DNA from: Clostridia bacterium | Lineage (GTDB): Bacteria > Bacillota > Clostridia > Oscillospirales > Acutalibacteraceae | DNA length: 41,794 bases | Assembly: GCA_017399405.1 (NCBI GenBank) | Contig: JAFQCT010000011.1 | Coordinates: 1 to 41,794 of the forward strand | Reading direction: 5' to 3' | Shown: positions 1 through 41,794 of the stretch, piece after piece | Layout of the letters: every line of letters begins with the position of its first letter | Numbering within the stretch: the first letter of the stretch is position 1 | The notes under the pieces: model-generated | The model's database searches: none | Seen by the model: only the letters and a program-made list of their open reading frames with translations | What the model was told of the DNA's origin: nothing | Position numbers and translations under genes: made by a program

Positions 1-1586
<1,586 letters not shown>

Positions 1587-1588
1587 AA

Positions 1589-3805
1589 TTAAGACCTCTT
1601 TGCATATTCAGTTAATGAAGTTCTTACTTTTTCCATAACTTCACTTGACATTTTTTTGCCTGATTTAAGTTCATTTGTAAGGTCAGGGCAGTTGTTTTCA
1701 AAGTACTCGTAAAGACCGCGTTCAAAACTTTCCATTTCATAAAGTTCAAAATTATTTGAATAGCCTTCAGAAACTGCAAAGAGCAATAATGCTTGTTGCC
1801 AGTCGTCAACAGGACGATATCGGTTTTGCTTGAGTGCCTCCATAAGACGCTTACCGTAGTCAAGAGTTGACTTTGTTTCATCGTCAATATCAGTGCCGAA
1901 CTGTGTGAAATCTTCAAGTTCGCGGTATTGAGCGAGTTTAGTACGAAGATTTGAAGATGCTTGTTTCATAAGTTTGGTTTGAGCTGCACTACCAACACGA
2001 GAAACTGAAAGTCCCACATTTATAGCAGGGCGTTGACCTTCGTTATAAAGTTCAGCATCAAGGAAAATCTGACCGTCAGTAATAGAAATTACATTAGTCG
2101 GAATATATGATGAAATGTCACCTGCAAGAGTTTCAATAATCGGCATAGCAGTAATTGAACCACCGCCCAATTCTTCTGACAAGTGAGCAGAGCGTTCAAG
2201 TAATCTTGAGTGAAGATAGAAAATGTCACCTGGGTAAGCCTCACGACCTGATGGTCTGTGAAGAAGAAGTGACAACTCACGGTATGCAACTGCGTGTTTT
2301 GACAAGTCGTCATAGATTATAAGAACATCTTTACCCGCATACATAAAGTATTCAGCCATAGCAGTGCCTGCAAATGGTGCAATATACTGTGATGCAGCAG
2401 AGCCTGATGCAGTAGCAGCAACAATTGTTGTGTATTCCATTGCACCGTGTTTTTCAAGAGTTTCTTGAATTTCAGAAATAAGAGTTTCTTTCTGCCCGAT
2501 TGCAACATAAATACATATTGTATCTTTACCTTTTTGATTAAGGATTGTATCAATAACAATTGCAGATTTACCTGTCTGGCGGTCACCGATAATAAGTTCA
2601 CGCTGACCCTTGCCGATTGGCACAAGTGCGTCAATAGCCTTAATACCTGTATGAAGTGGCGAGTCAACAGGTGCACGGTCAAGAATTGCAGGAGCATTAC
2701 ATTCAATTGGTCGTCTTTCGGTAAATGGGATTGTGCCAATACCGTCAATTGGATTACCAACTGAGTCAACAATTCGACCAAGCAAGCCTTCGCCTACAGG
2801 GACAGATGCGATTCTGCCAACGCGACGAACAGGACTACCGCTGTCAATGTGTTCATATTCGCCGAAGATTACGCAACCAATACGGTCTTGCTGAATATCA
2901 AGAACCATACCGCGTTCGCCACAGTCAAATTCAACAACTTCACCATACATAATATCTGCAAGACCATCCATCCAGCAGATACCGTCAGAAATAGTCATAA
3001 CACGACCTAACTGATATTTATATATTTTAGGAGCGAATTCAGATGCTAATTCTTTGAATTCTTCTAAAAGTTCAGCACCTGCGTCTTTATCTTCAATTGG
3101 CACTCTTGTTAAGTGTCTTTCAAAATGATAAAGTTCTTCTTTGATTGTTGCATCATAAACGGTATCACCTATACGAAGTCGGAGACCGCCAATAAGTGCT
3201 TCGTCTTCACGCACCCAAAGTGATGTTTTACCATTTACTGTGTTAAGTAGTTTCGTTGTTGCCTCGTCAACTTTTTTAACGAGTTCATCGTCTAATTTAT
3301 AAGCAGATGTAAGTGTAACATAAAGCACATCGTGTCGTCTAAGATATGCCATATCACCGGGGGTAAGTTCAATCTGTGCAAGGATTTCATCAACAAGTGC
3401 AGATTCTTCATTGCGGATTGCAGTAAAATAAGGCTCAGTTTTACAAAGTTTAGCAACATTTACTGTTAAAGCACCCATAAGACTTTTTCTTGATTTTTCA
3501 ATCATTTCACGGTGTACTTCGTGACACTCTCTTGCACCAAAAGTCTGAATTTGTCTGATTTTATGTTCTGCATCTTTTTTTGCCTCAAGAACTGCAGAGT
3601 TTTTACTCAAATCATTTTCAGGCACACTTAAAGAAACCTCTTCAAAAATAGGCAAAGGGGTTTTCTCAATGTTTTCAGTTTCATTAAGTTCGTTTTCAAT
3701 TCTTTCACGACGGGTACGGAAAATTGACAAAATCATTTTTTTGCCAAAAATTGCAACAATACCCACAAGAATTAAAAAGTTTATTATTACATATTGAATT
3801 TCCAT
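1589..3805 (-). CDS. atpA: Fused ATP synthase b'-like/delta/alpha subunit
   Basis: This single 738-residue frame holds three parts. Residues 4-21 are a membrane helix followed by FRTRRERIENEL and charged helix, like the start of subunit b. Residues about 155-235 match the C-terminal domain of delta (DEALIGGLRLRIGDTVYDA, then EELYHFERHL). Residues about 245-738 are a complete alpha subunit with the nucleotide loop GDRQTGKS at 407-414. The six-helix N-terminal domain of delta appears to be missing. Alpha is normally about 500 residues and delta about 180, encoded separately. The gene sits where atpH and atpA normally lie, 1 base after atpF and 2 before atpG. No frameshift or strong internal ribosome binding site is visible; a GTG at 3103 (Val235) could give a 504-residue alpha but has only a weak upstream purine run. 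Assignment of the alpha and delta parts is firm; b' identity is inferred. Confidence 0.93.
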   Translation of the reverse strand: MEIQYVIINFLILVGIVAIFGKKMILSIFRTRRERIENELNETENIEKTPLPIFEEVSLSVPENDLSKNSAVLEAKKDAEHKIRQIQTFGARECHEVHREMIEKSRKSLMGALTVNVAKLCKTEPYFTAIRNEESALVDEILAQIELTPGDMAYLRRHDVLYVTLTSAYKLDDELVKKVDEATTKLLNTVNGKTSLWVREDEALIGGLRLRIGDTVYDATIKEELYHFERHLTRVPIEDKDAGAELLEEFKELASEFAPKIYKYQLGRVMTISDGICWMDGLADIMYGEVVEFDCGERGMVLDIQQDRIGCVIFGEYEHIDSGSPVRRVGRIASVPVGEGLLGRIVDSVGNPIDGIGTIPFTERRPIECNAPAILDRAPVDSPLHTGIKAIDALVPIGKGQRELIIGDRQTGKSAIVIDTILNQKGKDTICIYVAIGQKETLISEIQETLEKHGAMEYTTIVAATASGSAASQYIAPFAGTAMAEYFMYAGKDVLIIYDDLSKHAVAYRELSLLLHRPSGREAYPGDIFYLHSRLLERSAHLSEELGGGSITAMPIIETLAGDISSYIPTNVISITDGQIFLDAELYNEGQRPAINVGLSVSRVGSAAQTKLMKQASSNLRTKLAQYRELEDFTQFGTDIDDETKSTLDYGKRLMEALKQNRYRPVDDWQQALLLFAVSEGYSNNFELYEMESFERGLYEYFENNCPDLTNELKSGKKMSSEVMEKVRTSLTEYAKRS

Positions 3806-3806
3806 A

Positions 3807-4238
3807 TTATTTTACCCTTGGTTGAGAGATAAGACGGTCTGCGAAAATTTCTGCAATCTGTTCAGTTGATTTTTCTGCATTGCTAAGAATCCTTGAGTAC
3901 TCTTTTGCACATTCTTCACGGTATGTCTCGTATGTGTTGAGTCTTACTGTGCGTGCAGAGTCAACTGATTTTTTACTGTCAGCTTGGATTTTTTCGATTT
4001 CCATATCGGCTTTTGCCTTTTGTTCTTTCAAAAAAGTCTTTTTGTGTTCTGCAAGCATTGATTCATGTTCGGCAGAAAGGCGTTGAATTTCAAGCTGTTT
4101 TTCTTTTGCTTTTTCAATACGGTTACGGCGTTTTTCCATAACCTCTAAAACCGGTTTGAACAACCAGTTGTGAAGAATAAGCATTAGCAGTAAAAAGCAG
4201 ATTACAGTCCATATAATAACGGATATCTGTATGCTCAT
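3807..4238 (-). CDS. atpF: F0 ATP synthase subunit b
   Basis: This is the peripheral stalk subunit that ties F0 to F1. The 143-residue protein has one N-terminal membrane helix (about residues 6-24), the typical FKPVLEVMEKRRNRIEKA junction, then a long charged helix to the end. It is somewhat short for the family (about 160). The ATG follows AAGGTGA. The next gene carries a second b-like anchor, so a b/b' pair is possible, as in cyanobacteria and phototrophic proteobacteria. Confidence 0.93.
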   Translation of the reverse strand: MSIQISVIIWTVICFLLLMLILHNWLFKPVLEVMEKRRNRIEKAKEKQLEIQRLSAEHESMLAEHKKTFLKEQKAKADMEIEKIQADSKKSVDSARTVRLNTYETYREECAKEYSRILSNAEKSTEQIAEIFADRLISQPRVK

Positions 4239-4259
4239 TTTAATATCACCTTAATTTAC

Positions 4260-4487
4260 TTATATCTTTGAAACAAGCATGAAAGCAATAAGCAATCCGT
4301 AGATTGTAAGAGCTTCCATAAGAGCCATTGAGATAATAAGAGTTGAACGAATGTCTTTTGCAGCGTCAGGCTGACGAGCAATACTTTCCATAGCTGCTTT
4401 TGCAGTCATACCTTGACCAATAGCAGGGCCGATTGTACTGAATGCGATTGCAAGTGCTGCTGCAAGTGCGATTAATGATGTTGACAT
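4260..4487 (-). CDS. atpE: F0 ATP synthase subunit c
   Basis: This is the rotor ring subunit: a 75-residue hairpin of two membrane helices joined by the polar loop [11 protein letters not shown]. The ion-carrying carboxylate is Glu58 in helix 2 (MEALTIYGL), and Gln25 lies in helix 1 (GPAIGQGM). The residue after the glutamate is Ala where well-studied Na+ rings have Ser (ESTGIY). The motif EALTIYGL is that of chloroplast and cyanobacterial proton rings, so H+ coupling is inferred. The start is preceded by AAAGGAG. Confidence 0.96.
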
Positions 4488-4523
4488 AATAATTACTCCT
4501 TTATGTTAAGTGTTTTAATTTTT

Positions 4524-5198
4524 TTATTCTTCTTCAGTTGCCTCATCTAAATAGATTGAAACAAGCATTGTGAAAACCATAGCCTGTAATGCACAGAAAA
4601 GTAATGATAAAGCCATCATTACAACGGGTGCACCGATAGGCAAAATTTCGTAAAGCTGATGTGTAACCATTTCTTCACCGAAAATGTTACCATAAAGACG
4701 AAGTGCCAAAGACGCAGGTTTAATAAATTCATCAAGCACAAGTAATGGCAACATAATAAAGATTGGGGATACGAAACGCTTAAAATAGTGCTTAACACCG
4801 TGTTTAAGTCCCGAAACTTGTAAGAATACGAATACAATTACGCCAAGGGCGATTGTAACTGAAAGTGACGCTGTTGGTGCTTTAACATAATCTGTCATAC
4901 CAACTCCGGGAATAAGACCTGAATAGTTGCCGAAGATTATGAAAATGAATAAAGATGCCAAAAATGTGAAGTTCTGACGGGCTTTTTTCTTGCCTAAAAG
5001 GTCAGTAAAGAAATTGTCAAGGTATTCAACGAACCATTCAATAATATTTTGGAATTTGCCAGGTTTCTCTTTAAGAATTGACTTTACAATCAATGAAAGA
5101 ATTGCAATAATGCCTAAAATAATCCACATAGCAATTACTTCACCTGTAACATCAAGAAATCCGAATAGTTTAATTACAACTTCTGACGCTTCACCCAT
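4524..5198 (-). CDS. atpB: F0 ATP synthase subunit a
   Basis: This is the stator channel subunit carrying protons to the c-ring. The protein is about 224 residues with five or six membrane helices. The essential Arg is in SLALRLYGNIFGEE (the family's LRLxxN motif). The ATG at 5198 was chosen because AGAGGG lies 8 bases upstream. An in-frame GTG at 5207 would add three residues but has a poorer site. Both starts are within or beside the end of atpI, so the two genes overlap by about 8-17 bases. Confidence 0.94.
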   Translation of the reverse strand: MGEASEVVIKLFGFLDVTGEVIAMWIILGIIAILSLIVKSILKEKPGKFQNIIEWFVEYLDNFFTDLLGKKKARQNFTFLASLFIFIIFGNYSGLIPGVGMTDYVKAPTASLSVTIALGVIVFVFLQVSGLKHGVKHYFKRFVSPIFIMLPLLVLDEFIKPASLALRLYGNIFGEEMVTHQLYEILPIGAPVVMMALSLLFCALQAMVFTMLVSIYLDEATEEE

Positions 5199-5517
5199 TA
5201 TCTTCACCCTCTTTCTTATTATCCTTTGTTTTAACAGTTTGGTTTACTTGCAACAATTTATGTGTGAAATAAATCATTGGAACTGTTACACCAAGAACTG
5301 CACCTATAAGCATATACCACATATCCCAAGGTGCAACTGTTGATACAAAATAAACTGCCACAATATATATAATTTGTATTACTTGTCTTAAAACTGTTGA
5401 AATTGCATATTTTTCAGGTTGCTTTGTAAGGATTGCTTTTGAAAGCAAGAAATTCAAATACGCAACAACAATTCCAAGTGCAAAGGTAATGATTGCACCA
5501 ACAATGTTTTCGTTCAT
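5191..5517 (-). CDS. atpI: AtpI-like small membrane protein of the ATP synthase operon
   Basis: A 108-residue membrane protein with about three to four hydrophobic helices and a charged C-terminal tail. It occupies the first position of the atp operon, where atpI is usually found. AtpI proteins are thought to help assemble the c-ring or supply Mg2+. Sequence conservation in this family is low, so the assignment rests on position, size and topology. The ATG is preceded by AGGTGA and by a strong sigma-A promoter at 5544-5572. Confidence 0.7.
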   Translation of the reverse strand: MNENIVGAIITFALGIVVAYLNFLLSKAILTKQPEKYAISTVLRQVIQIIYIVAVYFVSTVAPWDMWYMLIGAVLGVTVPMIYFTHKLLQVNQTVKTKDNKKEGEDNG

Positions 5518-5543
5518 AGTATCACCTACTTTTACAATTTTAG

Positions 5544-5572
5544 ATTATAGCACTATTGTTTTTTGTTTTCAA
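5544..5572 (-). promoter_or_regulatory. Sigma-A promoter of the atp operon
   Basis: On the minus strand TTGAAA (5567-5572) and TATAAT (5544-5549) are separated by exactly 17 bases, placing transcription start about 20 bases before the atpI ATG. This is a near-consensus housekeeping promoter. Confidence 0.8.
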
Positions 5573-5608
5573 TAACAGAATGCACAAAATAAAGGTCGAA
5601 AAAAATAA

Positions 5609-5636
5609 AAAATCCCGTCATTTTTTAACGGGATTT
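5609..5636 (-). terminator. Rho-independent terminator read on the minus strand, upstream of the atp promoter
   Basis: The stem AAATCCCGT/ACGGGATTT with a loop of about 10 bases is followed by a T-rich run on the minus strand only. It lies 5' of the atp promoter, so it would stop antisense readthrough from the right, or attenuate transcripts from a second upstream start. Confidence 0.6.
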
Positions 5637-5663
5637 GTAGGTAAACATTTTATAGCGAAAGTA

Positions 5664-5672
5664 TGTTATAAT
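5664..5672 (+). promoter_or_regulatory. Candidate extended -10 promoter for the sigma/anti-sigma pair
   Basis: TGT followed by TATAAT forms an extended -10 element about 80 bases before the sigma factor start. No good -35 hexamer is seen 17 bases upstream. A sigma-factor-specific autoregulatory promoter cannot be recognised. Confidence 0.4.
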
Positions 5673-5751
5673 AAAAAAAGAAAATTTTTGTAATAAAGTT
5701 CTTTTTTATGTTTCTAATAGTTGAAAGCAAAAACGGAAAGGGGTGACGGTT

Positions 5752-6234
5752 TTGGATGATTTAGAAAAAATCTGTAATCTGCATTATAAATATGTGAAAA
5801 GTTACGCGTTGTCTTTATGCCTTAATGAAACTTTGGCAGAAGATATAACCCAAGAAACATTTTACAATGCAATTAAAAAGATAGATACTTTCAAAAATGA
5901 TTGCAAAATTGAAACATGGCTTTGCAGTATTGCAAAAAACATTTTCTTAAATCAAAAACGAAAAAAGCAGACGGAAAACATTTTAGATTATCCAAATTTA
6001 GTAGCAGATAGCAACATTGAAGAAGATGTTATTAAAGACGAATATGTAAAAAGAATTTTAGCCGAAGCCGTTAAGTTAGAAACACCCTATAAAGAAGTTT
6101 TTTATATGAAATCTTTGGGAGATATGCCCTATTCAACTATTGCAGATGTTTTTGGTAAAACAGAAAACTGGGCTAGGGTTACATATTTCAGAGCAAAAAA
6201 ACAAATTGAAGAAAGGATGAATGAAGATGAGTAA
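5752..6234 (+). CDS. ECF-type RNA polymerase sigma factor
   Basis: This small sigma-70 family protein of about 160 residues would direct RNA polymerase to stress-type promoters. Region 2 is visible in CLNETLAEDITQETFYNAI followed by FKNDCKIETWLCSIAKNIF, and region 4 in TPYKEVFYMKSLGDMPYSTI with the recognition helix WARVTYFRAKKQI. The TTG at 5752 is preferred because GGAAAGGGG lies 8 bases upstream; the in-frame GTG at 5743 overlaps that site. Its end overlaps the next gene, an anti-sigma factor, by 14 bases, the usual coupled arrangement. The inducing signal and regulon are unknown. Confidence 0.88.
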   Translation: MDDLEKICNLHYKYVKSYALSLCLNETLAEDITQETFYNAIKKIDTFKNDCKIETWLCSIAKNIFLNQKRKKQTENILDYPNLVADSNIEEDVIKDEYVKRILAEAVKLETPYKEVFYMKSLGDMPYSTIADVFGKTENWARVTYFRAKKQIEERMNEDE

Positions 6235-7201
6235 AGAGATTTGTTCTTTAATAAAAGATTTATTACCTCTCTACATAGATGATGTTTGTAGTGAGGACTC
6301 GGTAAAAATTATAAGTAATCATTTGAAAAATTGCTCTGAATGTAATAAAGAATATGAGCGATTAGCAAATCAACCTGAAATTAGAGTTGTGAATGATAAT
6401 TCAACAGAACTTATAAAGGGAGTTGGTAAAATGTTTAAGAAAGATAAGAAAAAGGCAATAATTAAAACTGTATCAATCTTTTTAGTTGTGTTTATTTTGC
6501 TAGGTGTTTTTGCCTTCTTAAAAGTACCTCTGATGTTATATGAAAATAAATTTAGTGGTGTTTCAAATTCTTGTGAGGTTTTGGTAAGCGGAGATAACTC
6601 AAAGAGTAATTACAGCAACGAATACTTCGATTTGTATATAGATGCAAGTCTTGGAGAATATACAGAAAAAAACATAGATGGAACATGTCTTCTTGATTTT
6701 GGTCAAGGCAAAAGTATAGTTTTTTATGATGAAAATGATGGTATGCCAGTTCCTACAATGGATGAGCATAAAGTGGATTTCATTCAGTCATTAAAATATC
6801 CTGTTGTTTATTCCTTTATTGAAAAAGGTATAGAAAACTATGGGTATAGTACAGATGTTTCAGTAACTTATAATTACAAAATGATGAAAGATTTTATTTC
6901 AGGTAAAGCACCTAAAGTAAAACTGTTTTCTTCGTTTGAAGATTACACAAAGGCTTGTGCCTATTATGCTTGTATGGAAGTGTCGGTATTGTCAACAGGT
7001 GGCAAATCACACTATATTGTTTCTGAAAACGACAAGTCAGTTGGAAAAGGTCACTACATTGTCTCAATGGACGCTGGTACTGAAAGTTATCAAATGCATT
7101 TTCAATCAAAAGAAGATTTGAGTAAAATTTATGCGATTAGAGTAGTAGGTTTTACTGAGGAAGAAACAAAAGAAGTTTTCAAATATATAGTGATGAAATA
7201 A
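6221..7201 (+). CDS. Membrane-bound anti-sigma factor with zinc-finger-like N-terminus
   Basis: This 326-residue protein begins with a ZAS/zf-HC2-type domain: Asp-rich helix LIKDLLPLYIDDVC, then His34-x3-Cys38-x2-Cys41, the zinc-binding signature of anti-sigma factors. One membrane helix at about residues 82-107 follows, leaving about 215 residues outside the cell that I cannot assign to a family. It presumably holds the upstream sigma factor inactive until the outer domain senses a signal. A strong terminator follows at 7214-7254. Confidence 0.82.
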   Translation: MKMSKEICSLIKDLLPLYIDDVCSEDSVKIISNHLKNCSECNKEYERLANQPEIRVVNDNSTELIKGVGKMFKKDKKKAIIKTVSIFLVVFILLGVFAFLKVPLMLYENKFSGVSNSCEVLVSGDNSKSNYSNEYFDLYIDASLGEYTEKNIDGTCLLDFGQGKSIVFYDENDGMPVPTMDEHKVDFIQSLKYPVVYSFIEKGIENYGYSTDVSVTYNYKMMKDFISGKAPKVKLFSSFEDYTKACAYYACMEVSVLSTGGKSHYIVSENDKSVGKGHYIVSMDAGTESYQMHFQSKEDLSKIYAIRVVGFTEEETKEVFKYIVMK

Positions 7202-7213
7202 ACATTAGAAAAA

Positions 7214-7256
7214 CAAAATCCGTTTAGCAGAAAAATCTGTTGAACGGATTTTTTAT
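7214..7256 (+). terminator. Terminator of the sigma/anti-sigma operon
   Basis: Ten-base stem AAAATCCGTT/AACGGATTTT enclosing a second short stem (AGCAGA/TCTGTT) and followed by a T run. Confidence 0.8.
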
Positions 7257-7257
7257 T

Positions 7258-7293
7258 TGGAGCTTGTGACGGGACTCGAACCTGCGACCTATA
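7258..7293 (-). pseudogene. tRNA 3'-end fragment (T-arm, acceptor strand and CCA)
   Basis: On the minus strand this reads as a T-arm with the GGTTCGAGTCC core, a 3' acceptor strand CACAAGC, discriminator and encoded CCA, but no D-arm or anticodon arm follows upstream. It matches the 3' end of the nearby tRNA-Thr at 26 of 34 positions in the same orientation. The T-stem has an A-C mismatch. It looks like a decayed attachment-site copy or a broken tRNA gene. Confidence 0.6.
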
Positions 7294-7300
7294 GTTGTAG

Positions 7301-7801
7301 TTAAGGGTGTTTTTTAGGTTTTATTATTAGATATAATATGACTGAGATTATAATAGCAATGGTAAGCTTAAAGGCTATGCTTTGTGGCTCAATGAACCTT
7401 TCATCCACAAAGTAAAAATAAAAGGAAGATATTCCGTCAAAGGCTTCGTGCGCAAGTCTGCTAAATGGGTACAGTACTATTCCTAATGTGAATGCAAATA
7501 TCCATGAAAGAATATTTCCGTCATCAGAAAAGATGGATGACAGGAAATATGACAAAACAGGAAGAGCCGTCGCTATTACAGCACCTATATACATAGCATT
7601 AAATGATTTATATTTGCAGACGAATGTAAACACAAACAGTAGAACAGCTATAAGTGTAACTGCAACCAACGATACAATAGGGGTATAGACCTGCATATCA
7701 TAATTAAAATATGCCATATTAGCAAAACCACCTACGCACCACAACAGCAAAATGCTTAGTGAACCAACAAGAAATTGAATTATCTGATTAGTTTTTTTCA
7801 T
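7301..7801 (-). CDS. Five-helix membrane protein of unknown function
   Basis: A 166-residue protein with about five hydrophobic helices and a basic C-terminal tail (KPKKHP). I do not recognise the family. It is preceded by a good ribosome binding site (AAGGAG) and is the only gene between tRNA-Thr(CGT) and the tRNA 3'-end fragment at 7258, so it may be the remaining cargo of a small island. No terminator distinct from the neighbouring hairpins was found. Confidence 0.7.
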   Translation of the reverse strand: MKKTNQIIQFLVGSLSILLLWCVGGFANMAYFNYDMQVYTPIVSLVAVTLIAVLLFVFTFVCKYKSFNAMYIGAVIATALPVLSYFLSSIFSDDGNILSWIFAFTLGIVLYPFSRLAHEAFDGISSFYFYFVDERFIEPQSIAFKLTIAIIISVILYLIIKPKKHP

Positions 7802-7854
7802 AAACTATCACTCCTTATAATTAGGGGTAAATAAACTTTTGCCTATGTCTTTTT

Positions 7855-7930
7855 TGGAGCTGGTGAACAGACTTGAACTGTCGACCTACTGATTACGAAT
7901 CAGTTGCGCTACCGACTGCGCCACACCAGC
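7855..7930 (-). tRNA. tRNA-Thr (anticodon CGT)
   Basis: The minus strand folds completely: acceptor GCTGGTG/CACCAGC, D-stem GCGC, anticodon stem ACTGA/TCAGT with loop TTCGTAA, T-stem GACAG/CTGTT with loop TTCAAGT, and encoded CCA. Anticodon CGT reads ACG (Thr). Confidence 0.95.
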
Positions 7931-8009
7931 AAGTAATATTTTGCAAACAGTATTATAAAATAATCATAAAACTTTTTCAAGTATTTTTAATGCAATTTGA
8001 GTTTGTTTG

Positions 8010-8018
8010 TGATACAAT
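8010..8018 (+). promoter_or_regulatory. Candidate extended -10 promoter for the SDR gene
   Basis: TGA followed by TACAAT about 30 bases before the SDR start codon. The -35 region is weak. Confidence 0.4.
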
Positions 8019-8047
8019 ATCTTTATAGTCCGAAAGGGGCGAGTAAA

Positions 8048-8773
8048 ATGACAAAAGTTGCATTTGTAACAGGTGGGGCAAAGGGTATAGGCTCTGCTAT
8101 TGTGAAAAGATTTATAAAAGACGGTTATAAAGTTGCATTTACCTATAATAATTCTGAAGACAAGGCGAAAAGTCTTGCAAATGAATTAGGTGAAAACTGC
8201 AAGGCATATAAACTTGATATTACAGACAGTAATGCTGTAAATACTGTAATCGCAGATGTTGAAAACACCTTTGGTGAGATTTTTGTGCTTGTAAATAATG
8301 CAGGTATTGCCGAACAGTCACTTTTTACAGATATTACAGACGAAATGTGGCACAAAATGATTGAAACAAATCTTTCAGGTGCTTTTTATTGCTCTCGTGC
8401 GGTATTAAAATATATGATTAACCGTAAATGTGGTAAGATTATCAACATTTCATCAATCTGGGGCGAAACAGGTGGCTCTTGCGAGGTGCATTATTCGTCT
8501 GCAAAAGCAGGACTTATCGGTATGACAAAAGCACTTGCCAAAGAGGTTGGGCTTTCAGGAATTACCGTAAACTGTGTGTCACCGGGTGTGATTTTAACCG
8601 ATATGACAAGTCATTTTGATGAGGACACAATGAATGAACTTAAAAATGAAACTCCACTTAATAAAATCGGCACACCCTCAGATGTTGCAGGTGCAGTCAG
8701 TTTTCTTGCTTCTCCTGACGCAGATTTTATTACAGGTCAAGATTTAGCAGTTAATGGCGGAATGAATATATAA
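8048..8773 (+). CDS. Short-chain dehydrogenase/reductase, FabG-like
   Basis: A 241-residue NAD(P)H-dependent oxidoreductase. It has the cofactor loop TGGAKGIG (residues 8-15), NNAG (83-86), the catalytic Ser in NISS, Tyr149-x3-Lys153 (YSSAK), and the FabG-type end ITGQDLAVNGGMNI. Size and tail fit 3-oxoacyl-ACP reductase, but it stands alone, away from fatty acid synthesis genes, so the substrate is uncertain. The ATG at 8048 has GAAAGGGG 8 bases upstream; the longer frame opening at 7997 has no such site. A period-7 repeat abuts the stop codon, followed by a bidirectional terminator. Confidence 0.87.
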   Translation: MTKVAFVTGGAKGIGSAIVKRFIKDGYKVAFTYNNSEDKAKSLANELGENCKAYKLDITDSNAVNTVIADVENTFGEIFVLVNNAGIAEQSLFTDITDEMWHKMIETNLSGAFYCSRAVLKYMINRKCGKIINISSIWGETGGSCEVHYSSAKAGLIGMTKALAKEVGLSGITVNCVSPGVILTDMTSHFDEDTMNELKNETPLNKIGTPSDVAGAVSFLASPDADFITGQDLAVNGGMNI

Positions 8774-8803
8774 GTGCAAAATGCAAAACGCAAAGTGCAA
8801 AAT
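8774..8803 (+). repeat. Degenerate period-7 repeat (TGCAAAA type)
   Basis: Four imperfect 7-base units (TGCAAAA, TGCAAAA, CGCAAAG, TGCAAAA) directly abut the stop codon of the SDR gene. Similar runs occur at 24871-24900 and 17800-17820. Confidence 0.7.
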
Positions 8804-8804
8804 T

Positions 8805-8830
8805 AAACCCCGATATAAAATCGGGGTTTT
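8805..8830. terminator. Bidirectional terminator between convergent genes
   Basis: A perfect 10-base stem AAACCCCGAT/ATCGGGGTTT with a 5-base loop lies between the convergent SDR and serine hydrolase genes, with a T run on the plus side. Confidence 0.85.
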
Positions 8831-8833
8831 ACT

Positions 8834-10423
8834 TTATCTTTTCTTAATTCCCTCAATGAATTTGCCATAGTGTTTTGGCTCAACAAGTGGTGGGAGAAGT
8901 TGAACAAACTTTTTGAATACAGAACATATTGCCTTATTAGGAATCATCTGGTCAAAAAATCCGTCAAGAGTTGCAAGAATATCGCCCACATACGGTGTGC
9001 TTGACGGAGTCATTACAACTTTATCGTTTCTTCTAAAATTAAATACCATATTTCGTTTGCCAACGGTTTGAATAGGACGGATTGAAACAAGTAATGTTTC
9101 GTCATCAATCCAACTTGCATTTGAGCAAACTTTGAATTCGATTTGTCCTAATGTCATTGTTGAATATCTGTAATGACCGTCCATACCAAGAATAATATTG
9201 TTATGCTCGTTACCCTCACTCCAACGGAAAGAGCATTCTTCACCATTGAAATCAAACTTAACCATATCAATATTACCTGCTTTATCACTCATCATATATG
9301 TAACGGCAAGAGGTAACACGCTTACTTGGAATCCAACAAGATTAAGTAAAAGCTTTTTGCGGAATTTAATATATCTGTCTGCGATTTCCTGCTCTTTTGG
9401 TGGGTGCACGCTGAGTACGGGTGGTACAGTTTGAGTTGTTTCAATTTCAGTATTTTCGTCTGCTTCTTCAAATGCTTTAGGGAAGAATTCAAAAATACCG
9501 TTAAGACCTGCTTGTTCTTCAGTAATTGAAGAATTAACAACAACTACTGCATTGTGCTGTGGGAATGCAATACCAAACTGTGAGAACATACCGTCTGCAC
9601 GGAATCCGCCTAAATGGTCAAGCCAAAAACAGTAACCATAACCATAAGATGAGTCAGTACCCGGTCTGTTATATTCGTTGTCAATCTGTTTAGAAGATGC
9701 AAGTTTAACCCATTCTGCAGGAATAACCTGTTCGCCCTTATACTTACCGTTTTTAAGGTAGCAAAGCATAAATTTTGCAAGGTCCTCAGTTTTAAGATAA
9801 AGTCCCCAGCCACCTGCTTCAATACCATTACGGTCAGTTTCCCAAAACGGAAAATCAATTCCCAATGGCTCAAAAAGACGGGGACGCAAGTATTCACGCA
9901 TACTCATTCCTGTAACTTTATTGATAATTGCAGAAAGCATAAAAATATTTTCGTTTATGTATAAGAATTTTTCACCCGGTTCAAAAACCCAAGGGGAGTT
10001 GATGTAATCTTCAATCCAGTCAACTTTGCCCTTGTCAGATAAGAAACTTGGCTGTTTACCTGATGACATTCTTAAAAGATTGTGTACTGTAAGACGCTCA
10101 AATCTCTCGTCAGGATTTTCGGGTGCGTATTCAGGGAAGAAATCAAGAAGTTTATCGTCAAGTGAAATAAGCCCCTCACATACTGCAAAACCTATTGCAG
10201 TTGCAGTAAAAGATTTGCTTACCGAATACATAGAATGAGTGGTGTTTTTGTCAAATGGCTCGTTATACCATTCAACTGCCACTTTTCCGTTACGAATAAC
10301 CATTAAAGAATGATATTCAAGACCTTTTTCTTCCGCATTCTTGAAAAAATCATTAACAACCTTGGCAGAAACTCCTACACTTTGTGGAGTTTTTGCTCTT
10401 AAAATGGCTTTTGTAGTTGCCAT
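8834..10423 (-). CDS. Serine hydrolase, class C beta-lactamase/D,D-peptidase fold
   Basis: A 529-residue protein of the AmpC-like serine hydrolase family (peptidase S12 type). The nucleophile is Ser67 in the SxxK motif SVSK (67-70), and the Tyr motif is Tyr155-x-Asn157 (YIN). The last 150 or so residues form an extra region seen in some esterase-type members. There is no signal peptide, so it probably acts inside the cell, perhaps as an esterase or amidase rather than a true beta-lactamase. It begins 13 bases after the D,D-carboxypeptidase and has GGAGGGG before its ATG, so the two probably form an operon. Confidence 0.85.
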   Translation of the reverse strand: MATTKAILRAKTPQSVGVSAKVVNDFFKNAEEKGLEYHSLMVIRNGKVAVEWYNEPFDKNTTHSMYSVSKSFTATAIGFAVCEGLISLDDKLLDFFPEYAPENPDERFERLTVHNLLRMSSGKQPSFLSDKGKVDWIEDYINSPWVFEPGEKFLYINENIFMLSAIINKVTGMSMREYLRPRLFEPLGIDFPFWETDRNGIEAGGWGLYLKTEDLAKFMLCYLKNGKYKGEQVIPAEWVKLASSKQIDNEYNRPGTDSSYGYGYCFWLDHLGGFRADGMFSQFGIAFPQHNAVVVVNSSITEEQAGLNGIFEFFPKAFEEADENTEIETTQTVPPVLSVHPPKEQEIADRYIKFRKKLLLNLVGFQVSVLPLAVTYMMSDKAGNIDMVKFDFNGEECSFRWSEGNEHNNIILGMDGHYRYSTMTLGQIEFKVCSNASWIDDETLLVSIRPIQTVGKRNMVFNFRRNDKVVMTPSSTPYVGDILATLDGFFDQMIPNKAICSVFKKFVQLLPPLVEPKHYGKFIEGIKKR

Positions 10424-10436
10424 AAAATCCCCTCCA

Positions 10437-11777
10437 TTATCCCTTTATCATTCTAATTTTTTTGCGTTTTGCTTTTATACGATTACGGCGGATTATAAGG
10501 AAAATATATATAATCACAAGTAATACAAAAAGCACAAAAAGTATTTTGAAAACAGTGCTTGAAAGCACGGTTTTAATACCGTCAAGAATTACAAGAATAA
10601 TGCTTCGGCTTACATTTTCGCCTGCAACTAAATCAACAGTTGCAACAACATCTTCACCGTAAAGAATTTCAGCCTTGCCTATTACATCACCTTTTTTGAT
10701 AGGTGCTTTAACTACTTTCGGAGTTTCACTTTCAATAGGTCTTATTACAAGACTGCCCGATTTTGTACCCGTTGGCACAAGTGCTGACATCTCTTTTGCG
10801 GGGAGAAGTCGCAAATGGTCAACTTTCCAATTGTATTTAACATCAACAACCGTTACAACATCAGTTGTGTTTGTAACTTTTGTAAGCACAATATTATTGA
10901 ATGCCCATTCATAGATTTTTTTACTGTCAGTAAATGCAACATTTTCTTCAACATTATCACCGTCAATGTCATACTGTGGTGCGTTCATAACAATAAGCAT
11001 ATAGTTATAACCATTTTTTGATGCAGTTGAAATAACACAATGACCCGCAAGTGCAGTTGTACCTGTTTTTACACCTGAAATGTAGGGGCTGTAATAGTCC
11101 TTATATGCAGGATTCATCATCTTATTTGTGTTGTTAAGATATCTTGTATATGGATATTTTTCAGTTGGTGCAATTTCGTGTCGTAATGTGCTTGTAATCT
11201 CTTTGAATGTAGGATTTTCTAACGCATATTTTGTGATTTTGTAAAGGTCATAAGCAGTTGTAATGTTTCCACCCTCACCGTCAAGACCGTGAGCGTTGAT
11301 AAATGTTGTATTTTCACAACCAAGTTTTTTAACAAAGTCGTTCATCATTACAACAAAGTTTTCAATACTGCCACCGCCAATATAATCAGCAAGTATGTTT
11401 GCAGCATCAGCAGCAGACGGAATCATAAGCGCATATAAAAGTTCTTTTACTGTAAGAGTTTCACCTGCAAGAATACCAACGGTTGCCGCATTCTGCTCAT
11501 AAAGTCCGTTAAGGGACTCACGCTTACAAGTGAGAGGAGTGTTCAAATCTTCGCAATTTTCAAGTACAAGCATACAAGTAACAATTTTAGTTATTGATGC
11601 GGGTGCGGTTTTCTTATCTGCATTTTTATCAAAAATTACAGTTTCGCTGTCAGTGTTTATAAGCAACACAACATCAGCCTCTGTCTCTAACAAAGAGTTA
11701 AAAGAAGCAGACGAACTGATTGCGAAAACTCCCATTAAAATTGATATGCAAATTAAAACTGAAATCAGTTTTTTCAA
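10437..11777 (-). CDS. D-alanyl-D-alanine carboxypeptidase (DacF/PBP5 family)
   Basis: This is a low-molecular-weight penicillin-binding protein that trims the terminal D-Ala from peptidoglycan stem peptides. It has a signal peptide (residues 1-24), the nucleophile motif Ser61-x-x-Lys64 (SITK), the KTG motif at 237-239 and a C-terminal membrane helix near 415-432 with a strongly basic tail, so it is anchored outside the cell. The second motif reads SAAD (121-124) where the family usually has SGN or SAN, so the catalytic Asn is replaced by Ala. The start is a TTG at 11777 with GGGTGA upstream. Length is 446 residues, slightly long. Confidence 0.9.
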   Translation of the reverse strand: MKKLISVLICISILMGVFAISSSASFNSLLETEADVVLLINTDSETVIFDKNADKKTAPASITKIVTCMLVLENCEDLNTPLTCKRESLNGLYEQNAATVGILAGETLTVKELLYALMIPSAADAANILADYIGGGSIENFVVMMNDFVKKLGCENTTFINAHGLDGEGGNITTAYDLYKITKYALENPTFKEITSTLRHEIAPTEKYPYTRYLNNTNKMMNPAYKDYYSPYISGVKTGTTALAGHCVISTASKNGYNYMLIVMNAPQYDIDGDNVEENVAFTDSKKIYEWAFNNIVLTKVTNTTDVVTVVDVKYNWKVDHLRLLPAKEMSALVPTGTKSGSLVIRPIESETPKVVKAPIKKGDVIGKAEILYGEDVVATVDLVAGENVSRSIILVILDGIKTVLSSTVFKILFVLFVLLVIIYIFLIIRRNRIKAKRKKIRMIKG

Positions 11778-11821
11778 AATAAATCACCCACTTGAAAAAT
11801 CTCTACAAAAGTTATAAAATA

Positions 11822-11850
11822 AGTATATCACAATTACAAATAATATCCAA
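11822..11850 (-). promoter_or_regulatory. Candidate promoter of the D,D-carboxypeptidase gene
   Basis: On the minus strand TTGGAT (11845-11850) and TATACT (11822-11827) are 17 bases apart, with TGA just before the -10. A second overlapping pair, TTGTAA and TATAAC also 17 apart, lies just downstream. Confidence 0.5.
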
Positions 11851-11873
11851 TATAGAAAAGGAAATTTTTTGAA

Positions 11874-12563
11874 ATGATTTATATTACCGGAGATACTCAC
11901 GGAGACCGTAAGCGTCTTTCACGATTTAATTTGCGAAAATTAAACGAGGGCGACACATTGATTATATGTGGAGATTTCGGTTTTATGTGGAATGACACAA
12001 AACAAGAGCGTGAATTTTTAATGAATTTAGGCAAAAGAAAATATAATATCTGTTTTATTGACGGTACTCACGAAAAGTTCGATTTGCTGAATAATTACGA
12101 AATCAGCCAATGGAATGGTGGCAAGGTGCATAAGATTTACGGTAACCTGTATCACCTTATGCGTGGCCAGATTTTTGAGATTGAAGGTCAACGAATTTTC
12201 ACAATGGGTGGTGGCGAAAGTTCAGATGTTGACATCAGAAAAGATGTGAATGCTTGGTCAAAAGATGAAATTCCTACACAAGAAGAATTACTTGAAGGTG
12301 CTGAAAATCTTGAAGTGGCAGGTTATGATATTGATATGATTATCACTCACGAACCACCACTTAAAGTAAAGAGTTTCTTAAACCTTAACGATACCGCAAG
12401 TTATCGTGTGACTGCTCTTAATGCGTATTTTGAAGAACTTTCAGGCGGTTGCAAGTTCAGAAAATGGTATTTCGGCTCACTTCATATTGATAAATATATT
12501 TCAAAAACTCACCGTGCTGTGTTCAAAGACATTGTAAACAGCGAAACAGGTGAGAAGATATAA
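11874..12563 (+). CDS. Metallophosphoesterase (calcineurin-like)
   Basis: A 229-residue two-metal phosphoesterase. Motifs in order: GDTHGD (Asp7, His9), ICGDFG (Asp34), GTHE (64-67), ITHEPP and the late HxD-type segment GSLHIDKY. The third motif is normally GNHE; here Asn is replaced by Thr. The ATG follows AAAAGGA. It is a single-gene unit, closed by a perfect palindromic terminator, and the physiological substrate cannot be told. Confidence 0.85.
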   Translation: MIYITGDTHGDRKRLSRFNLRKLNEGDTLIICGDFGFMWNDTKQEREFLMNLGKRKYNICFIDGTHEKFDLLNNYEISQWNGGKVHKIYGNLYHLMRGQIFEIEGQRIFTMGGGESSDVDIRKDVNAWSKDEIPTQEELLEGAENLEVAGYDIDMIITHEPPLKVKSFLNLNDTASYRVTALNAYFEELSGGCKFRKWYFGSLHIDKYISKTHRAVFKDIVNSETGEKI

Positions 12564-12567
12564 AAAT

Positions 12568-12597
12568 ACGGCGAGAGAAATTTCTCTCGCCGTTGTT
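12568..12597 (+). terminator. Terminator of the metallophosphoesterase gene
   Basis: A perfect 13-base inverted repeat (ACGGCGAGAGAAA and its complement, 12568-12593), followed by a T-rich stretch. Confidence 0.75.
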
Positions 12598-12608
12598 TAT
12601 TGTGTGCG

Positions 12609-12795
12609 ACAAATTGGAGTTTATCGGGGTGTTCGCGTAGTGGCAGGCTTCCACGCCTGCGTTGTAGGGGCGATTCACGAATCGCCCGTTTGAGAATGTG
12701 CTGTAACCTTTGAAACGGGTCATTCGTGAATGACCCCTACAAGGTATGTTTGTTTAATTGAAATAATTAAAGAATTCGACAAACTCAAATTTGCA
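12609..12795. repeat. MITE-like intergenic element, copy 1
   Basis: The ends at 12609-12626 and 12778-12795 are inverted repeats of each other (15 of 18 positions; consensus CAAATTnGAGTTTnTCG). Inside are a GCAGGC/GCCTGC hairpin (about 12643-12660) and two inverted 30-base units (12662-12691, 12713-12742), each itself palindromic. It fills the gap between two terminators and has no coding frame of its own. The same terminal sequence bounds a second element at 17701-17843. Confidence 0.65.
12662..12742. repeat. Inverted pair of 30-base palindromic units with compensatory changes
   Basis: Unit 12662-12691 and the reverse complement of 12713-12742 are identical at 26 of 30 positions. The four differences form two base pairs of the internal hairpin (C-G/G-C in one, T-A/C-G in the other), so each unit keeps its fold. 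Confidence 0.75.
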
Positions 12796-12802
12796 AAAGA
12801 AA

Positions 12803-12826
12803 AAGGTGGGAGAAAAATCCCACCTT
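12803..12826 (-). terminator. Terminator of the GH30 gene
   Basis: On the minus strand the stem AAGGTGGGA/TCCCACCTT is followed by TTTTTC, 4 bases after the GH30 stop codon. Confidence 0.85.
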
Positions 12827-12829
12827 ATG

Positions 12830-14395
12830 TTATTTGTTTTCAAATACGATTGTTGTAATGCTTTTTGCAGGTATTGAAAACTCTTGAACCTCAACATTTT
12901 TGGTTGCCATCATTTGATATTCTTGAGTTGTAATATAAATACTCATATAATTGGCATCTACATCGAAATCGATTTTTCTTTCTACACCCTCATTTACTAC
13001 AACCGTAACGATTTTGTTATCAGGGGTAAGATATGAAACACAGTTTACACCGTATTTCATAAGTGTAATATTTTCTGCACCGTCTTTCTCTTCAACTGTC
13101 TTAATTACATCGTTAATGTTCTTTTCAGTTGAGATTTTAACGCTACCTTTTGGAATGAAATTGCTGAAATGGGCAACTGCATAATATCTCATAGCGATTT
13201 CGTATTCACTGAAATCGTCAGTTGCGGCAAGAAGTCCGTCAGAATATTTTTTGCCATCGTCACCAATACCGATTCCGTTAACACCTACCCAAGCGGTCCA
13301 AGAGTTGATGTTGCTGAAGTTCAAGTCATTTGCCATAACGCGTGCTTGTAAAAGTGCTCCGTCAATAGAGTCGATTGGTGCTGTGCAAGGAAGATGACAC
13401 CATTCTGACATTTCAACAGGAATATCATCAACATTTGCTTTAATCCAGTTGCCGAGTCCCTCTTTGTTATTTACCAAATCGTCTGACCAATAACTGTGAT
13501 ATGACAATGTGCCTAAGTAGGGGCGAATTTCAGGGTCTTTATAGAGATAGTCAAACCATTCGTAAAGACGAAATCCGATTTCACCCGATTCAGGACCTGC
13601 AAGTTTAACATCAAGATTTTTCTCTTTGATTTCTTTAACTACAGCTTTATATACTGCATAAATATCTTCGGAGTTGTAGAAGCAACCCTCTTGACTCTGA
13701 TTTACACTTGCAACGCCCCAAGACCAGTTAGGCTCGTTAATAGGGCTTATGTATTTAACGGGTACGCCTTTTTTGATGAAATATTCTGCAACAGTAACAA
13801 GATATTCTGCATAAGCCTCATATTTTTCAGGAGCGATATTACTTACCCACCAATTTTCGTTACCGTATGCTTTTCCGTTAAGAGTCATTGAGTAGTGAGG
13901 TGAGTTTGCAAAAAGAACAACCGTATCAATGCAACCATAAGAAAGACAAAGGTCTAAAAACTTTTGTGCGGCTGCATCACGGGTAAAATCGTATCCGTAT
14001 TCGCCCGTTTCTTCGTTAAATACATAAAAACTTTCAGTTTGTCGCCAAGGGTTTGTGATTTTTGTATTCGGATTATCTTTTGACCCTGCACCGATATTGT
14101 AACGGTAAATGTTAAGCCCTAATCCCTCTTTACTATAAAGGAGTTTTGCAACTTCTTCGGCATTTTCGCTATTGCCTGCAATTTGTGACCACCAACAAGC
14201 AGATGTACCGAATCCGTCAAGAATTTCACCTTTTTCATTTGCATCAATAGTAAGTTTTACATCAGCAGTCTGTGATTTTTCTATGTACCAATCTGTATTA
14301 TAGAAAATCTTTTCGTAAAAAATTCCCAATACGGTGATTGTAACCGCAAGAAGTACTGCAATTACAGGAATTATAATTTTCAATGCTTTTTTCAT
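12830..14395 (-). CDS. Membrane-anchored glycoside hydrolase, family 30-like
   Basis: A 521-residue secreted glycan hydrolase of the GH30/GH-A clan, resembling endo-beta-1,6-galactanases. An N-terminal membrane helix (residues 7-25) anchors it outside the cell. The barrel opens with GEILDGFGTSACWWS; the acid/base is Glu221 in SPINEPNW and the likely nucleophile Glu331 in MSEWC. A C-terminal beta domain ends in SITTIVFENK, typical of the family. The ATG at 14395 has AAGGTGA 6 bases upstream. The longer in-frame opening to 14434 was rejected because it would begin inside the terminator of hpf. Confidence 0.85.
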   Translation of the reverse strand: MKKALKIIIPVIAVLLAVTITVLGIFYEKIFYNTDWYIEKSQTADVKLTIDANEKGEILDGFGTSACWWSQIAGNSENAEEVAKLLYSKEGLGLNIYRYNIGAGSKDNPNTKITNPWRQTESFYVFNEETGEYGYDFTRDAAAQKFLDLCLSYGCIDTVVLFANSPHYSMTLNGKAYGNENWWVSNIAPEKYEAYAEYLVTVAEYFIKKGVPVKYISPINEPNWSWGVASVNQSQEGCFYNSEDIYAVYKAVVKEIKEKNLDVKLAGPESGEIGFRLYEWFDYLYKDPEIRPYLGTLSYHSYWSDDLVNNKEGLGNWIKANVDDIPVEMSEWCHLPCTAPIDSIDGALLQARVMANDLNFSNINSWTAWVGVNGIGIGDDGKKYSDGLLAATDDFSEYEIAMRYYAVAHFSNFIPKGSVKISTEKNINDVIKTVEEKDGAENITLMKYGVNCVSYLTPDNKIVTVVVNEGVERKIDFDVDANYMSIYITTQEYQMMATKNVEVQEFSIPAKSITTIVFENK

Positions 14396-14415
14396 ATTTT
14401 TCACCTTAATAAAAA

Positions 14416-14438
14416 GGCGGTGGGGCTTTCCCACCGCC
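14416..14438 (-). terminator. Terminator of hpf
   Basis: Nine-base GC-rich stem GGCGGTGGG/CCCACCGCC with a 5-base loop, followed on the minus strand by TTTTTATT. Confidence 0.88.
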
Positions 14439-14450
14439 GAAGTTTACCTT

Positions 14451-14975
14451 TTATTCAAAATCTGGTTCGATTACACCGTAACCCCCGTCATTTCTCTTAT
14501 AAACAACGCAGATATCATCAGTTTCAGCGTTGCGGAACATATAAAACATATGTCCCAAAAGTTCCATTTGTAAAATTGCCTCTTCAACAGACTCGGGCTT
14601 TAATACAACGGTTTTTGTTCTGACTACTTCAAATTCTTCTTCGTCTTCAATCTCGTTTGCAAGAATATCGTCAAAAGAAACATCACGAAGTTTTCTTTCA
14701 ATACGAGTCTTGTTCTTTCTGATTTGGCGAACAAGTGAGTCAACGCACATATCAAGAGCATCTTCTAAATCATCACTGCGTTCTTGTGCACGGAAAATCA
14801 TACTCTTTTTTGTGAGAGTAATTTCACAGATTTTGTCGTTCTTTTCAACAGTTGCAGTGATTTTAGCCGTTGCGTCAGGTCCGAAGAATTTTTCAACCTT
14901 ACGAAGTTTTTCTTCTGCTCTGTTCTTAAAATTCTCTCTTGGGGTGCATTTGCGTCCGATAATAGTAATGTTCAC
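14451..14975 (-). CDS. hpf: Ribosome hibernation promoting factor, long form
   Basis: This protein binds the 30S subunit in stationary phase and, in its long form, dimerises 70S ribosomes into inactive 100S particles. The 174-residue protein has the N-terminal beta-alpha fold (MNITIIGRKCTPRENFKNRAEEKLRKV split by basic helix LVRQIRKNKTRIER) and the C-terminal dimerisation domain (VVRTKTVVLKPESVEEAIL, MELLGHMFYMFRN). The start is GTG with AAGGAG 8 bases upstream. It stands alone between its own promoter and terminator. Confidence 0.94.
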   Translation of the reverse strand: MNITIIGRKCTPRENFKNRAEEKLRKVEKFFGPDATAKITATVEKNDKICEITLTKKSMIFRAQERSDDLEDALDMCVDSLVRQIRKNKTRIERKLRDVSFDDILANEIEDEEEFEVVRTKTVVLKPESVEEAILQMELLGHMFYMFRNAETDDICVVYKRNDGGYGVIEPDFE

Positions 14976-15027
14976 AACGACATCTCCTTTGCATAAGGTC
15001 AGTCTCTGCTCACCTTATTAAATTTTT

Positions 15028-15045
15028 TGAACAATCTTTTGTTCA
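15028..15045. promoter_or_regulatory. Inverted repeat over the hpf transcription start
   Basis: TGAACA-N6-TGTTCA lies immediately downstream of the hpf -10 box. It could be an operator or a short 5' hairpin. The 8-base gap between GAAC and GTTC rules out a standard Firmicute LexA box. Confidence 0.45.
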
Positions 15046-15050
15046 CTATT

Positions 15051-15059
15051 ATTGTAGCA
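15051..15059 (-). promoter_or_regulatory. hpf promoter (extended -10)
   Basis: On the minus strand TGC precedes TACAAT (15051-15056). The -35 region is T-rich and weak. Confidence 0.5.
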
Positions 15060-15106
15060 TATATGCACAGAAAAATAAAGAGTTTTAATGAAAATTTATT
15101 TATTTT

Positions 15107-15949
15107 TTACAACATAGCAGTTGCGTGACGGGTAACATGACAACCAACATTCACAGCAACGGGGAGTCCTGCAATATGTGTAGGAGCGGTTTCAATGTTT
15201 ACTGCAAGGGCAGTTGTGTTACCGCCAAAACCTTGTGGACCAATGTTTGTTTCGTTTATGAGTTTTAGCAAATCTGTTTCCATTTCTGCATAAAATGGGT
15301 TTACATTTCTTTCTACAGTATCACGACAAAGTGCCTTTTTTGAAAGATATGCACAGTATTCAAAGTCTCCGCCGATTCCAACACCCAACACGATAGGTGG
15401 GCAAGGATTACCGCCTGCAATTTTTACAGTTTCAACAACAAAGTCCATAATATCTTCTTTTGTGGCAGATGGTGTGAACATTTTTATTCTGCTCATATTT
15501 TCACTGCCAAAGCCTTTTGGTGCAACGGTAAGTTTAATATTTTCACCCGCTACAATTCTTGTGTGAATAACTGCGGGGGTATTGTCATTTGTGTTTACAC
15601 GGTCAAGAGGGTCGCGGACAATTGATTTTCGTAAAAGTCCGTCAATATAACCCTGACGCACACCTTCATTGACAGCAGTTTCAAAATCACCGCCTACAAT
15701 ATGAACATCCTGACCGATTTCAGCAAAAATTACTGCCATACCTGTATCTTGACAAATGGGAATATTAAGCTCTTTTGCACAGTCAAGATTGTGAAGCAAA
15801 TCGCTCATTACACTTTTTGGCAAGTCTTTTTCTTCCGCTTCATAACCGCTTTTAATACGACAAACCAAATCGTCAGGTAAAATCTTATTTGCTTTAATGC
15901 ATAACTCTTTAATTGTTTCTGTGATTTGTGAACATAAAATTTCTTTCAT
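15107..15949 (-). CDS. Class I fumarate hydratase alpha subunit (or tartrate dehydratase alpha)
   Basis: This is the iron-sulfur half of the two-subunit oxygen-sensitive fumarase that interconverts fumarate and malate. The 280-residue length is typical. Three cysteines placed to bind the [4Fe-4S] cluster are Cys66 (PICQDTG), Cys183 (GGNPCPP) and Cys270 (VGCHVTRH). The ATG at 15949 has AGGTTGAT upstream; the longer frame to 16036 overlaps yabR and lacks a site. The beta subunit gene, normally next door, is absent here, and the last codon is followed by non-coding AT-rich DNA. The related L-tartrate dehydratase alpha subunit cannot be excluded. Confidence 0.87.
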   Translation of the reverse strand: MKEILCSQITETIKELCIKANKILPDDLVCRIKSGYEAEEKDLPKSVMSDLLHNLDCAKELNIPICQDTGMAVIFAEIGQDVHIVGGDFETAVNEGVRQGYIDGLLRKSIVRDPLDRVNTNDNTPAVIHTRIVAGENIKLTVAPKGFGSENMSRIKMFTPSATKEDIMDFVVETVKIAGGNPCPPIVLGVGIGGDFEYCAYLSKKALCRDTVERNVNPFYAEMETDLLKLINETNIGPQGFGGNTTALAVNIETAPTHIAGLPVAVNVGCHVTRHATAML

Positions 15950-15995
15950 ATTTATCAACCTAAAATTAAAGGGCAGATAAACTGCCCTTATATTA

Positions 15996-16445
15996 TCATT
16001 TACTGCCTCTGCGATAACCGTTACTGCGTGTTCCACGCTTAGCTGCGTTACGGTTTAAGTCGCTGAACTTATCTTCACTCTGGGTTTTGAATTTAGCCAT
16101 CATATCTTCAAAAGTCATAGGTACATTCTGCTCTTCACGCGGTGTACCTTTCCAACCTTTATTAGTGTTTTTATTCTGTGGTTTTGGTTTTCGTTCAGGT
16201 TTTTCAGGTTGAGGTAAAGCCTTTTTGATTGAAAGACTTACCTTGCCTTTTTCATTGATTTCAATAACCTTAACTTTAACTTTGTCACCTTCAGACAAAT
16301 GCTCGTTAATGTTACTTACATATTCAGCCGCAACCTCAGAAATATGTACCATACCTGTTGTGCCATTGTCAAGTTTTACAAAAGCACCAAAATTTGTTAA
16401 CCCCGTAACCGTTCCTTCATAAACGGTATCCATGTCAAGCTGCAT
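15996..16445 (-). CDS. yabR: S1-domain RNA-binding protein (YabR/general stress protein 13 type)
   Basis: A 149-residue protein. Residues about 5-75 form an S1 RNA-binding fold (GTVTGLTNFGAFVKLDNG, GMVHISE, KVKVKVIEINEKGKVSLSIK), followed by a basic, disordered tail rich in Lys, Asn, Gly and Arg. Its position directly after divIC is the arrangement seen in Bacillus, where the gene is yabR. AGGGGG lies somewhat far upstream of the first ATG; a second in-frame ATG occurs four codons later. Confidence 0.85.
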   Translation of the reverse strand: MQLDMDTVYEGTVTGLTNFGAFVKLDNGTTGMVHISEVAAEYVSNINEHLSEGDKVKVKVIEINEKGKVSLSIKKALPQPEKPERKPKPQNKNTNKGWKGTPREEQNVPMTFEDMMAKFKTQSEDKFSDLNRNAAKRGTRSNGYRRGSK

Positions 16446-16482
16446 AGATTAGAAAATCCCCCTAATTTCTTTGCGTATCTCT

Positions 16483-16797
16483 TTAAGCACCCGGTGTAAT
16501 GTCATAGAACACTTTTTCATTAGGCATAACAAAACCTAATTTTTCGCGGGCAACTTGTTCCATATAAGCACCTTTGTCCTCATTATCAACGATTGCCTGA
16601 AGACGATTGTTGTTAGTAACAATTTGCTCATACTCGCTATCTAACTGTTCATAGACTTCTTTACGGTCGCGAATTTCAAGTTGCAAGTCGATTATGGTAA
16701 TAATAAAGTAACCCACAACAAGAATAAGAGCAAGAGTAAGAATAAAACTTTTGCTTTGTTTTTTCTTTTTAGCAGGTGCTTTGCGGTTTGTTGCCAT
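16483..16797 (-). CDS. divIC: Septum formation initiator DivIC/FtsB family
   Basis: A bitopic division protein of about 104 residues: basic cytoplasmic N-terminus (RKAPAKKKKQSK), one membrane helix (about residues 17-37), an extracellular coiled coil, and the conserved end AREKLGFVMPNEKVF. With FtsL and DivIB it would activate septal wall synthesis. The ATG at 16797 is preferred because GAGGA lies 7 bases upstream; the ATG at 16803 overlaps that site. It begins 2 bases after the yabQ stop codon. Confidence 0.88.
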   Translation of the reverse strand: MATNRKAPAKKKKQSKSFILTLALILVVGYFIITIIDLQLEIRDRKEVYEQLDSEYEQIVTNNNRLQAIVDNEDKGAYMEQVAREKLGFVMPNEKVFYDITPGA

Positions 16798-16799
16798 AA

Positions 16800-17354
16800 T
16801 CATTCCTCACTTTCATCAAATTCACGCTTTGACGGGTGTCGCACTTTTACAAATAAATTATACAACAACAGCTTATTTACTTTCAAGAGGAATTTTGATT
16901 TATTTTTTATGTTTTTCGTGTTTTTGCGACTTTTCGCAGACAAGTTGTTAAACAATTTCCTGAGTTTTCCAAAAATAAACCTAAAGGGGAAAGAAATCAC
17001 ATTAAAAATGGACTTTATAATTTTTTTAATAATTGTAATCAGCCTTTCGCTGAATGAGAATATAATTACCCCTAAAGAGAAGTAATATACAAAAAATCCT
17101 GCTAAACTTCCAAGAAGCAAATAAAGACGGATTTCGCCCTCGTTTACCGTAAGGCAAAAAAGCATAAGGGCAAAGCAGAGAAAAACACAATAAAGAATGT
17201 CTGAAATTACAGTTGCAATTTTGCCTTTGCTTATACTTATTCTGATAATACGAAACAAGTCGTAAAAGATTCCCATAATAAAACCAAAACCGAGGGATAA
17301 AAGAAAGTTTTTGGTTTGAGTAGCTAAACTTAACCCGTAAAGATAATCTGTCAT
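16800..17354 (-). CDS. yabQ: Spore cortex membrane protein YabQ
   Basis: A 184-residue protein with about four N-terminal membrane helices and a basic tail. The signature start is QTKNFLLSLGFGFIMGIFYD followed by LFRIIR. In Bacillus YabQ is a sigma-E-dependent membrane protein required for spore cortex formation. Its start overlaps the yabP stop (ATGA), and divIC follows, the conserved order. Confidence 0.88.
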   Translation of the reverse strand: MTDYLYGLSLATQTKNFLLSLGFGFIMGIFYDLFRIIRISISKGKIATVISDILYCVFLCFALMLFCLTVNEGEIRLYLLLGSLAGFFVYYFSLGVIIFSFSERLITIIKKIIKSIFNVISFPFRFIFGKLRKLFNNLSAKSRKNTKNIKNKSKFLLKVNKLLLYNLFVKVRHPSKREFDESEE

Positions 17355-17632
17355 CTTAACACCTTTGCGAAAAAGCCCTGTGCTTTTGGTCGGGTGTCAG
17401 TATATGTAAGTGATGAGATTTCACCGTCAACCATAAGTTCGCTTTGCTCAAGGTTAAGGCGTGTTATGTGAAGATTCCACCCACGGATTGTAAGCTCACC
17501 TAAATCGGTAATAGCAATTATAGTTTGCTCGTCAAAAGAATCAATATCAGTAACGCCCGAAACGGAAATTTTTTTACGGTCCTCCATAATAATATTGTGG
17601 GGTAACTTGTGAATATTTTTTTCATCTGTCAT
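17351..17632 (-). CDS. yabP: Sporulation protein YabP
   Basis: A 93-residue protein of the YabP/YqfC family, expressed in the mother cell during sporulation. Typical segments are HNIIMEDRKKISVSGVTDID, EQTIIAITDLGELTIRG and a beta-rich C-terminal half. The ATG at 17632 has GGAGGT 9 bases upstream. The longer frame to 17668 would translate through that ribosome binding site and was rejected. It is the first gene of yabP-yabQ-divIC-yabR-fumarase alpha, and a sigma-E-like promoter precedes it. Confidence 0.9.
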   Translation of the reverse strand: MTDEKNIHKLPHNIIMEDRKKISVSGVTDIDSFDEQTIIAITDLGELTIRGWNLHITRLNLEQSELMVDGEISSLTYTDTRPKAQGFFAKVLR

Positions 17633-17654
17633 AGGTATAAACCTCCTTTTACTT

Positions 17655-17685
17655 ATATGTATGAGCAAAAGGACAAAGGTATGAC
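17655..17685 (-). promoter_or_regulatory. Sigma-E-like promoter of yabP
   Basis: On the minus strand GTCATACC (17678-17685) and CATACATA (17656-17663) are 14 bases apart, close to the Bacillus sigma-E consensus GTCATATT and CATACAAT. This would place the start about 18 bases before the yabP ATG, just leaving room for the ribosome binding site. Confidence 0.55.
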
Positions 17686-17700
17686 AATATAAAACAGATT

Positions 17701-17843
17701 GATAAATTAGAGTTTGTCGAACTCAATTCGTAATGCGTAATTCGAAATTCGTAATTTCGGGTCTGCGACGCTAATTATATATAATTGCAACGCAGTTCGA
17801 CACTTTGCGCTTTGCGTTCTGTTAGACAAACTATAATTTGTTT
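17701..17843. repeat. MITE-like intergenic element, copy 2
   Basis: The left end (17701-17719, core AAATTAGAGTTTGTCG) and right end (17824-17843, complement core AAATTATAGTTTGTCT) are inverted repeats and match the ends of the element at 12609-12795. The inside differs from copy 1: repeated ATTCGTAAT-like units, a CTGCG...CGCAG hairpin (about 17763-17795) and a period-7 run at 17800-17820. Confidence 0.6.
17800..17820 (-). repeat. Degenerate period-7 repeat inside MITE-like copy 2
   Basis: Read on the minus strand, units ACGCAAA and GCGCAAA resemble the TGCAAAA runs at 8774 and 24871. Confidence 0.45.
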
Positions 17844-17928
17844 CAAGGGGGATTTAGTTCTTAATTCTACTGACGGTAGGGTGACTTTTAGGTCTTTTTA
17901 TGGTATTTTATTATCAGGAGATGGTGCT

Positions 17929-18756
17929 ATGAATAATAAAAAAACAGGTCAGTTTATTTCTGTGTTAAGAAAAGAACTGAATTATAGTCAAAAAGATTTG
18001 GCTGAAAAACTGAATATAACAGATAAAGCAGTATCAAAATGGGAAACAGGCAGAAGTGCACCTGATGTGTCAATGCTGTTACCACTTTCAGAAGTGCTTG
18101 GAGTTTCAGTAACAGAAATATTAAAAGGTGAAAGAATATGTGAAGAAGAAATCCATACTGCTTCAAATGAAGTGATTGTAATGACTTTGAAAAAGTCAAA
18201 AGTCAAAATAATGGTTGCAATCATTTTAGTTTTAATTATTCTTATAGGTTTAATTTGTTCATACCCTGCATATCATTATTTTTCAACAATTTCTGAAAAG
18301 GATTTTGAGGAAGTAAGAGAGCAAGCTATATTATATTCTGAAAACGAAGAAATAGAGTGTATCGCAATAACGCAGAATAGCGATAAAATCGCGTATTTAT
18401 TTACAGATGATGAAAATTCATATATGTTGTTGTATGAAAGAGATAAGTTATTTGAAAACAGGATTGAGCATATTGGCGGGACAGGAGGGTCATTAAAAAG
18501 CGAATATGGTATGGGTTTGTACTGCTTTGGAAGCAATGGCGAAACCGTGTTTGTGATGTTCGGTGCAAATTTAGACGCTGACCGATATAGCTTTAGCTAT
18601 CAAGGTACTGAACATATAAGAAAAATAAATAACAACTATGTTTTAGATGTATTTATTGATAAAGATTATTCTTTCACAAATCCTACAATTATGTCGGTAG
18701 GGGATAATGTGATTTTTGAGTCCGAATTTCAAAAGCAAGAAGATAAGTCTGACTAA
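17929..18756 (+). CDS. XRE-family regulator with a membrane-anchored C-terminal domain
   Basis: A 275-residue protein. Residues about 5-65 form an XRE helix-turn-helix (LRKELNYSQKDLAEKLNITD then KAVSKWETGRSAPD). A basic stretch and a membrane helix (about residues 90-110) follow, then about 165 residues predicted outside the cell that I cannot assign. The design suggests a membrane-tethered regulator sensing an external signal. The ATG at 17929 has AGGAG 8 bases upstream; the open frame to 17785 runs through the repeat element and was not used. A terminator follows. No obvious partner gene is adjacent. Confidence 0.8.
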   Translation: MNNKKTGQFISVLRKELNYSQKDLAEKLNITDKAVSKWETGRSAPDVSMLLPLSEVLGVSVTEILKGERICEEEIHTASNEVIVMTLKKSKVKIMVAIILVLIILIGLICSYPAYHYFSTISEKDFEEVREQAILYSENEEIECIAITQNSDKIAYLFTDDENSYMLLYERDKLFENRIEHIGGTGGSLKSEYGMGLYCFGSNGETVFVMFGANLDADRYSFSYQGTEHIRKINNNYVLDVFIDKDYSFTNPTIMSVGDNVIFESEFQKQEDKSD

Positions 18757-18776
18757 AATAGATTTTTAATAAAAAT

Positions 18777-18806
18777 AACTCCCTACAATTTTGTAGGGAG
18801 TTTAAT
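18777..18806. terminator. Terminator shared by convergent genes
   Basis: Stem AACTCCCTACAA/TTGTAGGGAGTT between the convergent regulator (plus) and phosphoesterase (minus) genes, with a T-rich tail on the plus side and A-rich flank giving T on the minus side. Confidence 0.75.
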
Positions 18807-18813
18807 TTTGCAA

Positions 18814-20199
18814 TTATTTAGCAAATGTGCCTTTCCAATCATCAGGCTCGGTGTTGTAAAGCACATCAAGAAGCACATCAAGAATTTCTGCAATATTTTC
18901 AGTACCTTTTTTAAGTTTGAGTATTTTCTTAACTCGTTTGTTGAAAAGTGCCGAAAGTGCTTTATATTCTGCTGTGTCAGGTGTATATGGTTCGTTACCA
19001 TAATAAATATTTGTGATTGCCTCTAAAATAAAATCTTTAACAACTCTGTTTTTAATTGAATTGTCAACATATTTACTGATAGCAAAAAGTTTACCGAATG
19101 TGCCAAAAGTTGCTTTTTGCAGGAATTTGCCTAAAGGAACAAGTAATGGTTTTGCCTTGTAAATCTTTTCGGGAGTCATACTGAAAGATGTTGAAAGTTC
19201 GGCAAGTTTGTCAATGTCGTAAGCCATTGAATCAAAAATTGCATTTAAGAATTGCAAAAAGTTTGCTTTTGTATATTCGTCAACAGTTTTGCCTTGTAAA
19301 TCCCAATTGAAACTTTCAAGTTTAACGCTGTCAACAATTACTTCGGTATCTGTCATTTTGACTTTACGCATAACAGCAGGGTAACCGACTGCAGAAGCGG
19401 TGTTTATATCATAAAAATCATTACCTTTTGAGGTGGTCATTTTCGCAATATTCATCATATGAGTATGACCTGTAAAAATGAATTTTACACCATTATCTGC
19501 AAGAAATTCTGATGTTTTTTCGTAGTCCCCAAGCATATCTCGTTTACTGAAAAGTGGGTAAAGTGGGAATGGTGGCAAAACAGGGTGATGAGTAACCGCA
19601 AATATGTAGTCACCGTTTGCTTTTGCGTCATCGATTTGTTCTTTAATCCACTGGAGACAGTCATCATAGTAGCCGCAGAAGAACTCGTCACCGTCGTCGT
19701 TAAGACAAAGTAATCTGTATCCCTCTTGCAACTGTACGCAGTATGAATGGCTTGGTTTATGTAATGAGATTGCTTCACTTATACCAAAATCTTTATAGAT
19801 TTCTAAAAGTTCATCACGCTCGGTGCGAGTGGCGGTAAGGATTTCATCACCAACGCACTTTTCTGCCTTGCCCGTGCCGTTACCGTTTTCCATAAAGTAA
19901 TCGTGAGTACCTGTTGTAAGATAGACTTTTTTACCCGCATCTTTAAGTCGGTAAAGTTTTGGAAGTAAATCTTTATGACTTTCCATAGCACCGTTGCAGG
20001 TAACATCACCCGTAATGAGAACTATATTTGTATCGGTGTCTTCTATGATTTTGTCAAAGTGTGCGTCAATCATAGCACCTGTTTCTTTAAGGCATTTCTG
20101 GTCAGAAAGACAGATTTTTTCAAACGCTTTGCCTTCTGTACCAAGTTCTAGTGCATAGTGGTGCAAGTCAGTTATCTGATAAAACTTTAAGTCAGCCAT
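18814..20199 (-). CDS. Metallophosphoesterase (calcineurin-like)
   Basis: A 461-residue two-metal phosphoesterase, likely cytoplasmic. Motifs: ITDLHHY (Asp and His), ITGDVTCNG, GTHDY, THHPVLPP, and GHTHMM. The third motif is GTHD where GNHD is usual. About 190 C-terminal residues beyond the catalytic domain are helical and not recognised. It is the last gene of the train beginning at 24852, 2 bases after the transporter, and ends at a terminator. The link to a sugar transporter hints at a role in breakdown of an imported phosphorylated compound, but this is only a guess. Confidence 0.84.
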   Translation of the reverse strand: MADLKFYQITDLHHYALELGTEGKAFEKICLSDQKCLKETGAMIDAHFDKIIEDTDTNIVLITGDVTCNGAMESHKDLLPKLYRLKDAGKKVYLTTGTHDYFMENGNGTGKAEKCVGDEILTATRTERDELLEIYKDFGISEAISLHKPSHSYCVQLQEGYRLLCLNDDGDEFFCGYYDDCLQWIKEQIDDAKANGDYIFAVTHHPVLPPFPLYPLFSKRDMLGDYEKTSEFLADNGVKFIFTGHTHMMNIAKMTTSKGNDFYDINTASAVGYPAVMRKVKMTDTEVIVDSVKLESFNWDLQGKTVDEYTKANFLQFLNAIFDSMAYDIDKLAELSTSFSMTPEKIYKAKPLLVPLGKFLQKATFGTFGKLFAISKYVDNSIKNRVVKDFILEAITNIYYGNEPYTPDTAEYKALSALFNKRVKKILKLKKGTENIAEILDVLLDVLYNTEPDDWKGTFAK

Positions 20200-20201
20200 A
20201 A

Positions 20202-21599
20202 TTATTCTCCCGATGCTCTCTTTTCAATAATATAGTCGTGTACTTTATCTGCAAGTTCGCCATAAACTTTGAACTTTTTGCGGAACACAATCAATGATGC
20301 AAGGAAGAAGAGCATTGGCACGCCGAAACAGATAATGCCGATACCTGTTTTTGTTGTATCGTTAAGACCGATATTTGCAGTAATCTGTTCGTTGTAGTTC
20401 ATAAGTCCAAGACCGCCAAAAAGCACAATTGTTTGCATTGTGTATGCCATTTTCTGCAAAAAGCCTTTCATTGAGAAGGTGATACTTTCGTTTCTCTCAC
20501 CATTTTTGTATTCACCATAGTCAACAATATCTGCAAGGAAGATTGTCTGGGATACGAACATTGAAGAAACACCAACAGATGCAAGAATATAGCAAACATC
20601 CATAATCACAACATTGAGTTTAAGTATAGGCCCTGTTATGAGCATAAGTGCGTAACCTACGATTGCGGTTGAGAGTGAAATTGTGTAGGTTGTTCTCTTT
20701 GAAAACCATTTTGAAAGCACAGGTACAACAAGAAGTCCAAGCACAGAGCCAACTGTACCAATTGTCTGGAAAAGTGACTGTAATTTTGAGTTGCCTAAAG
20801 TATCTGTGAAATAGTAAACAGCAGTAGAACTTGTAAGATACCAACCTGCGTTTGAAAGCATTGCAAAAATAATAAATACTACAAGCTGGTCATTGTTTTT
20901 GATAACTGTGAAAATTTGTTTAAGGCTAAACTTTTTCTTTTCACCATAAACAACATTAGTTTCTTTTGTAAGAAGTACGCAGATAAGGGCAAAGAAAACG
21001 AGTGCTACACCGCATATTCCTGCCCAGCGTGAGAACCCGCTTGCACTGTACCCTTTTGCGTCAGTAATACCCGTTGAAAGAAGTGGGCAGATAATTGGTG
21101 TGAGAATTGAGATAATTCCTTGACCGATACCGGAGAATGTACGGGCAATAGTTGCAACAAGATTTCTTTCTTTTTCTTCACTTGTAAATGACGGAACCAT
21201 TGACCAATAAGGAATATCAGCCATTGTGTTTGTCATACCCCAAGCAATATACATAACGCCTATGTAAATGTAGAGAGGAAGTCCACTCATGCCGAAAGAT
21301 GTAAACAAAAGGAAAAGTACAACAGCGTTGCAAAGTGCACCAATTAAAATCCAAGGTCTGTATTTACCGTGTTTTGTGCGAGTATTATCAACGATTGTGC
21401 CCATCATCGGGTCGTTAATGCCATCCCATATACGAGCGAGAGGAGTAATTAAAAGCAAAAAGCCCTCTTGAAGCCCTAATACGCTTGAAAGGTAGTATGA
21501 AAGGTATGAATAGAACATACCGTAACTTAAATCAAGACCGATTGCACCTACACCGTAGCCAAGGGCGGTAGGAATAATAGATTTCTTTTTATTTGCCAT
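20202..21599 (-). CDS. GPH-type sugar:cation symporter (MFS)
   Basis: A 465-residue, 12-helix transporter of the glycoside-pentoside-hexuronide family. Signature segments are the early RIWDGINDPMMGTIVDNTRTKHGKYRPW and the later DIVDYGEYKNGERNESITFS (given as parts of longer conserved blocks). It would import a glycoside or uronide with a cation. The ATG at 21599 follows GAGG by 9 bases; an upstream TTG at 21617 was rejected. Its start overlaps the preceding 64-residue gene by 11 bases, so it is part of that operon. Confidence 0.88.
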   Translation of the reverse strand: MANKKKSIIPTALGYGVGAIGLDLSYGMFYSYLSYYLSSVLGLQEGFLLLITPLARIWDGINDPMMGTIVDNTRTKHGKYRPWILIGALCNAVVLFLLFTSFGMSGLPLYIYIGVMYIAWGMTNTMADIPYWSMVPSFTSEEKERNLVATIARTFSGIGQGIISILTPIICPLLSTGITDAKGYSASGFSRWAGICGVALVFFALICVLLTKETNVVYGEKKKFSLKQIFTVIKNNDQLVVFIIFAMLSNAGWYLTSSTAVYYFTDTLGNSKLQSLFQTIGTVGSVLGLLVVPVLSKWFSKRTTYTISLSTAIVGYALMLITGPILKLNVVIMDVCYILASVGVSSMFVSQTIFLADIVDYGEYKNGERNESITFSMKGFLQKMAYTMQTIVLFGGLGLMNYNEQITANIGLNDTTKTGIGIICFGVPMLFFLASLIVFRKKFKVYGELADKVHDYIIEKRASGE

Positions 21600-21783
21600 T
21601 GTTTCGCACCTCATCAATCACTAATTTTATTTCGTCTTCAATTTCGGGGAATTCCCGTGAGTAATTGCCTTGTTTTTCCTCATATTTTGAAAGGGCAAGG
21701 CTGAATACGCCAACTGTTGCAGTAACAAGGGGAGCAATTTTTGCAACCTTTATTGCAGTTTTTATAAGTTTTTTAGTATCCAT
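21589..21783 (-). CDS. Small protein of unknown function with one hydrophobic helix
   Basis: A 64-residue protein: basic amphipathic start (MDTKKLIKTAIKVAKI), a hydrophobic stretch (about residues 16-31), then an acidic tail. The ATG overlaps the stop codon of the MurE-ArgB fusion (TAATG), and its own end overlaps the transporter start, so it is translationally coupled on both sides. I do not recognise a family. Confidence 0.65.
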   Translation of the reverse strand: MDTKKLIKTAIKVAKIAPLVTATVGVFSLALSKYEEKQGNYSREFPEIEDEIKLVIDEVRNNGK

Positions 21784-24140
21784 TAGTCACGAGTCACCAC
21801 CGTTCCAACGGTTTTTGCACCGATAAATTCTGAAATTATGTTATAACGGACTCTACCGTTAAGAATTGCAACTTCTTTTACACCGTTTTCAATAAGATTT
21901 ATAATGTTACGGATTTTCGGTATCATTCCACCCTTGGCAAGACCACTATCGAGAAGCATTTTTGCTTTTTCTATTGTGATATGCTCCAAAGCAGTTTTTT
22001 CGTTCTGACTGTCAAGGAAAATACCATTTACATCTGTAATATAAACAAGATAGTCAGCCGAGAGTGCAAGGGCAATTTGTCCTGCTGCATCGTCTGCGTT
22101 AATGTTTACTGTGCCAAGAGACGAGCATCTGCCGACAGGGGAAATAACTACTGTGTAATCTTTTTCAAGAAGTGTATCAATAAGAGATGTATCAACTTTA
22201 CTGATGTCACCAACTCTGCCTAAAGATTTACCGTTAATGTATTTTGGGAGTGCAGTTAAAATGTTACCGTCAGTACCGCTAATGCCTACTGCCGAAATAT
22301 TACTTTGTGAGAAACGCTCGACAATTTTCTTGTTGACGCTACCTGAAAGCACCATTTCAACAATGTTCATTTCTTCGTCACCTGTAACGCGGTAACCCTC
22401 ATAAAACTCTGATTTAAGATTCATTTTGTCGAGTGTTTTGCTGATTTCTTTACCGCCACCGTGCACAACAACGATTTTAGCACCAACCATTGTAAGAAGT
22501 GCAATATCTTCAAGAAGATTTTTCATAAGTGTTTCATCATCAAGACAACTGCCACCAAGTTTTATTACAACTTTTTTGTTGTGAAGTTTGTGAAGTTGGG
22601 GGAGTATATCTTGCACACTTTTTATTTTCTCGTCGCTGTCAAGTCCGTTTTTTTTATCGTATTCTTTAAGTGCTTTTATTGTGTATTCAACATCAGTAGG
22701 ACAATCAATGTATTCGATGCCGCGTTTTTGTCTTGTTTCGTTGCCTTTACCTGTTATGAGAATAACACTATCTGCACCCATTTCATTGATTGCAGTAGAA
22801 ATTGCAACTCCGCGGTCGTCAATAATCTTATATTTACCGTTTTGAGATTCAACAAAAGATGCAACTTCTTTTGAAATCTTTTCAAGTGGCTCTTCGCCCG
22901 GGTCTTCTTCTGTAATATATGTCATATCGGCATACTGCCCGGCGATTTCACCTAAATCTTTACGACGAATAAGTGCTTTATTACCTGGGCAACCGAATAC
23001 AATAGCAACTTTTCTGCCGGGGTATTCTTGACGCACAGATTTGAAAAGATTTTCAAAACTCATTCTGTTGTGAGCATAGTCAACAATAGCGGTAATACGC
23101 TTGTCTGCATTTTCGTAAACTTCCATTCTACCGCTTGAGCGAGCTTTAAGAAGCCCTGTGTAAATGTATTGTTCAGGAATACCGAGTTTTACGCAAACCG
23201 CAATAGCACAAAGAGCGTTTTCCACATTGAAAAGACCGGGGATTGTAAGTGTAAAATCGCGGTTAAACTCTTTAGTTTTAACTGTAAATACTGTGTCAGA
23301 GCCATCTTTACGAATGTTGTAACCGTAAACATCTGCATTTGCATCTTTAGTGCTGAAAGTAATCACTTCAGGTGCGTTTTTTGATGCTTTTATAACATCT
23401 TCGCTACGGTCAGTATCAAGATTTACAACAGCAGTTTTGCATTGTGTAAAAATCTTCATTTTTGATTGGAAATAGTCTTCAAAATCAGGGTGTTCAATAG
23501 CACTAATGTGGTCAATACCGATATTGAGATAACAACCAATTGTGAAGTTTACACCGTCAGTTCTTCCGTATTTAAGTGCTTGTGAAGAGACCTCCATTGT
23601 AAAGTGTTCTATGTCGCTTTTAACTGCATTGTCAAAATGCTTGTGAAGGTCAAATGGCTCAGGAGTAGTTAAGTGACTTTCAATATTGATTATACCGTCA
23701 TAAGTGTCAATTGAAGATACAATTGCACTCTTTTTCTTGCCTAAAGCAGTTAAATATTCGTCTTCAATATATTTTATAAAGTACGCAGTTGTGGATTTGC
23801 CCTTTGTACCTGTAATACCAACAAGGTTAAGCTTATTCCACGCGTTATTATAGAAAAAGTTTGCAGAAAGATACATTGACTTTCTTATATCTGACACAAG
23901 AATACAAGGGGCATCTGTGTTATATTTCTTTTCTGAAACATAAGCAGTAGCACCGTTTTTTAATGCGTCAAGCAAAAACTGTTCTTTGAAATGTGCCCCT
24001 TTACAGAAAAACAGCGTATTTGCTTTTAAGTCCTGTGAGTTGTATGAAATAAATCCGACAGGGGAGTTTTCATCACATTCTTTGCTTGTGAGTATTGAGT
24101 TTTCCTTAAAAAGTTCAATGAAATCTTTAAGTATAAGCAT
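21783..24140 (-). CDS. murE-argB: MurE-like Mur ligase fused to N-acetylglutamate kinase (ArgB)
   Basis: One 785-residue frame carries two complete enzymes. Residues 1-490 are a MurE-type ligase: UDP-sugar-binding N-domain (FISYNSQDLKANTLFFCKG), ATP loop GITGTKGKSTT (108-118), TTP (158-160), MEVSSQAL, the candidate carbamylated Lys227 in YFQSKMKIF, and a C-domain where the usual DNPR/DNPA specificity loop reads EEDPG (411-415). Residues about 508-785 are ArgB: KLGG (527-530), HGGG (560-563), Arg584, Asn679 and Asp683 in NINADDAAG, and Lys742, so all expected catalytic positions are present. No frameshift or internal start site was seen at the junction. The ATG follows AAAGGAG. Individually the enzymes would add an amino acid to UDP-MurNAc-Ala-Glu and phosphorylate N-acetylglutamate. 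The combined role is unknown. Confidence 0.9.
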   Translation of the reverse strand: MLILKDFIELFKENSILTSKECDENSPVGFISYNSQDLKANTLFFCKGAHFKEQFLLDALKNGATAYVSEKKYNTDAPCILVSDIRKSMYLSANFFYNNAWNKLNLVGITGTKGKSTTAYFIKYIEDEYLTALGKKKSAIVSSIDTYDGIINIESHLTTPEPFDLHKHFDNAVKSDIEHFTMEVSSQALKYGRTDGVNFTIGCYLNIGIDHISAIEHPDFEDYFQSKMKIFTQCKTAVVNLDTDRSEDVIKASKNAPEVITFSTKDANADVYGYNIRKDGSDTVFTVKTKEFNRDFTLTIPGLFNVENALCAIAVCVKLGIPEQYIYTGLLKARSSGRMEVYENADKRITAIVDYAHNRMSFENLFKSVRQEYPGRKVAIVFGCPGNKALIRRKDLGEIAGQYADMTYITEEDPGEEPLEKISKEVASFVESQNGKYKIIDDRGVAISTAINEMGADSVILITGKGNETRQKRGIEYIDCPTDVEYTIKALKEYDKKNGLDSDEKIKSVQDILPQLHKLHNKKVVIKLGGSCLDDETLMKNLLEDIALLTMVGAKIVVVHGGGKEISKTLDKMNLKSEFYEGYRVTGDEEMNIVEMVLSGSVNKKIVERFSQSNISAVGISGTDGNILTALPKYINGKSLGRVGDISKVDTSLIDTLLEKDYTVVISPVGRCSSLGTVNINADDAAGQIALALSADYLVYITDVNGIFLDSQNEKTALEHITIEKAKMLLDSGLAKGGMIPKIRNIINLIENGVKEVAILNGRVRYNIISEFIGAKTVGTVVTRD

Positions 24141-24153
24141 TTTCTTGCTCCTT

Positions 24154-24852
24154 TTATTTTATATAATCTGCTAAACGAATTTTTTTCTTTTCAATATCGG
24201 TCAGGTCATAACCATGATATTTTAATGAGGACCATTCTTTTGCATTTTTTGTAAAACCATACCCCTCAAGACGCTTGTATCCGTGAAGATATTTATATTC
24301 ATCATGTGAAATATCAGTTCTGTTAATTATTTTGTCATCCTTGAACTGTGCAACAAAGGGTTGGTGATAAATGCCCTCATCATCACGCATATAACCGAGA
24401 ATATATATGTTTCCTCTTTCTTCATCGCATTCAATATACTGAAGAGATTGCTTTTCATTGTTTTCAAAAATTCTTTTTATCAGTTCAAAATTTTCAGTAT
24501 TATATATCGCTAAACAAGTCTGTACTCCAACTCGATTTTCAATATTATAAAACAACTCTCCCTCTTTTGAAAAACACATTCCGTGGTCTTGAGCCCCCTC
24601 TTCGCCATTAGGGACAAATCTGAACTTTTTCACAAGAGTTAAAGTATCAAGATTATATACAGCAATTCTATCCATAGTTGACTTAACAACTACAATATTC
24701 GAATTGGGTCGAAACATCGGCCTGTAGCCATATAAAATATCTTTTTTGAATCTTGCAAGCTCATTTCCATCTTTGTCATAGACATAGGTGGTCTGCCCTG
24801 TGCAACCGACCTTGAAATTTTCGTTTTCTGCATAGCCTACAAAGTTTCGCAT
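24154..24852 (-). CDS. Hypothetical protein with propeller-like repeats
   Basis: A 232-residue soluble protein without signal peptide. Recurrent strand patterns such as TTYVYDKDGNELARFKKD, RIAVYNLDTLTLVKKFRF and CLAIYNTENFELIKRIF look like blades of a beta-propeller (a value followed by a charged turn). I cannot name the family. It starts the downstream gene train and ends 13 bases before MurE-ArgB. A period-7 repeat occupies the gap to yfbR upstream. Confidence 0.65.
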   Translation of the reverse strand: MRNFVGYAENENFKVGCTGQTTYVYDKDGNELARFKKDILYGYRPMFRPNSNIVVVKSTMDRIAVYNLDTLTLVKKFRFVPNGEEGAQDHGMCFSKEGELFYNIENRVGVQTCLAIYNTENFELIKRIFENNEKQSLQYIECDEERGNIYILGYMRDDEGIYHQPFVAQFKDDKIINRTDISHDEYKYLHGYKRLEGYGFTKNAKEWSSLKYHGYDLTDIEKKKIRLADYIK

Positions 24853-24870
24853 AAGCTCACATCCCTACAA

Positions 24871-24900
24871 TTCTGCATTTTGCATTCTGCATTCTGCATT
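24871..24900 (-). repeat. Degenerate period-7 repeat (ATGCAGA type)
   Basis: On the minus strand the units ATGCAGA, ATGCAGA, ATGCAAA, ATGCAGA lie between the yfbR stop codon and the next gene. It resembles the runs at 8774-8803 and 17800-17820 and again abuts a stop codon. Confidence 0.7.
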
Positions 24901-25487
24901 TACTTTTTCATTTGGTCTAAAGTTTTTTCGTATGATGGTAAAAATTCTTCTCTGAAGATTTTTACTTCTTCTAATTCGCTTTTTTCAATGGATTTTAGAA
25001 GTCTTTCTTCTGCTTCAATAAATTCGCTGTTGCCGGCTTTTCGCTCGTCAATGCATTTTAAGTAACCGCTGATTTTGTCCGCAGCTTTAACGATTCTCCA
25101 CAATTCTTTATCTTCTGTTTTTCTTTTGAAAAGTGGCTCATAAGAGGGGAGTAAATCCTCAGGGAGCATAGAAAGAAGCTGTTTTGATGCATTCTTTTCT
25201 ACTGCCTTGTATGCCTCTTTTGTTTCCACGCTGTAATATTTTACAGGAGTAGGCAAGTCACCTGTGATAATTTCAGGTACATCGTGATAAAGACCTAAAA
25301 GAGATGCTCTTTCACAGTTATAATTTTTGCCTAAACGCTGATTGCCTATACTTGCAAGAGCGTAGCAAAGCTGAGCCACCTCAGCGGAATGCTCGCTTAA
25401 AGTTTCATAACGAGTATTTCGCATAAGAGCCCAACGATTTATGTATTTAATTCTGCTTGCAAACGCAAAAAAGTCATTTTTGCCCAT
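24900..25487 (-). CDS. yfbR: HD-domain 5'-deoxynucleotidase (YfbR family)
   Basis: A 195-residue metal-dependent nucleotidase that removes the 5' phosphate from deoxynucleoside monophosphates. Signature: FFAFASRIKYINRWALMRNT, His33 (SEHS), His68-Asp69 (YHD), TGDLPTPVKY and the later Asp in AADKISGY. Its start touches the end of comEB by one base. The pairing with dCMP deaminase suggests a pathway handling dCMP/dUMP pools. Confidence 0.9.
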   Translation of the reverse strand: MGKNDFFAFASRIKYINRWALMRNTRYETLSEHSAEVAQLCYALASIGNQRLGKNYNCERASLLGLYHDVPEIITGDLPTPVKYYSVETKEAYKAVEKNASKQLLSMLPEDLLPSYEPLFKRKTEDKELWRIVKAADKISGYLKCIDERKAGNSEFIEAEERLLKSIEKSELEEVKIFREEFLPSYEKTLDQMKK

Positions 25488-25984
25488 CAGATGTCCTCTT
25501 CTCTGAAACTAATATTCAATCCATCACGGTTCATCTTAACTTTTGTGTATTTAACTCCCGCAGCATCAAACATTCTGCGTGATTCACGATTGTTAAGACT
25601 ATCTTTGTATTTGTCTGAAAGGAACATAACTTCTTTGATGCCACTTTGAATAATTGCCTTTGCACATTCGTTGCAAGGAAAGAGTGCTACATAAATTTTG
25701 CAACCGTTTAAGTTTCTGCCACCGTTGTTAAGAATTGCATTAAGTTCAGCGTGGCAAACATAAGGGTATTTTGTGTCAAATTCGTCACCGGTTCTGTCCC
25801 AAGGGAATTCGTCATCATCACAACCGTGTGGGAATCCGTTGTAACCAACTGACATAATCTTGTTGTTATTGTCAACAATGCAAGCACCAACCTGTGTGCT
25901 TGGGTCCTTACTTCTTCTTGCAGAAAGAAGTGCAATCCCCATAAAATATTCGTCCCAACTAATGTAATCTTCTCTTTTAGCCAT
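25487..25984 (-). CDS. comEB: Deoxycytidylate (dCMP) deaminase
   Basis: A 165-residue zinc enzyme converting dCMP to dUMP for thymidylate synthesis. Motifs: His78-Ala-Glu80 and Pro103-Cys104-x2-Cys107, the cytidine deaminase zinc site, plus the N-terminal [11 protein letters not shown] typical of ComEB. It overlaps the end of rarA by 8 bases and touches yfbR, so the three are coupled. Confidence 0.94.
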
Positions 25985-27254
25985 TTCCTTTTTCTCCTTT
26001 TACTTTATCCCAATATGCTTTGGCGGTTTGTTCATTTTTGTTGTCGCCAAACTCATAATATTTTTTATTTTTAATAGCATCGGGTAAATACTGTTGTTTT
26101 ACCCAACGGTTAGGGTAGTCGTGAGGGTACAAGTAATTTTGACCTTTCACTTCTGCATCTTCACCGTCAAAATGCTTATTTTGCAACTGTCTTGGTATTT
26201 TCCCGTAATTGCCTTTTCGCACATCATCTAATGCTGCAAAAATACCATCGTGAGCAGTATTTGATTTTGGGCTTGTAGCCACTAAAACTACTGCATCACC
26301 TAAAGGAATTGCTGCCTCAGGCATACCAACTTGCATTGCAATATCACAAGCAGATTTCACAATAGGTAAAATCTGTGGGTAGGCAAGTCCAACATCTTCA
26401 CTTGCACAAACAAGAAGTCTGCGGATTGCAGAAACCATATCTCCTGCCTCAAGTAACCTTGCAAGATAATGAAGTGCTGCATCAGGGTCACTGCCTCGCA
26501 TACTTTTTTGATAAGCCGAAAGAATATCGTAATGCTCATCACCGAATTTATCATAACGGAAAGTGTTTTTCATTGTAAGACTTCCCGTATTTTCAAGGGT
26601 GATTACACGCTTACCGTCTGTGATACTTGCAGAAAGCACACAAAGTTCAACGAAATTAAGGGATTTTCGCACATCACCGCCACAAGCGGTTGCAATATGC
26701 TCACAAACACCGTCTTCAATTTCTAATTTTATTCCTGTTTCTTCTTCAAGGAATTTGAATCCACGCTGAATGTTAGGAATAATATCTTCAGGTGTAACTG
26801 ATTTGAATTCAAAAACAGTACAACGGGAAAGCACCGCCGAGTAAATGTAAAAATACGGATTTTCAGTAGTTGACGCAATAAGTGTAATCTGTCCGCTTTC
26901 AATGTATTCAAGTAAACTTTGTTGTTGCTTTTTGTTGAAATATTGAATCTCATCAAGATACAATAAAATGCCATTAGGTGCTGCAAAAGTGTCAAGTTCA
27001 CTTACAATTGCTTTAATATCAGCAGTACTTGCATTTGTACCGTTAATGTGGTGGAGTTTGCGATTTGTATTTTTCGCAATAATACGGGCAAGTGTAGTTT
27101 TGCCTGTGCCTGACGGACCGTAAAATATTAAATTTGGAAGATACCCTGACTCAACAATGTTGCGTAAAGGCATATTTTCACCTAAAAGGTGGCGTTGCCC
27201 AACCATATCGTCAATGGTTTGTGGGCGAAGTCGGTCTGCTAAAGGTGTTGACAT
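25977..27254 (-). CDS. rarA: Replication-associated recombination protein A (RarA/MgsA)
   Basis: A 425-residue AAA+ ATPase related to clamp-loader subunits that acts at stalled replication forks. It has [14 protein letters not shown] at the start, Walker A GPSGTGKT (46-53), Walker B LYLDEI, sensor segment TTENPYF, and the C-terminal tetramerisation region with [18 protein letters not shown]. It begins 4 bases after the HAD phosphatase gene. Length and all motifs are standard. Confidence 0.95.
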
Positions 27255-27258
27255 ATTT

Positions 27259-27906
27259 TCACTTCACTATATCTAAAATTTCTTCTGCTTTATCCACAAT
27301 ATATTCGGCTTTGTACTCTTTGAAATCTTCAATAGTTCCAAACCCATAAGTAACCGCACAGCAAGGAATACCAACCTGATGTGCACCGTCAATATCAAAC
27401 TTGGTGTCACCAATCATAAGGGTATTATCAAGACTTGCACCAATGTTTTTCATAGCGTTCTCAATAACTGTAGCTTTGCTTTCGCTTGTGTTGTCAAACT
27501 CTGTGCCACCAAGAAAATCAAAATATTTTTTAATATCAAGATTTTCGCAAATCTGGTCAATAAAATGCAAGGGCTTTGAAGACGCTGTTGCAAGAATATA
27601 GCCTTGCTCTTTAAGGGCTTTAAGAGTTTCTTTAACGCCATCATAAAGACAACTTTCAAGATAACCCTTTACTCTGTATCTTTCACGGTATTTGTCAGTC
27701 ATTTCCCAAGCGTGTTTATCGTCAAATCCACAATATACAGTAAAGCTGTGATAAAGTGGCGGGCCTATGAATTTTTTTAACAAATCAAGTGACGGTGTAC
27801 CGTGGCCATAACTTTCAAAAGCGTAAGTAAGACTTTTGAAAATGCCTTCTGACGAGTCAGTAAGTGTACCATCAAAATCAAATAAAATGTATTTGTAATT
27901 ACTCAT
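27259..27906 (-). CDS. HAD-family phosphatase, phosphoglycolate phosphatase-like
   Basis: A 215-residue HAD hydrolase. The nucleophile pair is Asp10/Asp12 in FDFDGTLTDS; the Thr/Ser motif lies in ATASSKP and the acidic motif in IGDTKFDIDGA. A helical cap follows motif I. Similar to Gph/PpaX, so phosphoglycolate or pyrophosphate are possible substrates, not decidable here. It overlaps the end of the epimerase gene by 8 bases. Confidence 0.87.
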   Translation of the reverse strand: MSNYKYILFDFDGTLTDSSEGIFKSLTYAFESYGHGTPSLDLLKKFIGPPLYHSFTVYCGFDDKHAWEMTDKYRERYRVKGYLESCLYDGVKETLKALKEQGYILATASSKPLHFIDQICENLDIKKYFDFLGGTEFDNTSESKATVIENAMKNIGASLDNTLMIGDTKFDIDGAHQVGIPCCAVTYGFGTIEDFKEYKAEYIVDKAEEILDIVK

Positions 27907-28744
27907 TTACTATTATTTCATACTCCTTGTACCATTTTTCACCGATTTCAAGTGCGTTTGACCATTCTCTTTCGGTAATGTCACCATTAAAGTCTTCTGC
28001 ATCGCATCTGCCAAACCAAGGTTCAATGCACACAAAAGGTGCGTTTTTCTTTGTTGGTGACCATATTCCGAAAAGAGGGGCGTCAAATTTAACTGTTATA
28101 TATTCTTTGTCGTTATCAACAAGACTTACTTCTGTAACATTACTGTTTTCAATGATAAGTGCATCGTTGTCAAAAATACTGTCGTGAAGCACAAACTCAC
28201 TTTCTACATCATATTTCTTTGGGGTATAAAGTCCGTCAGCATTGACAAGACTGTATTTAAGGTTTTCGCTGTTCATTGTGAGAACTGTTTTACTTTTTTC
28301 GCAGTAAAATGCAGGGTGTGCACCAATTGAAAAGTAAATTTTTTTGTTATCGGTATTTTGCACTTCCCAACCAACAATTATTTTGTTGTCAACAAGTTGG
28401 AAGGTGCAGGTAAGACGAAAATTAAAAGGATACACCTCAAGAGTTTTGTGATTGCTTTCTAAAATAAAGGTTAATTTGTTGCTTGTTTTTTTAGCTATAA
28501 CAAATTCCATATCTCTTGCAAAACCATGCTGACCAAGTGAATACTCTTTGCCCTCATAAGTAGTTTTACCCTTTTTGTATTTGCCAACTACAGGAAATAA
28601 AACAGGACTTTTTCTGCCCCAATATTCAGGGTCACCTTGCCATAACATTTCTTTATTTTCTTTTTTGTTTATGATTGAAGACAACTCAGCACCGTGAGTA
28701 TCAACGCTGATTGCTAAATAATCATTTTCAAGATGAAAACGCAT
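27899..28744 (-). CDS. Aldose 1-epimerase family protein (LacX-like)
   Basis: A 281-residue galactose-mutarotase-fold protein. Recognisable parts are DTHGAELSSI, GRKSPVLFPVVG, GQHGFARDMEF and SIGAHPAFYC with the catalytic-type His. LacX-type members are cytoplasmic and of uncertain substrate. The ATG at 28744 has GGCGGTG 6 bases upstream; the in-frame GTG at 28753 lies within that site. It is the first gene after the sigma-A promoter at 28786-28814. Confidence 0.86.
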   Translation of the reverse strand: MRFHLENDYLAISVDTHGAELSSIINKKENKEMLWQGDPEYWGRKSPVLFPVVGKYKKGKTTYEGKEYSLGQHGFARDMEFVIAKKTSNKLTFILESNHKTLEVYPFNFRLTCTFQLVDNKIIVGWEVQNTDNKKIYFSIGAHPAFYCEKSKTVLTMNSENLKYSLVNADGLYTPKKYDVESEFVLHDSIFDNDALIIENSNVTEVSLVDNDKEYITVKFDAPLFGIWSPTKKNAPFVCIEPWFGRCDAEDFNGDITEREWSNALEIGEKWYKEYEIIVNE

Positions 28745-28785
28745 AAAAAACACCGCCGTTATTTCAAGTAAAGCATAATCAATTT

Positions 28786-28814
28786 ATTATACAATAAAAA
28801 ACAATTTTATTCAA
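28786..28814 (-). promoter_or_regulatory. Sigma-A promoter of the epimerase-HAD-rarA-comEB-yfbR operon
   Basis: On the minus strand TTGAAT (28809-28814) and TATAAT (28786-28791) are exactly 17 bases apart, about 35 bases before the epimerase start. Confidence 0.75.
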
Positions 28815-28903
28815 CTAATTTTGACTATATTTAATACCATAAATAGTGATTTTTTCAAAAATTAAAAAAATATTAAAAAACTCTTTTATTTTGTAAAAAA
28901 TAG

Positions 28904-28912
28904 TGTTATACT
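28904..28912 (+). promoter_or_regulatory. Candidate murA promoter (extended -10)
   Basis: TGT followed by TATACT. The -35 region is T-rich with no clear hexamer. An inverted repeat TTGAGCA/TGCTCAA (28923-28940) lies where the transcript would begin. Confidence 0.45.
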
Positions 28913-29005
28913 ATTAAAGGATTTTGAGCATTTTTGCTCAATTGTGTAAAAATCGAGTTTTTTCTGGTATTTTCAACTATATGTTGTATTGGGGGGAATA
29001 AGTCC

Positions 29006-30304
29006 TTGGAAAAAATCATAGTAAACGGTGGCAACAGATTAACAGGCGAAGTTGAAATAAGCGGTGCTAAAAATGCTGTCGTTGCGATAATTCCGGCGAC
29101 AATTCTCGCTGAGGGCGTTTGCAGAATTGAAAACATCCCTAATATCAGTGATGTTTCTGCAATGATTAAAATTTTACGCTCTCTTGGTGCAGAAATTAAA
29201 ATGATAAATAAGAGTACACTTGAAATTGATACTTCTTGTGTGCGTACAAATATTGTTGGTCACGACTTGTCAAAACTTATGCGTGCTTCTTACTATTTTA
29301 TCGGTGTTCTTCTTGGCCGATTTAATCACGCAAAAGTTGCAATGCCGGGTGGTTGTGCTTTGGGTGTAGGTGTTCGTCCTATTGACCAGCACATTAAGGG
29401 CTTTGAGGCTATTGGTGCTAAAGTTGTTATGGAAGAAAACGCCATGGTTGACGCCCGTGCCGAAACACTTCTTGGCACTTCAGTTTATTTTGATGTGGTG
29501 TCAGTTGGGGCTACAATCAATCTTATGTTGGCGGCAGTTAAGGCAAAGGGTCTGACAATTATTGAAAATGCTGCAAAAGAACCACACATTGTTGACCTTG
29601 CAAACTTCTTGAACTCTATGGGTGCTGATGTTCGCGGTGCAGGTACTGATGTTATTAAAATTCACGGGGTGGACAAGCTTCACGGTTGTGAATACGCAAT
29701 TATCCCTGACCAGATTGAAGCGGGAACATATATGGTAGCGGCAGCGGCAACACAAGGCGATGTGCTTGTTAAAAATGTTATCCCTAAGCATCTTGAGTCA
29801 ATTACTGCAAAACTTATTGAATGTGGTGTAGTTGTTGAAGAATATGACGATTCAATTCGTGTATTCTCTGACTGCAGACCAAATCATTGTAGCGTTAAAA
29901 CTCATCCTCATCCCGGTTTCCCAACAGATATGCAACCTCAGTTTGCAACACTTTTAACAGTTGCAAGGGGTGATAGTATGGTTAGTGAGAGCGTGTGGGA
30001 TAATCGTTTTCGTTATACTGAACAACTTGCCCGTATGGGTGCTAACATTTCGGTTGACGGTAAATCTGCATTTATTAAGGGTGTTGACAAACTTCACGGT
30101 GCTCCCGTTATTGCAAATGACCTTCGTGCAGGTGCGGCAATGGTTATTGCAGGACTTATGGCACAAGGTACTACTGAAATTGAAGAAATTCATCACATTC
30201 AGCGTGGTTATGATAATATAATTGAAAAGTTACGCAGTTTAGGTGCGGATATTGAGTTAAGAACAGTTCCTGATGACGAAAAAACCGTATTAAGCGTAGG
30301 TTAA
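29006..30304 (+). CDS. murA: UDP-N-acetylglucosamine 1-carboxyvinyltransferase
   Basis: This is the first committed enzyme of peptidoglycan synthesis, joining phosphoenolpyruvate to UDP-GlcNAc. The 432-residue protein has Lys22-Asn23 (GAKNA), [14 protein letters not shown], the active-site Cys117 in MPGGCALG, and a late HIQRGYDNI segment. The TTG at 29006 is preferred because GGGGGGAA sits 7 bases upstream and it gives the family's standard N-terminus; the frame opening at 28934 would add 24 unrelated residues. It heads the walJ-rlmH cluster but is separated by its own terminator. Confidence 0.95.
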
Positions 30305-30311
30305 AAATGTT

Positions 30312-30339
30312 AAGGGATGGTTATTTACCGTCCCTTTTT
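30312..30339 (+). terminator. murA terminator
   Basis: Stem AAGGGATGGT/ACCGTCCCTT with one internal mismatch, followed by TTTTTG. Confidence 0.8.
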
Positions 30340-30366
30340 GTTTAATATATAATTTGGAGAATAATT

Positions 30367-31158
30367 ATGGCGAAGTTTTGTCCCTTGTTTTCATCTTCAA
30401 CGGGGAATTCAATATATATAAACGGTGGTAATGATTCTGTACTTATTGACATTGGTATGGTCAACAAGCAAATGGAACAGTCACTTTGGAGTATTGGTGT
30501 TGACGCTGATTCTATCCGCAATATTTTCATTACCCACGAACATTCTGACCATGTAAAAGGGTTAAAAGTTTTTTCAAAAAAGCATAAAGCAAGAGTTTTT
30601 ATGACTGCGGGTACATACGAGGCACTTACAAAAACCGACGCACTTGACAATGTTGATGAGTGTAAAATAATCACGCCTGACGGTGTTGATGTAGGTTGTA
30701 TGCATATTAAACCTTTTGCGATTTCTCACGACTGTATTGAGCCTTGCGGTTATACAGTCCAGTTGGCAAATGGCAGAAAAATTGCCATTGCAACTGACTT
30801 AGGAATTATGACGGATACTGTTATGAACGCACTTAAAGGTGCTGACCTTGTAATGCTTGAGTCAAATCACGATGTGAATATGCTTCAATGTGGCGGTTAT
30901 CCATATATGCTTAAAAGAAGAATCTTAGGCGTTAAAGGACACCTTTCAAATGACGCTTGTGCCGAGGCACTTACCAAGCTTGTTAAAAGCGGAACAACAA
31001 GAATTTTCTTAGGCCATTTAAGTCGCGAAAACAATGTGCCACAACTTGCCTACCAGACAAGCGTTTCTGCGTTAGAAATGGCAGGGGCACACGAAGGTGA
31101 CGATTATTTTATCCGCGTGGCAAAGCCTATATGGGATGAAAAGGCGTTGATATTATGA
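30367..31158 (+). CDS. walJ: Metallo-beta-lactamase-fold protein WalJ/YycJ
   Basis: A 263-residue metal-dependent hydrolase, probably a nuclease-like member. It starts FCPLFSSSTGNSIYINGGND, has the metal motif THEHSDH, then AISHDCIEPCGYTV, ATDLG and LESNHD. In Bacillus it belongs to the walRKHIJ locus and has been linked to coordination of cell division with DNA replication. The next gene rlmH overlaps by 4 bases, as in related genomes. The ATG follows GGAG. Confidence 0.9.
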   Translation: MAKFCPLFSSSTGNSIYINGGNDSVLIDIGMVNKQMEQSLWSIGVDADSIRNIFITHEHSDHVKGLKVFSKKHKARVFMTAGTYEALTKTDALDNVDECKIITPDGVDVGCMHIKPFAISHDCIEPCGYTVQLANGRKIAIATDLGIMTDTVMNALKGADLVMLESNHDVNMLQCGGYPYMLKRRILGVKGHLSNDACAEALTKLVKSGTTRIFLGHLSRENNVPQLAYQTSVSALEMAGAHEGDDYFIRVAKPIWDEKALIL

Positions 31159-31637
31159 TGAATATAAATTTTATAGTTTTAGGCAAACTTAAAGAGAAAT
31201 ATATGAAAGATTTTTCGGCAGAATACGAAAAAAGACTTTCGGGTTATTGCAAACTGACTGTTACTGAACTTGAACCTGTAAAACTTTCTGATAATCCGTC
31301 AGAACAAGAAATCAAAAACGCTCTTGCAAAAGAAACACAGATGATTAAGGCAAAAATTCCTAAAAACTCGTTTGTTTTTTCAATGTGTATTGAGGGCAAA
31401 CAGATGTCAAGTGAAGAACTTTCAAAAAAACTTGAAGATATAGCACTGACCGGGAAAAATAATATTACTTTTATAATTGGCAGTTCATTCGGACTTTCTG
31501 ACGAGATTAAACAGATGTCAGATTACAAGTTTTCAATGTCAAAAATGACATTTCCACATAAACTTGCAAGAATTATGCTAACAGAACAGGTTTACAGGGC
31601 TTTATCTATTACGAATAATGCTAAATATCATAAATAA
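31155..31637 (+). CDS. rlmH: 23S rRNA pseudouridine-1915 N3-methyltransferase
   Basis: A 160-residue SPOUT methyltransferase acting on the decoding-region helix 69 of mature ribosomes. The C-terminal knot is clear: ITFIIGSSFGLSDEIKQM, SMSKMTFPHKLARIMLTEQ and VYRALSITNNAKYHK. It overlaps walJ (ATGATG start inside the stop region). Confidence 0.96.
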   Translation: MMNINFIVLGKLKEKYMKDFSAEYEKRLSGYCKLTVTELEPVKLSDNPSEQEIKNALAKETQMIKAKIPKNSFVFSMCIEGKQMSSEELSKKLEDIALTGKNNITFIIGSSFGLSDEIKQMSDYKFSMSKMTFPHKLARIMLTEQVYRALSITNNAKYHK

Positions 31638-31665
31638 GCATAAAATTTATAAAAAACTAAAACTT

Positions 31666-31682
31666 TGTTATCACTTTGTTAA
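31666..31682 (+). promoter_or_regulatory. WalR-type box upstream of the response regulator
   Basis: TGTTAT-N5-TGTTAA is a full match to the published WalR consensus TGTWAH-N5-TGTWAH. It lies 52 bases before the regulator ATG and just upstream of a TATATT-like -10, so it would cover the -35 position. Autoregulation is inferred. Confidence 0.55.
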
Positions 31683-31733
31683 AAATTGAGGGTTATATTT
31701 TTAATATGGAAAATATTTGAGGAGGAATGTATT

Positions 31734-32429
31734 ATGCAAAAAGAGAAAATTTTAGTTGTTGATGACGACAAAAATATTTGCGACTTACTCAGAATGTACC
31801 TTGAAAAAGAAGGTTATGCAGTTGCAATGGCACACAACGGTATTGATGCTGTGAATGCCTTTAACGCAGGTAATCCCGACCTTATATTGCTTGATATTAT
31901 GCTTCCACAACTTGATGGCTGGCAGGTTTGTCGTGAAATCAGAAAGGTGAGCGAAGCACCAATTATTATGCTTACCGCAAAAGATGAAGTTTTTGATAAG
32001 GTTTTAGGTCTTGAACTTGGTGCTGACGACTATGTTACAAAACCTTTTGATACAAAAGAAATTGTTGCCCGTATAAAAGCGGTACTTCGTCGTACATCTA
32101 ATGTTAAAAGCAGTGATATTAAAGAAGTTCGTTATGACAAATTGTCAATTAACCTTACAAATTACGAATTGAAAGTTGATGGTGTAGTTGTTGATACTCC
32201 ACCAAAAGAACTTGAACTTATTTATCACCTTGCAAGTAATCCTGACAGAGTTTTCACACGCGACCAGTTACTTGACGATGTGTGGGGATTTGATTACTAT
32301 GGTGATAGCCGTACAGTAGATGTTCATATTAAGAGACTCCGTGATAAACTTAAAGGTGTTTCTCCTGAATGGGAACTTAAAACTATCTGGAGTGTAGGAT
32401 ACAGATTTGAAACACATGGCAAAAAATAA
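31734..32429 (+). CDS. OmpR-family response regulator (WalR/PhoP type)
   Basis: A 231-residue two-domain transcription regulator. The receiver has acidic pocket DDD, phosphoacceptor Asp54 (LLDIMLP), Thr81 and Lys103 (TKPF); the DNA-binding winged helix ends in SRTVDVHIKRLRDKL and TIWSVGYRFE. The ATG at 31734 has GAGGAGG upstream. It overlaps the kinase by 14 bases. The neighbours walJ, rlmH and htrA are those of the wal locus, which suggests control of cell-wall turnover, although the WalHI accessory genes are missing. Confidence 0.93.
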   Translation: MQKEKILVVDDDKNICDLLRMYLEKEGYAVAMAHNGIDAVNAFNAGNPDLILLDIMLPQLDGWQVCREIRKVSEAPIIMLTAKDEVFDKVLGLELGADDYVTKPFDTKEIVARIKAVLRRTSNVKSSDIKEVRYDKLSINLTNYELKVDGVVVDTPPKELELIYHLASNPDRVFTRDQLLDDVWGFDYYGDSRTVDVHIKRLRDKLKGVSPEWELKTIWSVGYRFETHGKK

Positions 32430-33942
32430 AGGGATTTTTAAGAAAAATTACAAAAAAATAGAACAGTTCTTTACACATTTACCCTTGTTTGCAAAATATC
32501 TTACAATTATGACAGCAATGATTCTTGTAAGTTATTTTGTTTTAGCATCTGCAATTACCGTGTTCCTTTCAACTCGCGTTTCAAGTGAAAAAGAAACACT
32601 TTTAACTGAAAATGTAAAGCAGAATGCGGGGTATTGTGAAAGACTTTTTGCAAGTTGTACTACGCAAGAAGAATTTAATAATTCATTGATTATTGTCTGC
32701 AATAACCTTGGTGTTACATCAAACGCCATTGACGCTGATGTGTTTTTCTGTAATACAGAAGGCAAGGTTATCCTTTGTAAAGAAGATTTTGTATATAGTT
32801 ATTCTCCTGACAGTAACGGGTGTATGCTTCATAAAGGCTATGAAATCCCCGAAGATATTATGTCGTCAGTTACAAAAGGCTATTTCTTCAGCAGCAGTAA
32901 GGTGCAAGGTCTCTTCAACGAAAGAACATTCCTTGCAGGTGCTCCCGTAAGAGTGGGTGGCACTGTTGTTGGCGTTGTTTTTGCGGCAACACCACTTGAA
33001 TCAAGCCTTAAAGAATATGCAGGCAGAATAATGAGTTTGTTCTTGTCATCGGCAATATTTGCGGCGGCACTTTCATTCCTTGTTGTTTACGCATTTACTG
33101 CAAAACTCACAAGACCTTTAAGACAAATGTCAAATGCTACAAAAGCCTATGCACAAGGGGATTTCAGCAAACGCGTTGTTGTGCGTGGTTCTGACGAATT
33201 TGCAGAATTGTGCCAAAATTTTAACAGAATGGCATCAGCTCTTTCAGTACTTGAATCTTCAAGACGCAGTTTCGTTGCCAATGTTTCTCACGAACTTAAA
33301 ACACCTATGACTACAATAGGCGGATTTATAGACGGTATGCTTGATGGTACAATCCCACCTGAAAAGCAAAGTGAATATTTGCAGATAGTTTCAAATGAAA
33401 CAAAGCGTCTTTCACGACTTGTAACATCAATGCTTAATCTTTCAAAGATTGAAGCAGGTGAGCTTGAACCGAAACACACAGATTTTGACCTTTCATCTTT
33501 GGTTGTTGATTGTTTGTTGAGTTTTGAGCAGGAAATCGAAAAGAAGAATATCGAAATTGCAGGGCTTGACACGCTTGGTCAGGTTAAAATACTTGCAGAC
33601 CGTGATATGCTTCATCAGGTAATTTATAACCTTGTTGATAACGCAGTTAAGTTTACAAACGAAAACGGAAAGATTACAGTTTCAGCAGGCGAGAGTAATC
33701 ACAATCAGTTGTTCTTATCAATTGAGAACACGGGTGAGGGCGTTTCTTCTGAAGAAATCGGTAAGATTTTTGAGCGTTTCTATAAAGTTGATAAATCAAG
33801 AAGTTATGATGTAAAGAGTGCAGGTCTCGGGCTTTACCTTTGCAAGACAATTGTTGAATTGCATGGTGGTCAAATTTACGCAGAAAGCGTAGAGGGACAG
33901 TTTACAAGATTTACAATAATTTTTGAAAATACTAATAAATAG
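32416..33942 (+). CDS. Sensor histidine kinase (WalK/PhoR type)
   Basis: A 508-residue membrane kinase. It has two membrane helices (about residues 29-51 and 205-227) flanking an extracellular sensor of about 150 residues, a HAMP linker (LTRPLRQMSNATKAYAQGDF), phosphoacceptor His292 in VSHELKTPM, and an ATPase domain with DNAVKF and GAGLGLYLC-type motifs. It lacks the cytoplasmic PAS domain of Bacillus WalK. The ATG at 32416 was chosen; a TTG at 32407 is also in frame and both have weak sites, as expected for a gene translated by coupling to its regulator. Confidence 0.92.
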   Translation: MAKNKGIFKKNYKKIEQFFTHLPLFAKYLTIMTAMILVSYFVLASAITVFLSTRVSSEKETLLTENVKQNAGYCERLFASCTTQEEFNNSLIIVCNNLGVTSNAIDADVFFCNTEGKVILCKEDFVYSYSPDSNGCMLHKGYEIPEDIMSSVTKGYFFSSSKVQGLFNERTFLAGAPVRVGGTVVGVVFAATPLESSLKEYAGRIMSLFLSSAIFAAALSFLVVYAFTAKLTRPLRQMSNATKAYAQGDFSKRVVVRGSDEFAELCQNFNRMASALSVLESSRRSFVANVSHELKTPMTTIGGFIDGMLDGTIPPEKQSEYLQIVSNETKRLSRLVTSMLNLSKIEAGELEPKHTDFDLSSLVVDCLLSFEQEIEKKNIEIAGLDTLGQVKILADRDMLHQVIYNLVDNAVKFTNENGKITVSAGESNHNQLFLSIENTGEGVSSEEIGKIFERFYKVDKSRSYDVKSAGLGLYLCKTIVELHGGQIYAESVEGQFTRFTIIFENTNK

Positions 33943-33953
33943 CGGAGGCCATT

Positions 33954-35384
33954 ATGGACCATAATTTTGAAAATAATGCGAACAATACAGAAAACACAAC
34001 AGAAAATACTACTTCTGTGCCTGTTACACCACCTACAAATAATACACAAAATACACCACCCGTAAGCAATCCGTATAACACCTATTATAGCGGTGGCCAG
34101 TATATGCCTTATGGTAGTTACAACAGACCCGTAACACCAAAACCTGAAGCACCTAAAAAATCTTCAAAAGGCAAAAAGACAGGACTTATTATTGCGGTTG
34201 TTATAATCTGCGTATGTTTCCTTATTTCTGTTGGTATTATTGTAGGCACACTTGTATCAGGTGGTTCTAATAACAAAAACACAGGTGACGATACCCAACT
34301 TAATCTTATTGAGGGTATTGTTGGCAACGAAGATGAAGTTGTAACTGACGGTGAAAAACTCTCTGCAAAACAAATTTATAAGAAAGTACACGAAAGTTCA
34401 GTAGGTATTTTGGTGTATTCAAGTAATCAACAAAGAGTTTATTCTGAAGGTACAGGAATTGTTATGAGTACAAACAGTGATAACACAGTAACATATATTA
34501 TTACTTGTGCTCATGTGATTGATGTGAAAAATCCTAAAATTATTGTGCAAACTGCTGACGGTACACAGTATGACGGTACTGTTGTAGGTGTTGATGCAAA
34601 AACTGATATAGGTGTTGTAAGAGTAAGTTCTACTGACCTTAAATCTGCCGAGTTTGCAGATTCTTCATCGGTTGAAGTTGGTGACACAGTTTATGCAATC
34701 GGCAACCCCGGTGGTATGCAGTTCTTCGGCTCATTTACAAATGGTATGGTTTCTGCAATAGGTCGCCCTGTTGACAGCCCTGTTGGTTATGAGGTTGCGT
34801 GTATTCAGCATACTGCACCAATCAACCCCGGTAATTCAGGTGGTGCACTTGTAAATGAATACGGTCAGGTAATCGGTATAAACTCATCAAAAATTGCATC
34901 AGAAGATTATGAGGGTATGGGATTCGCAGTGCCAAGTGCAACAGTTAAAGAAATTGTTGATGAGCTTATTAAAAACGGTGTTGTTACAAATCGTCCCGTA
35001 CTCGGTGTAAATGTAGCACTTTCAAGTCAAAGTCAAGTATATTCAATAATCGTTAAAGTTAATAATTTGCCAACAGGTTCAGTTATAATTGATACAATTA
35101 TGAATGGCAGCGACCTTAAAAACAAAGGCGTTAAAGAGGGCGATATGATTATTAAGGTCAATGGTGAAGATATGGAAACACAAGATGTGTTACTTGACGC
35201 TATTGAAAAATCGAAAGTCGGGGATACAATCACCCTTACAATCTGTCGTGTTGATTCGGAGTATAACATTTCAACTTTTGATGTTGATGTAAAACTTGTT
35301 GACGATTCAAGCGTTTCAGAACCTGAAACAGAAACACCTGAATATGATTTTGACTATGGTTTCAATTTCCCATTTGGTGAATAG
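33954..35384 (+). CDS. htrA: HtrA/DegP-type membrane serine protease
   Basis: A 476-residue envelope protease for damaged proteins. A disordered Asn/Thr/Pro-rich cytoplasmic start (1-75) leads to a membrane helix (77-100), then a trypsin-like domain with His187 (TCAHVID), Asp218 (KTDIG) and Ser295 (NPGNSGGAL), and a PDZ domain at about 350-450 (MNGSDLKNKGVKEGDMIIKV). The tail is acidic. It begins 11 bases after the kinase with GCGGAGG upstream and closes the wal-like operon at a strong terminator. Confidence 0.94.
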   Translation: MDHNFENNANNTENTTENTTSVPVTPPTNNTQNTPPVSNPYNTYYSGGQYMPYGSYNRPVTPKPEAPKKSSKGKKTGLIIAVVIICVCFLISVGIIVGTLVSGGSNNKNTGDDTQLNLIEGIVGNEDEVVTDGEKLSAKQIYKKVHESSVGILVYSSNQQRVYSEGTGIVMSTNSDNTVTYIITCAHVIDVKNPKIIVQTADGTQYDGTVVGVDAKTDIGVVRVSSTDLKSAEFADSSSVEVGDTVYAIGNPGGMQFFGSFTNGMVSAIGRPVDSPVGYEVACIQHTAPINPGNSGGALVNEYGQVIGINSSKIASEDYEGMGFAVPSATVKEIVDELIKNGVVTNRPVLGVNVALSSQSQVYSIIVKVNNLPTGSVIIDTIMNGSDLKNKGVKEGDMIIKVNGEDMETQDVLLDAIEKSKVGDTITLTICRVDSEYNISTFDVDVKLVDDSSVSEPETETPEYDFDYGFNFPFGE

Positions 35385-35395
35385 TTATAAAACAG

Positions 35396-35426
35396 AAAAC
35401 ACTCTTCGCTGTGGAAGAGTGTTTTT
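35396..35426 (+). terminator. htrA terminator
   Basis: Eleven-base stem AAAACACTCTTC/GAAGAGTGTTTT with a 6-base loop and following T run. Confidence 0.88.
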
Positions 35427-35431
35427 GCTTT

Positions 35432-35656
35432 TTATTGTTTTAATTTTTCTATTTCATCGGTAAATCCTAAAACATATAATGGTGAAACATTATAAAATTT
35501 GCATAATGTAATTATGTCATCAACCGATATATTTGCTCTGCCATTTTCAATATGGTCGTATCCTTGCTGACTTTTATTGATAACTTTTCCAACCGTAGTT
35601 TGTGTAAGGTCAGCATCTGTGCGTAAGTCAATCAATCTTTGTATATAAATTTTCAA
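35432..35656 (-). CDS. XRE-family transcriptional repressor
   Basis: A 74-residue single-domain helix-turn-helix protein (RTDADLTQTTVGKVINKSQQ then GYDHIENGRANISVDDIITL). The TTG at 35656 has GAGGTGAT 7 bases upstream; the in-frame GTG at 35665 lies inside that site. It is divergent from a small Cys-rich frame, and the 90-base gap holds two palindromes that suit a dimeric repressor controlling both genes. It ends 6 bases from the htrA terminator. Confidence 0.82.
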   Translation of the reverse strand: MKIYIQRLIDLRTDADLTQTTVGKVINKSQQGYDHIENGRANISVDDIITLCKFYNVSPLYVLGFTDEIEKLKQ

Positions 35657-35684
35657 AATAATCACCTCACATAAACTTTACAAC

Positions 35685-35699
35685 ACTCAATAATTGAGT
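35685..35699. promoter_or_regulatory. Operator-like palindrome 1
   Basis: ACTCAAT-A-ATTGAGT, a perfect 15-base palindrome just upstream of the -35 hexamer of the plus-strand promoter. It lies 29 bases before the xre start codon. Confidence 0.7.
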
Positions 35700-35700
35700 A

Positions 35701-35729
35701 TTGACAATAACTCAAAGATTGAGTAAAAT
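35701..35729 (+). promoter_or_regulatory. Sigma-A promoter of the interrupted Cys-rich frame
   Basis: TTGACA (35701-35706), 17-base spacer, TAAAAT (35724-35729). The spacer is almost entirely occupied by operator palindrome 2. Confidence 0.75.
35710..35724. promoter_or_regulatory. Operator-like palindrome 2
   Basis: ACTCAAA-G-ATTGAGT, one mismatch from palindrome 1, centred 25 bases from it and lying between the -35 and -10 boxes, an ideal place for repression. Confidence 0.7.
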
Positions 35730-35748
35730 ATGGTCGAGGTGAAAGATT

Positions 35749-35943
35749 ATGGATTGTGAAGAAATAATCAAATGTCCTTTGTTAGAAGACTAAATTCCCA
35801 GTTGGAATGATATTCCATATTGTGTTATGCTTTATAACAATCTTACACTTTGGACGATTGATGAATTATGCTATAAAAATTTTACAGAATGTCCTGCCTA
35901 TAAAAAGTTTTTGCAAGAAAACAAAAAATGCTCCACAGAATAA
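35749..35943 (+). pseudogene. Cys-rich small protein frame interrupted by one in-frame TAA
   Basis: An ATG with GAGGTGA upstream and a strong promoter opens a frame that stops after 14 codons (TAA at 35791). The same frame then runs on for 49 more codons to 35943 and keeps a coherent sequence: a CP pair before the stop, then Cys25, Cys41, a second CP at 48-49 and Cys61. This spacing resembles a small metal-binding domain. A recent nonsense mutation, a sequencing error or readthrough could explain it. I do not know the family. Confidence 0.6.
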
Positions 35944-35961
35944 TCTGCGGAGTATTTTTTT
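35924..35961. terminator. Bidirectional terminator between the Cys-rich frame and spoVAC
   Basis: Stem ATGCTCCaCAGA/TCTGcGGAGTAT with a T run on the plus side and an A run at the other end giving T on the minus side. It overlaps the last codons of the Cys-rich frame. Confidence 0.75.
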
Positions 35962-36403
35962 AATACAACTTCAACAAATATGCAATCAATCCGTAAATTA
36001 CTGCGGAGAATATTCCGTATGCAATAACAGGGCCTGCAATTTTGAAAATATTTGCACCTGTACCCATTATAAGACCTTCGGTTTTGAATTCAAGGGCGGG
36101 GGAAACAACCGAATTTGCAAATCCCGTAATAGGTACTATTGTTCCCGCACCTGCGTGTTTTGCAATCTTATCAAATACACCAACTCCCGTAAGAATTGAT
36201 GCAATAATTATAAGAACTGACGGTGTAAATGCTTTAACATAATCTTCTGAAAATCCGAGTTTTTCAAATCCCCAATTAAGAAACTGCCCGAAAGTGCATA
36301 TTGCACCGCCAATAATAAATGCTTTAACGCAATTGTGGATTTTTGGCGAGTTGGGCGACGCCTTTTTCGCCATTTTGTCATATTCTTTATCTGTTGTTGA
36401 CAT
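35960..36403 (-). CDS. spoVAC: Stage V sporulation protein AC
   Basis: A 147-residue membrane protein of the SpoVA channel that moves dipicolinic acid into the developing spore. Hallmarks are the start SPNSPKIHNCVKAFIIGGAI, GAGTIVPITGFANSVVSPAL, EFKTEGLIMGTGANIFKIAG and four to five membrane helices. The ATG at 36403 has AAAGGATG upstream; the longer opening at 36421 was rejected. It normally sits with spoVAD and spoVAE, which are not next to it here. No clear sigma-G promoter was recognised. Confidence 0.93.
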   Translation of the reverse strand: MSTTDKEYDKMAKKASPNSPKIHNCVKAFIIGGAICTFGQFLNWGFEKLGFSEDYVKAFTPSVLIIIASILTGVGVFDKIAKHAGAGTIVPITGFANSVVSPALEFKTEGLIMGTGANIFKIAGPVIAYGIFSAVIYGLIAYLLKLY

Positions 36404-36526
36404 AACATCACATCCTTTCAAATAGTTTTACCCTAAAAATTCGATTTAACAGTTTAAGTGTTTACAATAATTGCAATAATATGAAATATATGGTAATATA
36501 AAATAAAAATCTTTGGAGGTGCAATC

Positions 36527-37387
36527 GTGAACAGAAAATACAACAGATATATGCGATTTATTTCTGTTTTACTGATTGTGATTGTAGCATTCAAAACGGT
36601 GGACTTTGCTTTAAGCGAAATTACTGATATATGGGCTTATGAAGATGTTGGGCAGTCAAGCGGTACAGGTTGGACTGTTGTATATGAAAAACTTGAAAAT
36701 GGTGACACATTAACTGAAAAAGATTATGATTTAATCTTTTCACAAACGGGGCTTGGCAAACCTGCTGTTGATGTTTTGACAGATAATCCCGAAAAAATCG
36801 AGGAATATCGTGAATACTACCTTGCTGACAAAGATTACAGTTGTGTCCGTGAAGGTGTTTTTGCCTGTCACGAATATATTACTGATACAGATGGTAACGC
36901 AATACAAAATCCGCCTTTTGTAAATCTGCAAAATGGTGATATAATCATAACATTAAGTATTCATTCTTTAGGTTGGCGTCACGGTCACGCTGCAATAGTT
37001 GTTGATGCAGAAAAAGGCACAACTGCACAGGCGGTTATGCTTGGTGAAAAATCTGCATTTGGACATATTGGCGATTGGCGTAATTTCCCACTTGTTGCAG
37101 TTTTAAGACCTAAAAATGTGAACGCAGAGATTATTGACGAGGTTGTAGCGTTTACCGAAGAAAAACTAATAGGCATTGATTATTCACTTATGTCAGGCAT
37201 TTTTAGTGGCCGTGATGAAAACACAATACCTACTACGACACATTGTGCACATTATGTGTGGTATGCTTATAAATGCTTCGGTATTGATATTGATTCAAAT
37301 GGTGGTCGTATTGTTACACCAAAAGAAATTCTGCATAGCGATAAACTTGAAGTTGTTCAGGTGTATGGAAATATAAAGGATTTGTAA
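36527..37387 (+). CDS. Membrane-anchored permuted papain-fold (NlpC/P60-like, YiiX type) protein
   Basis: A 286-residue protein with an N-terminal membrane helix (about residues 9-29) and an outer domain. The order of catalytic motifs is permuted: GDIII (137-141) and His154 in RHGHAAIVV come before Cys240 in THCAHYVWY, as in the YaeF/YiiX group of papain-like enzymes. Members may cleave peptide or acyl-amide bonds in the envelope. The start is GTG with GGAGGTG 6 bases upstream. It is followed 13 bases later by a Thr-rich lipoprotein, probably in the same operon. Confidence 0.8.
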   Translation: MNRKYNRYMRFISVLLIVIVAFKTVDFALSEITDIWAYEDVGQSSGTGWTVVYEKLENGDTLTEKDYDLIFSQTGLGKPAVDVLTDNPEKIEEYREYYLADKDYSCVREGVFACHEYITDTDGNAIQNPPFVNLQNGDIIITLSIHSLGWRHGHAAIVVDAEKGTTAQAVMLGEKSAFGHIGDWRNFPLVAVLRPKNVNAEIIDEVVAFTEEKLIGIDYSLMSGIFSGRDENTIPTTTHCAHYVWYAYKCFGIDIDSNGGRIVTPKEILHSDKLEVVQVYGNIKDL

Positions 37388-37400
37388 AGGAGATATTGTT

Positions 37401-37799
37401 ATGAAAAAAGCACTCGTTTTTGTTTTAATACTTGTAATTGCAATAGTTTTTACTGCTTGTGGCAAGCGTGGACCTGAATATACAAAATATGCTGATGTGT
37501 CATTAACTACGGGAACTACGACAACAACAGAAACTGAACTTGATACTGCGACTGAAACCGAAAGCGAAACAGAAGAAACTTCTTCCTCAACTACTACAAC
37601 TACAAGAAAATATACAGGTGGCACAAGTTCAAATAATACAAAACCAAAACCGCAATCAACCACTTCTACAACAAAACCCATAACTGAAGAGTCAACGATG
37701 GAATCAACAACCGAGCCAACAACAGAACCGACAACAGAAGCCACAACAGAACCAATAACAGAAGAAGCAACTACAACAGAACAAGAAATTGTAGAATAA
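37401..37799 (+). CDS. Thr/Glu-rich lipoprotein
   Basis: A 132-residue exported protein. The signal peptide ends in VFTAC, a lipobox with the lipidated Cys at 20. The rest is low-complexity Thr, Ser and Glu with TTEPTTEPTTEATTEP-type repeats near the end, like a surface spacer and a likely O-glycosylation target. No folded domain is visible. It shares the transcript of the papain-fold gene and ends at a terminator. Confidence 0.78.
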   Translation: MKKALVFVLILVIAIVFTACGKRGPEYTKYADVSLTTGTTTTTETELDTATETESETEETSSSTTTTTRKYTGGTSSNNTKPKPQSTTSTTKPITEESTMESTTEPTTEPTTEATTEPITEEATTTEQEIVE

Positions 37800-37809
37800 A
37801 CAAATAAAT

Positions 37810-37838
37810 CCTCCTTTGTCACTGACAAGGGAGGTTTT
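37810..37838 (+). terminator. Terminator of the papain-fold/lipoprotein operon
   Basis: Eleven-base stem CCTCCTTTGTC/GACAAGGGAGG with a 3-base loop and TTTTTG. Confidence 0.85.
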
Positions 37839-37946
37839 TGCATAGCAAACCTCACATTCAGTATGCGGTATTTTAATTCTTACTATTGTAATTCCATTAA
37901 AAAAGTGTTATCATATTTTTTAATGAATGAAAAGGGGGTTATCTTC

Positions 37947-39476
37947 TTGGCTAAAGAAAAGAAAGTAAAAGAAGTGAACAATCATCCTAATAAAATTGGC
38001 TTTAAGGATGTGGCAGGTTATACAATTGCTGAATCGGGTAATATGTTTAACCTTACATACATTACAAGTTACCTTAAAATTTTTATGACTGATGTCATTG
38101 GTATTGCACCAAAACTTGTTGGTTATATGTTTATTATCACTCGTCTTTGGGATGTTATCAACGACCCACTTTGGGGTGCGGTAGTTTCAAAGCGAAAAGC
38201 AGGTAAAGATGGTAAATATCGTCAGTATTTGCGTCTTGTGGCAGTACCTCTTGGTATTTCAACAGTAATCTGCTTTATTCCGTTTAATGACCCAAATTCA
38301 ATTTTCTATAATCAGACACTTGCCGAAAAACCAATGCTTTTGTTTGTTCTTGCAATTATTTTGTACTTGGTTTACTGCACAATGTATACTGCAATGAACA
38401 TTCCGTTTGGCTCACTTGCATCTGTTATTACTGATGACCCTAAAGGCAGAACAATTCTTTCAACTGCTCGTTCAGTAGGTAGCGGTATTGGTGGTGCAGT
38501 GGTTCTTCTTATTGCACCAATGGTTATTTATGTTGGTACCGGTAGATTTGATGAACAGACAGGTCAAGAAATTGAGATTGCAGATGGTAATAGAATGTTC
38601 TTCTATGCACTTTTAATGGGTATTTTCTCAATTGTTACATACCTTGTTGGTCACAGAATGGTCAAAGAGCGTGTGCCTGCGGTTGAAGATGAAAATGTTG
38701 ACTTAAAAGGCGTTTACAAAGGACTTTTCAAATCAAGACCATTCGTATTACTCACATTATCAGGTGTTCTTATCAGTGGTCAGCTTCAGTTCGGCTCATT
38801 CAATACTTATCTTTATAAGAACTACTTTACAAACACAGGCCTTAGCATTGTGGGTACAATCTGTAATTATCTTCCAATGGTAATACTCATTTTATTCACA
38901 CCAAAACTTTCAGCAAAATATGGTAAAAAAGAACTTTGCGGAAGAATGTCAATTGTTTCTGCAATAACTTCTGTGTTCCTTTTCCTTACCGCAAATAACC
39001 AAGATTTCATTATGTGGATAAACCCTGAACAAGGAATTTATCCTGCATGGCTTTATATGCTTTGCCTTCTTCTTATCGGTTTTGGTTATACATTTGTCAG
39101 CCTTACTTGTTGGGCAGTTGTTATGGATGTTATCGATTATCAGGAATACAAAACAGGTATCCGTAACGAAAGTGCAGTTTACTCTGCATACACATTCGGT
39201 CGTCAGTTTGGCCAAGCAATTGCAGACGCAGGCGGACTTTTCCTTCTTCAATGGGCAAAATATGATAGCCTTACAGCAGGCAACGGTTTTATTGCAGAAA
39301 ACAACACAAGTAATAAAATTATGTTCATTTGCACAATAATTCCTGCTATTGTTTATACAAGCGTATGGCTTATTTTCAGATTCGGTTACCCACTTACAAA
39401 AGAAAAAATGGAACCTATTTACGCAGCACTTCGTGAAAAACACGAAAAAGAAGCACAACAAAAAATTGACGCATAA
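37947..39476 (+). CDS. GPH-type sugar:cation symporter (MFS)
   Basis: A 509-residue transporter with about 12 membrane helices. GPH family marks are RLWDVINDPLWGAVVSKRKA followed by GKYRQYLR, and DVIDYQEYKTGIRNESAVYS. It is related to, but not a close copy of, the transporter at 20202. The TTG at 37947 has AAAGGGGG 8 bases upstream; the ATG at 37923 and the frame start at 37863 have no site. It is a single-gene unit, so the transported sugar cannot be inferred. Confidence 0.88.
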   Translation: MAKEKKVKEVNNHPNKIGFKDVAGYTIAESGNMFNLTYITSYLKIFMTDVIGIAPKLVGYMFIITRLWDVINDPLWGAVVSKRKAGKDGKYRQYLRLVAVPLGISTVICFIPFNDPNSIFYNQTLAEKPMLLFVLAIILYLVYCTMYTAMNIPFGSLASVITDDPKGRTILSTARSVGSGIGGAVVLLIAPMVIYVGTGRFDEQTGQEIEIADGNRMFFYALLMGIFSIVTYLVGHRMVKERVPAVEDENVDLKGVYKGLFKSRPFVLLTLSGVLISGQLQFGSFNTYLYKNYFTNTGLSIVGTICNYLPMVILILFTPKLSAKYGKKELCGRMSIVSAITSVFLFLTANNQDFIMWINPEQGIYPAWLYMLCLLLIGFGYTFVSLTCWAVVMDVIDYQEYKTGIRNESAVYSAYTFGRQFGQAIADAGGLFLLQWAKYDSLTAGNGFIAENNTSNKIMFICTIIPAIVYTSVWLIFRFGYPLTKEKMEPIYAALREKHEKEAQQKIDA

Positions 39477-39480
39477 AACG

Positions 39481-39510
39481 AAAACACCACTCAATTTGAG
39501 TGGTGTTTCG
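39481..39510. terminator. Bidirectional terminator between transporter and fprA
   Basis: Stem AACACCACTCAA/TTGAGTGGTGTT between convergent genes, with T-rich tails on both strands. Confidence 0.8.
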
Positions 39511-39518
39511 CTTTGTAA

Positions 39519-39538
39519 GGCGGGGTCTTGACCTCGCC
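39519..39538. repeat. GC-rich REP-like hairpin
   Basis: GGCGGGGTC/GACCTCGCC forms a tight 8-9 bp hairpin immediately after the terminator and 9 bases from the fprA stop codon. Its composition contrasts with the AT-rich surroundings. It may be a second terminator or a dispersed palindrome. Confidence 0.5.
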
Positions 39539-39546
39539 ATTGTTTT

Positions 39547-40695
39547 TTATACCATTTCTTTTGCAAGGTTTTTAATCTGCTCACGACTTTCGTCATTAAG
39601 TGCAGAATGAATTGTAACTATTGTGTCAGCAAAAGTTAAATCTTTGCTATTCTCAAACATTTTTGTAATCTTATTCTTTACAACAGGTGCCCAAGTTCCG
39701 TTTTCAACAATACCGATTTTACGGTTTCTGTAACCTCTTTCAGTAAGGTCGTGAATGAAGTTTCTCATAAACGGGAAAATGTCACCATTATATGTGGTAG
39801 TTGCAAGAATAATTTTACCATATCTGAATGCATCTTCAACTGCCTCTGCCATATCACAACGGGCAAGGTCGTTGATAACAACTTTAGGGCAACCGTTAGC
39901 CTTTAACTCGTCAGCAAGTAGCTCAACTGCTTTTTTAGTGTTGCCATAAACTGATGTGTAGCAAATAAGTGTGCCTTCACTTTCAACTCCGTAAGAGGAC
40001 CAAGTATTATATAAATCAAGATAATATGGCAGATTTTCTTTAAGTACAGGTCCGTGAAGTGGGCAGATAATTTGAATATCAAGATTAGCGGCTTTTTTGA
40101 GTACAGCTTGTACTTGTGCACCATATTTGCCAACAATACCAAAGTAATATCTGCGAGCCTCACAAGCCCAATCTTCTTCTATATCTAATGCACCGAATTT
40201 GCCAAAACCATCGGCAGAGAAAAGAATTTTATCAGTAGCGTCATAAGTCATCATAACTTCCGGCCAATGCACCATTGGTGCTAAACAGAAAGTAAGATTA
40301 TGTTTGCCAAGGCTTAATGTGTCGCTGTCTTTTACAACTATTCTGCGGTCAGCGTAGTCTGTGCCAAAAAACTTGTTCATCATAACAAATGCACGGTCAG
40401 TTGCAACAATTACTGCCTCAGGGTAAGCAAGGGCGAACTCGTGAACATTTGCAGAATGGTCAGGTTCCATGTGTTGCACAATTAAGTAATCAGGTGACTT
40501 GTCACCTAAAACGGATTTGATATTTTCAAGCCATTCGTCTTTGAAATTCGCATCAACTGAATCCATAACTGCAACTTTTTCGTCAAGAATAATGTATGAG
40601 TTGTATGCCATGCCGTTTGGCACAATGTACTGACCTTCAAATAAATCAATTTTATGGTCATTTACACCAATATATTTAACATCATTTGTAACCAT
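39547..40695 (-). CDS. fprA: FprA-type flavodiiron protein
   Basis: A 382-residue soluble enzyme reducing oxygen to water (or NO to N2O) in anaerobes. The N-terminal metallo-beta-lactamase fold has the di-iron motif His75-x-Glu77-x-Asp79-His80 (HMEPDHS) and a later LHGP. The C-terminal flavodoxin domain binds FMN (CYTSVYGNTKKA). No rubredoxin domain is attached. The ATG at 40695 has AAAGGAG 6 bases upstream; nine further codons to 40722 were excluded. Confidence 0.94.
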   Translation of the reverse strand: MVTNDVKYIGVNDHKIDLFEGQYIVPNGMAYNSYIILDEKVAVMDSVDANFKDEWLENIKSVLGDKSPDYLIVQHMEPDHSANVHEFALAYPEAVIVATDRAFVMMNKFFGTDYADRRIVVKDSDTLSLGKHNLTFCLAPMVHWPEVMMTYDATDKILFSADGFGKFGALDIEEDWACEARRYYFGIVGKYGAQVQAVLKKAANLDIQIICPLHGPVLKENLPYYLDLYNTWSSYGVESEGTLICYTSVYGNTKKAVELLADELKANGCPKVVINDLARCDMAEAVEDAFRYGKIILATTTYNGDIFPFMRNFIHDLTERGYRNRKIGIVENGTWAPVVKNKITKMFENSKDLTFADTIVTIHSALNDESREQIKNLAKEMV

Positions 40696-40727
40696 AATAA
40701 ACTCCTTTGAATTAAAATTCACAAGAT

Positions 40728-40736
40728 ATTATATCA
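40728..40736 (-). promoter_or_regulatory. fprA promoter (extended -10)
   Basis: On the minus strand TGA precedes TATAAT (40728-40733), about 30 bases before the fprA ATG. The -35 region is T-rich. Confidence 0.5.
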
Positions 40737-40774
40737 TAATTATAAACAAAAATAAAGAGGATTATTTAGACAAA

Positions 40775-40810
40775 AAAATAGAGAAACCACAAAAGTGATT
40801 TCTCTATTTT
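40775..40810 (-). terminator. Terminator of the ABC transporter/LytTR transcript
   Basis: Stem AAAATAGAGAAA/TTTCTCTATTTT extended by CAC/GTG, loop AAAA, followed on the minus strand by seven T. It isolates fprA from the upstream minus-strand genes. Confidence 0.8.
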
Positions 40811-40896
40811 GGTGCGAGTATTCATAAGGGAATTACTTAATGGTAGTGTTTATTCCCATTACTATTAGGGCCGATTCTGACAAAAAGAAACTGCCC
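40811..40896 (-). other. Non-coding remainder of a decayed LytTR-type gene
   Basis: This covers the rest of the roughly 300-base gap between fprA and the ABC permease. No intact frame exists. On the minus strand a short stretch in another frame (IGPNSNGNKHYH before a stop) looks like leftover coding sequence. Confidence 0.3.
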
Positions 40897-40998
40897 TCAG
40901 ACGAGATTTTCTATCTGCTCAGTCAGAGAAGAGGGAGCATGAACCTTTGCAATTATCTCTTCATCCGCATCTTTATCTATTATGTGTTTGTATTTCAT
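40897..40998 (-). pseudogene. Truncated LytTR-type regulator, N-terminus only
   Basis: A 33-codon frame (ATG at 40998 with AAGGA upstream, TGA at 40897) reads MKYKHIIDKDADEEIIAKVH then PSSLTEQIENLV. This resembles the amino end of small LytTR DNA-binding proteins often encoded beside ABC-2 transporters, but the LytTR domain itself is missing. The start lies 13 bases after the permease stop. A deletion or frameshift remnant is the best reading. Confidence 0.5.
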
Positions 40999-41010
40999 CG
41001 CATCAAATCC

Positions 41011-41742
41011 TTATTGTTTTTTCATTTGTGTGAGGAAGCTGAGAACAGCTATCGCAGTTATAAATACACTGTACAGAATAATGGGCATAACATGAGTTAT
41101 GGCAAGCTCAAAGTTTCCGCTGAATAAAGCTTTTTCCATTTCTGCTGCGTGAACAAACGGTAGAAAGTTCGCAATTTTTTCAAAAAATCCACCTACAAGC
41201 TTCAGATCAAACCATACTCCGGATAGCCACGCAGAGAGATTAGTAAGTAATGCACCGCAAATACCGCCGACTTGTTTAACGCCAAAGATACTTCCACACA
41301 AAAGCCCTAATGCAATGTTGAAAACAGCCATTGGTATTATACCTATTATAGCATAAATAATGTTTATGCTTACTGTCAACCCTAAAGGAATCGCAAACAG
41401 ATAACAAATAATTGTCTGACTAATGGCAAGGGGTAAAAGCGGTAGCATATAACCAAGGATAAAATCAAAGCCGCTGAGTGGTGTAGTGTATAATCTCTGC
41501 AAAAATGCATTTTCACGGTCCTTAGCAATCAGCGTGGCGGAGAAAAGTGTCATAAATGACAGCCCGAACACAGTAATTCCGGGCGTTAGTGTGTCAATAT
41601 CAAACAATTCTGCAGGGATATTTTTCTGCAAGCTACTCAGAAGTAATAGTAGTACCAAAGGAAAACCGAGACCGAAAGCAAGGTTTATCGGGTCACGCAG
41701 AATCTCCTTTGTACACCTTTTTGCAAATGTCAACATTCTCAT
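41011..41742 (-). CDS. ABC-2 type transporter permease
   Basis: A 243-residue, six-helix membrane protein with the ABC-2 layout: cytoplasmic start RCTKEILRDPINLAFGLGFP, a central FLQRLYTTPLSGFDFILGYM block typical of the family, and a loop before the last helix. It pairs with the ATPase whose end overlaps its start (ATGA). Such pairs export drugs, peptides or lipids. Confidence 0.88.
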   Translation of the reverse strand: MRMLTFAKRCTKEILRDPINLAFGLGFPLVLLLLLSSLQKNIPAELFDIDTLTPGITVFGLSFMTLFSATLIAKDRENAFLQRLYTTPLSGFDFILGYMLPLLPLAISQTIICYLFAIPLGLTVSINIIYAIIGIIPMAVFNIALGLLCGSIFGVKQVGGICGALLTNLSAWLSGVWFDLKLVGGFFEKIANFLPFVHAAEMEKALFSGNFELAITHVMPIILYSVFITAIAVLSFLTQMKKQ

Positions 41743-41794
41743 AATGCACCCTCCTTCACTATAGAAACGAAGGCTGATTCAAAGTCATTTGCAC
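41739..41794 (-). CDS. ABC transporter ATP-binding protein, C-terminal end only (partial)
   Basis: Eighteen codons running in from the right edge end in NDFESAFVSIVKEGAL and a TGA that overlaps the permease ATG by 4 bases. The FESAFVSIV-type tail and the position suggest the ATPase partner; no ATPase motif lies in the window. Confidence 0.6.
   Translation of the reverse strand, partial: ANDFESAFVSIVKEGAL

Follow-up and report, generated by a model that had tools for sequence, protein, structure and literature searches.

A MurE-type ligase fused to an N-acetylglutamate-kinase-type domain in Clostridia, possibly linking an accessory stem peptide ligase to ornithine supply

Introduction

MurE enzymes that add DAP to the peptidoglycan precursor are recognized by a DNPR motif, which is absent from the L-lysine ligase of Enterococcus faecalis and from the MurE of Collinsella, an organism with L-ornithine in its cell wall. 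MurE can also be part of a bifunctional chain, as in MurE-MurF (PRK11929, judged by the model name), but there the partner is a second Mur ligase and not an amino-acid kinase as in the protein described here. N-acetylglutamate (NAG) kinase, the product of argB, catalyzes the second step towards ornithine, several steps before ornithine itself. ArgB-like domains, too, are known in fusion with another catalytic domain, namely in NAGS and NAGS/K enzymes, and in NAGS it is an AAK domain holding the arginine site (available part of PMC3236213). The fusion described here differs from NAGS in that the partner is a Mur ligase instead of an acetyltransferase, that the kinase is C-terminal, and that the catalytic residues are kept in full-length copies.

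As for the branches of the stem peptide, the available part of PMC4155827 describes a racD-aslA operon for D-Asp cross-bridges in Lactococcus and Enterococcus, and the available part of PMC11382707 names a Collinsella paper among four sources for the wall types of Eubacterium, which include A4beta.

The fusion protein and its genome

The window, by which we mean the whole stretch of 41,794 nucleotides that was analysed, belongs to a genome of 1.96 Mb in 21 contigs that is 97.5% complete. On its minus strand, positions 21783-24140 form a single uninterrupted frame of 785 amino acids, in which a MurE-type ligase is followed by an ArgB-type kinase (Table 1). The first-pass annotation of this DNA had called a Mur ligase fused to a NAG kinase at exactly these positions, and Pfam and NCBIfam agree with it: Mur_ligase_M (residues 109-316), Mur_ligase_C (337-466) and AA_kinase (522-761) are all well above their cut-offs, the murE model TIGR01085 scores 307.2 (cut-off 257.3), which places the protein in the MurE subfamily, and the argB model TIGR00761 scores 226.0 bits (cut-off 151.3), which places it among the ArgB proteins as well. 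A stop or frameshift near residue 500, which that annotation had named as speaking against the fusion, was looked for in the 785-codon frame and is absent. As the same architecture is continuous in independent genomes of the genus (7 of 37) and of a second family, f14 (16 of 200), it is no assembly artefact; a chimera is thereby ruled out and the fusion is confirmed to be real. The combination had not been familiar to the first-pass annotation, and no description of a MurE-ArgB fusion was found in the open-licence full-text literature that was searched.

Table 1. Features of the window
Feature	Position	Strand	Basis
MurE-type Mur ligase half (MurE2), residues 1-500; EEDPGEEPL at the DNPR position	22641..24140	-	Pfam, NCBIfam, alignments to solved MurE enzymes, motif alignments
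ArgB / N-acetylglutamate-kinase-type half, residues 501-785; keeps the catalytic residues and lacks two residues of the arginine site	21783..22640	-	Pfam, NCBIfam, alignments
GPH (MelB-type) cation symporter; in the loci read in the genus, the next gene downstream of MurE2 in the fused and in most of the unfused relatives	20202..21617	-	Pfam, NCBIfam, locus comparison
Calcineurin-like metallophosphoesterase, third gene of the MurE2 trio	18814..20199	-	Pfam, locus comparison
232-aa ORF, 13 bp upstream of the fusion, between the fusion and a YfbR-like gene	24154..24852	-	ORF, locus comparison
Small metallophosphoesterase; in several genomes of the genus, a relative of this gene immediately precedes MurE2	11874..12563	+	locus comparison
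D-Ala-D-Ala carboxypeptidase (Peptidase_S11); a neighbour of the MurE2 cluster in several relatives	10437..11777	-	locus comparison

Separate murE and argB genes, for which a check had been proposed in the same annotation, are both present. The separate MurE (MurE1) adjoins a further Mur ligase, carries DNPR and passes one DAP-ligase model of NCBIfam (556, cut-off 373), and the separate ArgB sits in the arginine operon argG-argH-argC-argJ-argB-argD-argF. The fusion is thus an additional copy of both enzymes, and a replacement of a missing argB or murE is ruled out. As the arginine operon is full and its ArgJ is bifunctional, ornithine can be made in this genome.

The ligase half

The ligase half, MurE2, is a full-length MurE with the P-loop GTKGKST and the motifs TTPEP, EVSS and GKGxE, and in this respect it resembles the DNPR-less enzymes of E. 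faecalis and Collinsella, to which the window's MurE2 is 35% and 39% identical. In the alignment with E. coli MurE, the position of DNPR is occupied by EDPG in the window protein. DNPR is replaced in all 17 MurE2 rows of the motif alignment and kept in the MurE1 of the window's genome and of G161, the only two MurE1 proteins that were read. The "complete MurE-like ligase" of the first-pass annotation is therefore right as to completeness, but the DAP motif is missing and the canonical MurE is found elsewhere in the genome. In the comparison with NCBIfam, the DAP-ligase equivalogs among the 25 models shown are all below cut-off for the fusion, and the best score of the window protein is that for the L-lysine model PRK14022, which at 343.6 bits also remains below its cut-off of 536; for G362, a copy with a decayed kinase, the best model is a DAP ligase, likewise below cut-off. 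From the described DNPR-less enzymes, MurE2 differs in that it coexists with a DNPR-type MurE, bears a kinase domain, and scores under the curated L-lysine model.

In the phylogenetic tree, 13 of the 17 rows, among them every fused copy sampled, form a core MurE2 clade that groups with Collinsella aerofaciens MurE (support 98/94); the latter has a long branch and is annotated as DAP ligase in its record. The remaining four rows (G041, G045, G059 and G337) are outside this clade. The Vescimonas MurE in the same comparison has no DNPR either. Because of the missing DNPR, the grouping with Collinsella, the co-occurrence with FemAB and the neighbouring ATP-grasp gene in f14 (see below), it is quite probable that the ligase half is an accessory Lys/Orn-type MurE. 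The motifs fit L-lysine just as well as ornithine.

The kinase half

The catalytic and NAG-binding residues of NAG kinases as well as their arginine-site motif were taken from the available part of PMC3236213. K8, G11, G44, G64, R66, N158, N160, D162, D181 and K217 (E. coli numbering) are kept in all 34 full-length fused copies, which were selected by length and not by residues; 7 of 18 decayed copies are also included in that alignment. The window's copy is among the 34, so that the complete ArgB with its expected catalytic residues, as claimed in the first-pass annotation, stands for all residues tested. The fused kinase shares with arginine-sensitive ArgB proteins also the N-terminal helix region, and it is about 40% identical to the ArgB of its own genome, but it is fused to a ligase, it has two changes close to the substrate site that are discussed below, and its arginine site is altered. 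Arginine-sensitive NAG kinases combine a Tyr in the N-helix with the motif E-L-F-(T/S)-x-x-G-x-G-T, a combination that the fused copies do not have: the Tyr is lost in 34 of 34 and kept in 29 of 29 standalone ArgBs, the first Gly of GxGT is lost in 34 of 34 and kept in 28 of 29, and the Glu is present in 18 of 34 as compared to 29 of 29. The second Gly and the Thr are kept in all 34 fused copies.

It is therefore likely, as far as residues can tell, that the kinase half is active on N-acetylglutamate or a close N-acyl-glutamate, and it is predicted to be insensitive to arginine. An arginine-sensing domain is disfavoured by the two lost site residues, and the earlier idea that the kinase senses an amino acid for the ligase is thus not supported in the case of arginine, with another effector being possible. 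A LysZ-like carrier kinase was also considered and gained no support beyond the carrier scenario given last below, as the solved LysZ-type sequence differs in the loop at GGG and around R66.

Distribution

Among the 60 relatives that were searched, 37 genomes belong to the genus of the window, and 17 of these encode MurE2, 7 times fused and 10 times unfused. The six other fused copies are 86-96% identical to the window protein over the whole length, the unfused ones 62-70%. Among the matches listed from 394 genomes of the order, there are at least eight full-length fusions outside the genus, all in the one family f14, and the sampling of 200 f14 genomes gave MurE2 in 41 (E up to 1e-100), with 16 full fusions, two shortened kinase domains and 23 unfused copies. 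In the genus g159, the gene was found in 41 of 61 genomes (E up to 1e-100). No match covering more than 80% of the fusion was obtained from plasmid and phage collections at the limits used. Named records exist for six fused relatives, and five of these are Clostridia from the guts of herbivores (yak, roe deer, water deer, sheep and water buffalo). A free kinase gene that accompanies unfused MurE2 was also considered and is ruled out for the unfused loci searched, in which no such match was detected. Two ArgB-type matches elsewhere, G047:C50:57044-58129 and G272:C72:23260-24165, lie in open frames of 747 and 713 aa and possibly represent other ArgB fusions.

Association with bridge-type enzymes

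FemAB-type transferases were found above cut-off in 16 of 17 MurE2-positive and in 2 of 20 MurE2-negative genomes of the window's genus (Fisher p 2e-7, ignoring kinship). The exceptional MurE2-positive genome is 85% complete, and one further MurE2-negative genome has a FemAB below cut-off. Outside this genus and f14, the numbers are 23 of 36 and 9 of 44 (Fisher p 1e-4, again ignoring kinship); these 80 genomes were taken from the matches listed and comprise every one of the 36 that reached an E of up to 6.4e-84 and belong to neither g1 nor f14, together with 44 of the families f1, f13, f20, f21 and f26 whose best E was 2.5e-67 or higher. In G206, FemAB directly adjoins MurE2. The genome of the window has three FemAB genes in tandem (L212:5955-9738, one protein scanned), which suggests a bridge of several residues.

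In f14, none of the eight genomes searched has FemAB, and the fused loci that were read have an adjacent ATP-grasp gene in 8 of 8 and an amino-acid racemase gene in 7 of 8 cases. Both genes are also near MurE2 in G414 and G362, where the kinase is decayed, and in G323, where MurE2 is unfused. Altogether, the ATP-grasp gene was detected in 14 of 35 genomes searched and in none of 14 searched genomes of the window's genus, and the loci read in that genus have neither racemase nor ATP-grasp near MurE2. In G337 and G041, neither FemAB nor ATP-grasp was found. In the plasmid collection, the ATP-grasp protein is matched best by a protein of Subdoligranulum variabile (44%); next come three lactobacillar proteins of 35-39% identity, two of which are annotated as carboxylate-amine ligase, one of these two beside an amino-acid racemase. 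With its racemase beside an ATP-grasp enzyme, the f14 arrangement resembles the RacD-AslA module (available part of PMC4155827), a likeness drawn from these lactobacillar proteins and from the racemase neighbour. It differs from this module in that the pair adjoins an accessory MurE2, and the window's genus has no ATP-grasp in the 14 genomes searched and mostly FemAB. The racemase, of which one was scored, passes the cysteate-racemase equivalog (215.3, cut-off 190) in addition to the general amino-acid racemase model, which is why D-Asp is not assured as its product.

The ATP-grasp and racemase pair also occurs in Subdoligranulum variabile (L206:8001-9956), with no MurE2 match in the 17 kb that were read. 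An AsnB-type amidotransferase is encoded beside MurE2 in G281 (L110:7455-9308), and asnB is found beside the Collinsella MurE (L207:3892-5772); these neighbours hint at amidated bridge or stem residues.

Possible functions of the fusion

The best explanation, which we hold tentatively, is an accessory Lys/Orn-type MurE for branched stems that is fused to an arginine-insensitive NAG kinase supplying ornithine. The N-terminal half would add a diamino acid that lacks the second carboxylate found in DAP, either L-ornithine or L-lysine, to UDP-MurNAc-L-Ala-D-Glu, and the product would receive a side branch, in the window's genus by FemAB-type transferases and in f14 by the D-aspartate-ligase-like ATP-grasp enzyme encoded beside the amino-acid racemase. 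A normal ArgB would be throttled by arginine, whereas the C-terminal half, as a NAG kinase that does not respond to arginine, could secure a supply of N-acetylglutamyl phosphate, and with it of ornithine, for the ligase. Through the fusion, the amount and the place of this supply would be tied to the amount of ligase. That ornithine is what links the two halves is an assumption to be made with reserve. As NAG kinase acts several steps before ornithine, its product cannot be channelled directly to the ligase, and the kinase can only raise or redirect the flux. The ornithine-type third residue that had been suggested in the first-pass annotation is thus in line with the missing DNPR, the Collinsella grouping, the co-occurring bridge-type enzymes and a kinase that has kept its catalytic residues and lost two arginine-site residues, but the kinase cannot hand ornithine over to the ligase.

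Several observations do not fit this explanation well. The kinase is an accessory and dispensable part, as it is absent from 10 of 17 MurE2-positive genomes of the genus and from G323, in which MurE2, racemase and ATP-grasp are retained, and as the catalytic core is lost in 18 of 30 g159 copies. The arginine motif has not disappeared entirely (the second Gly and the Thr always remain, the Glu does so in about half of the copies), the Collinsella MurE with its long branch is annotated as DAP ligase, and four MurE2 rows are outside the core clade. In addition, FemAB occurs in 9 of 44 MurE2-negative genomes, G337 and G041 lack both branch-forming enzymes, the best model of G362 is a DAP ligase (under cut-off), and there is a second ArgB in G414 and G362.

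If the explanation is true, gut Clostridia that encode a DAP-type murE have a further route to the stem peptide, of the Lys/Orn type and equipped with branch-forming enzymes, and the muropeptides shed by them would change. DAP muropeptides are NOD1 ligands. It would also mean that a wall ligase is directly and physically linked to the control step of ornithine synthesis.

Alternatively, the kinase-type domain may serve mainly as a regulatory or oligomerizing module of the ligase, with catalysis left over or secondary. We regard this as rather unlikely, though there is a precedent in the AAK domain of NAGS, with its arginine site beside the acetyltransferase (available part of PMC3236213), and though the decay in g159 can be read in its favour. 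Of the 30 g159 copies read, 11 have a full kinase, one is cut by a contig end inside the kinase, and 18 are without catalytic core; these decayed copies, one of which starts at a contig edge, come in three lengths of about 718, 665 and 652 residues, and in all three size classes the N-helix and the C-terminal end are kept. Their kinase remnants have dN/dS values of 0.07-0.88 in pairs under the saturation limit, i.e. below 1 in all these pairs and 0.07-0.10 in four close pairs, which suggests some non-catalytic use. However, most decayed pairs are relaxed relative to their own ligase half, with equally low values in the closest pairs, and such a relaxation is expected if catalysis was the main job. 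The full-length halves are constrained about as strongly as each other: dN/dS is 0.03-0.08 for both halves in six copies of the window's genus (15 pairs, one without ligase value, many with dS >1), and in the comparison that includes the decayed copies, pairs under the saturation limit gave 0.07-0.40 (ligase half) and, for full-length copies, 0.05-0.52 (kinase half). That all full-length copies keep every tested catalytic and NAG-binding residue, and have lost Tyr and the first Gly at the effector site, also argues against a mere regulatory role. G362 and G414, in which the fused kinase is decayed (L200, L201), have a second ArgB-type gene; a takeover by this extra ArgB was dropped as a loose link, since both genes seem by eye to be in arginine gene clusters.

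A less probable alternative is that MurE2 adds L-lysine and that the kinase acts on another N-acyl amino acid of the cassette, such as an N-acylated aspartate or glutamate that belongs to the bridge, to give an acyl phosphate for a later step. Changes beside the substrate site could indicate this, as Leu65 is Tyr in 34 of 34 fused copies (Leu in 29 of 29 ArgBs) and the Pro after GGG, present in 29 of 29 ArgBs, is replaced by Lys, Arg or Gln in 33 of 34 fused copies, and some MurE2 neighbours handle acidic amino acids (racemase, ATP-grasp, AsnB-type amidotransferase). But position 65 is His in the solved NAG kinase of T. maritima and Met in that of P. aeruginosa, which is why Leu65 to Tyr was dropped as proof of a new substrate, and the fusion is kept in the window's genus despite the lack of ATP-grasp in 14 genomes and of a racemase near MurE2 in the loci read.

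It is also improbable, somewhat more so, that ordinary domain shuffling joined the genes by chance and that the join is tolerated without functional linkage. The phylum survey of 398 genomes (E up to 1e-90), in which fusions with remote halves could be missed, gave the fusion only in the two known lineages, and many relatives have either no kinase or a decayed one, as would fit such an accident. Yet the fusion persists over several genera with dN/dS well below 1, and the kinase divergence is common to the fused copies. Moreover, in an unrooted tree that carries a long-branch warning, a branch with 100/99 support separates the kinase halves of both lineages (15 copies) from 29 ArgBs. The ligase halves do not group by fusion in their tree, where the fused label needs four changes; this may reflect a single old fusion with repeated losses or the passing of the kinase from one MurE2 gene to another.

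Finally, it is very improbable that the halves act sequentially on one nucleotide-linked substrate, in that MurE2 would load an acidic amino acid onto UDP-MurNAc-L-Ala-D-Glu by a gamma-glutamyl amide and the kinase would phosphorylate the bound side-chain carboxylate, so that the diamino acid would be finished on the wall precursor as an amino-group carrier, comparable to LysW in lysine and ornithine synthesis.

Other genes of the window

The 232-aa ORF between the fusion and the YfbR-like gene has no match in Pfam or NCBIfam, and it is missing in a 96%-identical relative (L051). Behind MurE2, the symporter and the metallophosphoesterase (18814-21617) form an arrangement that recurs in fused as well as unfused relatives and in some of them includes a second metallophosphoesterase or a small gene in between.
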